Assembly (NCBI GenBank): GCA_029667085.1
Contig: JARUHJ010000005.1
Coordinates: 186,001-250,000 of the forward strand
Source: Deltaproteobacteria bacterium IMCC39524
GTDB lineage: Bacteria; Desulfobacterota; Desulfuromonadia; Desulfuromonadales; BM103
Direction of reading: 5' to 3'
Length of the DNA stretch: 64,000 nucleotides
Below the pieces are notes generated by a model. The model did not search any database, was not told the DNA's origin, and worked only from the letters and a program-made list of their open reading frames with translations. The position numbers and the translations under genes were made by a program. Below, piece by piece: positions 1 to 64,000 of the stretch (positions are counted from its first letter, which is position 1; every line of letters starts with the position of its first letter).

Positions 1-2866
1 TACCTAAATCGGCATTCACGCCAATATAATAGGTCTCCCCAAGCATCACCCATGACGGCACCAAAAATGTGAAATCGGCTGTCTCTGCCTCCCCTGGCTG
101 CATCGTAGTGAGCCTTATATAATCGAGGAGGATGTCATCACTTGTCACCTGGCAGTCGGTTGAAATGTAGATAGCAACATAATTGTCGAGCGGAACCTTG
201 ATATTGCCGACATTACTGATGGTAACGGTCACCGTCATAAGGTCCCCGGCCTCTGCTGTCGCAGGGACCCCCGTAACACTATCGACGACCAGATCATAAT
301 GATCGATCTGATCGAGGACGAAATCGACCGTTGCCACATTCGCTAAAAACTCAGAAGCCGCAATATTGGCTATTACAGGATCAACATAAACCACCCCCGT
401 AACATCGACATGAATAGGTAAACCCTCTGCCTGCACTACCGGCACACGATAGAAACCGTCGGCATCTGTCTTCACCGACGAGTAAGCAACCGCTGACGAG
501 TAAACTTCAATGCCTGCGAGAGGATTGGTTGTCACAGCGTCAGTCACAACACCTTCAACCCATCCATCAATGACGTTAAGATTAAAGTTCTGGCCCACCT
601 GATCACCACCGGATGTATCGACGGCAATTTTGTTTCCGACGAAGCCAAGCGGGTTGACAATGCGCTGCTTCGGCATAACGTTCCAGTCGGCGGCTGAGGA
701 GACATTCAGACTGTAGTTACCTGAAACGTCACTCACACCATAGGCACGCTCACCGCTACCGTTCGTGGCGACGACAGGAATCCCGCCGGTCGGCACAGCT
801 GAAGCCAATACCTGACCACTGATGGTGGCCGTTGCAGCCGGCAGATCGAAATCAACCGCTCCGACACAGGCCGAAAGCTGCCGGGCTGCGCCATCATCGA
901 CATACCCTTTCAAAGATGGGCTAAAATCGTCGTGCCCCGCCAGTTCAACATGGCCCGCTAGGACTGGGTCGAAACAAATGGCCGGTACAGCCAGGCTGTA
1001 GTTGCCGTTGAGGTCGGTCAGGCCAACGCTGTACACACCTGAACAGTTCGCAATAATTTCGACACCATCGATGCCACTACCGGAACTGTGCACCTGACCA
1101 TTGATGGCATCAACATCGCTGGCAAGGTTTATATTGTAGCTGCCAGCCGGCCCGCTGATTGTGATCGGAGCAGGTACATTGGCGGCATAGCCGTAGGCCA
1201 TCGGGTAGACCAGATAATCACCGGCAGCCGCTGCGTCGAAGACATAAAAACCAGAAGAATTAGTCAGGGCGTAGCCATAGATATTGCCCCATTTGTCTTC
1301 GAAGCGCAGGAACGCACCGGTCACCAGTGTGCTGCCATCCGATTCGTAAAGTAGTCCACTCAGGTTATCAGGCTGACCAACCTGGCTGACGCTGAATACC
1401 GAACTGTCCGTACCGGTACCGGCACCGACGGTGATGTCGGTAGCGCGGAAGGAGTAGTCACCAAAGGCATGGAAGCGATCGAGCGTATTGTGGTAATTAA
1501 GAGTTACTGTCGCAACGCCACTACCGTTGGCAACCGCCTGGACCGTGCGAACGACCATGTCCTCGCCACCGATCCCGCCCGGGGCGACATCGACCAGCTG
1601 CTCAAAGAAGATCGTACTCCCCGGAACAGCACCACTGGCCGTAACCACCAGGTCATCCTGGTAGTTGGCCGCAATTGAACCGGCTTGATCATCGCTGACC
1701 GTCAGGTCGTAGATCATGAAAGCGAAGCTGGCCGGTGTCGGATCAACATTCAGAGAAGGATCGGCCGCCCGCACCTCGAAAGTGTACGAGCCGGCGGCTA
1801 AGCCGTTATAGCTTTGCGGGCTGGTACATGTTGAGTAAATGCCACCATCGATCCGGCACTCAAAGGTTGCTGCCGCGTCGTCGCTGAACGAATCGTTGGC
1901 GCTGAAGGTAAAGGTTATATCGGTGACATAAGGAGTAGGTTCCGCACCGCTGTCAATCGACGTTTCTGGCGGAATAGTGTCAACTACATAGACTGTCCGG
2001 GTCACCTGGGTGGCGTCGTTACCGAGGGTATCGGCGGCATCGTAGGTGATGACGTAGGTGCCTAACGAGTTGATATCGACCACATCACCGCCGACCGTAA
2101 CTGCGACACTCCCATAGACGTCATCGTTCGCCGTCGCCCCGGCATCAGTGTAGCTGGTGCCGGCTTCGGCATCGACCGGATCGGAGCCGTTCAGGGTGAT
2201 GACCGGCGGGGTGGTGTCGGAAACAAAAACAACATCTTCGATACGAATTTCATCTATGGAACCATTAAACTTCCATGCATCACCAAAGCCACTGTAACCA
2301 ATCCCTGCTACATCAGTCGGGTCATAATCTCCCGTGAGCGTATTGATTTTTGAGTTTTCTACGACATTGTCGACAGAGATGCTTATCGTTCCATCGGTCG
2401 CGTTTCGCACGCCCTCTATTAAATGCCAGCTATCATCGGAAACGACAGAGGCACTAACCACATCGATTGAATTGGCGATGGCATCCTGAAGAAAGAATTG
2501 CGCTTTCCCGCCAGCAGTAATTCTTAGTGAATAAGCCTTATCTGTATCTTGCTTTGTAAATATCGATTGGATTTCGCCCGTAGAAGAGGTCTTGACCCAA
2601 GCACTTACCTTGAAAGACTCTCCGCTTAAAAAATTGAGAGAAGCATCATTAGGCACTGAAATCGAGTTTGTGCCATCGAAACTGTACGCATTGTCAGCAA
2701 AACTGTTCCTGTCAACCGTCAGTGTTGCGCCGTTCACCGTGCCATGGTTTCCATTGATACTCGCATCGTTGGCGTCACCGCTGAATGGATAGTAAGCTCT
2801 ATCGACGGCATTTGCACTCCCGGTCCAGACCAACAAAAGCAAGACCAGCAATAATAAATTTTTCAT
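1..2866 (-). CDS. Large secreted multidomain surface protein (LamG, Ig-like, carboxypeptidase-regulatory-like and CARDB domains), C-terminus outside window
   Basis: The frame is open for 955 codons from an ATG at 2866 to the window edge, so the C-terminus is missing. Residues 1-20 are a classical signal peptide (MKNLLLLV..., cleavage after ANA). My translation shows a LamG/concanavalin-like fold at about 24-214, a DUF5011/HYR-type Ig domain at about 215-290 (ITLNGSDPVDAEAGTSYTD), another Ig-like domain containing a TFECRIDGG motif at about 291-375, several beta-sandwich repeats of the carboxypeptidase-regulatory type between about 500 and 850 (repeated 'G.V....G..V......TD..G.Y.' patterns), and a CARDB-like domain near 855-955. 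Such proteins are exported and act in adhesion or matrix building; the specific ligand is unknown. A GGAGG-like ribosome site precedes the start. The gene stands behind a GEMM riboswitch and terminator, so its expression is probably set by a cyclic dinucleotide. Family-level call is firm, function is inference. Confidence 0.85.
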   Translation of the reverse strand, partial: MKNLLLLVLLLLVWTGSANAVDRAYYPFSGDANDASINGNHGTVNGATLTVDRNSFADNAYSFDGTNSISVPNDASLNFLSGESFKVSAWVKTSSTGEIQSIFTKQDTDKAYSLRITAGGKAQFFLQDAIANSIDVVSASVVSDDSWHLIEGVRNATDGTISISVDNVVENSKINTLTGDYDPTDVAGIGYSGFGDAWKFNGSIDEIRIEDVVFVSDTTPPVITLNGSDPVDAEAGTSYTDAGATANDDVYGSVAVTVGGDVVDINSLGTYVITYDAADTLGNDATQVTRTVYVVDTIPPETSIDSGAEPTPYVTDITFTFSANDSFSDDAAATFECRIDGGIYSTCTSPQSYNGLAAGSYTFEVRAADPSLNVDPTPASFAFMIYDLTVSDDQAGSIAANYQDDLVVTASGAVPGSTIFFEQLVDVAPGGIGGEDMVVRTVQAVANGSGVATVTLNYHNTLDRFHAFGDYSFRATDITVGAGTGTDSSVFSVSQVGQPDNLSGLLYESDGSTLVTGAFLRFEDKWGNIYGYALTNSSGFYVFDAAAAGDYLVYPMAYGYAANVPAPITISGPAGSYNINLASDVDAINGQVHSSGSGIDGVEIIANCSGVYSVGLTDLNGNYSLAVPAICFDPVLAGHVELAGHDDFSPSLKGYVDDGAARQLSACVGAVDFDLPAATATISGQVLASAVPTGGIPVVATNGSGERAYGVSDVSGNYSLNVSSAADWNVMPKQRIVNPLGFVGNKIAVDTSGGDQVGQNFNLNVIDGWVEGVVTDAVTTNPLAGIEVYSSAVAYSSVKTDADGFYRVPVVQAEGLPIHVDVTGVVYVDPVIANIAASEFLANVATVDFVLDQIDHYDLVVDSVTGVPATAEAGDLMTVTVTISNVGNIKVPLDNYVAIYISTDCQVTSDDILLDYIRLTTMQPGEAETADFTFLVPSWVMLGETYYIGVNADLG

Positions 2867-2923
2867 CCCATCCTCCGTAAGTTAAAAGTTCAAAAATCCA
2901 ATTAATCTAAAATCATTGAAATC

Positions 2924-2967
2924 AACAAAACAAAAACGCCCACCTCCGACAAAACCGAAGACAGGCG
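2924..2967 (-). terminator. Riboswitch expression-platform terminator
   Basis: Read on the minus strand, arms of 13 bases (2955-2967 and 2937-2949, several G-U pairs) close around a TTTTG loop and are followed by TTTTTGTTTTG. It lies between the GEMM aptamer and the start of the large secreted protein, the usual place for a transcription-terminating expression platform. Confidence 0.75.
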
Positions 2968-3009
2968 CTTAACAGGATATAGTTACAGATACAGCTATAA
3001 TCCCACCAG

Positions 3010-3099
3010 CTCTCTTCGGCAGCCCGACCACCCGTATCATAAAAAGGGTCCGTAGCTTTGCGACACCGGGTTACCCCGGCTTTGCTCTTATCGTGAGAG
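3010..3099 (-). promoter_or_regulatory. GEMM-I family cyclic dinucleotide riboswitch (GEMM-Ib-like)
   Basis: On the minus strand the segment has the GEMM-I core: GAGCAAAGC, a stem closed by a GTAA tetraloop (CGGGGTAACCCG), then GTCGCAAAGCTACGG and, after a second stem, a GGGCTGCC element. Outer arms CTCTC/GAGAG (3095-3099 with 3010-3014) close it. The base two positions before the conserved CAAA is A. By eye this aligns with G20 of the Vibrio Vc2 aptamer, and an A there is the mark of the cGAMP-sensing GEMM-Ib variant reported from Geobacter. The class is firm, the ligand assignment is inference. It controls the secreted protein starting at 2866. Confidence 0.8.
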
Positions 3100-3496
3100 T
3101 ATTTAATTGTTGTACGCTCAAAACTTAAGTCAGCGTTTTGAGCTCGGGTGAAACGTCTGGAATCGAAATAAAAACTTGCAACCAACGTTGCCTGGACCTG
3201 CTTTCAAGAGAGTTTTTGTTCGAATGAGATAATTCACCCATCATCTGTGAGTAAAATAGCAGATGCTTCTCACATTCTTCTCACATTTTTGAGGAATTAA
3301 CTATTATTGGAAATAAATATTTTTTTACGTTATTCTTTCGTCAAATCTAGTCATTTATAACAAGCCTGTTATTTCTTTAACGCTAGCTGACTTTGCCCTA
3401 ATCTCTTGATAATAATCCTTGTGCCGGTATTAGGTGAGTGACAGTCTCTATCACTCGTGTCTCCCGAAAAGTACTAATTATGAAGTTGCTCTTTGT

Positions 3497-3717
3497 CAGA
3501 ACCCATTCTCATCCAGGGTCAGATAAGTGGCGCTATCCAGCTGTTTGATAAATTTGATCCAGTACAACACTTGCAATGGGAACCGGTTCAGATCGGAGTC
3601 ATTGTGCATGTCACCGTACTTGACCAACAGTCATTCCTCTGCGAGCTTGGCAAAATCGACCAGCAGCCGCAACAGTTGTTTGCTGTGATCGATCTTGCGC
3701 TTTATCTCATCGATCAC
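3497..3717 (-). pseudogene. Degenerate ORF remnant of unknown origin
   Basis: From a GTG at 3717 the minus strand reads 28 sensible codons (VIDEIKRKIDHSKQLLRLLV...), hits an in-frame TGA, and continues in the same frame for about 43 more codons to a stop at 3497. The protein is not recognised. It lies against the IS110 fragment with no ribosome binding site, so it looks like debris of a mobile element or a gene it interrupted. Confidence 0.35.
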
Positions 3718-3721
3718 ATGA

Positions 3722-4062
3722 TTACCCTGGTTTGAGGTCCTGCCGGCATCGAACGGTTCGGAGATCAGCTTTGATACAATTGCCACTCCGGCAGGAAATC
3801 ATTGCAGGAGTGACGACAATACAGTCGCATCCATTGCTATTGAGATGCCGATAAATCTCATAACCGCAGGGTCCAGCTTTAAAGACAAAGCGTAGCTTAG
3901 ATCCTTTCGTCTCCAGCTTCTGGATCACCTTGTCGTGAGCAGTGAGGTTGCCGTCAATCTCCCCGTAGGTTCTCACCTCGCCATCACGACCAGCATCGAC
4001 AAAGGTGACTTCGATAGAATTTTGTGGACGTCTATACCGACATACATGATAAAAAATTTCAT
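3722..4062 (-). pseudogene. IS110-family transposase, N-terminal fragment with frameshift
   Basis: An ATG at 4062 opens with MYVGIDVHK, the DEDD-type RuvC-like start of IS110 transposases. The frame is then lost at an A run just after VHK; in the next frame the protein resumes as NSIEVTFVDAGRDGEVRTYG and continues through a KLRFVFKAGPCGYEIYRHL block, which is the normal family sequence. The reading ends at 3722 after about 110 residues, whereas intact members have about 310-400 residues, so the C-terminal Ser-containing half is gone. It is a dead copy. Confidence 0.8.
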
Positions 4063-4208
4063 GACCTGCGCCCTTGATTTTGGCTCTGTTTTGGATTCTC
4101 TACAAGAAACAAACACAAACCACGTTGCATGGGGCAGGTCTCTTTTTGCCCTCAACTGTCAGCCATTATGTCTAACTTATGAGCAAGACTAAACCTTCTC
4201 AGAAACCT

Positions 4209-4246
4209 GAAGGGGCGTGGATCATATGATCCACGCCCCTTTTTCA
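4209..4246. terminator. Perfect hairpin terminator downstream of serA
   Basis: AGGGGCGTGGATC and its exact complement meet at 4211-4240 with a tiny centre. The plus-strand side has a TTTTTC run; on the minus strand (the serA direction) the tail is only CTTCAGG. It may stop transcription in both directions, more strongly on the plus strand. Confidence 0.7.
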
Positions 4247-4278
4247 TCACTCTTCGCAGGAGTCCCTGCACCCTTAAC

Positions 4279-5871
4279 TTATCGCTTCAAGTAAACCGCT
4301 TTTACAAAACGCGCACCTATCGCTTCACTCAATTTAGCCAGAGTCTCCCCACCAACCGGAGAATCGACCGAGAGGACAACCATGGCCTCCCCACCCTTGA
4401 TTCGACGGCCCAGGTTCATGGCGCCGATATTGACTTGGGCCTCGCCAAGGATGGTGCCGATTTTGCCAATCAGTCCCGGGCGATCGTCATAATGCATGAC
4501 CAGCATATGCTCCTCAGGAGTAAAGTCTGTGTCAAAATCGCGCATTTTGACAATCTTCGGTGTGCCCTCGAAGAGCGTGCCGGCAATGGTACGTTTGCCC
4601 TGGGGAGTCTCCAAGCTCATGGTGATCAGGTTGGAGAAGAAATTTGACTCGGTGGATCGGCTCTGCTCAACGATCAGCCCACGGCGTTCTGCAACCAGAC
4701 TGGCGTTAACCATGTTGATTTCCTGGTCGGTGCAGCGGTTAAGAAGTGCCGCCAGGCCAGCCACCGTGATCGGCATGCAATCGTGGGCCGCCAGCTTGCC
4801 GGTATAGTTAAAGATCACCTTGCCAGGATTTTCCGGAGCCAGTTGTGAGATAAAATCACCCAACAGCGCTGCCAACTCCATGAAGGGACGCATCTGCGCC
4901 ATCAGGTCCGGATCGAAGCGAGCAATGTTCACGGCATTTTCCACAGGCTTGCCATCGAGGAGGTTAAGTATTTCGCGACTGACATCGATCGCCACATTGG
5001 TCTGTGCTTCAAAGGTGTTGGCTCCCAGGTGAGGCGTCACCACCATGCGGGGATGTTCAATCATCTTTTTAAGGATATCGCTTTTGGGCGGTTCCTCACT
5101 CCAGACATCAAACGCAGCGCCTGCAACCTTGCCGCTTTGCAGAGCGGTCAACATAGCCGACTCGTTGATAATACCACCTCGGGCGCAGTTGACGATCAAT
5201 ACGCCTTCCTTCATTGCAGAAAAATGCTCTCCGGCAATCAGATCGCGGGTTTCATCATTGAGAGGCGTGTGCACCGAGATAACGTCAGCCATACTGACCA
5301 GCTCATCGAGAGAGACCAGACGGGTACCGAAGTCCGCGGCCCGTTTCTCGCTGATGTAGGGGTCATAAACCACCACATCCATCTCGAAAGCACGGGACCG
5401 TAAAGCCACGCGCCCACCGACTTTACCCAGGCCTATGATTCCCATAGTCTTATGTTTGAGTTCGTAACCGGTAAAAGGGGCCCTTTGCCACTGGCCGCTT
5501 TTCAAGCTGGCGTTGGCGTCCGGCACGTTACGGCACATGGAGAGGAGGATCGCCATCGAATGCTCGGCCGCCGAGTTGGTGTTGCCGAAGGGAGCGTTGA
5601 CGACAATGATGCCGCGTTCACTGGCAGCCACGACATCGACATTGTCAATACCGACCCCTGCACGGGCAACCATTTTCAGGTTTGTAGCGTGGCTCAAAAG
5701 TTCGGCATCCACCTGGGTCCCTGAGCGGGTAATGATGGCATCATAACCACCGATCAAACCATGCAGCTCAGAGGTCTTAAGGCCCAGGCGCACATCCAGC
5801 TGGACTCGCGGATCCTTCTCGAGGAGCTCAAGACCTTTTTCCGAGATCTCGTCTGTAACGATGACTTTCAT
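4279..5871 (-). CDS. serA: D-3-phosphoglycerate dehydrogenase
   Basis: This is the first enzyme of serine biosynthesis, oxidising 3-phosphoglycerate to 3-phosphohydroxypyruvate with NAD in the cytoplasm. The 530 residues match the long bacterial form. The NAD-binding glycine motif GLGKVG is at 147-152, the catalytic Arg, Glu and His are at R231 (NCARGG), E260 (WSEEPP) and H281 (TPHLGA). An intervening domain follows and an ACT domain at about 455-530 is expected to bind serine for feedback control. It is the last gene of the minus-strand serine group, about 100 bases after the thioesterase gene, and is followed by a strong hairpin. A second dehydrogenase of the family lies at 7666-8835; this one has the full canonical architecture, so it is the better candidate for housekeeping SerA. 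Confidence 0.95.
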   Translation of the reverse strand: MKVIVTDEISEKGLELLEKDPRVQLDVRLGLKTSELHGLIGGYDAIITRSGTQVDAELLSHATNLKMVARAGVGIDNVDVVAASERGIIVVNAPFGNTNSAAEHSMAILLSMCRNVPDANASLKSGQWQRAPFTGYELKHKTMGIIGLGKVGGRVALRSRAFEMDVVVYDPYISEKRAADFGTRLVSLDELVSMADVISVHTPLNDETRDLIAGEHFSAMKEGVLIVNCARGGIINESAMLTALQSGKVAGAAFDVWSEEPPKSDILKKMIEHPRMVVTPHLGANTFEAQTNVAIDVSREILNLLDGKPVENAVNIARFDPDLMAQMRPFMELAALLGDFISQLAPENPGKVIFNYTGKLAAHDCMPITVAGLAALLNRCTDQEINMVNASLVAERRGLIVEQSRSTESNFFSNLITMSLETPQGKRTIAGTLFEGTPKIVKMRDFDTDFTPEEHMLVMHYDDRPGLIGKIGTILGEAQVNIGAMNLGRRIKGGEAMVVLSVDSPVGGETLAKLSEAIGARFVKAVYLKR

Positions 5872-5968
5872 GTCCTTCTTTCCTTCCGGGATACTGGGGG
5901 GAAATTACTTTGAGGCGGTGATTCTAAGATGAAGATTTTCCGCTGTCAACGTTCTCTTTGCGTATACG

Positions 5969-6445
5969 TCAAGACTTTCCTGAGGATGCTATCTGGGCCT
6001 CTGTCAATGTGATACAGAGGCACTCTCCCGTGGCATAAATTGTGCCATCGAGACTACAAACTTCTCCGTGAACCATGATCTTACGCCCCTGTACTGAAAC
6101 AATCTTCGTATTGACCTGTACAACCGTCTGAATCGGCAACAACTGGCGAAAGCTGACGTTCAGGTTGCCGACCACAATTTTGTGGCCATCGGCCCAGGCG
6201 GCCAGGCCAAGGACCTCGTCAAGCACCGCAGCGATACTGCCGCCATGGGCATGGTCGGGTGGGCCCTCTGTGACCGGTCCAAACCAGACACGCGCTACCA
6301 GATGCTGCTCCTGATCTCGAAAATAGCTCATGCGAAAACGGTTGCCGGTCCGGTCTCCCGAAACAAAGCGCAGCGTTTCACCAACCAGTGCAGGAGCATC
6401 GAAAGACTCCCAGCCAACCTCACCTTGCAAATCAACTTCAGGCAC
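5969..6445 (-). CDS. Hotdog-fold thioesterase, PaaI/THEM4-like
   Basis: The 158-residue product has the hotdog signature DHAHGGSIAAVLDEVLG in its middle, typical of PaaI-type acyl-CoA thioesterases; substrate unknown. I start it at the GTG at 6445, because TGGAGG lies just before it, while the upstream ATG at 6502 would place a strong terminator hairpin (6460-6496) inside the coding region. That terminator belongs to serC, so this gene probably depends on readthrough or its own promoter. It sits between serC and serA; a role in serine synthesis is not evident. Confidence 0.8.
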   Translation of the reverse strand: MPEVDLQGEVGWESFDAPALVGETLRFVSGDRTGNRFRMSYFRDQEQHLVARVWFGPVTEGPPDHAHGGSIAAVLDEVLGLAAWADGHKIVVGNLNVSFRQLLPIQTVVQVNTKIVSVQGRKIMVHGEVCSLDGTIYATGECLCITLTEAQIASSGKS

Positions 6446-6459
6446 AGCAACCTCCAAAA

Positions 6460-6496
6460 GGAAAATGGGGGCACTCCCCAAACAGGAAGCGCCCCC
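6460..6496 (-). terminator. Terminator after serC
   Basis: On the minus strand GGGGGCGCTTCC pairs with GGGGAGTGCCCCC around a TGTTT loop and is followed by ATTTTCC. It lies about 45 bases after the serC stop and just before the ribosome site of the thioesterase gene. Confidence 0.7.
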
Positions 6497-6539
6497 ACAC
6501 ATTTCCAGGGTGCACTTTTACAAAAGTGCCCCCGAGTCA

Positions 6540-7631
6540 TTAACCGTTCTTGCTCTCAAATTCCTTCATGAAGCTGGCAAGGGCATCAACTCCGGCCAAC
6601 GGCATGGCGTTGTAAATCGAGGCGCGGATACCACCGACGCTGCGGTGGCCTTTGAGTGCGTACAGCCCCTGCTCGCCGGCTTCTTTAAGGAACTTGGCTT
6701 CGAGTTCTTCACTGGCCAGGTTAAAGCTGACATTCATGGTACCGCGAACTTGAGGCTGGATGACACCGCGATAGTAATCACCGGCATCGATCAGGTCGTA
6801 AAGGGTCTTGGCCTTCTGCTCATTGATTTTCTCGATCGCGGCAATCCCGCCCTGCTCCTGCAACCACTCCAGCACCAGACCGGTGACGTAGATGGCGAAG
6901 GTGTTTGCGGTGTTGGTCAGGGAGTTATCCTTGGCACACTGCTCATAGTTGAGAAGCACCGGCGTCTCCGCAGAAGCGTATCCCAGCAGATCTTCGCGGA
7001 TGACAACGATCGCGGTTCCGGAAGGCCCGAGGTTTTTCTGCAAGCCGGCATAGATGCAGCCGAACTTGCTGTAATCGACCACACGGGAGAGAATCTCCGA
7101 GGTCTGGTCAGCGATCAGGGGCACCTTACCAGCATCCGGGAACTTGCTGTAGCGAGAGCCGTAAAGGGTATTGTTGGTGGTGATGTGCAGGTAAGCCGCA
7201 TCCTGATCAATCATCTCAGGAGTAATGGCCGGGAGACGATCATAGTTCGTGTCAGCGCTGCTGGCAATAACCTGGATATCGCCGTAAGCCTTGGCATCCT
7301 TGTTGGCCAGCTTGGCGAAGTTGCCCGTCTCGACATAGAGGCATTTCTTGCTCGCCGAACGACCGGCCAGGTTCATCGGCAGAGCCGAGAACTGCATGCG
7401 CGCGCCGCCATGGACAAAGAGGATCTTGTAATTGTCCGGCAGATTGGTCAACTGGCGAAAACTCTCCTGGGCATCCAGAAGCACTTTTTCAAATTGCTTG
7501 GCGCGATGGCTGACCTCGATCACGGAGACGCCCATGCTCTGGAAATCGAGAAATTCTTCACGAATGCGCTCCATCACAGGAACCGGCAACATCGCCGGGC
7601 CGGCACCAAAATTATAAACTTTCTGAGACAT
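6540..7631 (-). CDS. serC: Phosphoserine aminotransferase
   Basis: A PLP enzyme that transaminates 3-phosphohydroxypyruvate with glutamate to phosphoserine, step two of serine synthesis. The 363-residue length fits the family. The N-terminus YNFGAGPAMLP, the VHGGARMQF phosphate-binding segment and the PLP-binding lysine K199 in GLQKNLGPSG are all visible. It starts at an ATG at 7631 with AGGAGG upstream and follows the PGDH-like gene by 34 bases, so these two are probably co-transcribed. A terminator follows it. Confidence 0.96.
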   Translation of the reverse strand: MSQKVYNFGAGPAMLPVPVMERIREEFLDFQSMGVSVIEVSHRAKQFEKVLLDAQESFRQLTNLPDNYKILFVHGGARMQFSALPMNLAGRSASKKCLYVETGNFAKLANKDAKAYGDIQVIASSADTNYDRLPAITPEMIDQDAAYLHITTNNTLYGSRYSKFPDAGKVPLIADQTSEILSRVVDYSKFGCIYAGLQKNLGPSGTAIVVIREDLLGYASAETPVLLNYEQCAKDNSLTNTANTFAIYVTGLVLEWLQEQGGIAAIEKINEQKAKTLYDLIDAGDYYRGVIQPQVRGTMNVSFNLASEELEAKFLKEAGEQGLYALKGHRSVGGIRASIYNAMPLAGVDALASFMKEFESKNG

Positions 7632-7665
7632 GAGATCCTCCTGCCTTAATGTTTGGATAAACTAT

Positions 7666-8835
7666 TTAAAGGATACGAACTTTGATAACACCATCAATCG
7701 CTTCGAGAGCCTGAACGAGCTCTTCCGAGGGCTCTCTATCGATGTCGATAATATTGTAGGCCACTTCGTCGCGACTCTTGTTAATCATATCGATTACATT
7801 CAGCTCCCGATCCGCCAGTACGGAGAGGACCTGGTTGAGCATCTTCGGCACGTTGCGGTTGGAGAAGGCGATACGGAAGCCACCATTACGCTCCAGAGCG
7901 ATGCTAGGGAAATTGACTGAATTCTTGATGTTGCCGTTTTCGAGAAAATCGATCAGCTGATCAGCTACCATGATGGCACAATTCTCTTCCGCCTCTTCGG
8001 TGCTGGCACCGAGATGAGGAATCGGCACAACCTTGTCGTTGCCCATCAACTCCTGAACCGGAAAATCGGTCAGGTACTGACCAATCCGACCCGTCTCCAG
8101 GCCTTTAAGAATCGCCTCTGTGTCAGCGACTTTTTCGCGGGACAGGTTGATCAGAGTTGCCCCCGGCTTGAAGCTTTCGACCAGATCCTTGTTGATCAGG
8201 TTACGGGTTGCTTCCAGGACCGGCAGGTGCAAAGTCACGATGTCCGATTTGGCGAGCAGCGATTGCATATTCTCCATCTTCTCGACATCACGTGACAGAC
8301 GCCAGGCGGCAGCTACGGAAAGCGCCGGATCGTAACCGATCACTTTCATACCGAGCATCAGACCTGTTTCCGCAACCAGGGAACCGATGGCGCCGAGGCC
8401 GACAACACCAAGAGTCTTGCCCTTCAGTTCAGTGCCACCATAGGTCTTCTTGCCGCCTTCAACCAGCTTGTGTAATTCCTCTGCGCTCTTGCCCTGACCC
8501 TCTTTGCGGACAAAGTCGATGGCACCGACGATATCGCGGCAAGAGAGCAGCATCGCTGCAACGGCCAGCTCCTTAACGGCATTGGCGTTGGCGCCCGGCG
8601 CGTTGAAAACGACGATACCGCGCTCGGTGCAATTTTCAACCGGGATATTATTGACTCCGGCGCCAGCACGACCGACGGCCTTCACAGACGTTTCAATATC
8701 ATCCGGCTGTAATACATGGCTTCGCAGCATCAGTGCGTCTGGAGTGCTAATTTCACTGGCAATTTCGTACTTGTCGAGGGAGAACTTTTCGAGGCCCTTG
8801 ACAGAAATTTTGTTATAAGTGCGGACTTTGTTCAT
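7666..8835 (-). CDS. 3-phosphoglycerate dehydrogenase family protein with C-terminal ACT domain
   Basis: I start at the ATG at 8835 (AGGAG seven bases upstream), giving 389 residues; a longer frame to 8904 would read through a terminator. It is a D-isomer-specific 2-hydroxyacid dehydrogenase: GLGAIG NAD motif at 146-151, R233 in NLSREK, H274 in PHLGAS, and an ACT domain at about 318-389. It lacks the extra intervening domain of the 530-residue SerA downstream. Position immediately ahead of serC suggests it supplies 3-phosphohydroxypyruvate, so the organism may have two PGDH forms, or this one acts on a related 2-hydroxyacid. Confidence 0.88.
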   Translation of the reverse strand: MNKVRTYNKISVKGLEKFSLDKYEIASEISTPDALMLRSHVLQPDDIETSVKAVGRAGAGVNNIPVENCTERGIVVFNAPGANANAVKELAVAAMLLSCRDIVGAIDFVRKEGQGKSAEELHKLVEGGKKTYGGTELKGKTLGVVGLGAIGSLVAETGLMLGMKVIGYDPALSVAAAWRLSRDVEKMENMQSLLAKSDIVTLHLPVLEATRNLINKDLVESFKPGATLINLSREKVADTEAILKGLETGRIGQYLTDFPVQELMGNDKVVPIPHLGASTEEAEENCAIMVADQLIDFLENGNIKNSVNFPSIALERNGGFRIAFSNRNVPKMLNQVLSVLADRELNVIDMINKSRDEVAYNIIDIDREPSEELVQALEAIDGVIKVRIL

Positions 8836-8865
8836 CGATTGACTCCTGACAAAACACAGTTGATT

Positions 8866-8916
8866 GAAAAAACAAAAAACGCCGCACCGTCCAGATAAGG
8901 ACATTCATGGTCGGCG
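8866..8916 (-). terminator. Terminator between DUF1015 gene and PGDH-like gene
   Basis: Minus-strand CGCCG...GTCC pairs with GGAC...CGGCG (8899-8916 with 8880-8892, one bulge region) and is followed by TTTTTTGTTTTTT. It ends the aroF-DUF1015 transcript. A TTGACA at 8983-8988 upstream could also make it a leader attenuator for the PGDH-serC unit; no leader peptide with a telling composition was found. Confidence 0.7.
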
Positions 8917-8992
8917 ATCTTTGTTTTCAGTAGGTGTAAAAAGTTACCGGAAGGCCGTTTTTACTACTTTTCCCGGCAGGTTGTCAATGCCC

Positions 8993-10330
8993 TCAGCAGG
9001 TAATCCTGCGCGCCTCGAGGTAAAAACGTTTTTCATCCGCTTCGCCCATGGAAAAGGTCTTGCGAGGCAAAGCTCCGTCTCGCACGATGGTGCGAAAAAG
9101 ATCGTGCTTTGAGATTGACGGAAGGTAGAAGCCGACGTTGCTTTTCTGCCCTCCAAACCGAGAGACCGCATCATCACCATGGATATAATCGATACGACCT
9201 GAGGCGTGATTCTCCAGGTAAGCATCGAGAAAATTCTGCAAGGTTCCGACTTCGAGAGTCAGTTTCGGATCAGCGATCTCAAGCACACCAAAACGCCCGG
9301 CAGCAACAAAGGGGATCGCGTGCGCCTTACCCGAGTGTTCGGCGGCGGCGGATGCGGAAGCGAGATCGTCATGCCAGGCAATACTGCATGGGGTTCCTGC
9401 CTGACGATAATACTCCTCGGCCTGTTCGAGCAGGTCGTCGGCATCAACATCGAAAAGCACGCGGTGAATGGCTTCGAACTCCAACCCCGGGTCATGGACG
9501 TTAACCAGTTCGATCAAGGCATAACGCGCCGGGTGATCCATGACCTCGGAAGGATCGGAAGCCTCTGTCTTGAGCTGCTCCCAGATGGCCTTGGCCGTGG
9601 CAAAGCTGTGGTTGCCGTCACCCATGGCATAGAGCATGACTTCTTCATCATCGACGTCATAGCGCTTCTGGAAACGTTCTTTGTCCGCCAGGGCCTCGAG
9701 TGCGTTGCCCACTTGCTCGAGGAGCTGTGGCTGATTGACCTTCCAGCCCCGCAGGTGACCACTTGACTGCATAAGCTCAAAGTCATAGGCCTGCTCCAGG
9801 TCGGCCTCGAACAGGGGCTCAATCACGGTCTGCTCGGGATCATCAATCAGCACCATGATATGTGGCAATTCAACTGCCGCATTCTCCCTGACCCGGATAC
9901 GTGGCGGCAAACGATCAACGATTGTACCTTCCGTGGCCCTGATCAAGGTTTTGGAACCGGGACGATAATCGTAGGCCTCCAGATCGAGAGCAACGATCAG
10001 CCCTTTTCGTGACTCCACATGACTGGTCTTGCGATCCAGAAGAATAAAGCCTTTTTCCTGTTCAGCGAGCACACCCTCAGCCAGGTACTGATCCATGCTG
10101 GCATTGATAGCGGCAATCCTTGCGTCACCGTCCTCGTCTTCAAGATAAACTTCAGGAAAAACCAGGCGCAGCGTCGAAGGCTGCTCTGCGACCAGTTGAT
10201 CGACAGCCTGCCAGTATTCCGGCTCGGAAGTGTATTGGTCACAGGCAATCACTGCCCAGCGATTCAGATCAATACCTGCTTGAGGTAAAAGGACGGTCGG
10301 TACTTGCAAGGCCAGTTTAGCGAGATTCAT
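8993..10330 (-). CDS. DUF1015 family protein
   Basis: The 445-residue cytoplasmic protein matches DUF1015 (COG4198), with the family's CDQYTSEPEYW segment near the N-terminus and the AMGDGNHSFATAKAIWE motif in the middle. The biochemical role is not established; the family is often found near serine or aromatic biosynthesis genes, as here. It starts at an ATG at 10330, 32 bases after the small Cys-cluster gene, and is followed by a terminator, so it is probably the last gene of the aroF unit. Confidence 0.85.
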   Translation of the reverse strand: MNLAKLALQVPTVLLPQAGIDLNRWAVIACDQYTSEPEYWQAVDQLVAEQPSTLRLVFPEVYLEDEDGDARIAAINASMDQYLAEGVLAEQEKGFILLDRKTSHVESRKGLIVALDLEAYDYRPGSKTLIRATEGTIVDRLPPRIRVRENAAVELPHIMVLIDDPEQTVIEPLFEADLEQAYDFELMQSSGHLRGWKVNQPQLLEQVGNALEALADKERFQKRYDVDDEEVMLYAMGDGNHSFATAKAIWEQLKTEASDPSEVMDHPARYALIELVNVHDPGLEFEAIHRVLFDVDADDLLEQAEEYYRQAGTPCSIAWHDDLASASAAAEHSGKAHAIPFVAAGRFGVLEIADPKLTLEVGTLQNFLDAYLENHASGRIDYIHGDDAVSRFGGQKSNVGFYLPSISKHDLFRTIVRDGALPRKTFSMGEADEKRFYLEARRITC

Positions 10331-10362
10331 AATCAGTTCTTCCTCAATATAATTATTCAGAG

Positions 10363-10638
10363 TTACTTGACGATCCGCAGATGGGACCCGGAGCCGCCGC
10401 TGTCAGGATCTTCGGGGCCGTCCTGGGGTTCTTCACTTGTTGCACCCTGGAGCATATCCATGTTCGGCAAAGTGTTGGTCGCAACCATCTGCTGTATCCC
10501 CTCAGCCACAGCCAGGCATTGCTTTGTGCAGACCTTACGCACCGGGCACATGGTGCAATCAGCCTCGCCAGCGGCCGCACGCAGGGCATGAATAACAAGG
10601 TCAACACTTTCAATCTGGTTCAGGGGTATTAAAAACAT
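10363..10638 (-). CDS. Small protein with four-cysteine cluster
   Basis: A 91-residue protein of unknown function. Residues 28-41 carry C-x2-C-x5-C-x3-C (CTMCPVRKVCTKQC), a spacing suited to zinc or an iron-sulfur cluster. The C-terminal 30 residues are acidic, Gly/Pro rich and probably disordered. It is sandwiched between aroF (24 bases upstream) and DUF1015 (32 bases downstream) on the same strand, which supports a real gene and a shared transcript controlled by the aromatic leader. Confidence 0.7.
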   Translation of the reverse strand: MFLIPLNQIESVDLVIHALRAAAGEADCTMCPVRKVCTKQCLAVAEGIQQMVATNTLPNMDMLQGATSEEPQDGPEDPDSGGSGSHLRIVK

Positions 10639-10662
10639 TTTTTGCTCCCGGCTTTAACTCAA

Positions 10663-11682
10663 TTAAAGCGTTTTACCGACAACTTTGGCAAACTCGGCAA
10701 GTTTGGTCATCATCAGCTGAAAATCAGCGGGTCGCAGCGACTGAGGCCCATCGCTCGCAGCAACTTCAGGGTGAGGATGAACTTCGACGATCAGGCCGTC
10801 AGCACCGGCAGCCACCGCAGCGTAACACATACTCGGTACCAGCGAAGCATGACCCGTTGCGTGAGAAGGATCGATGATAATCGGCAGATGGGTCTGCTCT
10901 TGCAGTACGGGTACTGCCGAGATATCCAGAGTATTGCGGGTAGCTGTTTCAAAGGTGCGAATACCCCGCTCACAAAGGATAACCTTCTGGTTGCCTTCGG
11001 AGAGGATGTACTCGGCGCTCATCAAGAATTCCTGGATGGTCGTTGACATGCCGCGTTTGAGAAGAATCGGCTTGTCGAGTGTACCGAGCATTTTGAGCAA
11101 GGCAAAGTTTTGCACGTTACGCGCGCCAACCTGCATCACATCAGCATACTTTGCGACCAGGTCAACATCGCGAGGATTCACGACCTCGGTCACGATCGGT
11201 AACCCGGTTTCTTCGCGGGCCATGGCTAAAAGCTTGAGGCCCTCTTCTTCCATACCCTGGAAGGAATAAGGACTGGAGCGCGGCTTGTAAGCACCGCCAC
11301 GGAGGACAGTTGCGCCTGAGGCCTTGACGGCATGGGCGGTTTCGAGAATCTGCTCCTCGCTCTCTACCGAGCAGGGGCCGGCCATGACCACGAGTTGATC
11401 ACCGCCCACAATAACTCCAGGAGCAATTTCAACCGCAGTCCTCTCCAACTTGACCTCTTTGCTCGCCAACTTGTAGGGCTTGAGGATCGGCACGACATTT
11501 TCTACGCCCGGCATCGATTCAATCGACTGCAGCACAGCCTTGCCTCGCTCATCACCGACAGCACCGACCACATTGCGTGTGTCACCATGAATCACATGAG
11601 GCTTGTAGCCCAACTCCGCAATCCGACTCTCGACCGCTGCCAACTCGTCCTTGCTGGCCCCTTTGCGCATTACTATAATCAT
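10663..11682 (-). CDS. aroF: 3-deoxy-7-phosphoheptulonate synthase (DAHP synthase, type I-beta)
   Basis: Condenses phosphoenolpyruvate and erythrose 4-phosphate, the entry step to the shikimate pathway. The 339-residue protein has the small N-terminal ferredoxin-like regulatory domain (about 1-70, MIIVMRKGAS...) seen in Thermotoga-type enzymes, then the TIM barrel with KPRSSPYSFQGM, GARNVQNF, LKRGMSTTIQEF and the metal-site DPSHATG motif. Upstream lie a leader peptide rich in aromatic residues and two terminators, so it is likely regulated by attenuation as well as by feedback on the enzyme. Confidence 0.95.
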   Translation of the reverse strand: MIIVMRKGASKDELAAVESRIAELGYKPHVIHGDTRNVVGAVGDERGKAVLQSIESMPGVENVVPILKPYKLASKEVKLERTAVEIAPGVIVGGDQLVVMAGPCSVESEEQILETAHAVKASGATVLRGGAYKPRSSPYSFQGMEEEGLKLLAMAREETGLPIVTEVVNPRDVDLVAKYADVMQVGARNVQNFALLKMLGTLDKPILLKRGMSTTIQEFLMSAEYILSEGNQKVILCERGIRTFETATRNTLDISAVPVLQEQTHLPIIIDPSHATGHASLVPSMCYAAVAAGADGLIVEVHPHPEVAASDGPQSLRPADFQLMMTKLAEFAKVVGKTL

Positions 11683-11712
11683 TTTCTCGTCCCCTTTTTG
11701 GGAAAGTTCCGG

Positions 11713-11750
11713 TTAAAAATAAAGGCCGGCAGGGCTTTCCTGGCGGCCTT
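11713..11750 (-). terminator. Second leader terminator directly before aroF
   Basis: On the minus strand AAGGCCG pairs with CGGCCTT, then a C-C mismatch and CAGG/CCTG, closed by AAAGC, followed by TATTTTT. It lies about 30 bases before the aroF start and is a second stop signal between leader peptide and gene. Confidence 0.7.
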
Positions 11751-11771
11751 CATCGTTTACTTTCCCGAAAC

Positions 11772-11812
11772 GAAAAAACCACAGGCGCCCCGATTGAGCC
11801 CGCCCGTGGTTT
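11772..11812 (-). terminator. Attenuator terminator downstream of aromatic leader peptide
   Basis: Minus-strand AACCAC/GUGGUU arms with an inner GGGCG/CGCCU stem are followed by TTTTTTCG. It begins about 25 bases after the leader peptide stop codon, the normal distance for ribosome-mediated attenuation. Confidence 0.75.
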
Positions 11813-11837
11813 CAGTAATTCTATCGACAATCGACCG

Positions 11838-11924
11838 TCAACAGACTTCACCCCGGTCAGGCAAGCCAAAAAAGCTGCCAAACCAAAAGTAAAAACCTGT
11901 AAACAACCAACTTTGAGATTTCAT
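11838..11924 (-). CDS. Aromatic leader peptide of the aroF attenuator
   Basis: A 28-codon frame starts at an ATG at 11924 with GAAGGTGG upstream and ends at a TGA at 11838. Between residues 6 and 19 it holds two Trp, six Phe and one Tyr, including the run FYFWF at 11-15 and a second FF at 18-19; the remaining residues are ordinary. Such a density of Phe, Tyr and Trp codons directly before two terminators and a DAHP synthase gene is what a ribosome-stalling sensor for charged tRNA-Phe, -Tyr and -Trp would look like. The gene for tRNA-Phe begins only 130 bases away on the other strand. The antiterminator pairing was not resolved by eye. Confidence 0.75.
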   Translation of the reverse strand: MKSQSWLFTGFYFWFGSFFGLPDRGEVC

Positions 11925-12014
11925 GCCGACGCCACCTTCATGAAGTTTTTGAGACTTTGTTGGTAACAAAAAGCACATCGGAAAGCAAGCAAAGAATCAG
12001 CGACAGCTTTTTTC

Positions 12015-12043
12015 TTGACATAAAGTTCGCATTTGGTTACAAA
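12015..12043 (+). promoter_or_regulatory. sigma-70 type promoter of tRNA-Phe
   Basis: TTGACA at 12015-12020, a 17-base spacer, and TACAAA at 12038-12043 lie just upstream of the tRNA-Phe gene that begins at 12054. Confidence 0.7.
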
Positions 12044-12053
12044 TCCTTCTCCC

Positions 12054-12129
<76 letters not shown>

Positions 12130-12140
12130 TTTACTTAGTA

Positions 12141-12178
12141 AAAGCAGCGGCTTACCGGAGTCGCTGCTTTTCTTTTTT
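12141..12178 (+). terminator. Terminator after tRNA-Phe
   Basis: AAAGCAGCG at 12141-12149 pairs with CGCTGCTTT at 12162-12170, followed by TCTTTTTTC. It is supplied by the integrated element. Confidence 0.75.
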
Positions 12179-12179
12179 C

Positions 12180-12200
12180 TTCGCGCACTCTTCGCGCACT
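12180..12200 (+). repeat. Tandem TTCGCGCACT repeats, possible integrase arm sites
   Basis: Two exact copies of TTCGCGCACT at 12180-12189 and 12191-12200, 11 bases apart, lie between attL and the integrase gene. A related TTCGCGCATC is at 24056-24065, 45 bases inside attR. The placement suits arm-type binding sites for the integrase; this is inference. Confidence 0.4.
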
Positions 12201-12249
12201 TTCTATGCTACAATAGGTTCATCTTTAGCTGTTTTCATAAAGGTGCCCT

Positions 12250-13695
12250 ATGTCAGATAAACAGCAAACACCCCAACCCCTCAATATTGTTAACAAAGAT
12301 GAACGCACCATATGCAATGGTGCTGTCGTCCTATTCAAGCGAAACCGAAGCAAACGTTGGCAAGCCCGTATACGTCGAAACAGTGGAGAATGGGTTGTTT
12401 ACAGTACGAAGTGTGCTGACTTTGAAAAGGCTATTGCTGTAGCTGAAGAGCGCTACAGAGAGATACAGTATGCGCAGAAGACAGGTAAGATTGACGTAAC
12501 ACGTAGGTTCTCAAGCATATGTCAGTTATGCCGCAAAGAACTGCTGGATGAAGCAGAAAGAACGAGCCAGCAAACACCCAAAAACTACGTTCAGGTTATA
12601 GACAAATATATCCAGCCAATACTTGGCAGTTACATGTGCCACAACATCGACACTGCTGCCCTGCGTATGTACTCAGACAAGCGCAAAGAGATGATAGGCC
12701 ATGCGCCGACCCAGTCCACTATTGCCACCCACAATTCAGCCCTCAAATATCTCTTCCGCAAAGCACAAGAAAAGAACTTCATCAAGTTCATACCCAAAAC
12801 CATAAATGACGGCGTTAAGGGGAAAAGGCGACCATACTTTAACAACAAAGAAATGAAAAAGCTCAATGCCAACATGTGGCGCTACATTCAGCACAGCGAA
12901 AAACTGCTTCACCAAAAAGGTCGCAATGGTATTGAGAACATAAGCCAGAAAACATATTGGATAAGAGAACTGCTAGTAGACGTTGTGCGCATACTGGTTA
13001 ACACAGGCATGAGACCTGGCAGTGAGATCCTTAGCTTAAAATGGAAAAACTTGAGCATCACCAAGCAGCACGACAAGGAAAGCATCCAGTTCTCGTTGCC
13101 ACACAGCAAAACAATAAAGCGTGTTGTTATTGGCTACGAACCCCATGTTCGTGAAGATGGCGTTAAATACGGCTGCTGGAAGCCGTTGGAAAATATCAAA
13201 AACAGATTCGACAATTTGAAAGATTTGGATTGGGACAAGCTGTTTGAATGCGACGAGTATATCTTCCGCTATCCAAACGGCGAGCTTGTAGTACAAGAGC
13301 GACTCACCAAAGCATTCAAACGTATGCTGAAATGGATAAAAGTTGACGGCAAGGAAGATGGATTATTGAAAGATGACTTTGGAGATGACAGAACCCTTTA
13401 CTCTCTTCGTCATACTTATGCATCACGTATGCGCTACAAAGACATTAGCTTCGACGACTTAAGTGTACAAATGGGCACACAAGTAAATATGCTTGAGAAG
13501 CACTACAGCCATTTCACAGTTAGCGACAACCCAAACAAATTTGCAGGACATGAAAGACGTGCAGAAAAGGACAAACAAAAAGCGGCACAAGACAACAACC
13601 AGATAATACAGCAGCTACTAGAGCAGAACGCAAAAAAGGATGGGCAGATACAACAACTACTGGAACAGCTATTAAACAAAGAGAATGACAACTAA
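12250..13695 (+). CDS. Tyrosine-type site-specific integrase
   Basis: A 481-residue phage-type integrase. An N-terminal DNA-binding part (about 20-180) precedes the catalytic domain, where R255 (NTGMRPGSE), R387 and H388 in SLRHTYASR, and the nucleophile Y419 (EKHYSHF) are visible. The first His of the usual HxxR box is Tyr (Y384) and the box III His is Thr (T410), so it belongs to a divergent branch. The C-terminal 50 residues are a Gln-rich coiled coil (repeated QQLLEQ). It starts at the ATG at 12250 with AAGGTG upstream and sits next to attL, as expected for the enzyme that integrates the island. Confidence 0.9.
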   Translation: MSDKQQTPQPLNIVNKDERTICNGAVVLFKRNRSKRWQARIRRNSGEWVVYSTKCADFEKAIAVAEERYREIQYAQKTGKIDVTRRFSSICQLCRKELLDEAERTSQQTPKNYVQVIDKYIQPILGSYMCHNIDTAALRMYSDKRKEMIGHAPTQSTIATHNSALKYLFRKAQEKNFIKFIPKTINDGVKGKRRPYFNNKEMKKLNANMWRYIQHSEKLLHQKGRNGIENISQKTYWIRELLVDVVRILVNTGMRPGSEILSLKWKNLSITKQHDKESIQFSLPHSKTIKRVVIGYEPHVREDGVKYGCWKPLENIKNRFDNLKDLDWDKLFECDEYIFRYPNGELVVQERLTKAFKRMLKWIKVDGKEDGLLKDDFGDDRTLYSLRHTYASRMRYKDISFDDLSVQMGTQVNMLEKHYSHFTVSDNPNKFAGHERRAEKDKQKAAQDNNQIIQQLLEQNAKKDGQIQQLLEQLLNKENDN

Positions 13696-13847
13696 GCGCT
13701 ATTCAGTTTTTGGAGTTGTTTTTGGGCTTTACGGATTTTGAGGTTGGCGGCTGCTTTTTTAGCTGAGAGTTGTGCCCTCTTTGCAGCTTGCTTTTTTAAG
13801 TCAACGCTACGTTGCTCGGCGCTTGTAACGACTTCTTCAATACGCAT
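13692..13847 (-). CDS. Small Lys/Ala-rich protein
   Basis: A 51-residue frame from an ATG at 13847, with TAGGAGAG upstream, to a stop at 13692 that overlaps the integrase stop by four bases. The protein (MRIEEVVTSAEQRS... then Ala, Lys, Arg and Gln repeats) is predicted to be a helical, strongly basic coiled coil. The good ribosome site and clean overlap suggest it is real. Its function is unknown; a DNA-binding accessory or directionality factor is possible but unproven. Confidence 0.55.
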   Translation of the reverse strand: MRIEEVVTSAEQRSVDLKKQAAKRAQLSAKKAAANLKIRKAQKQLQKLNSA

Positions 13848-13887
13848 AAAAAATTATCTCTCCTACACGTATTTATCAGCAGTAAAT

Positions 13888-14454
13888 TTAAATCAACTCA
13901 ACTGCCTGCCGTTTCATTTCATCATTCACATCAATGTAAACTTGTGTCACCGCTATGGATCGATGACCTGCCAAACTTGCCAGCACCCGTACGCCAATTC
14001 CCTTTTGGGCCAGCGAGGTAATGAATGTGCGCCTTCCGCTGTGGCTACTGGCACCGCTGATGCCTGCTTTTTTGTACGTCCAGTAATACCACTGCGTCAG
14101 CGTGTTAGCAGAGAAGCCTTTTGACTTTTCTGTAGCAAACAACGGCAATGATTTGTTTTGGGTATTGCGCTGCGATAGAAACGCTGCCAATTCAACTCGT
14201 AATTTCTCATTCAAAAAGACCACTCGCGCATAGTGTCCTTTCGTCTGTCGGGCTGTTAAACGAATCTCGTGTTTGATGTTGCCCTCATCGTTCATCACGT
14301 CACTAATTTTAAGAGCAGCAATTTCCCCAACACGCATGCCGCTCCATATACTGCTCAGAACCAGCAATCTATTGCGAGCTGGGTAACGGGTGGTTGCTAC
14401 ATAACGTAAAACCTGATCAATTTCTGCTTGGGTGAGTGTTTTCGCTTGTGCCAT
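13888..14454 (-). CDS. Short tyrosine recombinase, catalytic domain only
   Basis: 188 residues starting at the ATG at 14454, where AAAGGAG is a strong ribosome site. All active-site residues are present: R41 (SGMRVGE), K72, H138 and R141 (HSGRRTF), H164 (AGHRS) and the nucleophile Y173. There is no N-terminal core-binding domain, as in FimB/FimE-type invertases and other mini-recombinases. It is the second recombinase in this island and faces the integrase. It could help excision or resolve or invert a local DNA structure such as the palindromes at 14866-15160. Confidence 0.85.
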   Translation of the reverse strand: MAQAKTLTQAEIDQVLRYVATTRYPARNRLLVLSSIWSGMRVGEIAALKISDVMNDEGNIKHEIRLTARQTKGHYARVVFLNEKLRVELAAFLSQRNTQNKSLPLFATEKSKGFSANTLTQWYYWTYKKAGISGASSHSGRRTFITSLAQKGIGVRVLASLAGHRSIAVTQVYIDVNDEMKRQAVELI

Positions 14455-15263
14455 TGTTTTTTCTCCTTTCAACCAAATAATTTATATGTGTAATTTTGTT
14501 TTCTTTGATGTTGAATTCCTACCGAAAAATGCTCCGCTAGTTTCCTTCCAAAAAACGCCGAAGTAGCAGCTACCGATATGAATTTCATTATTTTCTTTGG
14601 AGTTGTTCATAAATCCGAAAAACGCATAAACCACTTAGCGCTGTCTGATATAGCTGTGACCCTTCGTTGCTCAGCGATCATGTGCTGTAAGGTCATTTAG
14701 AAGCTCAAAGAGGGATTGTGCTGTGCTGATTTGTCTGCTGCGTTTTTTCTGTATGAAGTACTTATCGTTCTGAACTGGTGATTTTTGACCTATGCCACCT
14801 CAACAGCGAGCAAGCATTAACACTTCTATCATTTTGCTTGTGGGGTATTGTGGAAGGCGAAACTGCGTTCGCCTGCTCTTCGCTTGCGCTCATCGCTTAT
14901 CTCTCGTCTCTTAGCAGCGAAGCGAACTAGATTGGTTAGGGAAGTTGAAACCAAAACGACGGCTATGTACTGTTTCCATTAAAAAAAAACAGAACTGCCG
15001 TCGTCATCGTGTTTTGGTCAGTGAAAGAGAACCACAAACACGACTGCGAGAAGAGCCATTTAAAGGAAGACGGTCGTATTCAAACTTCCTAACCACATTT
15101 AGTCGTGGTCGCTCTGCGGCACCCACCCATGTGTCAGCGATCTTCGCAGCAATCTGCTGACGGGTGCGGGGGCATTAGCCGTCATATTCCACCCCGCGTT
15201 TTTGCCCTTTGTTAATGCAGTGGCTTATCTGCTCTTATGCCTGTTGTTGCCTGTATTGCCTGT
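14455..15263. other. 809-base noncoding region with nested large palindromes
   Basis: No convincing gene is seen here. Its right half is full of imperfect inverted repeats: 14866-14929 (GTTCGC...TTCGCT against AGCGAAGCGAAC), a nested pair at 14934-14949/15079-15094 (GGTTAGG... against ...CCTAACC) enclosing 14950-14963/14997-15018 (ACCAAAACGACGGC), an ACCAC/GTGGT stem at about 15091-15108, and GTCAGC/GCTGAC at about 15131-15160. A structured RNA, a replication origin or a recombinase target would all fit. Confidence 0.6.
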
Positions 15264-15289
15264 TTATGCCTGTTGCCTGTGTTGCCTGA
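15238..15289 (+). repeat. Iteron-like TGCCTGT repeats
   Basis: Five exact copies of TGCCTGT begin at 15238, 15248, 15257, 15267 and 15274, and a sixth (TGCCTGA) at 15283, so most spacings are close to one helical turn. They straddle the 3' end of the 119-residue gene and continue past its stop. Spacing and position beside the AAA+ gene suggest protein-binding iterons of a replication origin. Confidence 0.5.
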
Positions 15290-15623
15290 ACAGTTTCCGA
15301 TTCACTTTTTTACCAATATTCAGAACACGATACGCTTGTGTTTGTGTGATCTTCTTCCGTAGCCGCTTATTATTGAATACTTCTGAATATTTTTTCAGTG
15401 CCTCTGTTTGTGCCTCGTTAAGCAAATGTGGAAAATCAGTCAGCAAGTGATGGGCAATGCTTGCGGCTTGAACCAGCTCCAGCGGCAAGGAGTGAAAAGT
15501 CTTCATTTTCAGACCGTTCTCCTTCAGCCACGTTTCTGTCATCTTCTCGTGCTGTTTGTCCTTTTGCTCTAATCGTTTTTCATCGTACCAGTGTAAATTG
15601 GTTTTTTTATTACGTCTGTGCAT
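15264..15623 (-). CDS. Hypothetical basic protein
   Basis: 119 residues, very rich in Lys, Arg, His and Gln, with a charged helical N-terminal third and no signal or membrane segment. No family is recognised. The start at 15623 has only a weak ribosome site; an internal ATG at M28 is an alternative. The last codons lie in the iteron-like repeats. A nucleic-acid-binding role is likely from composition alone. Confidence 0.5.
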   Translation of the reverse strand: MHRRNKKTNLHWYDEKRLEQKDKQHEKMTETWLKENGLKMKTFHSLPLELVQAASIAHHLLTDFPHLLNEAQTEALKKYSEVFNNKRLRKKITQTQAYRVLNIGKKVNRKLFRQHRQQA

Positions 15624-15853
15624 AAAGTTATTTATGCGATTGAAAAGAAATGGCTGAAAAAGATGGTTTTTTATTTGATCTGCGCAGAAGAGCGATTGTC
15701 TATCAACACCACCGGATCCGCTGCCAAATCAACAATAAATACAAAAATTGGGTCTAATGACTCGCTAGACCCAACTTTCGTATAGCAACGACAAGCTATT
15801 TCAGATTTCAACGACTCACTATGCTGTACGCGGTTAAAATACTTTTCACCACG

Positions 15854-15913
15854 CAAAAAGCCCCTTCCGTCGAAGAGGCTTAAATTGCATTAGGCTGAGT
15901 GATGGAAGGGCTA
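15854..15913 (-). terminator. Terminator after AAA+ gene
   Basis: On the minus strand AGCCCTTCC (15904-15912) pairs with GGAAGGGGCT (15859-15868) around an inner GCCT/AGGC stem, followed by TTTTTG. It overlaps the stop codon of the AAA+ gene. The 230 bases beyond it, up to 15624, hold nothing I recognise. Confidence 0.65.
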
Positions 15914-16579
15914 GGCGGCTAGCATCAACTTCTTATATTCGGTTGCAGCCCAAAGGAGTAGAGGTATCATCTCTCTCCAATCGCCATTATTGGATTTAGC
16001 AATCTCCCTCAATGCTACATCAGGAAGTATTGGTAACTGATTATCTGCTAGCACTTTTTTAAAGCGCTCAACACAATCATCTTCGCTGGCTGCGTTAAAG
16101 TTTAATTGCACGCATCTGCTCTTTAAGCCTTCATTAATGTCATGCAAATAGTTAGTCGTTAAAACGCATACGATATTTGTCCTATTCAAAAATGACTTTA
16201 GCGCTTTCTGCCCATCAGTTGTAAGATTGTCGACTTCATCAAAAATGAAATAATGATGGCCGGAGCAGGTAAAGATACCTGCCTTGTCAGCAATGGCATT
16301 ACATGTGCTGAGAATGCTCGTTATATTTTTTGTTTTTTGGCAGTCGGTCGTATGTATAGCTGGATTGCTGCCGCCAAAAGTTTTTTCAAAATCATTCAGA
16401 AAAACCTCTGCATAAGTAGATTTGCCAGTGCCAGGCACCCCATACAAAATCAGGGAGTTTTTCCCGCCTTTTATTGGGAAGGGGTAGTTCTGACATAGAA
16501 TATCTAGCAATTTGTTTTCGATACCTTTGTTCGCAAAGACCATATCGGAAGTCGTTTTCGGTGCAGTAATGTAATTCAT
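15911..16579 (-). CDS. Clamp-loader-like AAA+ ATPase
   Basis: A 222-residue AAA+ protein with Walker A GVPGTGKST at 47-55, Walker B FIFDEVD at 111-117, sensor-1 Asn in VLTTNY (N143) and an arginine finger in an SRC motif (154-156). SRC is typical of RFC/DnaX-type clamp loader small subunits, and the LNRTNIVCVLTTNY block reads like them. The protein is shorter than cellular clamp loaders (about 320-370), as the collar domain is mostly missing. It follows the 285-residue gene by 35 bases on the same strand; together they may form a replication or DNA-remodelling module of the element. Its start at 16579 has AGGAG close by. Confidence 0.8.
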   Translation of the reverse strand: MNYITAPKTTSDMVFANKGIENKLLDILCQNYPFPIKGGKNSLILYGVPGTGKSTYAEVFLNDFEKTFGGSNPAIHTTDCQKTKNITSILSTCNAIADKAGIFTCSGHHYFIFDEVDNLTTDGQKALKSFLNRTNIVCVLTTNYLHDINEGLKSRCVQLNFNAASEDDCVERFKKVLADNQLPILPDVALREIAKSNNGDWREMIPLLLWAATEYKKLMLAA

Positions 16580-16614
16580 AATTTTTCTCCTAAGTTTATA
16601 TGGTTAATAGTTAT

Positions 16615-17472
16615 TTAGGCTGCGAGTGTCTGTTTGTCGCCTTTTACTTGTGCGAGCAGATCTAAAACTTTTTGCCTGTTGTCCACACTGTCATCAGCGC
16701 TCTCTTCAGCTTTCTGTTTTAGATCGTCGTTCTTATGCTTGGCATTGTGCGTACTGTAAACATTAGCCAAAGCCGCACTAATGGCAGATTTGCCAGAAAT
16801 CTTTGTCTTCTCGTCCTCTTCAACACAGAGATGCTTAATGTCAATTACGCCACTAGCGTTCATTATCCCAACCAGCACAACAGGCTTGTTGACGTTACCT
16901 GATGCGTACGCACTATCGATGGTGACGGAAGCTAACGTATCTACACTAGCCACAATCTCTTTACCTCTTTCAATACGCTCAGATCGCGTTGCCGTCTTCT
17001 TTGCTGTCTGCTGACGTATTTCTTCAATGCCGCCCTGCTCTTCAATCCACAGTGGAATGTCTGCTGCATATACTCCTTCCGTATTTGCAATGACATTTAG
17101 CACACGTACATATGAGCTAACCCGCTTGCTGTCTTTTTGTGTGCTAGTGAAGGCAACTTTAACCAGCAGCTCGATCAACGACGGCTTATTCCTTTTAAAT
17201 ATAATTTCGCGCCGCTTAGCTTCTTTTACCAGCCACGCTCTCTTCATTTCAGTAGCCTTGTCTTCGCTGTTCATTTCGTCATACAGCTTGTACAGGTCTG
17301 CGAGCATTTCATACAGGCTCTTATTTGCTGTACTGAATACTGTCTGCTCCCACTCCTGTCTGTGTTTGCAAATCGTTTCAAAACGATCTTTAAACGCCAT
17401 AAGTGCGTTCGCTGCCAAATTCTTCTCGTTCACGTCGATTTGCTCGTTTTCTGTTTTGCTTTTCTTGTTCAT
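16615..17472 (-). CDS. Hypothetical protein paired with the AAA+ ATPase
   Basis: 285 residues, ATG at 17472 with AGAGAGGAAC upstream. The N-terminal 110 residues are highly charged and helical. A better-ordered centre follows (VTIDSAYASGNVNKPVVLVGIMNASGVIDI is a beta-rich stretch at about 185-215), and the C-terminus is charged. No family is recognised. It is transcribed just ahead of the AAA+ gene and probably works with it. A near-palindrome ATCGTTTCAAAACGAT lies inside its 5' coding region (17372-17387). Confidence 0.65.
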   Translation of the reverse strand: MNKKSKTENEQIDVNEKNLAANALMAFKDRFETICKHRQEWEQTVFSTANKSLYEMLADLYKLYDEMNSEDKATEMKRAWLVKEAKRREIIFKRNKPSLIELLVKVAFTSTQKDSKRVSSYVRVLNVIANTEGVYAADIPLWIEEQGGIEEIRQQTAKKTATRSERIERGKEIVASVDTLASVTIDSAYASGNVNKPVVLVGIMNASGVIDIKHLCVEEDEKTKISGKSAISAALANVYSTHNAKHKNDDLKQKAEESADDSVDNRQKVLDLLAQVKGDKQTLAA

Positions 17473-17784
17473 AATCTGTTCCTCTCTATAAGGGAGTTGG
17501 GTGATGGCGTTATTGCCTGTTTTTTGTCAGCACAACGCTGACATGTACGCACTGAAGATAGACTTGTGACGCTTAGTGGACTTGCTTTGTTAGGATTTGC
17601 AGTTTTGTTTGACATTGTTTTAGCTTTCGTAAAAAGGGTTAAAAGATATGTAGACGTTGGTTTTGTGTTGTTGCTGTCTACAAATGCGAGTATATTTCAA
17701 ATCAACTAATAAACATCGACTCTAACTATTCATTGCGATTTAGTTGTTAACATTTCCCTCATAATCGTTTTGAAACGGTTTAAG
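17473..17784. promoter_or_regulatory. Divergent intergenic region with inverted repeats
   Basis: This 312-base stretch separates the leftward AAA+ pair from the rightward 251-residue gene. It holds GTCAGC/GCTGAC around 17528-17545, TGTAGAC/GTCTACA at about 17650-17685, and at 17764-17777 the motif ATCGTTTTGAAACG, which matches the palindrome at 17372-17387 read on the other strand. It is probably the main control region of the replication-like module; no promoter could be fixed. Confidence 0.45.
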
Positions 17785-18540
17785 ATGAAATTACGCTTCC
17801 TTGCCATACACCCGCTGATCGGCACTAAGCACAAACCCGCCATACAACATTTAATGGAGCGCAGCCCCTACTATTGGTGGTGGGACTACTTGCGCAGGAA
17901 CGAGGACTACCTGGCCTGCTGTGATGCTGGCGGAACTGGTGAGTTAGCTTGGCTGTATGAGGATTTTGGTGATGTGCGCAGTGATGACTTTCGCAGTTGG
18001 TGGGGTGGGAGTTTACAGCGCGGAGCAAAGCTGTTTGCAGAAAAGCCCGTTGAGGTACGTTTAGAGCAGTTGGACAGTAAGGACGAGTGGGATGAAGATT
18101 GGCCTGATGACATTGAAGTGATTGCTGTCAATATGAGTATTGGACGGCGCAAGCTTCAGCAGTACTTTGCCAACTTCCTCAAGCGTGAACACAAAGGCAA
18201 ACGTGGAAGGGTGTCATTAGGCCAAGTCAAAAGCACCGCAAAATATCCGCTTTACGGAAATTTCAGCCAACACACATTGCGAGTCAGATTAATTACGTAT
18301 GATGCTTACATTGAGAACAAGAAGTTGCCTAAATCTGAGCAAGTGCCGCTTTGGAAGGTTGGAGAGAATTTGAGATTGGTGCCAACGGCGATGCCCAAAC
18401 CTAATGATGGGAAATATGAGACTACAGACAAACACAATGTAATGACTGCAACTGTTAGTCGTTATGTGAGAGAAGCAAAGGCGATCATTGCCAATACGGC
18501 TAAGGGTCAGTTCCCAAACAGCAAAAAACCATCGGTCTAA
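17785..18540 (+). CDS. Hypothetical island protein with Trp-rich motif
   Basis: 251 residues from the ATG at 17785. The N-terminal half is rich in aromatic residues (YYWWWDYLRRNEDY, FRSWWGG), followed by an acidic stretch and a basic middle (KREHKGKRGR). There are no membrane segments and no known domain that I can name. I have the impression that similar proteins occur in other integrase-bearing islands, but cannot verify this here. It stands divergently from the AAA+ pair behind a palindromic operator-like motif. Confidence 0.65.
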   Translation: MKLRFLAIHPLIGTKHKPAIQHLMERSPYYWWWDYLRRNEDYLACCDAGGTGELAWLYEDFGDVRSDDFRSWWGGSLQRGAKLFAEKPVEVRLEQLDSKDEWDEDWPDDIEVIAVNMSIGRRKLQQYFANFLKREHKGKRGRVSLGQVKSTAKYPLYGNFSQHTLRVRLITYDAYIENKKLPKSEQVPLWKVGENLRLVPTAMPKPNDGKYETTDKHNVMTATVSRYVREAKAIIANTAKGQFPNSKKPSV

Positions 18541-18665
18541 CAATGTCGTTTTAAACAACAAAACCGATAGACTGTATCTTTATTATGTGGGTATCTTAGA
18601 ATAAATTCTGCGCATCGTCGCCACTTGCTTCAATCCTTTATCTATTGAATCCAAAGGCAAGAATC

Positions 18666-19784
18666 ATGGAAATTAAAGTCTCTGTTTATAACGATAAACA
18701 TAGGAACGAATTAAAAAAACGCTGTCCTATACACATATATAAAAACATCGCCAAGATCGATGGGAAGATTCTAGAAATTTCGAGAGAAGATTTTCTGATT
18801 TATTCCTTATTCAAAGAACAAAGGAATCACCCAGGATTTGAATACTTTTCAGATTTCAGAAAAAAGCTTCCGTATAGAATTGATAAATTTAATGACTATC
18901 TTGACGAAAATTCAAATACAATCACTGCTATTTTCGACAATGCATATGATCAAGAAGAGGTTACTGTGAATGTCGGTATTGGTGCAGGTCTTTCTGTTAT
19001 CAGTCATATTCATGGGTTAACAGAGGCTGACTGGAATATAATTCCAATATCCAAAGTAAAGGACTTAGATTACTCAATAAGTTCAGACGGTAACAACATA
19101 GTCGAAGTTGAATGCAAAGGAGCTTTTGCTGACCCTAAAAAGAAAACATATATCTCAGATAAAAAGTTAGATATAGAAAACAAAAAAAAGGTCCAAAGAG
19201 AAGACATCAGGAATGAAAATCTTCTTTATGGCGTAATCACCTCATATGACAACTCAAAAGAGCTAGCTCACTGTCGAATCCTTGATCCTGTCTCAGACAA
19301 CGAATACGATTCCCCTTGGAAATTACGGTTATTGTCTAGATTAAACTTTTATCTTAGGGAGTTGAGTCTAATATCTAAATCACACTTCTTAATTGCATTG
19401 TCAACCAAGCTTCAAGTTCTAAGACTTTTGGGAAAAGAGGAAATAGAAAGAACTGACAATTTGCCCCTTTCTAAACCGGATGGTGAGCCTTTTCCCTTCC
19501 CGATTTCATTCGAACACAAAACGAGAATACTTGATAATAGTGGATTTGGAGACATGCATAAAGTTGATGAGAACAAATATCTATTTTATGGTTTTCGTAA
19601 CGAGGTAGTAGAGACACTAATAAAGCAAAATTACTCAGAAATTATGGACATGAAATTTCCCACACAGACCATTAACACACAGATAAAAGCTAAACTTCAA
19701 AAACGAGATGTCGAGCAACAACTGCACGGGAAAGTTATGCAAACATCTGCAGGTAGGCTCTTCGGCATTTTCCATTATGAATAA
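18666..19784 (+). CDS. Hypothetical protein, possible PD-(D/E)XK nuclease
   Basis: 372 residues from the ATG at 18666 (AAGG eight bases upstream); an upstream TTG is less likely. The gene is strikingly AT-rich and stands alone, ending in a strong terminator. A possible nuclease core is visible: D141, then VEVECKG with E149 and K151 (a D-x7-E-x-K arrangement), preceded by a hydrophobic GAGLSVISHIHGL segment. These features fit a restriction-endonuclease-like fold, but the motif is short and could be chance. A single-gene defence role is a working guess based on its island location. Confidence 0.6.
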   Translation: MEIKVSVYNDKHRNELKKRCPIHIYKNIAKIDGKILEISREDFLIYSLFKEQRNHPGFEYFSDFRKKLPYRIDKFNDYLDENSNTITAIFDNAYDQEEVTVNVGIGAGLSVISHIHGLTEADWNIIPISKVKDLDYSISSDGNNIVEVECKGAFADPKKKTYISDKKLDIENKKKVQREDIRNENLLYGVITSYDNSKELAHCRILDPVSDNEYDSPWKLRLLSRLNFYLRELSLISKSHFLIALSTKLQVLRLLGKEEIERTDNLPLSKPDGEPFPFPISFEHKTRILDNSGFGDMHKVDENKYLFYGFRNEVVETLIKQNYSEIMDMKFPTQTINTQIKAKLQKRDVEQQLHGKVMQTSAGRLFGIFHYE

Positions 19785-19797
19785 CCATCAATAGAAT

Positions 19798-19838
19798 GAA
19801 AAATGGCCCTTCCGCTCTGGAGGGGCCATTCTTATTTG
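19798..19838. terminator. Bidirectional terminator
   Basis: AATGGCCCTTCC pairs over 12 bases with its partner ending GGGGCCATT (19802-19830). Plus side is followed by CTTATTTG, minus side by TTTTTC, so it serves both converging units. Confidence 0.75.
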
Positions 19839-19983
19839 TCAGGGTCTGCAGTAATTGTGCTTTTCAAGAAATTTGAACAGCGCCAAAAAATATGAGAGAT
19901 TTATAGTAAATGAGATGACTAGATTTGTCTCATAATGGTTGGCACTAAAACAGGGAGGGTTACAACATGAGTTGCATATATGT

Positions 19984-20790
19984 CTAATTCTGTTTTGTGC
20001 TTCGTATGTCATCCAACCATGAATTAAGGGCTCTTACAAACTTGTTTTGTTCAGACCTTCTTGGCCAACGTACCCCATATTTATTATAAAGCTCAGATAT
20101 ATTATTGTAATCGCTGTGTGGGATGGTGACAGTTTCACCTCCTGTGATAGCTCTTGTTGGTGACTCACCGTCCCAATCACTGTTGACTGGAAACCCTACT
20201 TTAGCTAAACCAGAATCCCAAGTTGGATCTACATAAACATATTCACCATTAATCTTTATTTCCATTCCACTGTGGAAGTCACGAGTCTCAGAGATTAAAT
20301 TAAGAATTTCTGGTGGTATAGGAAGGTCTGCATAATTATAAAGAACAGTTACCTTTCTTACCTCTAAGCCAGCACTCTTGAACAAGTAGTATAGAGCCTC
20401 TCTTTTGTGCCTACAATCCCCATTCCCTGTATCGAAAAGTTCTACACCAGAGCGGGAGTGCCAGCTCCTGATTTTGTAAGGTTGCTCCATTACAAATTTG
20501 AACAATGCAATCCTTGCTTCTTTTTCTTCTAACCCCTCAGTGAGGTTTTCTACAAATATATTTAAATTCCAAGGCACTTCCTTATTGTACTTTTCTCTCG
20601 CAGCTTCAATCCTCGCATTTTGTTCAATAATTTTCTCTTTGATCAATGACTGACTATCAACTCTTTTGCTCTCACTTGTAGTACTTGCAGCATCGATTGC
20701 ATTATTATCGCAGCCACAAAGAATTAGAGAAACGACTAATAACAATAAAGGCTTAAACATTGTTTTTTTTGAAAACATAAAACGTGCCAT
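19984..20790 (-). CDS. Transglutaminase-like lipoprotein
   Basis: 268 residues from the ATG at 20790, which has GGAGG five bases upstream; ATG at 20760 is an alternative start that begins at the methyltransferase stop. A signal sequence ends in an LCGC lipobox (Cys27), so the protein should be lipid-anchored. The catalytic triad of the transglutaminase-like/cysteine protease fold is complete: C126 in NGDCRHKR, H173 in DFHSGMEIKING and D188 in YVYVDPTWD. It may crosslink or cleave an envelope substrate. It is the last gene of a four-gene minus-strand operon and overlaps the methyltransferase gene by 38 bases. Confidence 0.8.
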   Translation of the reverse strand: MARFMFSKKTMFKPLLLLVVSLILCGCDNNAIDAASTTSESKRVDSQSLIKEKIIEQNARIEAAREKYNKEVPWNLNIFVENLTEGLEEKEARIALFKFVMEQPYKIRSWHSRSGVELFDTGNGDCRHKREALYYLFKSAGLEVRKVTVLYNYADLPIPPEILNLISETRDFHSGMEIKINGEYVYVDPTWDSGLAKVGFPVNSDWDGESPTRAITGGETVTIPHSDYNNISELYNKYGVRWPRRSEQNKFVRALNSWLDDIRSTKQN

Positions 20791-21577
20791 TCATGCCTCC
20801 AAGCTCTTCTTTGTAAATTAAAGTGGTTCCTTCTCTTTCTGCCACTTCTATTGCCTGACGGTCCAACTCTGTCTTCCCATTGAATATTAGCAAACCTCCT
20901 TTATCAGAAGGACACAGCATGTTACAGGCCTGCTCAATAAATTTGAGGTAGTTGTAGTCAAAATATGCTGCACATTGAGAGTATATTACATCGAAATAGT
21001 CGGGACATTCTTCTAGCTTCCGTAGAGACAAAAGTGTTGAACCTAAAAAAGCGGGATGCTCATAAATTCCTTCAGGAAGATTGTCGTGCCATTTACTTAA
21101 ATTTGTGAAGTGTAAAAACAGTTTGTCACCAATAAGGTCTTTATGGGTATCATATAATTCAGCTATGCCAGCCCTTTTCCCTGTTTTATCTTTTGATAAA
21201 AAACCGGCATAGCCAGCCCCTATCTCTAAATAGTTACATGCCTTTTTACCTTCTCTTGAACTTGTTATCTCAAGAAGTATATCAGTAATGTTATATCCAC
21301 AATCTTCTGCCAGTTTGAAAGAACCACCACTTGAAGTCCAGCTGCCTGGGGATAGCAAAGACTTAAACGCATGTATTGGTGAGCCACTAGCTTTAGAAAC
21401 AACGCACAGATACTTGATAATGTTTTTTCTTCTAGGGACAGGAGTGTTAGGCGGAATCTTCTGTGCTTGAAGGTCTCTTTTTAAACCTAAACGGATTTCT
21501 TTCTCGAGGGTTTCACTTAACTCAATACTTGAATCTTTGGCTCGTGATTTAATGCTTTCTAAATAGTAGCTATACAT
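20753..21577 (-). CDS. Class I SAM-dependent methyltransferase
   Basis: 274 residues with a glycine-rich SAM-binding motif EIGAGYAG at 118-125, preceded by NYL and followed by a Rossmann-like sequence (DYFDVIYSQCAAYFDY at about 190-205). The family resembles putative sugar O-methyltransferases of surface polysaccharide loci, but the substrate cannot be read from sequence. Start at the ATG at 21577 with AAAGGAGCC upstream. It follows the DUF1615-like gene by 43 bases and overlaps the transglutaminase-like gene, indicating translational coupling. Confidence 0.75.
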   Translation of the reverse strand: MYSYYLESIKSRAKDSSIELSETLEKEIRLGLKRDLQAQKIPPNTPVPRRKNIIKYLCVVSKASGSPIHAFKSLLSPGSWTSSGGSFKLAEDCGYNITDILLEITSSREGKKACNYLEIGAGYAGFLSKDKTGKRAGIAELYDTHKDLIGDKLFLHFTNLSKWHDNLPEGIYEHPAFLGSTLLSLRKLEECPDYFDVIYSQCAAYFDYNYLKFIEQACNMLCPSDKGGLLIFNGKTELDRQAIEVAEREGTTLIYKEELGGMNGTFYVFKKNNV

Positions 21578-21620
21578 AAAGGCTCCTTTAATGCGAGTTG
21601 TTTGTCACTCTTGAAATCAG

Positions 21621-22691
21621 TTAAATTTCATCAAATTCATGGATGGATTTATAAATTTCATCGCACATATTGACATAAGTTGTGACGCTATCTGCTTCAC
21701 CTAGAAATGACGATATTTTTCTTAGAAATGTGTTCCCTCTCATCCTTGCATCAATTGGAACCTGATGCTTTTGAGCCACAGAATCCATTAATGCAAGATA
21801 TGTTTTGGTTTCTTCAAAACTCTTGGTCTTAGATAATACAAGGTCTTTTCTAATCAGGGCTGGGTCTAAATCAGTTACTTCCTCAACAGCTCTTTCAGTG
21901 GCAGATTTAATAGACACATTTTTAACCGGTTTATTGTTCTGCCCGACAAGATAAGCACTGCCATCGGGAAGATAACCTATCTCAACGATTTCCTCATTGA
22001 GTTTACTTGAATATATTAGTAGGTCTCCGTCAAGCTCTAGTTCTTTCTTGCCAAGTAAATCATTTACCCGTGCTTGCAAAGCGGCGTTGCGACAAGAGAA
22101 TATGCCTGAGCAATAATCAGCAAAAACAAATTCTCTTTTAAGTGTTAAATCCTTACTTCCTGTGCCACTAATATGTGAATTTATTATAGGAATTAGTTTG
22201 TCGACTCCTGCCTTTATGCCTTCATCAATAGAATGTAATTTGTCAATCGCATAATCGGTGCTAACTTTATTTTCACGACAATAGTTGGTGATATTAACTT
22301 CCATAGGGCCAGAAGTTTTGTTTTTATAAAACCAAGGAAAATAATTTCTGACGCTTTCAGATAATATTGGTAAGTTCCTAAACAGCCTATTCTTTTCCCT
22401 GAAACCACTTTCTTGAGCAGTTATTGTAATGATGATTTTATAAATCGTATTGTATAAGTAGGTTCCTTCTCTGTATCCATATTTATTAATGTTTAATTTT
22501 ATAGCGTCACAATAACTGCTGTAGTTTGCATCAGGTTCTATGTACGAAAACCTTTTAGATAGTTCAATGAGGGCGTTCTCGTGTCTGGATTCTGGAACGC
22601 CATGACTTGTTGTTAAACTGTCAATGTCATCAAAAAAAATAACCGACAATAAAATTAAGAAAGAGACCGTATATATGTGTTTGCGCTTCAT
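21621..22691 (-). CDS. DUF1615-like protein, possible lytic-transglycosylase fold
   Basis: 356 residues with an N-terminal membrane anchor or signal (about 7-20). Three segments match DUF1615 as I know it: ITAQESGF with E94 as likely catalytic acid, SGPMEVNI at 127-134, and FADYCSGIFSCRNAALQ at 190-206 followed by KKELELDGDLL. The E...GPM pattern recalls lysozyme-like murein enzymes, so action on peptidoglycan is plausible. DUF1615 proteins are usually chromosomal lipoproteins; finding one in an island operon with a methyltransferase and a transglutaminase-like protein is unusual. Confidence 0.75.
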   Translation of the reverse strand: MKRKHIYTVSFLILLSVIFFDDIDSLTTSHGVPESRHENALIELSKRFSYIEPDANYSSYCDAIKLNINKYGYREGTYLYNTIYKIIITITAQESGFREKNRLFRNLPILSESVRNYFPWFYKNKTSGPMEVNITNYCRENKVSTDYAIDKLHSIDEGIKAGVDKLIPIINSHISGTGSKDLTLKREFVFADYCSGIFSCRNAALQARVNDLLGKKELELDGDLLIYSSKLNEEIVEIGYLPDGSAYLVGQNNKPVKNVSIKSATERAVEEVTDLDPALIRKDLVLSKTKSFEETKTYLALMDSVAQKHQVPIDARMRGNTFLRKISSFLGEADSVTTYVNMCDEIYKSIHEFDEI

Positions 22692-22702
22692 CTGTGTATT
22701 TA

Positions 22703-22960
22703 CTAATTCTTACGAACTAAGGGTATACACAAAACTCCCAAACCAAAGATGCCTCCTGCAATGGCTACATTAGTTAATTGTTTTTGTAAATGATATGCAT
22801 CTAAAACTATCTTTATCTCTTGTGGGTTAGTAAGGCCCGTTCCATATCCTGCACTCGTCTCTTCTGAATTGTAAACTCCCCAAAAGTGAATCCCCGCTGA
22901 AAGGAGTAAAATCAATAAGGCTATAATTGTCGATGTTCTTCGCAAAAAAGATTTTTTCAT
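22703..22960 (-). CDS. Small two-helix membrane protein
   Basis: 85 residues from the ATG at 22960, where AGGGGG is a clear ribosome site; the frame extends upstream but without support. Hydrophobic helices lie at about 8-27 and 60-80, with a short polar loop between them. The sequence is not recognised. It is the first gene of the four-gene operon and ends 11 bases before the DUF1615-like gene. By size and topology it could be an anchor, a holin-like or an immunity-type protein. Confidence 0.65.
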   Translation of the reverse strand: MKKSFLRRTSTIIALLILLLSAGIHFWGVYNSEETSAGYGTGLTNPQEIKIVLDAYHLQKQLTNVAIAGGIFGLGVLCIPLVRKN

Positions 22961-23008
22961 AATACCCCCTAACTGTGAAATGCAATAATCCCTCTGATAG
23001 TGGGACAC

Positions 23009-23558
23009 AAAATAGGATACAAATTAGCACGTTATGACATTAATAAAAACAGGAATTTGCTCCAAGGTTTGGTAGCTGAGACCTAAGTGGTGGCCCAGAA
23101 AATCAGGTATCAGTAGACACGTTAGGTTCAGAATATAGTGCTTGTGTAGGTGGTCTGTGAAAGGTGTACTTTTACGGCTACGGAGCGGCTACGAAATGAC
23201 AGCTATAGTAATATAAAATACTTAGGCCACCTCGGGAGGGTGTCCTTAGCTGCTGTAAATACTGGTCGGGATGACAAGATCTGAACTTGCGACCCCCGAA
23301 GAGGAATTATGTTTCAAGGCTGCATAAAGAGAAAAGGCGACAACTATCCTGACACAGGGGGTTCTTACATCATCTAAGGATATTTAATACGCAGGGGCGA
23401 ATGTAAAACCAAACCACTGCCTATCAGATCAAGTTCCGATTACTACATTTTGGCCAATCCAATTAGATTTGTAATTAGCATAGCAGAAACTTCTATATTT
23501 CGGATGACCATCCCAAGTGTCTGAAAGTAAAATGCTTTTAAACACAAAGGAGGTCATT
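23009..23558. other. 550-base noncoding region
   Basis: No gene is supported. The region holds a tRNA-Pro 3' end fragment (23263-23297) and, just left of it, GCTACG repeats around 23178-23200 and GGCCACCTCGGG. It may be the junction of an earlier insertion. Confidence 0.5.
23263..23297 (-). repeat. tRNA-Pro 3' end fragment, possible old attachment site
   Basis: Read on the minus strand the segment is GGGGGTCGCAAGTTCAGATC followed by TTGTCATCCCGACCA: T-arm, acceptor strand and CCA of a bacterial tRNA-Pro. The 5' half is absent, so it is not a functional tRNA. Such fragments mark attachment sites of elements that integrate in tRNA genes. Confidence 0.6.
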
Positions 23559-23996
23559 ATGACAGTACTAAATTCGTTCAAATTCGTGTCCTATAAACCA
23601 GTCAGCAACTCATCGGCAGAAGCTGCACGTAGACTTAAGCTTGTTGCGAAAATTTATGAGCAGCTTGCATTTGCTGCTAATGCCGATTACCAGCCAACTA
23701 AAATCAAGCGTGTAAAAGACGCTGACGGTAATGTTGAAAAGGTCGAAGTTGCAAAGCGTGTAAAGCGTTGGTGGAGTGTAACTGCTGATGGCAAAATCAA
23801 CTTAACCATTCGCTATGGCAGCAAGCCTATCGAGTTTGCTAAAGGCAAGAACGCAATTGAGCTTGAGAATGAAGAGCAGGTAGCTGCAACACTGCTGAAG
23901 GTTAAAGAAGCTGTGCAGGCTGGTGAGCTTGACGAATTGATCGCGCAACATGCGCAATATGGCAGGCAGCTAAAGAGCAAAAACGGCAGCAAATAG
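23559..23996 (+). CDS. DUF6641-like island protein
   Basis: 145 residues from the ATG at 23559 with AAAGGAGGTC, the strongest ribosome site in the island. The pattern KRVKRWWSV...GKINLTIRYGSKPIEFAKGKNAIE matches what I recall of the DUF6641 family, small cytoplasmic proteins common near the end of integrative elements and prophages. Function unknown. It lies 115 bases inside attR, far from other genes, and is well expressed by its signals, so it may be a regulator or maintenance factor. Confidence 0.7.
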   Translation: MTVLNSFKFVSYKPVSNSSAEAARRLKLVAKIYEQLAFAANADYQPTKIKRVKDADGNVEKVEVAKRVKRWWSVTADGKINLTIRYGSKPIEFAKGKNAIELENEEQVAATLLKVKEAVQAGELDELIAQHAQYGRQLKSKNGSK

Positions 23997-24110
23997 GTTG
24001 CGCTGCTATGTGTAGTTTATATGCGGACAGGGGCGCGGACAATTTAGTACAATTTTTCGCGCATCTTTTTAAAAAACTGTTTTTATTAGTATTTTTAGCA
24101 GCTTGCTATT

Positions 24111-24155
24111 CTGAAAATCCTCGTGTCGGCAGTTCGATTCTGTCTCTGGGCACCA
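24111..24155 (+). repeat. attR core (duplicate tRNA-Phe 3' half)
   Basis: Perfect 45-bp copy of 12085-12129. The base before it differs and there is no tRNA 5' half, so it is a displaced fragment that marks the right end of the island. Confidence 0.92.
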
Positions 24156-24163
24156 CAAGATAC

Positions 24164-24199
24164 AAGGCCTCGCAATCTACCGACTGCGAGGCCTTTTTC
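24164..24199 (+). terminator. Terminator following attR
   Basis: AAGGCCTCGC at 24164-24173 pairs exactly with GCGAGGCCTT at 24186-24195, followed by TTTCTT. It appears to be the tRNA-Phe terminator that stood behind the gene before the island arrived. A worn copy is at 41523-41556. Confidence 0.85.
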
Positions 24200-24512
24200 T
24201 TAGTTGCTATCACCCTTGCTATCATCCTCTTTCATCACCCTACACCAGCCTTGCTCTGACAGCTGGCACATTCTCATACTCTAGCCCAAACGATCTGGTC
24301 GTTGTTATCGGAAAACGCCAATGAACAGGCATTCCGGCCATTCAATCCAATCATTAAAGACGCCGACCGTAATAGCCTAAACGGCAATCAAGCAGTCCAA
24401 AGAAAGCCCCGCCATTGAGGGACAGAGTCCTTTACTTTGCATGGTTCTTGACGTCCTGGATGAAACTGAGAAAAGTCTTAAATCTCAAGGTTGCACACCC
24501 AAACCCCACAAG

Positions 24513-24548
24513 CAAAAAGCCACCCGGTTTGATGCCGGGGGGCTTTTC
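24513..24548. terminator. Terminator after riboswitch-controlled secreted protein
   Basis: AAAAGCC and CCCGG arms pair with CCGGG and GGCTTTT around TTTGATG. On the minus strand a TTTTTG run follows. The 300 bases left of it, up to the terminator after attR, hold no gene I can support. Confidence 0.7.
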
Positions 24549-24581
24549 ATTTAACGAAAGTAATTTAGGCTTCTACACAGC

Positions 24582-25415
24582 CTACTTCTTACCGTTGTCA
24601 TGCATAACAACGACGTTGGTCTCAACGCTTTCTCCGACACCAGCCTCATTCTCTGCCTCAAACTTAACAGTATAAAGCCTGCCGTCTTTATCATTTCCTT
24701 TTCGCGAAGCTACCATAGGTATGGCAACAGAAAAGCTTCCATCAGCACCTAGCTGCAGAGTTTCAACCTTGTCCAGTTCGCCATACTCGTCCGTGAGCTG
24801 ATACCGGGGACTATCAATTGAGCAACCCTCAGGCACAGAAACAGACCCGGACAGCTCTACATGCACCTGCTTATTGTTGCGCATATTGATAGAGTCCTGC
24901 GAGGCAACAATGTTCGAGAACAAGGGGACCTGACTGCAGCTCACAAAACTATCAACGTCTACATTGATCTCGAACTCAGCAGGAGCAACACTCTCGTTCG
25001 ACCTGAGCCAGACAGTTTTCAATATCCCTTTATAGATGCCACCTTGCGCATCAGCAGGAACCTTGACCTGAAGGACAGCCTGACGTGTCTTGTACCAGGA
25101 GTTCAAAGACATATAGATTTGGTTGTTTATCCAACTGCGATCAAGAGTGCCACCGACATGGGCTAAACCGAAGCTGGCATAGCTGTTCGGTAAAGAAGTG
25201 TCTTCCAATGCCACTGTAATTGGCACCGCAACTGTTTCTCCAGGCGCAACATTAACCGTCAAGCCATTCTGCGCAAAGGTTATTTGCGCCGAGTGGCTCT
25301 CGGTAGAAAAGCACAGCAAGGTTAACGCAAGCAGCGACAGAACAAGCGCTTGCCATAAACCGTCGGAAAGCCCTTTAACTCTATTATCACGAGGACTCGC
25401 TGGAATTGATTTCAT
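24582..25415 (-). CDS. Riboswitch-controlled secreted protein of unknown function
   Basis: 277 residues from the ATG at 25415, which has GGGAGG seven bases upstream. The upstream open frame is the riboswitch, not protein. A long signal peptide ends at about residue 47 (ALVLSLLALTLLCFSTESHSA). The mature part is beta-rich: the first domain resembles pilus-chaperone or Ig-like folds (NVAPGETVAVPITV, GGIYKGILKTVWL), the second is another Ig-like sandwich ending in VVVMHDNGKK. No specific family is recognised. Control by a cyclic-dinucleotide riboswitch links it to surface attachment or extracellular electron transfer. Confidence 0.7.
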   Translation of the reverse strand: MKSIPASPRDNRVKGLSDGLWQALVLSLLALTLLCFSTESHSAQITFAQNGLTVNVAPGETVAVPITVALEDTSLPNSYASFGLAHVGGTLDRSWINNQIYMSLNSWYKTRQAVLQVKVPADAQGGIYKGILKTVWLRSNESVAPAEFEINVDVDSFVSCSQVPLFSNIVASQDSINMRNNKQVHVELSGSVSVPEGCSIDSPRYQLTDEYGELDKVETLQLGADGSFSVAIPMVASRKGNDKDGRLYTVKFEAENEAGVGESVETNVVVMHDNGKK

Positions 25416-25428
25416 TGTAAACCTCCCT

Positions 25429-25470
25429 AAAAAACACAAAAAACCACCAGAGCATTGATATCCCTGGCGG
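25429..25470 (-). terminator. Riboswitch expression-platform terminator
   Basis: On the minus strand CCGCCAG (25464-25470) pairs with CTGGTGG (25444-25450), followed by TTTTTTGTGTTTTTT. The 5' arm overlaps the end of the aptamer, so ligand binding and terminator formation should exclude each other. Confidence 0.8.
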
Positions 25471-25556
25471 CTCGGCTGGCATTGGAAGGAGAACCTTCTA
25501 TTAGCTCCGTGGCTCTGCGTCCCGCAGTTTCCCACGGTTTGCTCTTGGCAGAGGAT
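25461..25556 (-). promoter_or_regulatory. GEMM-I family cyclic dinucleotide riboswitch (GEMM-Ib-like)
   Basis: On the minus strand: AAGAGCAAACC, a stem with GGAAAC apex, GGGACGCAGAGCCACGGAGC, a second hairpin, then ATGCCAGCCGAGCCGCC. These are the GEMM-I conserved blocks. As in the copy at 3010-3099, the base two before CAAA is A, the signature change of cGAMP-binding GEMM-Ib. The downstream terminator and start codon make it a transcriptional switch of the secreted protein at 24582-25415. Confidence 0.85.
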
Positions 25557-25627
25557 AGACCAAACAACTTGATCTAAATTGTTGCCAGTATATTAACAAG
25601 AGATCAAACAGAAGAATGTATTCTGAA

Positions 25628-26323
25628 TCACAAAGTAAAATTTTCTTCAAAAAAACTGTGCCGAATGAGTATGTAGCGGTTTTCATCGACGGACATCAGG
25701 CCCGATTTTTTCCATTTATCAATTACGCGCGTGACCGTTTCACGTGTCAGGCCCGTCATGTCGGCTATATTTTGATGTGTCAGGCGCAGCTTCAACAACA
25801 CCCCCTCGGGCACTTCCTCTCCGCGTTCTGCAGCCATTTCCGTCATTGAAGCCATCACGCGGTTAGAGGCATCGTTGAAATGAAGCATGCGGACTTGATT
25901 CCAGGAGTGGCGCAATCGCCCTGACAACAGCAGAAGCAATTTGTGCATGACTTTGGGCTGATTTTGGATAATTGCAAAAAAATCTTCTCGACCCACAATA
26001 AGAACCAGTGATTTTTCCATAGCGGCGACGGTTGCCGGGGTCGTTTGCTGATCAATAAGAGAAACTTCTCCGAAAGAGTCACCTGCACCATGAAAAGCAA
26101 CGATCGATTCCTTACCGCCTTCAGAGGAGTAATAAACCTTTACCTCCCCTTCAAGGACCGAATACATGAACCTGTTGGTATCCTCCTCGTAAAGAATAAC
26201 TTCACCCTTCTTGAATTCTCGCAGTGTAACTCGGCATGAAATAGACTCTAACTCTTCGGTGGAAAGGTCAGCAAATAACTGAGACTGTTTCAATAAATTC
26301 ATATTGCCACTGGTGTTTGCCAT
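25628..26323 (-). CDS. Crp/Fnr family transcriptional regulator
   Basis: 231 residues: a cyclic-nucleotide-binding-type beta barrel at about 15-135 (FGEVSLIDQQTTPATVAA marks the phosphate-binding cassette region) and a Crp-type winged helix at about 155-220 with recognition helix LTRETVTRVIDKW. The cassette has FGEVSLI and TPATV in place of the cAMP-binding RSA motif, so its ligand may differ from cAMP. There is no N-terminal Fe-S cysteine set, so it is not FNR. It lies next to the amidinotransferase and transporter genes and could control them. A 25-base dyad about 90 bases upstream is a candidate self-operator. Confidence 0.88.
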   Translation of the reverse strand: MANTSGNMNLLKQSQLFADLSTEELESISCRVTLREFKKGEVILYEEDTNRFMYSVLEGEVKVYYSSEGGKESIVAFHGAGDSFGEVSLIDQQTTPATVAAMEKSLVLIVGREDFFAIIQNQPKVMHKLLLLLSGRLRHSWNQVRMLHFNDASNRVMASMTEMAAERGEEVPEGVLLKLRLTHQNIADMTGLTRETVTRVIDKWKKSGLMSVDENRYILIRHSFFEENFTL

Positions 26324-26851
26324 ATTATGTGCCGCCCAAAAAACAGGGAGAAGACCTTTATCAAAAGCTAGACATTATTACACGCGAAAACATCATAATA
26401 AACAATTTGTGTAAACGTCACACTAATTGTCATTCCATAAGCATTAAAAAAACTACTTTTATTTCAAAATCAAAGGAACAGTTCAGGCTGAAAAGATTGT
26501 CGCGGCAGGCTTGGCGTCTCCGACGCCCCCCCTAAAATCGCCATAAAAAAGCCAACAAAAAAGTAACCCTGGCAGGACAGCTTAGGATCGACTTCAGAAA
26601 TTCACAGGACAACTCGCTATTGACATGCTGGTTTCGAATGAAGCCTGCAAGATGGGGTCAACCAGCGTTCTGCTTTCGGTAATTTCTCGCCCCGTTTCCC
26701 CCTGCCCTTAACCGCTTTTTATGCTTATTCTCAAAAATGCCAGTTCTCTTCATTCCAATTTCAACGTGTCGTTCTCTATATTTGGAAATCTCCAAGACCG
26801 CCAGTTTTGTCCACCATGAACCGACGTAAAAAAACCTTTAAGACACGTTTA
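26324..26851. other. 528-base noncoding region
   Basis: No gene is seen. It holds a dyad at 26404-26428 (AATTTGTGT...ACACTAATT, seven-base centre) that could bind the Crp-family protein, and a GGCGTC/GACGCC hairpin near 26512 without a T run. The rest is featureless. Confidence 0.5.
26404..26428. promoter_or_regulatory. Candidate Crp-family operator
   Basis: AATTTGTGT and ACACTAATT form an 8-of-9 inverted repeat around AAACGTC. The TGTG/CACA half sites resemble CRP sites but are one base closer. It lies upstream of the crp-family gene that starts at 26323. Confidence 0.4.
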
Positions 26852-27904
26852 TTACCTCCTGATTGTATCTAAGGTAATGCAATGGAAGCCACCACCAAAT
26901 AATCTTCTGTGTCTGAGTTGGACAGGAATAGGTGTAAATCCATTTTGTTCAAGAAGCCGAATCAATGGAATATAATTATTGCTAACCATGATCTTTTTTG
27001 GATCTAAAGATAGAACATTCATATCAATAAACTTACTTGCCAACAGAGTTTGTTGGGCTTCAGGTTCAGGTGCAAAAATTCTATCCCATTTTTTCAGAAA
27101 ATCAGGCAGATGTTCCTCTTTAAATTTTCTTGGATTTACAAGTAGAACTCCCTCTCTCAGGGGTAACATAGTTGAGTCTATATGGTTATCCACCATCCTA
27201 ACAACATGTAAATTATAGCCTTTCAGATGTCTTTTGAGCCATTGCGCACCCAACAAGTGGTTCTCATTCGAACAGTTGATAACGATATCATTATTAAATC
27301 TTAAACATTGAGCACCATCAAACAGGATTTCATAGCCGATATCAAAATGATTAGCCTGCTTTTCATATTGAACTCCTTTTTTGAGCTGATACGATATATC
27401 GAATGAATTATCCGTTAACATGGGCTTAGGTATTTGAGTCCATCTCGCACCTTTTTTGAAATAGTCCATAAAGATCTCTTTTAAAAGATCATTCTCAAAA
27501 AACCTGCTTCTAACTTGTGGTGGAGTTTCTATGATTTCATTACCGACAATAATGGCCTGGTCTCTGATATTTAACGCAGGTACACAACCACTTTCCCAAT
27601 ACGGAGTTTTAAATCGGTGTATCTTGTCTAAGCGTTTAGGTCTTTTAACTGTGACAGATTCTTCTTCAAGAACTCGAACCATTTCTGTAATGTCTTCTTC
27701 ATGCTCATCAATATATTGCTTCTTTATCTCCCCTTTCCAATTTTTACCTTTCTGGCTGTAAACATCGTTTCCAAAGACGTCACTAGTTAAACTGTCATGA
27801 AAAAACAATTTAAATGACAACTCAAGTCCCGGCAAATTCGACAGAAAAGTGTTACCTACAATTACTTCTTTTAATGAATCCCATTCATTATGGCTATTTA
27901 CCAT
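26852..27904 (-). CDS. Amidinotransferase (glycine/inosamine/lysine amidinotransferase family)
   Basis: 350 residues, matching family length. The enzymes transfer an amidino group from arginine to an amine, giving ornithine and a guanidino compound. Typical blocks are present: EWDSLKEVIVG near the N-terminus, PYWESGCVPALNIRDQAIIVGN at about 101-122, and the triad D196 (FDGAQC), H241 (DNHIDST) and nucleophile C342 (GGFHC). The acceptor amine cannot be read from sequence. The gene is AT-rich, begins with a ribosome site GGGGGGT, and is divergent from the ABC transporter operon. A 25-codon copy of its start is found at 41163-41240, ahead of the ATP-grasp operon. Confidence 0.88.
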   Translation of the reverse strand: MVNSHNEWDSLKEVIVGNTFLSNLPGLELSFKLFFHDSLTSDVFGNDVYSQKGKNWKGEIKKQYIDEHEEDITEMVRVLEEESVTVKRPKRLDKIHRFKTPYWESGCVPALNIRDQAIIVGNEIIETPPQVRSRFFENDLLKEIFMDYFKKGARWTQIPKPMLTDNSFDISYQLKKGVQYEKQANHFDIGYEILFDGAQCLRFNNDIVINCSNENHLLGAQWLKRHLKGYNLHVVRMVDNHIDSTMLPLREGVLLVNPRKFKEEHLPDFLKKWDRIFAPEPEAQQTLLASKFIDMNVLSLDPKKIMVSNNYIPLIRLLEQNGFTPIPVQLRHRRLFGGGFHCITLDTIRR

Positions 27905-28173
27905 ATACCCCCCTAAATAAACTTTTCATCTTTTCTAACTTATAAAAAGGTCGAAATCAACTGTTTGAATCTAAATCGCCATTCGCATGATGCACTCCAT
28001 ACACTATAAACAAATTTTGCCGTTTGGCTCACAATGATCATATTTATGATAAGATTAACTCTAGATTTAACTAGAATTTGCAAGCATTTTAACGATATAG
28101 GGGCGATGCTCCCCCCCTTGGAAAAACTATTTTAGATTATTTCAAGTCTACGGAAGCGGTTCGGGAGAGATGA

Positions 28174-29775
28174 ATGTTTCGAAAGCTCACGAGGTTGTCC
28201 GTAATAGCTTTGGTGCTTGGTGTGGTCGGGTGCGACTCGGGTACAAACAGTTCGCCGGCTGATGTGCTGGGCATTGCAGCGAATCTCGGCAGCGTGATGA
28301 CGCTTGACCCCGCGGCGATAGCAGAAAGGCTCACGGGCGGCGTTATTAGAAACGTTTGCGAACCCCTGCTGGTGCTAAACGAGGAAGATGCAAGAGAGGT
28401 GATGCCCGGCATCGCAGAAAGTTGGTCGGTTAACGAAGACTTCTCCATCTATACATTCCATATAAGGCCTAACCTTACCTTTCCCTCCGGCAACCCTGTT
28501 ACCGCACATGATGTGGCCTGGTCAATGAGCCGCAGCCTCCAGTTGAACCTCGCGAGCTCCAAACTTCTCAAGGAATGGGGATTTAACAAGAACAACATCA
28601 GTGACATGGTTCGCGTCATCGATGACCTTACCCTGGAGATAAGCGCCCCGAAACAATACTCCCCTTCGCTCTTTCTTTATGCCCTGGCCGACTACAAATC
28701 GGCCCATGCGCTGGACAGGGTTGAAGTGCTCTCTCACGAGATCGACGGTGACCTTGGCAAAGACTGGCTGACGCGCAACACAGCCTGCTACGGTCCTTTC
28801 AGGGTCAGTACCTGGCGCGCCCAGGATGTGCTGATACTTGAGCGAAACGACGAATGGATACGCAGGGAAAATCCGATACGGCGCGTCGTTATACGACACA
28901 TACCAGAGCCAGGCACGCAGCGCCTGATGTTAGAGAAGGGCGATATCGACCTTGCCACGGATCTTGACCCCTCTGACCTGAGCGCCATTGAAGAGAACCC
29001 GAACACCTACCTGAAGCTTACCCCCAGATTCAGCATCATCTACATGGCTTTCAACCGCGAGATGTCGACTTTTTCAGACCCCCGCGTGATAAAAGCCATG
29101 CGCTACTTGATCGACTACGAATCGATTGCCCGCACGGTACTGAACAAGGCAGCAATAGTGCTCGAATCCCCGGTGCCGCGCGGGATGTTCGGGGCCCTTC
29201 CCGAAAGTTTCAGCCCCTACTCAAAGAATATAGACAAAGCCAGGGGTCTGTTGCAGGAGTCAGGGGCCGGGGAGGGGTTTTCTTTTGAGCTACTGACTTC
29301 CAACTCAGCGCCATACCCGGTCATCGCCCAGCACTTTCAGGAGAATCTTCTGAAAGTTGGGGTGAATGTAAAAATCACCACTCTCTCTAGTGGGCATCTC
29401 TTCACAAAGGTGAGAGCCAGAAAATTCCAGGCTTACATAGGCGGTTATGGCTTCAACTACCCTGATGCCAACAATGTGATGCTTCGCTTCGGTTATAACC
29501 CGAAAAACTCGGAAGATAACTCGGTCTCTGTGGCATGGCGTACCGGCTGGTATCCAAGCGATTGGTTTAACGCCACCGTGATGCAAGCGCAGACAGAGCC
29601 CGACCCCTTAAAGCGTGAGAAGCTCTACCATGAGCTACAACGCTACCACGTGGAGAACTCCCCGATCATTTTCCTCTTCCAGCGCCTGGGCATCAAGGCG
29701 CTTAGCCGAAACGTGGAAAGTATCAAGGCGAATGCGCTAACCATTTCATACGCCTCAGCGGTAAAAAAGAAATGA
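28174..29775 (+). CDS. ABC transporter substrate-binding lipoprotein, family 5 (Dpp/Opp type)
   Basis: 533 residues with a lipoprotein signal peptide ending in VVGC (Cys20). The body matches extracellular solute-binding family 5 (oligopeptide, dipeptide, nickel): AESWSVNEDFSIYTFHIRPN, VTAHDVAWS and VIKAMRYLIDYESI are characteristic. It captures the substrate outside the inner membrane for the two permeases that follow. The first permease start overlaps its stop. First gene of a five-gene operon. Substrate unknown; the neighbours suggest a guanidino or peptide-like molecule. Confidence 0.9.
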   Translation: MFRKLTRLSVIALVLGVVGCDSGTNSSPADVLGIAANLGSVMTLDPAAIAERLTGGVIRNVCEPLLVLNEEDAREVMPGIAESWSVNEDFSIYTFHIRPNLTFPSGNPVTAHDVAWSMSRSLQLNLASSKLLKEWGFNKNNISDMVRVIDDLTLEISAPKQYSPSLFLYALADYKSAHALDRVEVLSHEIDGDLGKDWLTRNTACYGPFRVSTWRAQDVLILERNDEWIRRENPIRRVVIRHIPEPGTQRLMLEKGDIDLATDLDPSDLSAIEENPNTYLKLTPRFSIIYMAFNREMSTFSDPRVIKAMRYLIDYESIARTVLNKAAIVLESPVPRGMFGALPESFSPYSKNIDKARGLLQESGAGEGFSFELLTSNSAPYPVIAQHFQENLLKVGVNVKITTLSSGHLFTKVRARKFQAYIGGYGFNYPDANNVMLRFGYNPKNSEDNSVSVAWRTGWYPSDWFNATVMQAQTEPDPLKREKLYHELQRYHVENSPIIFLFQRLGIKALSRNVESIKANALTISYASAVKKK

Positions 29776-30851
29776 CGCAATTTACGCAAGATTCAGAACT
29801 GGGCAGCACTCAGGGGAAAGTCACCTCCGGGAGATCGCATCTTGCCATTGCCATGACCGAGCTTCGTCGCGTATTGGTGATGGTCTTTTTGACGTTACTG
29901 GTCCTCTTGGCTGTGACTTTCTTTCTCGGCAGGGTCATGCCTACCGACCCGGTTTTGGCGGTGATCGGCGAACAGGCTGATGAATCCACCTACCAGACGG
30001 TTTACAAGGAGCTCGGCCTCGACAAACCCCTGATCGTGCAATTCGGTATCTACATTAAAGATATTGCTACCGGCAATTTTGGCATCGCACGGACTACCGG
30101 CAACCCCGTGATCGACGACATACGGCGGGTCCTGCCCGCCACGTTCGAGCTAGCAACGCTCTCTCTGATACTGGGTGTGATCGCCGGCGTGCCCCTCGGC
30201 ATTTTTGCGGCGGTAAGGCGCAACTCCGCCTGGGATCACGGCGTGCGCTTCTTCTCGCTCCTCGGCCACTCGATACCAAACTTCTGGCTGGGCATGATGG
30301 CGTTGGTGGTCTTCTACGCATATTTCGGTTGGATTGGCGGCTCAGGGAGGGTGTCTATTTTCTTTATAGACACGGTGGATCCGGTGACGGGCTCAATTCT
30401 GATCGACTCAATCATCGCACAGGATTGGGATGTTCTGGGCAATGCCTTGCGACACGTGATAATGCCTGCGCTCATCCTCGCCTCCGGGTCGATGGCATTT
30501 ATCAGCCGCATGACCCGCAGCTTTATGCTCGAGCAACTCAGTCAGGAATATGTCTTAACCGCAAGGGTGAAAGGGCTCTCCAGAGTGCAGGTGGTGCATC
30601 ACGCCTTTCGCAACATAAAAGTACAACTGGTAACGATAATCATCCTTTCCTACGGGGGGCTGCTCGATGGCGCGGTGCTGATAGAGACTGTCTTTGCTTG
30701 GCCCGGCTTCGGCCAGTACCTGACTAACGGGTTGATGAACAGTGACATGAACGCCGTGATGGCCTGTGTACTGTTGGTGGGCGTCATCTTCGTCTCCCTG
30801 AATCTTTTCGCCGACGCGCTCTACCGAGTGCTCGACCCGAGGACGCGCTGA
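29772..30851 (+). CDS. ABC transporter permease, DppB/OppB type
   Basis: 359 residues, about 40 longer than typical DppB owing to an N-terminal extension. Membrane helices start at about residue 35 and the binding-protein-dependent transport motif is at about 275 (EYVLTARVKGLSRVQVVHHAFRN, ending in VLIETVFAWPGFGQYL). Overlaps the binding-protein gene by four bases (ATGA), so it is translationally coupled, and touches the next permease by one base. Confidence 0.9.
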   Translation: MTQFTQDSELGSTQGKVTSGRSHLAIAMTELRRVLVMVFLTLLVLLAVTFFLGRVMPTDPVLAVIGEQADESTYQTVYKELGLDKPLIVQFGIYIKDIATGNFGIARTTGNPVIDDIRRVLPATFELATLSLILGVIAGVPLGIFAAVRRNSAWDHGVRFFSLLGHSIPNFWLGMMALVVFYAYFGWIGGSGRVSIFFIDTVDPVTGSILIDSIIAQDWDVLGNALRHVIMPALILASGSMAFISRMTRSFMLEQLSQEYVLTARVKGLSRVQVVHHAFRNIKVQLVTIIILSYGGLLDGAVLIETVFAWPGFGQYLTNGLMNSDMNAVMACVLLVGVIFVSLNLFADALYRVLDPRTR

Positions 30852-31771
30852 TGGAAGACCCCAAAAAGAAAATGGACCTCGGGGTCTGGCTGACCACACA
30901 TTCTGTCAACTCACCGATCCAGGCTTGGTCGCAGAAGGTCTACTTCGGATGGAAGGAGTTCGCCAGGCAACCGCTGGCGATGATCGGCTTTATCGTAATC
31001 GCACTCTTGCTTGCGGTCGCTTTGGCCGCCCCGCTTTTGGCACCCTACGACCCGCTCCAGCAGGACCTCGCCAAACGGCTGCTTCCTCCCGGCAGCGACC
31101 ACCTTTTAGGCACCGACGAGCTAGGCCGTGATTTGCTTTCCCGGCTAATCTACGGCTCCCGCGTCTCGCTCTACATCATCATGCTGGTAACCGCCATTTT
31201 AGCCCCCGTCGGGTTGACGATCGGAGTTGTTGCGGGCTATTTCGGCGGCAAGATCGACACCCTCCTGATGCGGATAACAGATGTCTTCCTGGCCTTCCCC
31301 GGACTGGTTCTCGCACTGGCTTTTGTAGCGACCATGGGGGCCAGCCTGGATAATGCGATCATTGCAATCGCGCTTACCGGATGGCCGGGGCTTGCGCGGT
31401 TGGCTCGAGCCGAAACGATGGTTTTTCGTTCGCATGATTTCATCTCGGTGGTGCGTTTGCAGGGGGGATCACATGCGCGTGTGATCTTTCTCAACCTGAT
31501 GCCGCTCTGTCTGCCTTCTGTGATCGTGAGGATAACGCTCAGCATGTCGTCGGTATTGCTGACCGCTGCGGGGCTTGGCTTCCTCGGCCTGGGGGCTCAA
31601 CCGCCAACACCGGAGTGGGGTGCGATGCTCTCTACGGGAAGGCGCTTTATGCTTGACCATTGGTGGTTGGCGACAATGCCGGGTTGCACGATCCTGATCG
31701 TGAGCCTCGCTTTCAACCTTTTAGGTGATGGCCTGCGAGACATCCTGGACCCGAGGAGCGAAGAGAAATGA
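30851..31771 (+). CDS. ABC transporter permease, DppC/OppC type
   Basis: 306 residues with an N-terminal cytoplasmic segment, the OppC N-terminal domain and then about six helices. LLGTDELGRDLLSRLIYGSRVSL is the classical DppC block. The EAA-type loop is near LQGGSHARVIFLNLMPLCLP. It pairs with the upstream DppB-type permease to form the channel. Confidence 0.92.
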   Translation: MEDPKKKMDLGVWLTTHSVNSPIQAWSQKVYFGWKEFARQPLAMIGFIVIALLLAVALAAPLLAPYDPLQQDLAKRLLPPGSDHLLGTDELGRDLLSRLIYGSRVSLYIIMLVTAILAPVGLTIGVVAGYFGGKIDTLLMRITDVFLAFPGLVLALAFVATMGASLDNAIIAIALTGWPGLARLARAETMVFRSHDFISVVRLQGGSHARVIFLNLMPLCLPSVIVRITLSMSSVLLTAAGLGFLGLGAQPPTPEWGAMLSTGRRFMLDHWWLATMPGCTILIVSLAFNLLGDGLRDILDPRSEEK

Positions 31772-32643
31772 GCACGACCTCCCCTGTAAACACGACGAAT
31801 AAAGAGATCCTCGACGTGCGCAACCTGAATGTAAATTACCATTCACAGCGTGGTCGAATCCATGCGATACGCAACGTTTCCTTCAAGCTGGGCTGTGAGA
31901 AGTTGGGTATCGTTGGCGAGTCAGGATCCGGTAAATCCACTTTGGGGCGTACGATAATGAGAGTCTTGCCAGAATCGGCCCATACCGAGGGGCAGATACT
32001 GTTTAACGATGAGAATCTGCTCACCCTGCCGGAACGCAAGATGAGAGATATACGTGGAGGAGGGATCTCAATGATCCTTCAAGATCCTAAGTTTTCACTC
32101 AACCCGGTCATGCGCGTGGGCGATCAGATTACCGAAGCATTTCTGGCACACTCGCGTAGTGACAAGACTTTTGCCAAAAAGCAATCTTTGGAGTTGATGG
32201 AGTCTGTAAAGATAAGAAACCCGGAGAGAGTTTACAAGCTCTACCCCCACGAGATCTCCGGTGGCATGGGGCAGCGCATCATGATTGCGATGATGCTTGT
32301 GGCCGGGCCCAAACTGGTCATCGCTGACGAGCCCACCTCGGCGCTGGATGTTACGGTGAGGATGGAGGTCCTATCGGTCCTCGAGGAGATGGTGTCCAAC
32401 CGCCACGTAGGACTTCTCTTCATAAGCCACGACCTGAACCTGGTGGCCAAATTCTGTGACCGTGTGCTCATTATGTATGCTGGCCGCATAGTGGACACCT
32501 GCCGAACCTGTGAGTTGCCAGACTCTCAACACCCCTACACGCGAGGGCTGTTTAATTCATTGCCCAAACTGGATGAACCTCAAAAGAGGCTTGCCGTCCT
32601 CCAGCGTTGCGAGACCTGGCTGGGACATGAGGAGTCTGCATAG
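31768..32643 (+). CDS. ABC transporter ATPase, DppD/OppD type
   Basis: 291 residues with Walker A GESGSGKST, ABC signature ISGGMGQRIM and Walker B LVIADEPTSALD. The C-terminal oligopeptide-type extension is short (about 35 residues) and ends ETWLGHEESA without the complete Cys-rich cluster seen in many OppD proteins. It starts within the last four bases of the permease gene. Confidence 0.92.
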   Translation: MSTTSPVNTTNKEILDVRNLNVNYHSQRGRIHAIRNVSFKLGCEKLGIVGESGSGKSTLGRTIMRVLPESAHTEGQILFNDENLLTLPERKMRDIRGGGISMILQDPKFSLNPVMRVGDQITEAFLAHSRSDKTFAKKQSLELMESVKIRNPERVYKLYPHEISGGMGQRIMIAMMLVAGPKLVIADEPTSALDVTVRMEVLSVLEEMVSNRHVGLLFISHDLNLVAKFCDRVLIMYAGRIVDTCRTCELPDSQHPYTRGLFNSLPKLDEPQKRLAVLQRCETWLGHEESA

Positions 32644-33458
32644 TGTCGGCAATCGAGGTCAACAACCTGCGGATGGTTTTTCACGACAACAGTGGTGACC
32701 ATGTTGCCGTCGATAACGTCTCTTTTACGATTGAGAAGGGGGGCGTCTTCGGATTGATGGGCGAATCTGGCTGCGGCAAAACCACAATTCTACGCTGCAT
32801 CTGCGGGTTGCTCGACAATTGGACGGGCGATATCAAGCTCGAAGGATCTTCTGTAAAAAACCAACGTTCAAAAGATCAGCGCCGCAGGGTTCAGGTTGTC
32901 TTCCAGGACCCGTTTGGCTCGCTCCATCCCAGACGCACCATTTATAACACCCTGCGGGATCCGTTGAGAATTCACAAGATTGGAGATGAGCGAAACCGTA
33001 TAGAGATGGCGATTGCTGACGTGGGTCTCGAAAAGACTCTTCTTTATCGTTACCCACATCAGCTCTCCGGAGGTCAACGCCAGCGAGTTTCCATCGCCCG
33101 TGCGCTACTGCTCGAGCCAGAGATTCTTTTGCTCGATGAGCCGACCTCGGCGCTTGACGTTTCCGTCCAGGCCGAGATACTGAACCTGCTTTGCGATATT
33201 CGTGAAAAACGGAACTTGAGTTATTTGCTGGTGAGCCACGATCTTGCGGTGATCGCGCACATGTGCAACCGGATTGGAGTTATGTGCGAGGGCAAGCTAC
33301 TGGAGGACCTTACAGTTGACGATCTCAGACATCACCGGTGTACTCACCCCTACAGTGAGCAACTGCTGAAGGCTAGCATGGTTGAGCCGATCGCCCCCTG
33401 TCCTGTGATTTCAGACCAAGAAGGAAAAAGCACTCCTTTAGATGACGGTTTAAAGTAG
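32643..33458 (+). CDS. ABC transporter ATPase, DppF/OppF type
   Basis: 271 residues, starting at a GTG that overlaps the previous stop. Walker A GESGCGKTT, signature LSGGQRQRVSIARAL and Walker B ILLLDEPTSALD are intact. It completes the five-component importer, and the large transporter/HEAT gene begins only 19 bases after it, suggesting co-transcription. Confidence 0.92.
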   Translation: MSAIEVNNLRMVFHDNSGDHVAVDNVSFTIEKGGVFGLMGESGCGKTTILRCICGLLDNWTGDIKLEGSSVKNQRSKDQRRRVQVVFQDPFGSLHPRRTIYNTLRDPLRIHKIGDERNRIEMAIADVGLEKTLLYRYPHQLSGGQRQRVSIARALLLEPEILLLDEPTSALDVSVQAEILNLLCDIREKRNLSYLLVSHDLAVIAHMCNRIGVMCEGKLLEDLTVDDLRHHRCTHPYSEQLLKASMVEPIAPCPVISDQEGKSTPLDDGLK

Positions 33459-33477
33459 AACCCGGAGACCTTTTTCG

Positions 33478-36400
33478 ATGAAAGACCTGTTGTTTCGTTG
33501 GCTGAAAATCTATGAAGAGGAAGCGCGCCTGTTCATCTGGTCAGCTTTCCTGCTGTTTTTCATAAACGTCTCCCAGAGCTTGCTGAACAACTACGCCGAG
33601 ACCGCCTTTCTGAAGCGTTTCGGGGTCGAATATCTACCGATCATGACTGCGATTAACGCCATCGTCACCTTTATTCTTCTCGGTGTCTTCGGTGGAAAAC
33701 TTACTCGATTCCGCAGCGACAAGGTGGTGACCGGCTCGCTGGTTGTGAGCGCCGGGCTCATCGGGGTGATGCGGTTTATCGTTCCGTTTGAAATCAGCCT
33801 GATCTACCCGATCCTTTATCTCCTCAAGACCCAGTTTGTGGTTCTGATGGCTTTCGTTTTCTGGAATCTCGCCAACGACCTGTTCAGCACCCGCCAATCA
33901 AAACGGCTTTTTCCGCTGATTACGACCGGCGGCATCCTGGGTGCCATTTTAGGCAGCTTTGCCACCCCGCTTCTGATCAGCTTCACCCAGGCAGACAACC
34001 TGCTGCTCATTGTCCCTTCTCTTATCATCCTCGGAGCTTTTTGCTCATTAAAACTGGCCAAGGCTTTTCCCGGAACCCTGCTGCGAGAAGAGCCAACAAC
34101 GGCTGAGAAGAAGTCGACCATGCTGGATGAACTGCGCAAGGTTGGCCCGATGATCAAAACTTCGACCCTTGCCCAGGTGCTCTTGGTTCTGACCCTGGTT
34201 CCGAATATCGTTATTCCGATCATAAACTACCAGTTTAACTTCGTTGTCGACCAAACATTCGCTACCGAGAAAGGGATGATCAGTTTCTTCAGTTACTTTC
34301 GTGGTGCACAGAATACTATCTCTCTGATCCTCAGCCTTTTTGTTGGTCGCATCTACGGACGGTTCGGTCTGCCGGTGGCTTTGATGTTCCATCCAGCTAA
34401 TTACCTGATTGCTTTTGCCGCTTATCTGTTCCAATTCAACATCTTTTCCGCTGTTTATGCCGACACCTCGGTGAATGTGCTCCGTAAGACGATTAACGCT
34501 CCTGCGACCTCCGCCCTTTACGGGTTGCTGTTGCCGAAAGACCGGGCAATTTTACGCTCCTTCCTGCGTGGCACAGTGGTGCGGGTCGGAATCCTGTTCG
34601 GGTCCGGCCTGCTTTTGGTCGCCAACGAATTCATTCAGCCACGTTATCTATCTCTTTTCGCTATCGCTTTCTGTACGGTTTGGCTTGGCAGCACCCTTAT
34701 TCTGAAGCGGGAATATTCCGCAATCCTCATCTCTCTGGTGCAGAAATCGCTGCCCGAATTTTACAAGATGGGCCAGGAGTTCAAGGTAATTTTTAAAAAA
34801 GCAAACCTGGGACAGCCACTGCTGGACCGTTTTCAAAAAGCTGTCGGTGAGGAGGCACAATACTGTGCCGAGATGCTGCAAAATACCGAGGAGCCTGAAT
34901 TTTTAGACAAAGTTATTCTGGACAAGTTACATACTGCAGATGACAAGACCCGCTTACTGCTTTTGCCCTATCTTTCCGACCAGGCAGGCAGCAAAGCCCT
35001 GGATGTCTTTCTGACCCTGAGGGATCCGGGCAAACCGGAATTGATGGTCGCTCTGTCAAAAACTGCCAGGAAAATCTTTGCCGACATGCCGGCCGAGCGG
35101 GAAAAGGAAATTTTCGAACTGGCCGAGATTCCCGAAGTCAAAGCTTTCTTCCTGAACTGGATGAGCCAGCAAAACCCGGAACAGTTTGACCGTCAGGTAA
35201 AAACCTGGCTCGCCTCAACTGAGATTGGTGATCGACGGGCCGGGATCCTGGCCATAGGCGAAGTTGGTGCGGCACGACATATCACGGACCTGAGTCAGGC
35301 TCTCTCGACCGAAACCGAGCCCAGCATTCTGGCCCTGACGTTGCATGGTCTGCGACGCTTCCAGGCAGACAGCAGGGTTGGCTCTCTTGTCAAACCCTTC
35401 CTGCGGCACGCCGACGAAACGGTTCAAATCGCTGCTATAGAAGCCCTGCCATTGACAGAAGATGACCATATCAATGCCTTGATCAAGTCGATTGGCGACC
35501 CGTCGGAAACAATTCGCAGCCGTGCCATTGAACGGTTGGAAAAGTTGCCAGCCGAAAAACAGCATCTGCTGGTTGCCCAGATGGGAACTCATAGCCGCTG
35601 GGTTCGTGACGGTCTCTTTGAAATTGCCGCCAGACTCGACCTGAAAGATGTGGACATATTCAACTTCTGCCGCAACCAGCTTCAGGTTGCCTACGAAGCT
35701 GTTGAACGCAGCCACTACCTGAATGAGAAACCGGAGAATGTAGCAACCCGGATGATGCAAGAGCACCTGGAAGAGGTCCGCCAGCATCGGGTCAACAACG
35801 CCATCATGGGGGTCGCTGCCAAGGATTCGGAAGGGCGCATCAAGATTGCACTGCGAGGATTAAATTCAGGCAAAGAACGAGAGCGTTCTGACAGCATTGA
35901 GGCACTGGAAGCCCTGCTGGACAGACCGCTGGCCAATCTGCTACTGCCGATGCTCGACAACCGACCAGATTACGAACGTCTGGCTGTAGGTCGCAAACAT
36001 TACGGTCTGGCTAAACTTACCGAGCAAGAGTTTATCGAAGGGTGCTTGAAAGATGCCAGTTGGGTCACCGTCATCATGGTCTTGGAATGCCTGGCGATCT
36101 GGGGCAATCTGGATCCTTATCGCAGCGCCATCGAAAAAATCGCAACTGAGGATTATGGCGGCCTTGCCCACACCGCCAACCACGCCCTGAAGTCCTCTAC
36201 TGGCGGCCACGAAGAACCCCTCAGCTGTTTGATTGAGAGAATCAACAATATCCGCAAGGTCGATCTTTTTCATGACCTGACCATAGGCCAGCTGGCCGCC
36301 GTGGCTTGGGAGTCCGAAGTTATAACCTTTGGCCCGGACAAGGTCATTGCCAATGCCCACCTGCCACTTCAAGGACTACAGATTATTGTTTCTGGGGAAA

Positions 36401-37203
36401 TTAATTTCTGCAAGATCATGGCTGACGAGACCGTTAGTGGCCCGGAACTTCATCGTATCGGAGCGGGTGACTGGTTTGGGGCGGCCTTCATGTTCGGTAT
36501 GAAGCCTCCTGCATCATTGATCATAAAAACAGTCGGTGACGTTCTTCTGATTCGCGTTAATCGTCAAACTTTCCAGGATTTGACTCATCAGTACCCTGCA
36601 TTTGGGCTACAGGTCTGCAAAGGGCTTACCAAATCCCTAGGGGATGTCATGCAGGACCTGAAACATAAGCCCTACTCGGTCGAACGCGACATTGCCGATG
36701 ATGAACGTGCCTTGAACGGTTCTTACTGCACAACGAAAGAAGAATGCAGCCTGGTAGACCGGATCTTCTTCCTCAACCATATCGATCTTTTCAGAGAGCT
36801 TGAGACAAAGACCCTCACCGCCATAGCAATGCTCGGCGAAGAAGTTGTGGTTGCAAAAGGGGGACAATTTAAAGGGAGTGACATCGGTCCTCAAGGCCTC
36901 TTCCTTGTCTTGGAAGGGGATGTCAAATTATATCGCGGTAAGGATCTTTTCGATCATAAGGGGCCTGGCAGCTACTTCGGCCTGCCCACACTGTTCGGCA
37001 TGGAAGCCGATCAATTCACGGGCGAGGCCCAGGAAAAAACTACTTTTATGCGCATTCCGCCGGACGAATTCCGCGCCTGCGTTATGGAACATCCGATCAT
37101 CGCTATCAGGGCTTGCGAAAAGCTGAGCCATATTCAGGGGAGCCTGCTTGACAACATCCTCAAAGACTCAGATGACAACTCGCCCTCTGACAATCCTCTA
37201 TGA
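33478..37203 (+). CDS. Fusion of Npt/MFS-type transporter, HEAT repeats and two cNMP-binding domains
   Basis: 1241 residues. Residues 1-420 hold about 12 membrane helices that resemble the Npt1/Npt2 ATP/ADP carrier branch (LIWSAFLLFFINVSQ, FWNLANDLFSTRQSKRLFPLITTGG). About 470-900 are HEAT-like helical repeats (recurring D..VR..A...L patterns). Two cyclic-nucleotide-binding-type barrels follow at about 920-1050 and 1095-1225 (LQGLQIIVSGEINFC and GLFLVLEGDVKLYRG). The layout suggests a membrane carrier gated by a nucleotide second messenger through its cytosolic tail. It follows the ABC operon by 19 bases. Neither substrate nor ligand is known. Confidence 0.8.
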   Translation: MKDLLFRWLKIYEEEARLFIWSAFLLFFINVSQSLLNNYAETAFLKRFGVEYLPIMTAINAIVTFILLGVFGGKLTRFRSDKVVTGSLVVSAGLIGVMRFIVPFEISLIYPILYLLKTQFVVLMAFVFWNLANDLFSTRQSKRLFPLITTGGILGAILGSFATPLLISFTQADNLLLIVPSLIILGAFCSLKLAKAFPGTLLREEPTTAEKKSTMLDELRKVGPMIKTSTLAQVLLVLTLVPNIVIPIINYQFNFVVDQTFATEKGMISFFSYFRGAQNTISLILSLFVGRIYGRFGLPVALMFHPANYLIAFAAYLFQFNIFSAVYADTSVNVLRKTINAPATSALYGLLLPKDRAILRSFLRGTVVRVGILFGSGLLLVANEFIQPRYLSLFAIAFCTVWLGSTLILKREYSAILISLVQKSLPEFYKMGQEFKVIFKKANLGQPLLDRFQKAVGEEAQYCAEMLQNTEEPEFLDKVILDKLHTADDKTRLLLLPYLSDQAGSKALDVFLTLRDPGKPELMVALSKTARKIFADMPAEREKEIFELAEIPEVKAFFLNWMSQQNPEQFDRQVKTWLASTEIGDRRAGILAIGEVGAARHITDLSQALSTETEPSILALTLHGLRRFQADSRVGSLVKPFLRHADETVQIAAIEALPLTEDDHINALIKSIGDPSETIRSRAIERLEKLPAEKQHLLVAQMGTHSRWVRDGLFEIAARLDLKDVDIFNFCRNQLQVAYEAVERSHYLNEKPENVATRMMQEHLEEVRQHRVNNAIMGVAAKDSEGRIKIALRGLNSGKERERSDSIEALEALLDRPLANLLLPMLDNRPDYERLAVGRKHYGLAKLTEQEFIEGCLKDASWVTVIMVLECLAIWGNLDPYRSAIEKIATEDYGGLAHTANHALKSSTGGHEEPLSCLIERINNIRKVDLFHDLTIGQLAAVAWESEVITFGPDKVIANAHLPLQGLQIIVSGEINFCKIMADETVSGPELHRIGAGDWFGAAFMFGMKPPASLIIKTVGDVLLIRVNRQTFQDLTHQYPAFGLQVCKGLTKSLGDVMQDLKHKPYSVERDIADDERALNGSYCTTKEECSLVDRIFFLNHIDLFRELETKTLTAIAMLGEEVVVAKGGQFKGSDIGPQGLFLVLEGDVKLYRGKDLFDHKGPGSYFGLPTLFGMEADQFTGEAQEKTTFMRIPPDEFRACVMEHPIIAIRACEKLSHIQGSLLDNILKDSDDNSPSDNPL

Positions 37204-37235
37204 CAAGAAGCGGGCTGATTAGCTTCTGGTATTTA

Positions 37236-38252
37236 CTATTTTGGGCCGACTTTGGATATCTTTGCATATTTTTTTATGGACACTTGCTCCTCAATGAAGT
37301 CTATCACCGGAATTTCTAACTGAAGGCCATTCAACTTGTTGATTCGGGGCAAACCTCCAGGGCTGACGCAATTAATTTCGACCAATTTGCCCCCGATGAT
37401 ATCAATGCCGACAAAGTACAAACCATCCTGGACAAGCCGATCATGGATTAAAGAACAAATATTCTCTTCCATTGGGCTCATCTGGTGTGCCATGGCAGAA
37501 CCACCGGCACTGATGTTCGCACGAAAATCGGTACCATGCGGCATGCGGCGCAAAGACCCAAGATACTTACCATTGAGCATTATGATGCGTACATCACCTT
37601 CGGTCCTGACCGCTTCAAGATACTCCTGAACCATAATCGGTTCACGACGAGGATAAGGTTCGTCGCTACGGAGGTAGAAGTCGATCAATGAGTTGAGGTT
37701 CTCCGGGTCCTTTGAGCTCACCTTGATGACCCCCCGCCCACCATAACTTCGCAAAGGTTTCATCACCATGGTCCCGCCAAAATCATCAATAACTTTACGT
37801 AAGCGGAGCGGGTCTCGAGAAACGTGGCTTCTAGGGGTAACGTCGGGAAAATTGAGAGTGTAGAGCTTGCTGTTGCCGAGGAGTTGGCCGCGCAGGCTAT
37901 TGACTATAAACACCTGTTCTTCCACGGAAGAGAGTAGTTGCATGACCTCATAGTGTAAAGGTGGGGGTGTTCTTAAAAACAAGACATCGAGCTCACTGAC
38001 ATCCTCGAATACCAGCTGATCGTTTTCAATACAATCGATTGAGCTCTGCCAGAATTCGAGAAGATCCAGGCCAGAGACTGAGATGATTTCATGCATACGA
38101 CCCATGACCCTGCTATCTCGGATATAGAGATCGTGGAATTCGAGAAAGAACACCTGATGCCCCCTTCGGTAGCACTCGTACATCAGAAGCAGGGTGGTTT
38201 CAGTGTTCGGATCGATGTCTTTCATTGGGTCTCTTAAAAAAGCAATTTTCAT
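37236..38252 (-). CDS. GshB-like ATP-grasp ligase
   Basis: 338 residues of the prokaryotic glutathione synthetase type: pre-ATP-grasp part 1-120, then ATP-grasp with VMKPLRSYGGRGVIKV (about 165), the MVQEYLEA hinge and the metal-binding VGIDIIGGKLVEINCVSPGG end. No gamma-glutamylcysteine synthetase gene is nearby, so it may ligate another acid and amine. It is the last gene of the minus-strand operon; its start overlaps the stop of the 73-residue frame. Convergent with the transporter/HEAT gene across a 32-base gap. Confidence 0.85.
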   Translation of the reverse strand: MKIAFLRDPMKDIDPNTETTLLLMYECYRRGHQVFFLEFHDLYIRDSRVMGRMHEIISVSGLDLLEFWQSSIDCIENDQLVFEDVSELDVLFLRTPPPLHYEVMQLLSSVEEQVFIVNSLRGQLLGNSKLYTLNFPDVTPRSHVSRDPLRLRKVIDDFGGTMVMKPLRSYGGRGVIKVSSKDPENLNSLIDFYLRSDEPYPRREPIMVQEYLEAVRTEGDVRIIMLNGKYLGSLRRMPHGTDFRANISAGGSAMAHQMSPMEENICSLIHDRLVQDGLYFVGIDIIGGKLVEINCVSPGGLPRINKLNGLQLEIPVIDFIEEQVSIKKYAKISKVGPK

Positions 38253-38470
38253 GACATTTCACCTTTTGCAGTAATTTTGTTGAAAATCACTTGAGCCTGT
38301 TCTTCTCGACTCGCCAGGAGCTCCGGAAACACCTGTCCTTCAACTGCTATGTGACGCTCGCCTCGATGCATGGCCGGCAGCAGGCAGCCGGCCAGAAATA
38401 AACCCGGGTTCGAAGAGAAATCGATGCCGTAGGGACTCATGGATCTCAGGAAGACCTCTCGGATCAGCAA
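38249..38470 (-). CDS. Short protein or gene fragment between the amidohydrolase-like and GshB-like genes
   Basis: 73 residues starting at a TTG (38470), with a possible ATG start ten codons later; no clear ribosome site. The sequence (FLAGCLLPAMHRGERHIAVEGQVFPELLASREEQ) is coherent and resembles the N-terminal part of larger proteins rather than a full domain, but I cannot name the family. It overlaps the GshB-like start by four bases, which argues for a translated gene. It could be a truncated relic. Confidence 0.45.
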   Translation of the reverse strand: MLIREVFLRSMSPYGIDFSSNPGLFLAGCLLPAMHRGERHIAVEGQVFPELLASREEQAQVIFNKITAKGEMS

Positions 38471-38504
38471 GTAAAGCCCAGACCCTTCCCCTGGAGGTAA
38501 GAAA

Positions 38505-39416
38505 CTAGGGCAAGCGCCCCTCCTGGGAAATAACCACAGCTGAATGAATGGCTTTATTTAACTCTTGGGTCAAACGTCTGAACTGGAGCGGATAGATTCT
38601 GCCAGTTACTTCGTCACAATAGATTTTTTTGATGTCGAGGGGAATTGTCAGGCAGGTTTCTGGGAATTCTCGCTGCACCCACTGCAAAAGATAACCCTGT
38701 CCCTTAAACACATCATTTTCAGCCACCGTTAGCTTTACTCCGGGAAAATTGATGTCTGCCAGGACCTGCCTCCAGTGGCGGACAAGCAAATGTTCATCTT
38801 CCCTTTTGAACTTATCAGTTCCTAGATTGAACAATGGTGTTTCACGATCGATTCTTGAATAGTTGTAGGAGTGAATATCCATTATCAAGCAATATCCGAA
38901 CATCTCGACAAGTTTGTCAAGCAGCACTTTAAACAGCTCATAAAATTTCTCGTGTCTTAGTTTCGCAAGCGATGAGAAAGGGTGAACGTCCTTTCTCCAG
39001 ACTCGGCGACCAAAAACAACGGCTTGGTCACAATGCTCGGGAGCTCTATTAAGATCGTAAAAATAGCGGGAATCCATCCCCGAAAGCACTATAGGCTGAG
39101 GAACAACCAGCTTGGCAGTATGAGGATCTTCCTCAAAAATGCGGTTTTCGGAATCTAAAAGACAATGTTGCTCCAGTTCAAACGGGAAACCAGAACCGTC
39201 ATGCAAAGCCACGCAGACCAGGGGGACATACTCCTTGATGCTGACCTTCCAGATGCCATCAGAATCAATCGCGTCAAAGCATTGCTGATTTCTGATCTTT
39301 GCAAGGGCTTTTGCTTGGCATACTTTTGTATCGATTACATTTTCCGAGGAGACAACCGGAGGTCCTATTGTATTTGTGTAATGACTCAAATTTTTGAAAT
39401 AATTTAAAGTTGTCAT
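38505..39416 (-). CDS. N-formylglutamate amidohydrolase-like protein
   Basis: 303 residues of the FGase family (zinc amidohydrolases). The likely metal and substrate motifs are VALHDGSGFPFELE at about 70, SRYFYDLNRAPEHC at about 117 and LIMDIHSYNYS at about 177. Classical members cleave N-formylglutamate in histidine degradation, but hut genes are absent; placed between two ATP-grasp enzymes it more likely trims or hydrolyses an amide in a biosynthetic product. Starts seven bases after the large ATP-grasp gene ends. Confidence 0.8.
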   Translation of the reverse strand: MTTLNYFKNLSHYTNTIGPPVVSSENVIDTKVCQAKALAKIRNQQCFDAIDSDGIWKVSIKEYVPLVCVALHDGSGFPFELEQHCLLDSENRIFEEDPHTAKLVVPQPIVLSGMDSRYFYDLNRAPEHCDQAVVFGRRVWRKDVHPFSSLAKLRHEKFYELFKVLLDKLVEMFGYCLIMDIHSYNYSRIDRETPLFNLGTDKFKREDEHLLVRHWRQVLADINFPGVKLTVAENDVFKGQGYLLQWVQREFPETCLTIPLDIKKIYCDEVTGRIYPLQFRRLTQELNKAIHSAVVISQEGRLP

Positions 39417-39423
39417 TGCTTTT

Positions 39424-40920
39424 TCATCTAAGGTTCAAAGTGTCATAACAAAATGTGACAACTTTTTTGGCAAAACCGGTGCTTTCCCCACTCATGTCCA
39501 TAAAAGAACCTTTAGTGATAACATTTGCGACTGACCTATAACCTTCAAACTTCGTATTTCTATGTGGGACTCCTTGAGAAACTAAAAACTCGTCTTTAGT
39601 TTTTAAATCCAGCAAAGAATATGAAAACCGGGAAAACTGAACTTCTCCAGCTTTTCCGACACGATAAATACCTGCTTCTAATTCTCCCTGATTACAAACC
39701 GTTTTACTGCTGGGAGAATATATCTGAAGATAAGATCCTTTCATATTGCCTTTCATCTCTCTGTTCAGCGATTCGACATCTAGAACATAATCATCCCTGT
39801 CTAAATACTGCAATATTTGTATCGCTTGAATTAACGGCTGCTTATGGACTTCTTGAAGCATTGAAAAAACTGGGAAAGAGCCAATCAATCTAATGTTCAC
39901 TTCAATTGGGTATAGGGTTTTTGTCTCATCATCCAAAACAAAGTCTAAACCAAAATACCCTTTATAGCCTTCTTCGTTTTGTAAATAAGCCCCAATCTTC
40001 TCTGCCGCGCTATATGCTTGCCTCTTGATATTTTCAGAAAACTTTACACTGGTCCATTCGTTGCCACAATATACTCCTGTTCCTTTCTCTTTTTTAACGA
40101 CTTCCGGAGCATCAATAATTTGGTTATATAAATCGGTATAAACGATTCCTTCCTTTGTACAGCAAACCCCCATTACAGGAGACAACTTTCTGTTTACATA
40201 CTTACTTATCCTGATTCTCCCCAGTGTGTTTTTCTTTTTCTGTTTATTAAATCTTTCAGAAGAGATGGTCGTATAAAAATCTTCTTTTGACCTTATAATA
40301 AAAGTGCCAGACCCACTAAAGGAGGTGGGAAATTGAATGACTATCTTCTCTCCGAGTGACTTTACAACCTCTTTGTAGTCAATATCTTCCTGAGACAAAA
40401 TCAAGTAAGGCGGGGCAGGGAGTTCTATTTCTTCCAGCATTTTATTGAAGTCAATTTTATTGTCGTATTTCTCTCTTACATTGTAATCGCTGCCAACGAC
40501 TGTCCAGTTGTGATCTTCAAAAATTTTCACCAACCCTTTGCTCATCCTGTAAACCAATAAAACTGGATTTTCTTCAAACCCTTGCAAATGTTTGACAATC
40601 TTATCATCTTTCAATGTTGCAATTGTTTTACTATTCTCATCCCTTCCTGTTTGATTGTATATCGACGTCATGTCAATAAAATCTTCCCCTTTTATTTCAC
40701 CTCTGATCTTGCCTCCCATAAAAAATAATATTTTGCGTTTTTCTGCAATAGCTTCCGCCTCTTTTGAATTCAAAAAAGCAAGGACTTCAAAGTTCTTCAA
40801 CAAATTTTCTATGCCAATTAACGCACTATATGGATATTTGTTTACAGCAAAAAAAGGATTTTCTATTGTTTTGAAGTAATTTTTTAAAGAATAAAAATCT
40901 TTTAAAATATGCTTTTTCAT
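39424..40920 (-). CDS. ATP-grasp ligase of unknown specificity
   Basis: 498 residues, AT-rich. The ATP-grasp core spans about 150-400: a lysine-rich hinge (KIVIQFPTSFSGSGTFIIRS), the RISKYVN segment, then GYFGLDFVLDDETKTLYPIEVNIRLIGSFPVF, which carries the Mg-binding Glu/Asn pair. The C-terminal 100 residues are extra and unknown. Such enzymes join a carboxylate to an amine through an acyl phosphate. First gene of the operon, downstream of a truncated amidinotransferase start that has its own GGAGG ribosome site. Confidence 0.8.
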   Translation of the reverse strand: MKKHILKDFYSLKNYFKTIENPFFAVNKYPYSALIGIENLLKNFEVLAFLNSKEAEAIAEKRKILFFMGGKIRGEIKGEDFIDMTSIYNQTGRDENSKTIATLKDDKIVKHLQGFEENPVLLVYRMSKGLVKIFEDHNWTVVGSDYNVREKYDNKIDFNKMLEEIELPAPPYLILSQEDIDYKEVVKSLGEKIVIQFPTSFSGSGTFIIRSKEDFYTTISSERFNKQKKKNTLGRIRISKYVNRKLSPVMGVCCTKEGIVYTDLYNQIIDAPEVVKKEKGTGVYCGNEWTSVKFSENIKRQAYSAAEKIGAYLQNEEGYKGYFGLDFVLDDETKTLYPIEVNIRLIGSFPVFSMLQEVHKQPLIQAIQILQYLDRDDYVLDVESLNREMKGNMKGSYLQIYSPSSKTVCNQGELEAGIYRVGKAGEVQFSRFSYSLLDLKTKDEFLVSQGVPHRNTKFEGYRSVANVITKGSFMDMSGESTGFAKKVVTFCYDTLNLR

Positions 40921-41162
40921 CTTTTCTTATTAATTACCCCTGTGTGATACGAATAAGGTTGTACTGCGGTCAACGTAAGAGCTTTCTCTGTTTTGCGGTT
41001 AATATCTCTGCGAAGCCTGCAGAAATTGCTGAGATTAGTGATGGGGCGACCATCAATATCAGAGTGGAAAACTTTATCATAATTAACCCTGAATTGTTTG
41101 GAGAGGGCCATTTTTTGCTTAGTGATTTTCGTCTTAGAGGTCGTGATTTTAAAGGTACCTAG

Positions 41163-41240
41163 TTACGGCAAATTCGACAGGAAAGTGTTATCTACAATTA
41201 CTTCTTTTATTGAATCCCATTCATTATTATTATTCACCAT
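41163..41240 (-). pseudogene. Truncated second copy of the amidinotransferase start
   Basis: ATG at 41240 with GGAGG upstream opens 25 codons, of which 21 match residues 1-25 of the amidinotransferase at 26852-27904 (EWDSIKEVIVDNTFLSNLP), then a TAA. About 100 bases of upstream DNA also resemble the region before the intact gene. It is the stump of a duplicated gene. From 40921 to 41162 I see no supported gene; a 64-codon frame there (minus) has no recognisable family. Confidence 0.75.
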
Positions 41241-41468
41241 ATAACCTCCAAAATAATCGTTTTTATCTTCTCTGACATATGAGAAAGGCTGAACTCAACT
41301 GTTCGAGTCCAGATCGCCCTCCGCGTTACAGACTCTTACATTTCAGACAAAACAGAATCTTATTTGTCTCTTATTGATTTTAAATATTCAATTTGGTCTC
41401 AATTGATTTACTAATCATACAGCATTGAGTTGCTGTCTGAAGCAGGCCGAAATTCAGACCCCGCCCCC

Positions 41469-41514
41469 CTGAAAAATCAACGTGTCGACAGTTCGTTTCT
41501 GTCTCAGGGCAGCA
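41469..41514 (+). repeat. Degenerate third copy of the tRNA-Phe 3' half
   Basis: About 38 of 45 positions match the attL/attR core, with one inserted A and scattered changes that break the T-arm and acceptor pairing. It is followed by the same terminator as at 24164-24199, also slightly changed. It looks like an old attachment scar. Confidence 0.75.
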
Positions 41515-41522
41515 CAAGATAT

Positions 41523-41557
41523 AAGGCCTCGCATCTTACCGACTACGAGGCCTTTTT
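41523..41557 (+). terminator. Terminator copy after the old attachment scar
   Basis: AAGGCCTCG at 41523-41531 pairs with CGAGGCCTT at 41546-41554 and is followed by TTTATCC. It closely matches the hairpin at 24164-24199. Confidence 0.75.
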
Positions 41558-41657
41558 ATCCTTCCGTTGAAATCAATTATTGAGGCCTATACCTGCCATC
41601 ACGGCTCGCGCATAGTATGCAACACAGTCAGCCAGAGGCTGATTCTCAGAACAACCT

Positions 41658-42437
41658 TTATTTGGCAATCTCTATTTTACGTTTCGCTGTGTAGAGCATC
41701 CGGATCATGTCGTACTCAAAGGGCGAACCAGTCCTGTAGTAACGGAAATCCTGCCGATGACGTGTATCAACTGCAGCCACACCGTTAAAGACCAGGGTCG
41801 TGGTATCGTCGTCCACCCAGGCCGGCGGGCCGGCCAAACTGAAAGCGACTGAATCCGTCACCAGACCGGTGGTGTCACGCAGGTTAGAAGGTCCGAATAT
41901 CGGCAGGACCAGGTACGGACCGTTACCAACGCCGTAATGGCCTAACGTCTGGCCAAAGTCTTCACTCTGACGCGGCATCGACCAATGGGTCGCCGGATCC
42001 CAAAGGCCGGCAACACCAACAGTGGTATTCACCACAAATCGCGCAAGCGTAATGCCCGTCTGCTTAAACTTCAACTGTAGCAGGTTGTTCGTGAAGTTGT
42101 TGAATTCGAAGACATTGTCGACAAAGCTCGACACCCGATCCTCGACATAATCAGGGGTAATGAATTCGTAAGTTTTGACGATCGGCAAGAAGAGGAATTT
42201 GTCGAAATAATAATTAAAGGTATAGGCACGACGATTGAACCCTTCCAAGGGATCGTACACATCGACCTCGTACTTAACAGTCTCCTTTAGAGTGTCCTCC
42301 AATTTATGCCTGGGTGCTTCATAAGCAATGTTCGGATCGGGCTTCGGGGTCACGCTGCAACCGCAAGAAAACAGGAGGGCGAGACCGGCCAGGGCCATGA
42401 TCACAGCACGCAATTTATAGTTGGTCATGTTAAACAT
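41658..42437 (-). CDS. mlaA: MlaA/VacJ family outer-membrane lipoprotein
   Basis: 259 residues with a lipoprotein signal ending in a Cys near residue 25-27 (LLFSCGC). The family blocks are clear: YDPLEGFNRRAYTFNYYFDKFLFLP, RFVVNTTVGVAGLWDPA, EDFGQTLGHYGVGNGPYLVLPIFGPSNLRD. MlaA sits in the outer membrane and returns misplaced phospholipids to the inner membrane through MlaC. No mlaBCDEF genes are in the window. The gene begins 15 bases after the alpha/beta hydrolase, so the two are co-transcribed. Confidence 0.92.
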   Translation of the reverse strand: MFNMTNYKLRAVIMALAGLALLFSCGCSVTPKPDPNIAYEAPRHKLEDTLKETVKYEVDVYDPLEGFNRRAYTFNYYFDKFLFLPIVKTYEFITPDYVEDRVSSFVDNVFEFNNFTNNLLQLKFKQTGITLARFVVNTTVGVAGLWDPATHWSMPRQSEDFGQTLGHYGVGNGPYLVLPIFGPSNLRDTTGLVTDSVAFSLAGPPAWVDDDTTTLVFNGVAAVDTRHRQDFRYYRTGSPFEYDMIRMLYTAKRKIEIAK

Positions 42438-42452
42438 CTAAAAGTCCCTCCC

Positions 42453-43742
42453 TCAATTCTTTGCATTCGTGAAAAAGCCAACCATTGCAGCAATATTGTC
42501 GGGATAACCCATGTTCCCGCAATGACCGCCATGCGGAAATATCTGGGCACGACTCCCGAACACGTCACGCAGGTAGTCTACTTCACCAGGGAGCATGATG
42601 ATGTCGTCTTCGTTATGAATCAGACCGAACTTGGATGAGTTGCGCAGGTAATCTTCGATCTGGCGCAAACTCGTCCGCTTGATCATATCCACTTCTGTAA
42701 GACCAGGATCCTTCGCTTGAAAATGAGGCATAAAAAGGCCGCGGAAGTAATCAAGGAAGCTCAGTCTAGTGAGTACTTTTGAGTAATCCGTGACCCGGTC
42801 GTGGCGTTTAAGTACCAGGTTCTTCGGCACGACATAGCCGGCCTTGGTCAGAACGTCGCTGGTAAAGACCATGTTCGCCGAAGAAATGCGGAAATCGAGG
42901 CCGATCAAGGCTTCCAAGGGATCATCAGACGTCGGCTTTCTATGTTCATAGGTTTTATAGAGGAACTGGTCGTTGAACTGTACGTCCTGACCATGGGCAT
43001 AGGCGTCGGAGAAAGCGGCAATGAGACGGTTATAGAATGCCGAGAAGTTGTCGGCACCGCCGGGGATATTATGTTCCAGCATCTCGTCGAGAATCAGTAC
43101 CGAGTTATAGAGACTGACTGGAGGGTTAATCAACAGCACCTTGCGGAAGTTGAAGGCTTTTTCCTGCTCATCGATTTTGGCGATGAAGGCCGACTGGGCG
43201 GCACCCAGGCTGTAGCCGGTCAGGTAAAAGTCGGTGACTTCAATTTTTTTCTCCAGCGTCTGCCAGATTGTCTGCATGACCCGGTAGAGATCGGCCGAGT
43301 CTTCTTCCAGGTAACCTGGCACTCCCGACGTCGAAGCGGCAACGATGAAGTTCGGATGGGTCGGGGACGTGATGGAGACCACGTGATATCCAGCCCGGTA
43401 AAAAGCCTTCTGCATGATCTGCATCTTCGCGCTGTTAAAGCTCGCGCCGGTACCGGCGATCAGGAAGATAAGCGGGGCGGGGCCATCCTGCTTGATATAG
43501 GAGTAGCGCATCTCTTCAAGATTCCAGAGGATTCCTGGGACCTTGCGCTCAGGGAACATGTTAATTGTTTCGATTTTGACCGGAACCTCTGACGGAAGAA
43601 CCTCGGCGTATTCTGCCGGGGTGGAGAGGACCGTCGCTACGTACCGGTCGTCAAAGGGGTAGTTGTAGGCACCGGCGCTGCTCACGGAAAAGAGAAGCAG
43701 GCAGATTAAAGCCCACAAGACTGGTAACCGTTGTTTTGACAT
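42453..43742 (-). CDS. Exported alpha/beta hydrolase
   Basis: 429 residues with a cleavable signal peptide (about 1-25, ending AGA). The nucleophile elbow GYSLGAAQ lies at about 195, the likely acid in HNEDDIIMLPGE at about 380 and the catalytic His in PHGGHCG at about 405; LIFLIAGTGAS supplies the oxyanion region. A serine hydrolase in the periplasm, co-transcribed with mlaA; lipid esters are a natural guess for its substrate but this is inference. Confidence 0.82.
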   Translation of the reverse strand: MSKQRLPVLWALICLLLFSVSSAGAYNYPFDDRYVATVLSTPAEYAEVLPSEVPVKIETINMFPERKVPGILWNLEEMRYSYIKQDGPAPLIFLIAGTGASFNSAKMQIMQKAFYRAGYHVVSITSPTHPNFIVAASTSGVPGYLEEDSADLYRVMQTIWQTLEKKIEVTDFYLTGYSLGAAQSAFIAKIDEQEKAFNFRKVLLINPPVSLYNSVLILDEMLEHNIPGGADNFSAFYNRLIAAFSDAYAHGQDVQFNDQFLYKTYEHRKPTSDDPLEALIGLDFRISSANMVFTSDVLTKAGYVVPKNLVLKRHDRVTDYSKVLTRLSFLDYFRGLFMPHFQAKDPGLTEVDMIKRTSLRQIEDYLRNSSKFGLIHNEDDIIMLPGEVDYLRDVFGSRAQIFPHGGHCGNMGYPDNIAAMVGFFTNAKN

Positions 43743-43880
43743 GTATCCTCTCCTTATATTTTTCCTGTGTTAGAAGATGTCCGTCACATATCGAATTGAC
43801 CACCATCCAGAAATTGATGAAACCGATTGCAGAAGAAAATCATCGTGCATCGAAACATATAATAATCACAGAAAACAAAC

Positions 43881-43900
43881 GTCCCCCATAAGAGGGGGGA
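43881..43900 (-). terminator. Short hairpin after the PagL-like gene
   Basis: On the minus strand CCCCC-TCTTAT-GGGGG is followed by ACGTTTGTTTTC. The T tract is imperfect. It lies between the PagL-like gene and the hydrolase gene. Confidence 0.5.
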
Positions 43901-43958
43901 AATGGGGGGACTACTCAGTAAAGGTCTCTTTTGCCCAGGGATTAGATTCCCTTGGTGA

Positions 43959-44513
43959 CTAAAATCGACCACCCAATCCGACCAGGTGAAGATTCAACCC
44001 TTTATTTTGCTCATAAATACTCGCATTCGACGTATGCTGAATTCGATAGCTAAGGCTTATTTCTTGCCAACGTAAAGTCAGGCCTGCATGGGATGTGAAC
44101 TGAAGGTTGCCACCAAAATCATCCTCTCCGATTTTATAATCATGCAAAAAGGCCGGTCGTAATCCGACCTCAAACTCCAGACGATCATCCAGCATGGGTA
44201 CAAACAGATCGCCACCGATAGCCAGCATGACACTATGTTCGCCAGCGGCTTCAAGAACAGTGACGCCAGTATCGAGTCGGGTTCGCAGGGTGGCAGACTG
44301 TGTCAGAGGCATCTGCCAGGGTAAATCTCTCAGGAGGTAGATCTCCCCGGCCGTATAATCTTCATAATTACGGTTATCATTGACGCCACCACGGGCACCC
44401 AGCTCGAAGACAGTTTTGTCACCTGAATAGACTGCCGTTGAACTCAACAAGAAGGCAAAGAAAAGAAAAATACGTACGAAATGAACCACGACAAGCCCCC
44501 GAAAGGATATCAA
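43959..44513 (-). CDS. PagL-like lipid A deacylase / acyloxyacyl hydrolase family protein
   Basis: 184 residues with a signal peptide (cleavage near residue 30) and an alternating beta-barrel pattern. The C-terminus SYRIQHTSNASIYEQNKGLN...LGGRF carries the HxSN pair (His and Ser) and a downstream acidic residue of the PagL active site, and ends in an aromatic residue as outer-membrane barrels do. It would remove the 3-O acyl chain of lipid A. Together with mlaA and the hydrolase it makes an outer-membrane lipid group. Confidence 0.78.
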   Translation of the reverse strand: MISFRGLVVVHFVRIFLFFAFLLSSTAVYSGDKTVFELGARGGVNDNRNYEDYTAGEIYLLRDLPWQMPLTQSATLRTRLDTGVTVLEAAGEHSVMLAIGGDLFVPMLDDRLEFEVGLRPAFLHDYKIGEDDFGGNLQFTSHAGLTLRWQEISLSYRIQHTSNASIYEQNKGLNLHLVGLGGRF

Positions 44514-44708
44514 ACTTTACAAAAGAGACAAGGCAGCCCACAAGTTCTGGGTTGCTAAAGAAAGCATATTATAAAGAACAGTTAATCAGCCGTACATAAA
44601 AAACTCGACCAGCCCTGGCTTCAGTAGCTATTGTCAGGACTAATAATTCTCGTTACCACCCGTTCGTTGCTCTCACTTGAGCGAAGTGGATAACCAGAAA
44701 AGAGATAT

Positions 44709-44750
44709 ACAAAAGCGGGCTCGTCTTACATAGACAGAGCCCGCTTTTAG
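44709..44750. terminator. Bidirectional terminator after lemA
   Basis: AAAAGCGGGCTC and GAGCCCGCTTTT (44711-44722 and 44737-44748) are exact complements, giving A/T runs on both sides. Confidence 0.8.
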
Positions 44751-44772
44751 TTTCAGGGAAGAGCAAAAACTT

Positions 44773-45342
44773 TCAGGTGTGATTAAACTCAACCTTAACA
44801 TCCTGGCGGTGTTCGGGGTCGATTTGCCACAAGGTACGCTTGGCAAAGTTAAAGAGGCTGGCAATGATGACATCGGGGAACTGCTCGATGCGGATATTGT
44901 AGATATTGACCGACTCGTTGAGGAATTCGCGACGATCGGCAATCTGGTCTTCAAGTTCGGTGATCCGGTAGCCCAGCTGTTGGAAAGACTTGTCTGCCTT
45001 CAATTCAGGATAACGCTCGACCACCATAAAGAGAGACTTCAAGGTATCGGTCAGCATGTTCTGCGCCTGCATTTTCTGCTCATCGGTCCGCGCCTGCCCC
45101 GCCATGGAGCGCGCCTTGATGACCGCCTCCAGGGTTTTCTGTTCGTGCTGCATGTAGCCTTCACAGACCTTGATCAGTTTGGGAAGTTCATCATAACGCT
45201 GCTTGAGGAGCACATCGATGTTGCTCCAGTTGCGCTCAATGTTGTTCTTCAGGGCAACAAAACCGTTGTAGATGGTGATGACATACAACACCAGGCCAAC
45301 CAGGATAAAAACCAGAACACCGAAGACAATCCAGCCCGTCAT
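44773..45342 (-). CDS. lemA: LemA family protein
   Basis: 189 residues: one N-terminal membrane helix (about 3-25), then the LemA helical bundle with the signature NNIERNWSNIDVLLKQRYDELPKL and RFLNESVNIYN-like block (REFLNESVNIYNIRI). Function in bacteria is poorly known. It follows the GIDE-type gene by 22 bases, a pairing seen in many genomes. Confidence 0.92.
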   Translation of the reverse strand: MTGWIVFGVLVFILVGLVLYVITIYNGFVALKNNIERNWSNIDVLLKQRYDELPKLIKVCEGYMQHEQKTLEAVIKARSMAGQARTDEQKMQAQNMLTDTLKSLFMVVERYPELKADKSFQQLGYRITELEDQIADRREFLNESVNIYNIRIEQFPDVIIASLFNFAKRTLWQIDPEHRQDVKVEFNHT

Positions 45343-45364
45343 AATGAAACCTCCTGAAAGAGAA

Positions 45365-47401
45365 CTACACGTTTATAAATTTGAGTAATTGATACAGAGC
45401 GAAACCTGCCAGGATCAGCCCTGCAGCCATAAGTGGGAGGCTGAACAAGCCATAGTTACGAACCAGGTGAGCTTCCGAAACCGCTTCAGCGATCACAAAA
45501 GGCATAGTGCGCTGAGGGGGGTGCGTGATCACAACATGCTCCTCCTGGCGTTTGCGCTGCGTCCCTTCAGCCAGGTGCTCCTTGAGCGCTGTCTGCTCTG
45601 CGTCACTTCGCGCCTGCTGCCATTCGTCCTCGCTGATCTGGCCGTCGCCATCTGCATCGTAACGATGCAGAGCCTTGCGGTCAAGTTTGAGTTCACGCAG
45701 TTTCTCAACCGTACGTTCACGCAAGCTCCGCCGCTCCGCCCTCAGCGGTTGGGCAAAGCCAAGGATATAGAGGGTCGTTCCTTCGTAGATAATATCTTCA
45801 ACCCACTTTTCATTTTCATCCGTGTTGTTGACCGCAGTGAACGTCAAGGGTGACTGCCCAGGGGTGCCACTCTGACGAGTCTTTGCCTTCACCGAGGCGC
45901 CTTGTGGCGCGACAACCACAGACCCTGTCCCGTCGTCGACGTGAAAAGACACGTGACTGCTGTCGACATCTTTCACCAGCTTCCACTTGTTATTCTTGTC
46001 GCGTCGGTATTTACGCAAACGATAATAGACACAAGCGGCCTGGGTCATCGGGGCAACCAGCGCGTACTGTCGCCTGGCCCGCCCATGCACTTCCACCATC
46101 CCCATCGCCAGTGAACGAACCTTGCTTGTCGGGGTGTTCTCTATTTTGCGTTTCAGTCGGATATAATGAAGGCCCGACCAGAACAGAAAGGAAGCGACCA
46201 AGCCTGCTAAAATGCCTGTCCCGACTCCGTACTGAACAATGGAGCCCAGCAGGGAGTTGTTCCCCTTAAGCGCCAGAAAAAAAATCCCGAAACCGAGAAA
46301 GGTTCCAACGGTTGCCAGCATTCGGCCCAGAGACATTCTGTTTTCTGGCCGTTCCGGTGGTGGAGGGAGATCTTTCTTTACAGGCTTGTCCACAGCCCTT
46401 TCGGCAGGACCTCCTGCTCCCTCTTCAGCAACAAAAGCGTCCTCTATCTCCCGGGCAACTTCTTTCAACCCCGGGATAGACCCGGCAACACCATCGGCCC
46501 CCATAACCGCGCCAAGCGCCGGTTGGCCAACAAGAGCTGCAGCTGCGACTCCAGCGACCAGGGATGCCTCATCGACACCTGACAAAGAGGCCTCTTGCGA
46601 GTGGCCGTTTCCCTGCAACCGGGCAAGCAACCAGCCATAATGAGTCAGACTCTTGAGATTATCCTCGATCGCCGAGGGCGAGTCTTCGAGACGCTGCACC
46701 TGGCATTTAGGCAACTGGCTCAAACCAAAGTCACAATGCAATCGAAAACCCTGTGCATATTCCTCAACAAGACCCAGCATCGCTTCCAGGTTGCCCCTCG
46801 CGCTAAGGGAGCTTCTCTCTCCCAGGCCCGCATGATTAAACCGGCCGGGCAACACCCTGACCGCCTGCTGAGGCTGCCCCAGGTTGTCGAGCAGATAAAA
46901 ATCAAAAACGGCTAGGCCCTGAAAGATGGCAGTAAGGAGTTCTTCATGAGAGAGCGGTTCAAGAGCATCACGCCCCCGGTAGGTATTCTGGCCTAACAGG
47001 CGCTTGACGTGCTTGTCGATCAGCGCCCCTGAGATGTCTGCAAAAACCCCAACCGTCGGAGTGCCCCGCTCCAAACGCACCGTTTCACCCTGACACTCGA
47101 AGAGGACGTAGTCGTTATGAATTTCCAGACTATGCAGACGGGACGGTTTAAATTTGGGAGGCTCGGACAATGTCTGCCAACAGGCAAAACCATAGCGGTG
47201 CAGAAGGGTTGCAATCTGGCCGGTTTTTTCAAGACTCCCCTTGCCAAACAGCACCAGGCCCGGGCCGATCAATCGTTGCCTGGCAGTGTAGGCATCAAGG
47301 CCAAATTGATGCTGAAGTTCCTTCAGCAGGGACTCCAGTTCAGAGACGGCAACAGGGATCTGGCGAACGATCAGCTGGTAGATTTTGGTTTCTTCTGACA
47401 T
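45365..47401 (-). CDS. GIDE-type membrane protein with EF-hand motif
   Basis: 678 residues. An N-terminal soluble part (1-300) of no known family precedes a membrane region at about 355-405 (two helices). The GIDE/'E3 ubiquitin ligase'-named domain follows (KIENTPTSKVRSLAMGMVEVHGRA... VYYRLRKYRRDKNNKW... GTTLYILGFAQPL, about 415-560). Then comes an EF-hand loop DADGDGQISEDE at about 593-604 and a last membrane helix near 655. Bacterial members lack a RING finger, so ubiquitin ligase activity is not implied. Co-transcribed with lemA. Confidence 0.78.
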   Translation of the reverse strand: MSEETKIYQLIVRQIPVAVSELESLLKELQHQFGLDAYTARQRLIGPGLVLFGKGSLEKTGQIATLLHRYGFACWQTLSEPPKFKPSRLHSLEIHNDYVLFECQGETVRLERGTPTVGVFADISGALIDKHVKRLLGQNTYRGRDALEPLSHEELLTAIFQGLAVFDFYLLDNLGQPQQAVRVLPGRFNHAGLGERSSLSARGNLEAMLGLVEEYAQGFRLHCDFGLSQLPKCQVQRLEDSPSAIEDNLKSLTHYGWLLARLQGNGHSQEASLSGVDEASLVAGVAAAALVGQPALGAVMGADGVAGSIPGLKEVAREIEDAFVAEEGAGGPAERAVDKPVKKDLPPPPERPENRMSLGRMLATVGTFLGFGIFFLALKGNNSLLGSIVQYGVGTGILAGLVASFLFWSGLHYIRLKRKIENTPTSKVRSLAMGMVEVHGRARRQYALVAPMTQAACVYYRLRKYRRDKNNKWKLVKDVDSSHVSFHVDDGTGSVVVAPQGASVKAKTRQSGTPGQSPLTFTAVNNTDENEKWVEDIIYEGTTLYILGFAQPLRAERRSLRERTVEKLRELKLDRKALHRYDADGDGQISEDEWQQARSDAEQTALKEHLAEGTQRKRQEEHVVITHPPQRTMPFVIAEAVSEAHLVRNYGLFSLPLMAAGLILAGFALYQLLKFINV

Positions 47402-47497
47402 AGAAAATTAAGGTAGTGCGTAAGTAAGTAGCGAGAAGGAAGCCCCCTCCAGGCTAAGGGTATTTTGATTTTTCAGAACCATCCTGCTGCCAGCCAG

Positions 47498-48550
47498 CTA
47501 TTTGCCATAGACTTTTTTGTGGGCGCCGTGCAGCGGCAACCTTTTCAATGTGTCTTCACTGTACCAAGCATATTCACCCGCCTCAGCAACGGTCGTTTTC
47601 TTCTCAATCTCAACGCTGAAGACTGTCAGTTCCAGTTTAAAGTGGCTGTAGGCATGGCGGACGGCATCGGCTTCACAGACTTCACCGATCAAGCCCAGGT
47701 CGGCGAGCAAAAACTCGGCAGACTGGCGATGGTTCTGCTCAGGGCTCACTTCAACCACGGGAAACTCCCAGAGCCCTCCAAGAAACCCCTCGGTCGGTCG
47801 CTGCCTGAGCAAGTAATCACCTGAGCTTTTCACCAATAGAGCAACCTGCTGCCGAACGGGGAGCTTTACCTGCTTGCGCGCGACAGGCAACAGCGTTGCA
47901 CAGCCTTGCTTAAAAGACTGACAAAGCTCTCGCAAAGGGCAGCTTTCACAAAGCGGCGTTTGCGGCACACAGACAGTGGCGCCAAGGTCCATAATCGCCT
48001 GAGCATAATCGTGCGGGTGTTTATCCGGCGTCAAAGCTTCAGCCCATTGCCATAGTTGCTTTTCGGCGCGACTGCTGCGAGGATCTTCTTGCCAGGCAAA
48101 GAGGCGCACAAGGACACGGCGCACGTTGCCATCAAGAATTGGCGCAGGCGTGTCAAACGCAATGGAGAGGATAGCACCGGCCGTTGATCGCCCAACGCCG
48201 GGCAACGCCAGTAGGCCTTCGAGAGTGTCGGGAAAAGAAGCGTGTTCCGAAACAATCTGCCGGGCAGCACGATGAAGATTACGGGCCCGGGAATAATAGC
48301 CAAGCCCGGCCCACAAACTGATGACATCATCAAGCGAAGCGGCAGCAAGGCTTTCGATTGTCGGGAAGCTCTGCAGAAAGCGTTGGTAGTAGGGAATGAC
48401 CGCAGTGACCGTGGTCTGCTGCAACATGATTTCGGAGAGCCAGATCCGATAAGGGTCGCGGTTTTCACGCCAGGGCAGAGTGCGACCTTCCTTGCCGTAC
48501 CAGGAGAGCAGACGCTTCGAAACTTCAGCAGGGCTGAAAGGAAGGTTCAT
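47498..48550 (-). CDS. mutY: A/G-specific adenine glycosylase
   Basis: 350 residues. Removes adenine mispaired with 8-oxoguanine. Visible: LPWRENRDPYRIWLSEIMLQQT with catalytic Glu, helix-hairpin-helix LLALPGVGRSTAGAIL, the catalytic Asp in ILDGNVRRV, the iron-sulfur motif C-x6-C-x2-C-x5-C (CVPQTPLCESCPLRELC), and a C-terminal NUDIX-like 8-oxoG recognition domain. It follows hisC by 95 bases. Confidence 0.95.
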   Translation of the reverse strand: MNLPFSPAEVSKRLLSWYGKEGRTLPWRENRDPYRIWLSEIMLQQTTVTAVIPYYQRFLQSFPTIESLAAASLDDVISLWAGLGYYSRARNLHRAARQIVSEHASFPDTLEGLLALPGVGRSTAGAILSIAFDTPAPILDGNVRRVLVRLFAWQEDPRSSRAEKQLWQWAEALTPDKHPHDYAQAIMDLGATVCVPQTPLCESCPLRELCQSFKQGCATLLPVARKQVKLPVRQQVALLVKSSGDYLLRQRPTEGFLGGLWEFPVVEVSPEQNHRQSAEFLLADLGLIGEVCEADAVRHAYSHFKLELTVFSVEIEKKTTVAEAGEYAWYSEDTLKRLPLHGAHKKVYGK

Positions 48551-48644
48551 AACAACCCCTCCAGAACACGCAACGAAGGACTAGAACCTGACCCAAGGCC
48601 TGTTTGCCTCGAACCACACGCCCCACGCCACGCGCACCCTTTTT

Positions 48645-49688
48645 TCACCCTATCTCTCTCAATGCTTGGAGAGTTGTTTCCATTTCCTCACGGGTACCGA
48701 TGGAAATACGCAGGCCATGAGAGAGGACCGGATCGCTGAAATAGCGCACCAGGATTTTACGCTCGAAGAGCGCCTCATAAACACGCTTGCCGTAGCGATC
48801 AGGAGGAGTGACAAAAAGGTAGTTGGCGCTCGAAGGGATCACCTGATAGCCCAACTGATTGATTCCGGAGCGAAACCATTCCCGGGTCGCGCAGATGCGC
48901 TGGACACAATCCTTGAAATAGCCCTGGTCGATCAGAGCCGCCGCAACTGCAGTCTGGGCGAGACGATCAAGGTTGTAGTGGTCGCGGATCTTATCCAGAG
49001 CTACGATGATTTCGGGCCTTGCAATCGCCAGACCGAGGCGCATTCCAGCCAGAGAGTAACTCTTGGACAAGGTTCGGGTGACCACCACGTTCGGCTTCTG
49101 CCTGACCAGCTCCAGGCAATTGCCTTCAGCAAAATCGGCATAAGCTTCATCAACAACCAGTAACCCTTGGCAACGGTCAGCCAGGGCAGCGACCTCTTCG
49201 ATACCCCAGCGTATGCCAAGAGGTGCGTTGGGGTTGGTCAGGAAGAACAGCTTTCCTGTGTAGCGTTCAGGGAAATCTTTTATCTCGCCATTCTCCAGCA
49301 AGGCAAAAGTCTTGACCCTGGCACCCTGAATCGCTGCAAGAGTTGCATAGTATGAATAGGAAGGATGCAGATAGGCGACTTCTTCACCCTCACCGACACA
49401 GGCTCGTATCAGGTTATTGAGCAGTTCATCAGAGCCATTGGCCATGATTACCCAATCGATCGGATAGTCGTAGACGGCTGCTGCCGCCTCGCGACCGGCG
49501 CGACTTGGAGCATCTGGGTATTTACGTAAATCATCACCAGTTGCCGCCCGTATCGCCTGAATCACCTGCGGTGACGGCGGATAAGGGTTCTCGTTGGTAT
49601 TCAGCTTAATCCACTGGTTCTCGTCGGGCGGCTGAAAACCGGGCACGTATCCGGCCATATCGGAAATATTATCACGCAGGTAGCTCAT
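48645..49688 (-). CDS. hisC: Histidinol-phosphate aminotransferase
   Basis: 347-residue fold-type I PLP enzyme. N-terminus [13 protein letters not shown], the VVDEAYADF aspartate segment and PLP lysine in [14 protein letters not shown] are diagnostic. It converts imidazole-acetol phosphate to histidinol phosphate; such enzymes can also serve aromatic amino acid transamination. No other his gene is near. Confidence 0.93.
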
Positions 49689-49723
49689 ACCGTCTCCCAG
49701 AGCAAAGGGTTCTTATTATCTTC

Positions 49724-50299
49724 TCAAAAACCGAGCGGAGAATGACGTTCCCGGTTGAGAAATTCGTTAATCACCCTCTGTTCCTCTTTGGACAAGTAGG
49801 GCGGCTTCATTTGCAGGATATCCTCAAGCTCGGGCACAACCACCAGCCGGAATTCGCGTTTCCAGTCGCTGGCTTTCGGCAGGGGCTTCAAGGTCAGGGT
49901 CAGCCTCGGCAGGTTTTTTTCAAGTCCGAAGCTGTCAAACTCCCGGGGCGGTAATTCTTTCCATGAAACCTTACGGGTCAACAGCAGATAACCGGGAACT
50001 ATGACGCGGACTTCAGCACCGTCACTTTTTACCTCCACCTGATACTCAGCCAGGCCGGCAGCGCTTCCTGTGATAACGTCGTAAAAGTGAACAGGTTCGA
50101 CGCTGCCCTCAAAATGTTTTGCTTGTTTAATAATGACAATCGGCTGTGAAAGTGCTGCGCCACTGTCGGCATCGACAATTTTAAAGGCAACAGATCTCTC
50201 CCAGCTGGTCGTTATGTTGGCGGCGGAAAGATCAGACCTCCATGAGACCAGCAAAAAGCTCACCATGGCCAAAAGCAAGGCGCCTCGCAAAGCGTTCAT
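49724..50299 (-). CDS. Hypothetical exported protein
   Basis: 191 residues from the ATG at 50299 (GGAGTCAGG upstream); a longer frame would run back into mqnC. A signal peptide or anchor spans about 4-25 (ALLLAMVSFLLVSW). The rest is beta-rich with a central VRVIVPGYLLLTRKVSW and a Lys/Glu-rich C-terminus. No family is recognised. It starts 13 bases after the mqnC stop and probably shares its transcript. Confidence 0.6.
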   Translation of the reverse strand: MNALRGALLLAMVSFLLVSWRSDLSAANITTSWERSVAFKIVDADSGAALSQPIVIIKQAKHFEGSVEPVHFYDVITGSAAGLAEYQVEVKSDGAEVRVIVPGYLLLTRKVSWKELPPREFDSFGLEKNLPRLTLTLKPLPKASDWKREFRLVVVPELEDILQMKPPYLSKEEQRVINEFLNRERHSPLGF

Positions 50300-50312
50300 A
50301 ACCTGACTCCGA

Positions 50313-51383
50313 TCAATACTCCTCAAGCACTTGGTAGCCTGTGGTCCGTCGACACGGCGTGAACCCTGCCGCTCTGACCAGGTCAACGATCTCCTCCTGG
50401 CTCAAGCGAAAATCAACGCCTGCCGCGGCAACAACATTTTCTTCGAGCATGGTTCCGCCCAGGTCATTGGCACCAAAGTAGAGAGCGATCTGCGCCATGC
50501 GCGCGCCCTGGGTCACCCAACTGGCCTGAAGGTTCTGGATATTATCAAGAACAAGCCGCGCTAAAGCCAGCACTTTCAGATACTCGACTCCGCTCGCCTG
50601 TTCTCCACCGAGTTCGGTATTGCCGGGCTGATAACTCCAGGGGATGAATGCCGTAAAGCCCCCCTGTTCTGCCTGCAGCTCACGGATACGGAACAGATGC
50701 TCGACAATATCCTCGGCCTTTTCACGCACACCGAACATCATAGTTGCCGTTGTCGCCATCCCCAGGCTATGGGCCTCGCGCATCACGCCTGCCCAGTCCC
50801 GCCAACCAATCTTGCTCGGTGAAATCTCCTGACGGATTTCATCAACCAGGATTTCGGCACCACCACCAGGCAAGGATTGCAGTCCGGCAGCGTGCAATCG
50901 AGCAAGACAATCGGCCATCGACAATCCGGACAGCTTGGCGATATGCACAATCTCGGCAGGAGAGAGTGAATGTATCTGTACGGATGGGAAGCGATGCCGT
51001 AACTGGCGGAAAAGATCTTCGAACCAGCCGATCTTCAAATCAGGATGCAACCCGCCCTGCATGAGGAGCTGCGTACCGCCGTGATCGACCAGCTCCTGCA
51101 CCTTACCGAAGATTTGCGCATAGCTGAGCACGTAGGCATCAGGATGCATCTCATCACGGTAGAAGGCACAGAACTTACACTTGGTGGTACAAATGTTGGT
51201 GTAGTTGACGTTGCGGTCAACCACAAACGAGACGCAACCTTGCGGATGCATGCGACGGCGAACAGCATCAGCCAACTTACCCAAAGTAAGCAAATCAGCA
51301 TCGGCCAACAGGAAGAGTGCCTCTTCTCGGTCCAGAGGCTGACCAGCATCGATCTTTTTTTCAATTGCAGTCATCATTATCAA
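50313..51383 (-). CDS. mqnC: Cyclic dehypoxanthinyl futalosine synthase
   Basis: 356-residue radical SAM enzyme of the futalosine route to menaquinone; it forms the cyclic spiro product from dehypoxanthinyl futalosine. The CxxxCxxC cluster motif is NICTTKCKFCAF, followed by GGTQLLMQGGLHPD and GGGAEIL. Assignment to MqnC rather than MqnE rests on the TQLLMQGG block. Next gene upstream is mqnE. Confidence 0.92.
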   Translation of the reverse strand: MIMMTAIEKKIDAGQPLDREEALFLLADADLLTLGKLADAVRRRMHPQGCVSFVVDRNVNYTNICTTKCKFCAFYRDEMHPDAYVLSYAQIFGKVQELVDHGGTQLLMQGGLHPDLKIGWFEDLFRQLRHRFPSVQIHSLSPAEIVHIAKLSGLSMADCLARLHAAGLQSLPGGGAEILVDEIRQEISPSKIGWRDWAGVMREAHSLGMATTATMMFGVREKAEDIVEHLFRIRELQAEQGGFTAFIPWSYQPGNTELGGEQASGVEYLKVLALARLVLDNIQNLQASWVTQGARMAQIALYFGANDLGGTMLEENVVAAAGVDFRLSQEEIVDLVRAAGFTPCRRTTGYQVLEEY

Positions 51384-51449
51384 CCATGAAGAACAGGAAC
51401 TCGTATATAGAGAGAACCATTCCCAACAAGCCCATCGAGAGGTTAAACA

Positions 51450-52532
51450 TCAATAGGTTTTGATCTCATTATAGAGCGTATCGCGCTCCACTGGCTGCTT
51501 CCCCGCCTTATGAATCAGACCAACGAGTTGCTCCTTGCTCAATTGCTGGGGTGAATCGGCGCCAGCGTCGTGACCGATCTGCTCTTCGACCACCGTGCCG
51601 TCAATATCGTTAACGCCAAAGGCCAGCGCAACCTGCGAGACCTTCATTCCAAGCATCACCCAGTACGCCTTGATGTGCTTGAAGTTATCGAGGTAGAGCC
51701 GGCTAATAGCCAGTGTCTTGAGGGCATCAACGCCCCCGACTCCCTTGGCCCCCGGCACCCGGGTATTGTCAGGCTGAAAAGCCAGGGGGATAAAGGCCTG
51801 GAACCCGCCGGTACGATCCTGTAGCTGGCGCAACCTTGAGAGGTGGTCAACACGGTCGGCATAGCTTTCGACATGACCGAAAAGCATGGTGGCATTCGTC
51901 TTCAGCCCCGCCCGGTGAACCTGCTCGGTGACCTCAAGCCAGCGCTCACCAGAAATCTTTTCGGGACAAATTTTCTGGCGTACTTCAGGAGCAAAAATTT
52001 CGGCACCACCGCCCGGCATCGAATCGAGCCCGGCAGCTTTCAGCTCTTCAATCACTTGCTGCGGAGACTGTTCTGTGAGGGTGGCGAAATAATCGATTTC
52101 AACCGCGGTAAAAGCTTTGATGTGCAGTCCAGGACTGTCGGCCTTGATGGCAGCCATAATCTCCAGGTAAAAATCGAATGGCAAATCAGGGTGCAGGCCA
52201 CCCACCATATGGATCTCTGTAGCTCCCGCATCCTGTGCTTCAGCTGCACGTTCGAGGATCTCGTTTAAAGCCAGGGTATAGCCACCCTCATCCTCTTCAT
52301 TCTCGCGGCTGAAGGCACAAAAAGTACAACGGTTGACACAGATGTTGGTGTAATTGATATGACGGTTAACATTGAAGTAGACCTTGTCACCATTGAGCTG
52401 ACGATTTGCCAGAGCTGCCAGCTCGCCAACGGCAAGCAGATCATCACAAGCAAACAGTGCCAGAGCCTCGTCATCCGAGATCCTGGCCCCGGTTTCAATT
52501 TTTGCACCTATGTTTTGTATCAGATTAATCAT
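51450..52532 (-). CDS. mqnE: Aminodeoxyfutalosine synthase
   Basis: 360-residue radical SAM protein with cluster motif NICVNRCTFCAFSR and the MqnE-type block ATEIHMVGGLHPDLPFD. It adds the adenosyl radical to the chorismate-derived enolpyruvyl benzoate to give aminofutalosine. It is paired with mqnC, so menaquinone is made by the futalosine pathway; mqnA, mqnD and mqnB are not in the window. Confidence 0.93.
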   Translation of the reverse strand: MINLIQNIGAKIETGARISDDEALALFACDDLLAVGELAALANRQLNGDKVYFNVNRHINYTNICVNRCTFCAFSRENEEDEGGYTLALNEILERAAEAQDAGATEIHMVGGLHPDLPFDFYLEIMAAIKADSPGLHIKAFTAVEIDYFATLTEQSPQQVIEELKAAGLDSMPGGGAEIFAPEVRQKICPEKISGERWLEVTEQVHRAGLKTNATMLFGHVESYADRVDHLSRLRQLQDRTGGFQAFIPLAFQPDNTRVPGAKGVGGVDALKTLAISRLYLDNFKHIKAYWVMLGMKVSQVALAFGVNDIDGTVVEEQIGHDAGADSPQQLSKEQLVGLIHKAGKQPVERDTLYNEIKTY

Positions 52533-52599
52533 AGTCAGTTATCGATCGCGAAGGACACAAGGTGAAAGAAAGGATCAAAGCCTTGAGGGGAAACTTCCG

Positions 52600-53223
52600 T
52601 TAGTCACAATCCTCGCCCCAGCGGGTGAAAAGTGAGTGCTGGACATCGAGTTGGTCGAGGATTTTACCAACGACGAAATCAATAAGATCCTCAATCGTTT
52701 CCGGGCCATGATAAAACCCCGGCATGGCCGGAAGGATAATAGCCCCTGATTGAGAGAGCCGTAGCAGGTTCTCCAGATGAATATTGTTGAAAGGTGTTTC
52801 CCGGGGCACCAGGAGCAGGCGTCTTCGTTCCTTGAGCATGACATCAGCAGCCCGCTCCAGGAGGTTGCCGCTCAAACCGGCGGCTATTCTGCCAAGGGTT
52901 CCCATGGAGCAAGGCGCAATGATCATGGCGTCCGCTGCGGCCGAACCGCTGGCGGCGCCGGCCCAAAAATCATCTATCGCCAGGCAATCAACGGCGATAC
53001 TGGCAAAATATTCCTGAACCTGTTGGCGCTGCACCTTAATCTCTGCAGACCACTCGAGCCCCGTCTCATGATTCATGACCTGGCGTCCAGCAGAGGTCAA
53101 AATCAGACTGACCCTCTCCCCGGAGCGCAGGAGTTCACTGATCAGCCTCAAGCCATAAACAGAGCCTGAGGCGCCGGTTATGGCGACAACGAAATGTCTT
53201 ATCTGAGGGTTGTCTGCAGTCAT
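52600..53223 (-). CDS. ubiX: UbiX-type flavin prenyltransferase
   Basis: 207 residues with the FMN-binding start VAITGASGSVYGLRL and the IIAPCSMGTLGRIAAGLSGNLLERAADVMLKERRRLLLVPRETPF block. It makes prenylated FMN, the cofactor of UbiD-type decarboxylases such as the one at 55161. Placed after ubiA with eight bases between them, it should serve the menaquinone decarboxylation step. Confidence 0.94.
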   Translation of the reverse strand: MTADNPQIRHFVVAITGASGSVYGLRLISELLRSGERVSLILTSAGRQVMNHETGLEWSAEIKVQRQQVQEYFASIAVDCLAIDDFWAGAASGSAAADAMIIAPCSMGTLGRIAAGLSGNLLERAADVMLKERRRLLLVPRETPFNNIHLENLLRLSQSGAIILPAMPGFYHGPETIEDLIDFVVGKILDQLDVQHSLFTRWGEDCD

Positions 53224-53230
53224 AGTTTAA

Positions 53231-54115
53231 TTACACCAGCGCATCGACAAGGGTGAACAGGAAAATCGTCACACTGATGTAGCCATTCATATTAAAGAAG
53301 GCCGCATCCAGTCGCGACAGGTCGCTGGGCTTGACCAGCATATGCTCATAAACCAGTAACCCGGCGACCACCAGGACACCGACCAGGTAAATCATCCCTA
53401 GCCCCTGGCTGAAAGTCAACAGAAGCAAAAGCAGAATCATGACGATGTGAAAGACACGGGTGATCTGAAAAGAACGCTCGACGCCAAACCGTGACGGGAT
53501 GGAAAAAAGCCCCTTCTCACGGTCAAACTCATAATCCTGCAGGGCATAGAAAATATCAAACCCGGCGACCCAGAAGAGGACCGCGAGCCCAAGCACCATA
53601 ACCGGCCAACCGATATCTCCGCGCAGGGCAATCCAGGCACCAACAGGCGCGGCGGCAAGACAGACTCCCAGAACGATATGGGCCATCGAGGTAAAGCGTT
53701 TGCAGTAACTGTACAGCACCAGAAAAAAGATGGCTACGGGAGAGAGCTTAAGGCAGAGGGGGTTAAGCATCCAGGCGGCCAGCAGGAGAAGGACAAAAGC
53801 GCCCACCACCATCATCCAGGCGTCACGGGACGAAACCCTGCCAGAGGGCAGATGTCTTGCAGCTGTACGCGGATTTTCAGCGTCGATACGGGCATCGATA
53901 ATTCGGTTCAGCCCCATGGCCACGGTACGTGCACCAACCATAGCGATGCAGACCCAGAAGATCTGTGCGAAGGTAGGAGCGGTTCCGTTTGCCAACGACG
54001 CCAGAACCACACCCATCAGGGCGAAAGGGAAGGCGAACACGGTGTGAGAGAATTTGATCATCTCCAGCAGCGTCGTTAACTTGCCCCATGCTGTATTCGT
54101 TAAAGAAGTATCCAT
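53231..54115 (-). CDS. UbiA-family polyprenyltransferase, menaquinone pathway (MqnP-like)
   Basis: 294-residue membrane protein with about eight helices and both aspartate-rich motifs: NRIIDARIDAENPRTA at about 68-83 and DYEFDREKG at about 195. It attaches the isoprenoid tail to an aromatic acid. In a genome with mqnC and mqnE the natural acceptor is 1,4-dihydroxy-6-naphthoate, so MqnP is likelier than ubiquinone UbiA. Confidence 0.9.
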   Translation of the reverse strand: MDTSLTNTAWGKLTTLLEMIKFSHTVFAFPFALMGVVLASLANGTAPTFAQIFWVCIAMVGARTVAMGLNRIIDARIDAENPRTAARHLPSGRVSSRDAWMMVVGAFVLLLLAAWMLNPLCLKLSPVAIFFLVLYSYCKRFTSMAHIVLGVCLAAAPVGAWIALRGDIGWPVMVLGLAVLFWVAGFDIFYALQDYEFDREKGLFSIPSRFGVERSFQITRVFHIVMILLLLLLTFSQGLGMIYLVGVLVVAGLLVYEHMLVKPSDLSRLDAAFFNMNGYISVTIFLFTLVDALV

Positions 54116-54208
54116 ATCTTCGTCAGTCTACAACGCCCTGTCAACAGGTTCAAGCATAGCCGGCCATCCGGCATCATGGCAGGCGATTTTTAAGGGAAAA
54201 CATCAGAA

Positions 54209-55027
54209 TCAGTCGAGATCAAACTCGGCCCAGATCGGCGCGTGATCCGAAGGTTTTTCCATGGCCCGGATATCGTAATCGATACCGGCACCGACACAAG
54301 CGGCCGAAAGAGGAGCGCTGGCCAAAATCAGGTCAATCCGTAAGCCTCGTTGCGGGCTGGCTTCAAATCCCCGGCTACGATAATCGAACCAGCTGAATTG
54401 ATCATCTGTCTCCGGGTGACATTGACGGAAGGTATCGACCAGTCCCCAGTCAATCAATCGTCTCAACCAGTCCCGTTCCTCGGGTAGGAAGCTACATTTA
54501 CCTGTTCGGAGCCAGCGTTTGGCGTTGTCAGCACCGATGCCTATGTCGAGGTCCTCGTTGGCAACATTAACATCACCGACCACCAGCAACAGCTCTTCAG
54601 GATTTTCGTGATCAGACAGCTGTGCGAACAAATCTTCGTAGAATCTCGACTTGGCAGGGAACTTTGTCGGATGATCGCGGCTTTCGCCTTGTGGGAAATA
54701 ACCGTTAATGACGCGAACTTTTTGCCCTGATTCGAGGGTGTAGCCTGCAGCAACAAACCTCTTCTGAGCCTCATCAGTATCCGATAAAAATCCATATTGA
54801 ACATTGTCTGGCTGACGTTTACTCAGGATCGCCACACCATAATGCGTCTTCTGCCCGAACCAGACAGCATGGTAGCCAAGCTTTTTAATATCGGCCTCTG
54901 GAAAATCCACATCCTGCACCTTAGTTTCCTGCAGGGCAATGATCTCAGGTTGATGCTTATCAATAACCGCAGCCAGTTGGTGTAATCGAGTCCGGATGCT
55001 ATTGACATTAAAGGAAATAATTTTCAT
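54209..55027 (-). CDS. xth: Exodeoxyribonuclease III
   Basis: 272 residues with the complete endonuclease/exonuclease/phosphatase set: [20 protein letters not shown] (catalytic Glu), [24 protein letters not shown] and [10 protein letters not shown] at the end. It is an AP endonuclease and 3' exonuclease of base excision repair. It separates ubiA and ubiD-type genes but is unrelated to them. Confidence 0.94.
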
Positions 55028-55160
55028 CTATCATGAAGACCTTTTGAGAATAGTCATATTAAATCGGTTCGGTTTAAATCATACAAATTCAAGAGATTGA
55101 ATCATAACTGCTCAGCCGTTATTTGGCTATGAGTAAGGCACGAATAACCTGTTTAAGCGG

Positions 55161-56462
55161 TTAGAATATGATCGGATTTCTTTTTCTTGATTTTCTGGCG
55201 TCAATCATCCGCCCTTCAAATAACTCACTTCTCTCCCAACAGTCGGCATTTATGACTTGCCAGTACACCTGCCTGATATCATGTAAATCACAATCTTTAT
55301 CCAACAGGATGATCATGCGTGCATTTTTCAGTAACTTTGATTGCCGAAGTGACTGATTAATTTTTGAAGCGGTCTCGCCATAGTCATCGATAGAGACAAG
55401 CGCAGCGCGGTGGAAGATGCCCTCCAGCGGCAGATGAACGTCGACAACCCAAGGCAAATCGTGCTGTAACAGGGCAAGCAATATTCGTTCATTGGCTAGC
55501 GCCAGATAAACGTTTTCCATGGGAGGGGGGCCAACCACCGTACAGGGATAGACTGCGCTCTCTTTTCTATAGACGCTTTGTATCTTCACGACAGGAGCTG
55601 GCGATACCTCTGAATAATATCCGGTGTGATTGCCGAAGGGACCCTCATCACTGGTGTCATCAGGAGAAACCAGTCCCTCTATAACAATCTCAGCGTTTGC
55701 AGGAACGAGAAGGTCCGAGTGTCTGCACCTTACCAGGTCGATGGAATGTCCGGTCAAGTAACTTGTAAAAGCAGTTTCAGTTACACCGGTGGGCAATGAC
55801 AGCCCTGCGCACCAGGTGAGCGCTGGCGGACCACCCAAAGCAATCGCTATTGGCATAGCCCTTCCGTAGGCGTGCCAGGCCTGCATATGGTCACCACCCC
55901 CGGATCCTGGATGGAACCTGATCAGTGCGGTCTCCTCATCTACGACCTGAAGCCGATACATCCCACAATTTTGTTTTTTGCTGTCCGGGTCTTGGGTGAA
56001 GGTCTGCCCCATGGTGATGTATCGCCCACCATCTTCCGGCCATGAATGTAAAACAGGAAGATCGTGTAAACCTTTTCCACAAGTAACGCAGGACGGCAGA
56101 GAACGATCGTCGAGATGTTGTCCCTTGCCCGCAGCCTGGGTCAAGCCAAGGAGTGCTTGCCCTGAGTCTTTCTCTGGGCTTCCTTCGAGATCAATTTTCA
56201 ATTTATTAGCAAGGGTCTCGACACGATCAACACCAAGAGCAGTTGCTGTTCTATGCATCGATCCAAAACTATTAACAACCAGAGGAATACTTGAGCCCTT
56301 TACCTTCTCAAAGAGCAGAGCACAGTTATCAACTGAATCCTTGCAGGCTCTGTTCACGATTCCAGCGACTTCCAGGTAAGGATCAACTTGATCTTTAACC
56401 CGCTTCAATTCGCCTGTTGTTTGGAGATGATTGATAAAATTTTGCAGGTCAGAGAAATACAT
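55161..56462 (-). CDS. UbiD-family decarboxylase
   Basis: 433 residues from the ATG at 56462 (MYFSDLQNF); the frame extends further but without a ribosome site. UbiD blocks visible are DQVDPYLEVAGIVNR, NSFGSMHRTATALGV, RFHPGSGGGDHMQAW and the EGPFGNHTGYY loop with the E-R-E acid residues. Uses prenyl-FMN from UbiX. It is shorter than E. coli UbiD (about 497). With mqnC/mqnE nearby it probably decarboxylates the prenylated naphthoate (the MqnL role). Confidence 0.85.
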   Translation of the reverse strand: MYFSDLQNFINHLQTTGELKRVKDQVDPYLEVAGIVNRACKDSVDNCALLFEKVKGSSIPLVVNSFGSMHRTATALGVDRVETLANKLKIDLEGSPEKDSGQALLGLTQAAGKGQHLDDRSLPSCVTCGKGLHDLPVLHSWPEDGGRYITMGQTFTQDPDSKKQNCGMYRLQVVDEETALIRFHPGSGGGDHMQAWHAYGRAMPIAIALGGPPALTWCAGLSLPTGVTETAFTSYLTGHSIDLVRCRHSDLLVPANAEIVIEGLVSPDDTSDEGPFGNHTGYYSEVSPAPVVKIQSVYRKESAVYPCTVVGPPPMENVYLALANERILLALLQHDLPWVVDVHLPLEGIFHRAALVSIDDYGETASKINQSLRQSKLLKNARMIILLDKDCDLHDIRQVYWQVINADCWERSELFEGRMIDARKSRKRNPIIF

Positions 56463-56560
56463 AAACACCCATAGGAAGATTTGTTGAGACTTTACTCTGT
56501 CAATAATACTTTCCGTAAAGAAGAACGCCAATGACTTTCAAGAAAGAAACCCAAATCAAA

Positions 56561-56593
56561 TAAAAAAGGCTCCGATCAAATGATCGGAGCCTT
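56561..56593 (-). terminator. Terminator of the nuo operon
   Basis: AAGGCTCCGATC and GATCGGAGCCTT (56566-56577 and 56582-56593) form a perfect stem with a four-base loop; on the minus strand a run TTTTTTATTTG follows. It stands 20 bases after the nuoN stop. Confidence 0.9.
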
Positions 56594-56614
56594 GATATTG
56601 AATCTAAGATATTT

Positions 56615-58075
56615 CTAGAAGATGGCCATCTTGGCCAACTCCATAACGTCACCAGGAATGATCCCGAGGTAGAAAACACCTATCAAGGCGATCACGATGG
56701 AAATCACTGCTGCTGCAGGGAGGGAAACCCATGCGTAATCTTCCTCGGCATCACGGAAGTACATGTAGACCATGATACGAAGGTAGTAGTAAAGCGATAC
56801 GGCTGAGTTCAGGACACCGATAACGGCCAACCAGATGTAACCAGCCTTAACAGCACCCGCAAAGATGTAGAACTTGCCAGCGAAACCGGCTGTTGGGGGC
56901 AGACCCATCAGAGAGAAGAGGAAGACGGTCATGGCGACGCCCAGGAAAGGCCGTTTAAGACCGAACCCTGAGAAACCATCCAACGTCAAATTCTCTTCGC
57001 CTTTCTTGCCGGCCAGAACCAGCACAGCAAAGGCACCGATGTTCATGAAAGTGTAAGCGAGCATGTAAAAGAGGATACCTGAGTAACCAATTTCATTCGC
57101 TGCAACCAAACCGACCAGAGCATAACCAGCGTGGGCGATCGAAGAATATGCGAGCATACGCTTGAGGTTGGTCTGCTGAATGGCAATCACGTTACCGATG
57201 ACCATGGTCAGAACAGCGAGGACCCAGAGCATTGCTGTCCACTCAGGCTTGAGGCTGAAGAAGCAGTATTCCATGATGCGCAGGAAAGCAGCAAAGGCAG
57301 CAGCCTTGGGGCCAGCGCTCATGAATGCAGTAATAGGAGTCGGAGCACCTTCGTAAACGTCAGGAGTCCACATATGAAACGGTGCTGCTGCGATCTTGAA
57401 AAGGAAGCCGGTGGAGAGCAGGACAAGTCCCGCCAGAGTCATCGGATTTTCCAATAAAGAACCATGAGCGTTCAGGTAAATGCCAATCTCTGTCAGCTTG
57501 GTAGAGCCCGTTACACCATAAATAAGAGCGATACCATAAAGCAGGAATCCTGTGGAAAAAGCGCCTAACAGGAAGTACTTAAGGCCTGCTTCGTTAGAGC
57601 GCAACTGACCACGAAAGAAACCCGCCAGGACATAAAGGGCAATGGACATAACTTCCAGACCGAGGAAGATCGTCAACATGTCGGTGCCTGAAGCCATCCA
57701 CATGGCTCCCGCTGTGGCAAAGAGTATCAGCGGATAATACTCGCTGACAGGATACCCTTCGCGCGTCAGGTAATCATCAGACACGAGAATCGTCAGACCT
57801 GCAGCAAACAGGAAGATCATACTGAAAAAGGCAGCATAATTATCATTTGCAACAGCATCGTTAAAACCATATTGAGGATTTCCCCAACCGGTATAGACGA
57901 AGAATCCCGTTACCACGAGGCCGACAACACTGATCCAGACAGCATGCCGCGTGGTACCACGAGGCAGGAATACATTTATCAGCAGTAGTCCCATGCCGAA
58001 GCAGGTCAGTACCAGTGACGGTAAAATGGCCGCCATATTGACGTTCTGCAAGGCGATTTCCACCAGGTTTTCCAT
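56615..58075 (-). CDS. nuoN: NADH-quinone oxidoreductase subunit N
   Basis: 486 residues, about 14 membrane helices. An antiporter-like proton-pumping subunit of complex I. The quinone/proton-translocation block IFLGLEVMSIALYVL and GLKYFLLGAFSTGFLLYG, the PFHMWTPDVYEGAPTPITAFMS loop and KRMLAYSSIAHAGYAL are all in place. Last gene of the operon; 32 bases after nuoM. Confidence 0.96.
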   Translation of the reverse strand: MENLVEIALQNVNMAAILPSLVLTCFGMGLLLINVFLPRGTTRHAVWISVVGLVVTGFFVYTGWGNPQYGFNDAVANDNYAAFFSMIFLFAAGLTILVSDDYLTREGYPVSEYYPLILFATAGAMWMASGTDMLTIFLGLEVMSIALYVLAGFFRGQLRSNEAGLKYFLLGAFSTGFLLYGIALIYGVTGSTKLTEIGIYLNAHGSLLENPMTLAGLVLLSTGFLFKIAAAPFHMWTPDVYEGAPTPITAFMSAGPKAAAFAAFLRIMEYCFFSLKPEWTAMLWVLAVLTMVIGNVIAIQQTNLKRMLAYSSIAHAGYALVGLVAANEIGYSGILFYMLAYTFMNIGAFAVLVLAGKKGEENLTLDGFSGFGLKRPFLGVAMTVFLFSLMGLPPTAGFAGKFYIFAGAVKAGYIWLAVIGVLNSAVSLYYYLRIMVYMYFRDAEEDYAWVSLPAAAVISIVIALIGVFYLGIIPGDVMELAKMAIF

Positions 58076-58107
58076 TGAATGGCTCCTCAGACGCTATAGA
58101 TAATTAT

Positions 58108-59676
58108 TTAATCGTTGACCGTAATTTGCGTGACGGCTTGGTCCATATCTTCGACCACCATGGCAATCTGCTGCTTGCCCTTGACTTCTTTGATCATGTT
58201 TTCAAGAGCGGGGTTCATCTTGTCCAAGAAGGTGTTTGGATAGATGCCGATCCAGAAGATGAAGATCAACAAAGGCATCATGATGGTAACTTCACGGGCT
58301 GACAAATCTTTGAGGTTTTCGTTCTTCGGATTCGTCAACTTGCCCATCATGACCCGCTGGAACATCCACAGCATGTAAACAGCTGCGAGGATGACGCCAG
58401 TTGTGGCAAACACTGTGAGGACCCGCAGCTCGCTCTCAAAAGCTCCAACCAGGATCAGGAATTCACCAACAAAACCATTGGTTCCCGGCAGGCCGATTGA
58501 CGAAAAGGTCACAATCAGGAAGATCGTAGCGAAAACCGGCATGACCTTGCTTAAACCTCCGAAATCTACTATCAGGCGCGTATGACGACGCTCATAGAGG
58601 AAGCCGACGATGAGGAAGAGTGCTCCGGTTGAAATACCGTGGCTGATCATCTGCAGCAAACCACCAGAGAGACCTTGCAGATTCATAGCAAAGACACCCA
58701 GCATAACAAAACCGAGATGAGACACTGAAGAGTAAGCAACAAGCTTCTTAACATCATCCTGCATCATGGCAACGAGGGCACCGTAGATAATACCGATAAC
58801 GGCCAGCAGTGCCAGGAACGGAGTGAACTGCATCGTCGCTACCGGGAAGAGCGGGAGAGCGAAACGGACGTAACCATAAGTACCCATCTTCAACAGAATA
58901 GCGGCCAAGATAACGGAGCCCGCTGTCGGTGCCTCGGTATGTGCATCAGGCAGCCAGGTATGAACCGGGAACATTGGTACCTTGATGGCAAAGCTGAAAG
59001 CAAAGGCAGCAAAGAGCCATGTCTGCAGATGTGCAGGGATATCCAATTGAGCAAAATGAGCGATACTGAAGCCATTTTCAAAAGGGACACCCGCCTGAAC
59101 CGAGTAATAGTAAACATAGATGATGGCAACCAGCATCAGGAGAGAACCGACTGCGGTAAAGATAAAGAATTTAACCGCTGCATAGATGCGGTTCTTACCA
59201 CCCCAGATACCGATCATGAAGTACATCGGCACCAGCATCAACTCCCAGAAAACATAGAAGAGGAAGAGGTCAAGAGAGATGAATGCGCCGAGCATGCCGG
59301 TTTCGAGAAGAAGGGCCAGAGCCATAAAGCCCTTGGTGTTCTTATCGACCGCGTGCCAGGTCGAAAGAATGGCGATCGGCATAATGAAGGTTGTCAGCAT
59401 TACCAACCAGAGACTGATGCCGTCAATACCGACATTGTAGTTCATCTGGAAGTAATCGCCGACACTGATCCAGTTAGCGAATTCTGTATAGTGCATCGCC
59501 GACGAGCTTACAAAAACATCGTCGAACGCCAACGGCAGACTGATGAAGAAAACGATGATCGTTACGACCAATGTAACCGTCTTGATCAGTCGGTCGGCTT
59601 CCCGAGGCAGGAAGAGGATAATCAACATCCCCACCAACGGGAAAAATGTCATCAGGCTAAGAAGATGGTCATTCAT
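58108..59676 (-). CDS. nuoM: NADH-quinone oxidoreductase subunit M
   Basis: 522 residues, about 14 helices. Antiporter-like subunit with FYVFWELMLVPMYFMIGIWGG (conserved Glu), VHTWLPDAHTEAPTAGSVILA and KKLVAYSSVSHLGFVMLG motifs. It sits between nuoL and nuoN in the membrane arm. The start at 59676 lies 40 bases after the nuoL stop. Confidence 0.96.
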   Translation of the reverse strand: MNDHLLSLMTFFPLVGMLIILFLPREADRLIKTVTLVVTIIVFFISLPLAFDDVFVSSSAMHYTEFANWISVGDYFQMNYNVGIDGISLWLVMLTTFIMPIAILSTWHAVDKNTKGFMALALLLETGMLGAFISLDLFLFYVFWELMLVPMYFMIGIWGGKNRIYAAVKFFIFTAVGSLLMLVAIIYVYYYSVQAGVPFENGFSIAHFAQLDIPAHLQTWLFAAFAFSFAIKVPMFPVHTWLPDAHTEAPTAGSVILAAILLKMGTYGYVRFALPLFPVATMQFTPFLALLAVIGIIYGALVAMMQDDVKKLVAYSSVSHLGFVMLGVFAMNLQGLSGGLLQMISHGISTGALFLIVGFLYERRHTRLIVDFGGLSKVMPVFATIFLIVTFSSIGLPGTNGFVGEFLILVGAFESELRVLTVFATTGVILAAVYMLWMFQRVMMGKLTNPKNENLKDLSAREVTIMMPLLIFIFWIGIYPNTFLDKMNPALENMIKEVKGKQQIAMVVEDMDQAVTQITVND

Positions 59677-59716
59677 GGGTCACTGCTCCTTATATCAACG
59701 CTTGAACGTTATACCC

Positions 59717-61705
59717 TTATTTGAGAATAAAAATGGCCAACATGACCACTGTGCCTAGAACCATAGTCAGGGCATAGTTCTGGAACAATCCGGACTGCGT
59801 ATAACGCAACACTGATGACAGAGCACCGACCAGCTTGGCAACACCATTAACAATGCCATCGACCACCTTGACGTCAAAGCCCCTCCAGCAGAAGATGCCG
59901 AGCTTCTTGGTGGTGTTCACGAAAAGCGCGTCGTAGATCTCATCGACATACCATTTGTTAAAGACTGCACGATGCAGTGTAGAAAATTTAGCAGTGAACT
60001 TACCTGGCAGCGAAGGATCCTTCATGTACATGACTGTAGCGAGGCCGATACCAGCCAAAGCAACAGCAACCGAGAAGACCATCAGGATGATCTCAGTACT
60101 GGCAGAACCATGCGCTTCTATCTTGTAGAGTTCCTGACTGTGATGGAAGACCGGCGCCAGGAATGCGTTCAACTTATTGCCGACATGGGCAATATCAATT
60201 GCATGCGGGATACCGATCAGGCCACCGACTGTCGCCAGACCTGCGAGAACGACCAGGGGTAGAGTGATGACCCATGGTGACTCATGGACATGATCCTTCG
60301 CTTTAGGATTGGTCTTCTGCTCTCCGTAGAAAGTCATGTAGAGACAGCGGAACATGTAGAATGCGGTCATAAAGGCGGCGACCACCACGATCACCCAGAT
60401 CACCTTGTTGCCACGGGTCGAGGCGAAAGTCCACCAGAGGATCTCGTCCTTGGAGAAGAATCCGGAGAAGAAAGGCAGACCTGAAATAGCCAGACATGAG
60501 ATGCCGAAGGTTGCCCAGGTAACAGGCATCTTCTTACGCAGTCCACCCATGTTGCGCATGTCCTGCGCGTCATCATCAAGATGCGCGTGGTGCAGAGCGT
60601 GATGCATGGCGTGAATAACAGAACCTGAACCAAGGAAGAGACAAGCCTTAAAGAAAGCATGAGTCATCAGATGGAAGATACCCGCGGTAAATGCGCCGAC
60701 ACCCATTGCAACGAACATGAAACCAAGCTGGGAAACTGTCGAGTATGCGAGAACTCGTTTAATGTCGTTCTGAGCAAAACCGATGGTCGCGGCGAAGATC
60801 GCCGTTAAGGCACCAACCAGAGCAACAACGAACATGGTGGTCGGACTCATTGCAAACAGGAGGTTCATACGGCCGATCATGTAAACACCGGCCGTAACCA
60901 TGGTTGCCGCGTGGATCAGAGCAGAAACAGGGGTCGGGCCTTCCATTGCGTCAGGTAGCCAAGTGAAGAGCGGCAGCTGAGCCGACTTACCGGTTGCACC
61001 GAGGAAGAAGCAGAGGGTTGCCACGGTGGTCACGCTGGCACCAAGGACCATGTCTCCGGAGAGCAGGTGAGCATTCTCTGTGATTTCGACAAAATTAATT
61101 GTCCAGACACCATGGCTCCCCAGCGCCCAGAAGATGGTAAAGAGACCGAGCAGGAAACCGAAGTCACCAACACGGTTCATAACAAACGCTTTCTTCGCGG
61201 CATCACCGGCACTCTTCTTTTCGAAGTAGTAGCCGATCAGCAGGTAGGAGCAGAGACCGACACCTTCCCAACCGACAAACATGACCAGTGCGTTGTTACC
61301 GAGCACCAGCATGAGCATGGAGAAAACGAAGAGGTTCAGGTAACTGAAGTAACGGTAGAAACCTTCTTCACCATGCATGTAACCGATGGAGTAGAGATGA
61401 ATCAGGGTACCCACACCAGTGACAACCATGATCATCAGGGCAGAGAGTGGATCGAGCAAGAAGCCCCAGTCCACCTGCAGGTTGCCAACCGACATCCAGG
61501 ATGCAATAACATTCTGGTGAGACTTGACGGAATCGCCAAGCAGCTGGATAAAGTACTTGCAGGAGACCAGGAACGAAAGGAACAACATACCAGTACCAAT
61601 CGCACCGATCAGCTTTTCGTTCTTGATGAACCGCTTGCCAAGCAACCCGTTAATAATTGAGCCGAGTAACGGGAAGAATGGTATAAGCCACAGTTTATCG
61701 TACAT
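59717..61705 (-). CDS. nuoL: NADH-quinone oxidoreductase subunit L
   Basis: 662 residues. The distal antiporter-like subunit with the long lateral helix: MFVGWEGVGLCSYLLIGY, FTWLPDAMEGPTPVSALIHAATMVTAGVY and KRVLAYSTVSQLGFMFVAMG. A His-rich loop (HAMHHALHHAHLDDDAQD) at about 370 is typical of NuoL. The C-terminal helix bearing the family's traverse segment is present. Confidence 0.96.
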   Translation of the reverse strand: MYDKLWLIPFFPLLGSIINGLLGKRFIKNEKLIGAIGTGMLFLSFLVSCKYFIQLLGDSVKSHQNVIASWMSVGNLQVDWGFLLDPLSALMIMVVTGVGTLIHLYSIGYMHGEEGFYRYFSYLNLFVFSMLMLVLGNNALVMFVGWEGVGLCSYLLIGYYFEKKSAGDAAKKAFVMNRVGDFGFLLGLFTIFWALGSHGVWTINFVEITENAHLLSGDMVLGASVTTVATLCFFLGATGKSAQLPLFTWLPDAMEGPTPVSALIHAATMVTAGVYMIGRMNLLFAMSPTTMFVVALVGALTAIFAATIGFAQNDIKRVLAYSTVSQLGFMFVAMGVGAFTAGIFHLMTHAFFKACLFLGSGSVIHAMHHALHHAHLDDDAQDMRNMGGLRKKMPVTWATFGISCLAISGLPFFSGFFSKDEILWWTFASTRGNKVIWVIVVVAAFMTAFYMFRCLYMTFYGEQKTNPKAKDHVHESPWVITLPLVVLAGLATVGGLIGIPHAIDIAHVGNKLNAFLAPVFHHSQELYKIEAHGSASTEIILMVFSVAVALAGIGLATVMYMKDPSLPGKFTAKFSTLHRAVFNKWYVDEIYDALFVNTTKKLGIFCWRGFDVKVVDGIVNGVAKLVGALSSVLRYTQSGLFQNYALTMVLGTVVMLAIFILK

Positions 61706-61761
61706 CTATCTCTCCTCCGAACGAAGTAATCTTCTTAGGGGAAGTGAACGGTTCACACCGC

Positions 61762-62064
61762 TCACAATTTCATCAGGTTAATATTATCGACGTCGATTGA
61801 ATCACGGTTCCTGTAGAACGCGATCATCAATGCTAGGCCAACTCCCGCTTCAGCTGCCGCAACGGCCATGACAAACAAGACAAAGACCTGTCCATCCATG
61901 TTTTGCAAATGACTGGATAATGAGATGAAGGTCAGGTTGACCGAATTAAGCATCAGTTCGATACACATGAAGATGACAATCGCATTCCGCCGGGTCAGAA
62001 CACCGTAGGTGCCCATGGCAAAGAGGATCGCGGCAACAGTCATGTAGTGGTAAACAGTTATCAT
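61762..62064 (-). CDS. nuoK: NADH-quinone oxidoreductase subunit K
   Basis: 100 residues, three helices, with the two buried glutamates in IVIFMCIELMLNSVNL and AVAAAEAGVGLALM. It belongs to the membrane arm next to nuoJ and nuoL. Confidence 0.96.
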   Translation of the reverse strand: MITVYHYMTVAAILFAMGTYGVLTRRNAIVIFMCIELMLNSVNLTFISLSSHLQNMDGQVFVLFVMAVAAAEAGVGLALMIAFYRNRDSIDVDNINLMKL

Positions 62065-62092
62065 TGGTATGTCTCCCGTAGTCCGCTACGCT

Positions 62093-62596
62093 TTAAACTT
62101 CTTTTTTGGCGAGAACTACCGCACCGACTATCGCCACCAGTAACAGGATGGAGGCAATTTCAAAGGGCAGCAGGAACTCGGTGAACAACGCCTTACCGAT
62201 CAACTCAACATGACCGAAGCTTTCAACCATGTAAGGTGTGACGTCTCCTTCAGCGCCGGTCACGCGACCGCGCTTTATGAAGTACATCACGTTGAACAGT
62301 ACCAACAGGCTGGCAATTGCTGACCAGACAATCCCGTGGGTATAACGCTTACGCGCTTCCGTACCCAGGTTGAGCAGCATAATGACAAACAGGATCAAAA
62401 CCATGATCGCCCCTGCATAAACCATGATCTGGATCGCCGCCATAAAGGGGGCATGCAGCATGACATAAAAAATGGCCAGGCAGAAAAAGGTATTGACCAG
62501 ACCGAGGGCGCTATTGACTGGGCTTTGACAGCGGATTACCAGGAATCCGGAGCCAATGGCAACCAACGCAATCAGATAGAAAAAAATGAGTTCCAT
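62093..62596 (-). CDS. nuoJ: NADH-quinone oxidoreductase subunit J
   Basis: 167 residues with five membrane helices; APFMAAIQIMVYAGAIMVLILFVIMLLNL is the family core. It is followed by nuoK and preceded by nuoI, the usual order. Confidence 0.95.
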   Translation of the reverse strand: MELIFFYLIALVAIGSGFLVIRCQSPVNSALGLVNTFFCLAIFYVMLHAPFMAAIQIMVYAGAIMVLILFVIMLLNLGTEARKRYTHGIVWSAIASLLVLFNVMYFIKRGRVTGAEGDVTPYMVESFGHVELIGKALFTEFLLPFEIASILLLVAIVGAVVLAKKEV

Positions 62597-62617
62597 GAAA
62601 TTTATGCTCCCCTTGGC

Positions 62618-63013
62618 TTACTTCAGCAGCCGCTCTTTGGTGAACTGAAAGTCTTCACGCTTATAATTGGCCAGTTCGTAAGCACCCGTCATTTCGATCG
62701 CCTCTACCGGGCAGGCTTCTACGCAGTAACCGCAGAAGATGCAACGCAGCATGTCAATCGTATAAACTTTCGGATACTTCTCGCCCTTCTCGTTTTCCGC
62801 CGATTCAACCGTGATGCATTTGGCAGGACATACCGTCGGACAAAGGTAACAGGCGACGCACTTTTCGCGGTCCTGAGAAGGAACCAGGCGGTGCAGGCCA
62901 CGGAACCGATCGGACGGCTTGAGTTTAACTGTCGGGTACTGCACGGTCGTTGAGTGACCCGGCAGCAGGTGCTTGAAGGTGATGCTCAGACCTTTGGCAA
63001 ATTCTTTGAACAT
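62618..63013 (-). CDS. nuoI: NADH-quinone oxidoreductase subunit I
   Basis: 131 residues with two 4Fe-4S ferredoxin motifs: CVACYLCPTVCP and CIFCGYCVEACP. It carries the N6a/N6b clusters that pass electrons toward N2. The short N-terminal extension and C-terminal tail are normal for the bacterial form. Confidence 0.96.
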   Translation of the reverse strand: MFKEFAKGLSITFKHLLPGHSTTVQYPTVKLKPSDRFRGLHRLVPSQDREKCVACYLCPTVCPAKCITVESAENEKGEKYPKVYTIDMLRCIFCGYCVEACPVEAIEMTGAYELANYKREDFQFTKERLLK

Positions 63014-63048
63014 GATCAGACCTCTTAAAGACTCAAAGGTAACGGTTA

Positions 63049-64000
63049 TTAGAAAATCACGACCACGAGGCCGGTAATCACAACATTAGCCAGGGCCAGC
63101 GGCAACAATACTTTCCAGCCCATGCGCATCAGTTGGTCATAACGGACACGAGGGAAGGTGGCGCGCAGCCACATGAAGAAGAACATCATCGAGAAGATCT
63201 TCAGCAGCAACCAGACAAAACCGGGGATCATGGTAAAGATACCGATATTGAGAGGAGCGCTCCAGCCACCAAGGAAGAGTGTAGAAGCAATCGCAGCAAT
63301 GACGATCATGTTAGCGTATTCAGCCATGAAAAAGAGTGCGTACTTCATGGACGAGTACTCTGTACAGAAACCGGAGACCAGCTCGCTCTCAGCCTCAGGC
63401 ATATCAAATGGAGTTCGGTTGATTTCAGCCAGGCCGGTAATCATAAAAAGGCCGAAGGCCAGTGGCTGGCTAAAGATGTACCAGTTCGGCACGAAGGAAC
63501 AGACACCCCAGAGATCCTGCTGCTGCAATGCAACAATTTCACGCAGGCTGAGTGTTTCCGAGAGCATGAAGACTGCAATGATCGACACGCCAGCCGCCAG
63601 TTCGTATGAGATCATCTGGGCTGAGGCACGTACGCCGCCGAGCAGAGAGTACTTACTGTTCGATGCCCAGCCGGCAAGAACAATGCCGTAGATCCCCAAA
63701 CCCGCGAAAGCAAGGATGTACAAGATACCGATGTTCAGATCGGTAATCTGCTGGGGAATCAGGAAACCACCCACGCTCAGATCCGGTCCGAAGGGGATTA
63801 CGGCAACCGTAATCAGAGCCGGAACCAGAATCATCATTGGGGCCAATAAAAACGGCACCTTAGTTGACTCAGACGGGATGATGTCCTCCTTGAAGAACAG
63901 CTTGATACCGTCGGCTATCGGCTGTAGTAATCCGTGCCAACCGGTACGCATTGGCCCAAGGCGGGTCTGCATATGACCGATGACTTTTCGCTCACACCAG
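63049..64000 (-). CDS. nuoH: NADH-quinone oxidoreductase subunit H, N-terminus outside window
   Basis: The protein runs off the right edge. In frame upstream of the first internal Met the edge reads WCERKVIGHMQTRLGPMR, the NuoH block normally near residue 35-45, so only about the first 30-45 residues are missing. The quinone-site loop GWASNSKYSLLGGVRASAQMISYELAAG and NRTPFDMPEAESELVSGFCTEYS are present. It forms the quinone chamber floor and starts the nuoHIJKLMN run. Confidence 0.95.
   Translation of the reverse strand, partial: WCERKVIGHMQTRLGPMRTGWHGLLQPIADGIKLFFKEDIIPSESTKVPFLLAPMMILVPALITVAVIPFGPDLSVGGFLIPQQITDLNIGILYILAFAGLGIYGIVLAGWASNSKYSLLGGVRASAQMISYELAAGVSIIAVFMLSETLSLREIVALQQQDLWGVCSFVPNWYIFSQPLAFGLFMITGLAEINRTPFDMPEAESELVSGFCTEYSSMKYALFFMAEYANMIVIAAIASTLFLGGWSAPLNIGIFTMIPGFVWLLLKIFSMMFFFMWLRATFPRVRYDQLMRMGWKVLLPLALANVVITGLVVVIF

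Follow-up and report, generated by a model that had tools for sequence, protein, structure and literature searches.

The window, by which we mean the whole 64 kb stretch of DNA analysed here, carries on its minus strand an aroF gene for DAHP synthase that starts with an ATG at 11682 and is preceded by a short open reading frame and two hairpins. The features on which the argument draws are listed below by window coordinates.

8993 to 10330, minus strand: gene for a DUF1015 protein, in the window's clade a likely member of the aroF operon, from synteny
10363 to 10638, minus strand: 91-residue, Cys-containing open reading frame, likely in the aroF operon, from synteny
10663 to 11682, minus strand: aroF, DAHP synthase with a ferredoxin-like N-terminal domain (TIGR01361, PRK08673), the putatively controlled gene
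11718 to 11754, minus strand: hairpin 2 (putative terminator 2), made of segments 5 and 6, with the tail TTTATTTTT at 11723-11715
11775 to 11787, minus strand: segment 4 (CGCCTGTGGTTTT), 3′ arm of putative terminator 1, with a T6 tract at 11778-11773
11801 to 11813, minus strand: segment 3 (GAAACCACGGGCG), 5′ arm of putative terminator 1, from hairpin search and fold simulation
11838 to 11924, minus strand: leader peptide gene MKSQSWLFTGFYFWFGSFFGLPDRGEVC, 28 codons, with F11, Y12, F13, W14 and F15 as likely control codons
11858 to 11867, minus strand: segment 2 (GGCTTGCCTG), within the leader gene, 5′ half of the predicted antiterminator, from duplex energy and family covariation
11875 to 11884, minus strand: segment 1 (GGTTTGGCAG), predicted partner of segment 2 when the leader is untranslated
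11932 to 11938, minus strand: Shine-Dalgarno-like AAGGTGG of the leader, 7 nt 5′ of its ATG, read directly

The 91-residue open reading frame, whose product has a Cys cluster of the CTMCPVRKVC type, is without a Pfam or NCBIfam match. On the aroF strand and just 3′ of that gene, it occurs in all of L059-L096 apart from L072, L075 and L087, whose loci include less than 130 nt of DNA 3′ of aroF; it adjoins aroF across the Desulfuromonadales loci having enough DNA, and is absent from L097. The DUF1015 gene stands beside aroF only in the nearer Desulfuromonadales, with serA and/or serC often next, and the same search found neither of the two genes near Geobacter loci. From spacing and synteny, joint control of aroF, the 91-residue frame and DUF1015 is plausible. 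A second DAHP synthase in the window genome (52% identical) has no such leader upstream, and no open reading frame with more than 5 aromatics per 14 residues was found upstream of L247 (called a putative trpE from its neighbour genes), L248 or L249 (pheA); L247 and L248 match PF00425, L249 matches PF00800, and the weak upstream frame of L247 is without Trp. On the other side of the leader, a tRNA-Phe(GAA) gene (12054-12129, plus strand) is divergent to the Phe-rich leader at a distance of about 130 nt, and a leader sensor and a tRNA that it possibly senses thus share an intergenic region. Among the 22 Desulfuromonadales loci scanned, 17 carry a tRNA-Phe gene, which in 15 lies divergently no more than 500 nt from aroF; the three Geobacterales loci scanned have none. 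Directly 3′ of this tRNA gene is a phage-type integrase gene (12250-13695, plus strand) with a Pfam score just below the cut-off; its position suggests an integrated element with the tRNA as its site.

An earlier, sequence-only reading had placed an unlisted 28-codon leader with two Trp, six Phe and one Tyr upstream of aroF, followed by two tandem terminators and then DAHP synthase. Both statements are borne out, the leader by direct reading of the sequence, and the putative terminators and the enzyme by our own hairpin search and the match to TIGR01361. The leader runs from an ATG at 11924 to the end of a TGA at 11838 on the minus strand, has the core WLFTGFYFWFGSFF, and contains W6, F8, F11, Y12, F13, W14, F15, F18 and F19. 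Its aromatic density, 9 in 14 residues, does not arise by chance: when the 500-nt region upstream of aroF was dinucleotide-shuffled 2000 times, it was never reached; all other open reading frames in the window stay at or below 7 per 14. The leader region also folds with a z score of −3.9, equalled by 1 of 200 dinucleotide shuffles. A short predicted frame in which codons for the pathway's own products cluster, as expected of an attenuator, is therefore present, and a predicted intrinsic terminator lies between it and the gene: terminator 1, GAAACCACGGGCG / CGCCTGTGGTTTT, extends from 11813 to 11775. Hairpin 2 has the arms GATGAAGGCCGCCAGG / CCTGCCGGCCTTTATT. A simple terminator scan of the minus strand listed neither hairpin, and our own hairpin search recovered both in the window. 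A candidate second leader frame over hairpin 2 (11679-11753, with an ATGA overlap with aroF) was rejected, being broken in close relatives by a stop in L004 and the loss of the ATG in L007. An outer helix around hairpin 2 (11682-11773, minus strand), ending near the aroF ribosome site, appears in 56 of 69 Desulfuromonadales folds, though its U- and A-rich ends pair easily.

The sequence-only reading had called for a search for a competing antiterminator, and such a fold is predicted: segment 2, at the end of the leader gene, can base-pair with segment 3, which forms the 5′ arm of terminator 1, and the two covary across the family. In 45 sequences from two orders, an 8-bp core pairing GTCTGCCC with GGGCAGAC has standard pairs in 98.3% of cells. 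Neither this percentage nor the covariation score was reached in any of 500 shuffles, slid registers gave 32-45%, and changes on both sides were found in 4 of the 8 pairs, a number reached by 12 of 500 shuffles. Among 38 Geobacterales, a 9-bp 2:3 helix is 95.3% paired and a protecting 4-bp 1:2 helix 96.7%, with pairs changed on both sides no more numerous than in shuffles; alignment A2, which contains two registers, was left uncounted. For 140 sequences the mean 2:3 duplex energy is −22.4 kcal/mol with native partners and −19.2 with swapped ones, and in 76 of them the native duplex falls in the top 1% relative to shuffles of segment 3; in the window it is −18.2 kcal/mol. Single-sequence support for the predicted 2:3 pairing is thus moderate. 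All shuffles and permutations here are uncorrected for phylogeny, the sequences being related.

What segment 2 encodes differs between groups in a telling way. Leaders in Desulfuromonadia read it as P-S-A-R or similar, those of family f53 as P-P-V-G, and those at loci labelled Syntrophaceae, Desulfobacterales and others as V-C-P (the PSA-like class being a catch-all of 117), and these tails have no peptide in common, yet carry the same pairing RNA. Because segment 2 is read in all three frames, the comparison indicates that it is the RNA, and not the peptide, that is conserved at the leader end. Elsewhere in the leader, beyond the aromatic run and the antiterminator, the sequence varies freely.

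Stalls were simulated on the window sequence with the RNA taken as free from 13 nt beyond the A-site codon. Before segment 4 is made, ribosomes stalled at F11, Y12, F13, W14, F15 or F18 leave eight segment 3 bases paired upstream; a stall at F19 leaves six, and stalls at W6 or F8 leave one. With a ribosome at the stop codon, or with none, terminator 1 forms in the simulation. The effective stall stretch, FYFWF, includes codons for all three aromatic amino acids, and the predicted antiterminator cannot coexist with the terminator: a stall exposes it, and a ribosome at the stop codon hides it. Once segment 4 has been made, terminator 1 outweighs the antiterminator at equilibrium at every stall position in the window, so that on this model the window switch must be kinetic, decided by timing, as attenuators of the trp/phe/his type are generally held to be. 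In the relative L144, the modelled antiterminator holds for stalls at F14-F18 even after segment 4 has been made.

The element is not confined to the window's close kin. For aroF orthologues, matches came from 57 of 58 relatives, from 182 of the 194 members of a class sample and from 168 of the 297 in a phylum sample, together with 80 named contigs, and upstream DNA was read for part of them; the sets overlap in species, many named loci being the same genomes as those under G handles (L208 is L114, and L069 is L016). The sequence-only reading had also proposed an alignment in related Desulfuromonadales, and there aromatic leaders are kept: with at least 7 aromatics per 14 residues, they lie upstream of aroF in 53 of 55 regions, the two others being L016, truncated at 197 nt, and L036, which is weakly homologous. 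The same holds for 39 of 40 Geobacterales regions (L140 is the exception) and 56 of the 80 named loci, with none in the 20 named loci labelled Nitrospinota/Nitrospina(les/ceae), Nitrospirae, Tectomicrobia, Firmicutes or only 'bacterium'. Outside Desulfuromonadia, 27 of 57 phylum regions have a leader, the one in L234 being considered spurious, and 30 are without one at this threshold; L216 among the 57 is not anchored on a gene start and L186 spans only 210 nt. L215, sampled as the region upstream of one aroF of family f53, has a cobalamin riboswitch at 256-421 (plus strand, 85.7 bits). Near-identical leaders were collapsed (109 to 87, and more later), L234, L197 and L036 were dropped as spurious or weak, and 147 non-redundant leaders were kept at the threshold of 7 per 14, or 6 in the last batch. 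All three aromatic residues occur in 131 of these 147, Trp in 140 and Tyr in 139, with means of 6.1 Phe, 2.4 Tyr and 1.2 Trp per leader. In 140 of the 147 the leader is followed by a predicted terminator 1 with 8 bp or more and no fewer than 5 U in 9, and in 87 leaders the distance from frame to terminator is 14-45 nt.

Hairpin 2 was found in 136 of the 147, with a tail of very variable U content, and in usable form with at least 3 U in 123, the basis of the statistics for pairing between segments 4 and 5. This pairing was judged by a mirror control (3:6) and by permutation of partners in place of a formal pair count on alignments A1 (from which four genus-g59 sequences and L116 were omitted) and A4 (made of 32 of 44 prepared sequences), because MAFFT moved hairpin arms between subgroups in both. 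In the 123 sequences the 4:5 duplex averages −15.4 kcal/mol against −10.9 for 3:6, and it is the stronger in 104 and the weaker in 19 (stronger in 39 of 43 Geobacterales, 46 of 57 Desulfuromonadales, 10 of 13 with the VCP tail, 2 of 2 with PPVG and 7 of 8 others). When partners were permuted, the native 4:5 mean was attained in 0 of 2000 trials outside Desulfuromonadales and 5 of 2000 inside; for 3:6 the figures were 0 of 2000 and 676 of 2000. Part of the likeness between the two hairpins is therefore general, since the mirror pairing also exceeds permutations outside Desulfuromonadales. Segment 4 is complementary to segment 5 in many relatives, among them L112 (GTCCTCGGC with GCCGGGGAC) and L106/L114 (GTCCATGGC with GCCATGGAC); in the latter two, a strong U tract follows hairpin 2 and none follows hairpin 1. 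L161 and L177, a close pair, differ by GGC to GAC in segment 4, matched by GCC to GTC in segment 5. In the window, the predicted 4:5 duplex is −12.5 kcal/mol and 32 of 100 shuffles are as good. The two-stage switch of the sequence-only reading therefore stands in part: coupling of the two terminators is supported in relatives by sequence comparison, but a 4:5 relay is weak in the window itself. What the comparison brings out is the leader, the predicted terminator 1, 2:3 covariation and, in relatives, 4:5 complementarity.

A covariance model of the element (R1, with the window in its training set) recovers a single site in the window genome, its own, and at an E value of 0.001 it has hits in 52 of 297 phylum genomes. 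Of 14 matches examined, 11 have an aromatic leader and L262, L265 and L267 have none by our criteria; L267, which is also without a clear gene, is probably false. In a protein scan of 8 proteins at 7 loci, the element lies 5′ of DAHP synthases in L261, L264 and L272, with L266 below the cut-off, and 5′ of the phenylacetate-CoA ligase PaaK in L263 (at the cut-off) and L274 (just below it); L258, L262 and L277 were called PaaK-like from the similarity of their N-termini. In L269 it precedes a gene for 2-amino-3,7-dideoxy-D-threo-hept-6-ulosonate (ADTH) synthase, a non-homologous entry enzyme, which is followed by a 3-dehydroquinate synthase II gene cut by the end of the locus; the pair (3-1411, minus strand) makes up an archaeal-type pathway entry. 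Predicted 4:5 duplexes at such loci reach −24.3 (L263), −23.0 (L258), −21.7 (L269) and −17.2 kcal/mol (L274). Synthesis of aromatic amino acids from arylacetates is a known anaerobic route, and a putative starvation switch on PaaK suggests that the ligase has such a biosynthetic role.

We consider it very probable that the element subjects aroF to ribosome-mediated transcription attenuation, so that DAHP synthase expression follows the availability of charged aromatic tRNAs. When Phe-, Tyr- and Trp-tRNA are ample, a ribosome at the leader stop codon would cover segment 2, and terminator 1 (3:4) would end transcription; any polymerase passing it would next encounter hairpin 2 (5:6). Under shortage of an aromatic tRNA, a ribosome halted in FYFWF would cover segment 1, letting 2:3 pair and block terminator 1. 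Segment 4, left free, could in much of the family go on to pair with segment 5 and disarm terminator 2 as well, so that one stall would open both gates via 4:5. If the leader is untranslated, 1:2 would form and transcription would stop. Stalling, termination, the identity of the amino acids that act and a relay in the window genome are the parts of this scheme that we infer. The central proposal of the sequence-only reading, an aromatic attenuator of the trp/phe type at the first shikimate enzyme, is supported by the comparison, in which it has a predicted antiterminator and appears conserved far beyond the order. The broader proposition, that a phylum-wide RNA family uses one stall to open two serial terminators by relay on DAHP synthase, ADTH synthase and phenylacetate-CoA ligase, we hold with even confidence for and against; if it is true, its presence on the ligase would mean that this enzyme makes aromatic amino acids from arylacetates.

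Two other accounts keep the attenuator and differ on its inputs or on its second stage. In practice the switch may answer to a single amino acid, most likely Phe, with the Tyr and Trp codons as bystanders, and we regard this as possible, if on the doubtful side. Phe is by far the commonest leader residue, a divergent tRNA-Phe lies within 500 nt of aroF at the 15 of 22 Desulfuromonadales loci noted above, and the Phe-Tyr-Phe leader of Corynebacterium glutamicum aroR is described as answering Phe limitation and not Tyr limitation (PMC11802643). Against these stand the near-universal presence of Trp and Tyr in the 147 leaders, the position of Trp14 within the effective stall stretch, and the finding of no attenuator before the putative trpE or the pheA in the window genome. 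It is likewise conceivable, though we lean the other way, that hairpin 2 is uncoupled from the leader, an independent element that tempers or insulates the aroF mRNA and resembles hairpin 1 because such hairpins are common in these genomes. The weakness of 4:5 in the window, the excess of 3:6 over permutations outside Desulfuromonadales, and the absence or poor quality of hairpin 2 in several Desulfuromonadales (e.g. L045, L047, L051, L055) would fit such independence, and the outer helix reaching to near the aroF ribosome site suggests another role for the hairpin. Yet 4:5 exceeds its mirror in 104 of 123 sequences and survives permutation of partners, the hairpin 1 of L106 and L114, lacking a U tract, could matter only as a relay, and a strong uncoupled terminator would block the antiterminated message too.

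The remaining accounts dispense with attenuation by tRNA supply altogether. TnaC is an arrest peptide for Trp, and the nascent leader peptide could by analogy be a programmed arrest peptide that senses free aromatic amino acids; the tail RPSARGEG and its variants are indeed strongly conserved in Desulfuromonadia. The same RNA core, however, yields unrelated tails in three frames and its conserved bases covary with segment 3, and we rejected this reading, which we consider very improbable, since the conserved tail is the same RNA read in three frames. That the frame is a gene for a small functional protein, with the terminators downstream unrelated to it, deserves almost no credence: the frame is conserved and has a ribosome site, but its sequence is free to vary outside the aromatic run and the antiterminator, its distance to terminator 1 stays within the 14-45 nt range in 87 leaders, and similar leaders with the same RNA element precede other aromatic genes.

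The attenuator reading adds an aromatic attenuator family to the phylum of Geobacter and its relatives, for which we found none in the open-access literature. It would place sensing of all three aromatic amino acids at the entry to the pathway, as against a putative trpE and a pheA without attenuators in the window genome, and a coupled double terminator would explain why a second terminator stands between the switch and the gene. One RNA core in three frames is also a clear natural example of selection on RNA structure and not on peptide.

Rfam amino acid leader families include Trp_leader, Phe_leader and His_leader, and a comparative study of proteobacterial attenuators was reportedly published in 2004. 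No Rfam leader family matched window positions 11400-12300 up to an E value of 10, or 20 relatives at 0.5, and the T-box riboswitch model had no match in the window region or the 20 relatives. Searches of the open-access literature found no aromatic attenuators in Geobacter, Desulfovibrio or Deltaproteobacteria, and no attenuators with tandem terminators; as open-access papers were the ones covered, priority is not certain. The trpL and pheL attenuators follow a 1:2 / 2:3 / 3:4 fold logic with Trp or Phe codons, and the window element shares this logic; they are branch-specific with one amino acid each, whereas here codons for all three stand before the entry enzyme. These two leaders are known from Escherichia coli (PMC11802643), for whose aroF attenuation had earlier been supposed (PMC8632094, PMC2659441), to judge from the parts of these sources available to us. 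In Acholeplasma, the uORFC-13-1 motif before aroF is a proposed attenuator with a candidate Phe-coding upstream frame and a terminator (PMC8632094); compared by its description, as far as available to us, it is limited to Acholeplasma and unassigned environmental DNA, and its U run codes for at least one Phe.

A close precedent in function is the aroR-aroF attenuator of Corynebacterium glutamicum, reportedly described by Neshat et al. in 2014. Ribosome-mediated attenuation of DAHP synthase is known there (PMC11802643, PMC4046766), and as in the window a leader with Phe and Tyr precedes the synthase gene. Compared by description, in the portions of those accounts at hand, aroR belongs to an unrelated phylum, has Phe-Tyr-Phe with no Trp mentioned, and responds to Phe only; unlike the window family, it is described there with no phylum-wide family and no second coupled terminator. 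In fold, a near parallel is the Salmonella enterica his attenuator, in whose description, as available to us, B:C and D:E oppose the E:F terminator (PMC4046918), much as 2:3 and 4:5 would oppose 5:6 here. In that description E:F is the terminator, unlike the present family, in which hairpin 3:4 usually has a U tract of its own; the his leader has His codons, and here the codons are aromatic and the proposed coupling would join two terminators. That DAHP synthase can be attenuated is itself known; it is the family, its spread and the coupled double terminator that look new.
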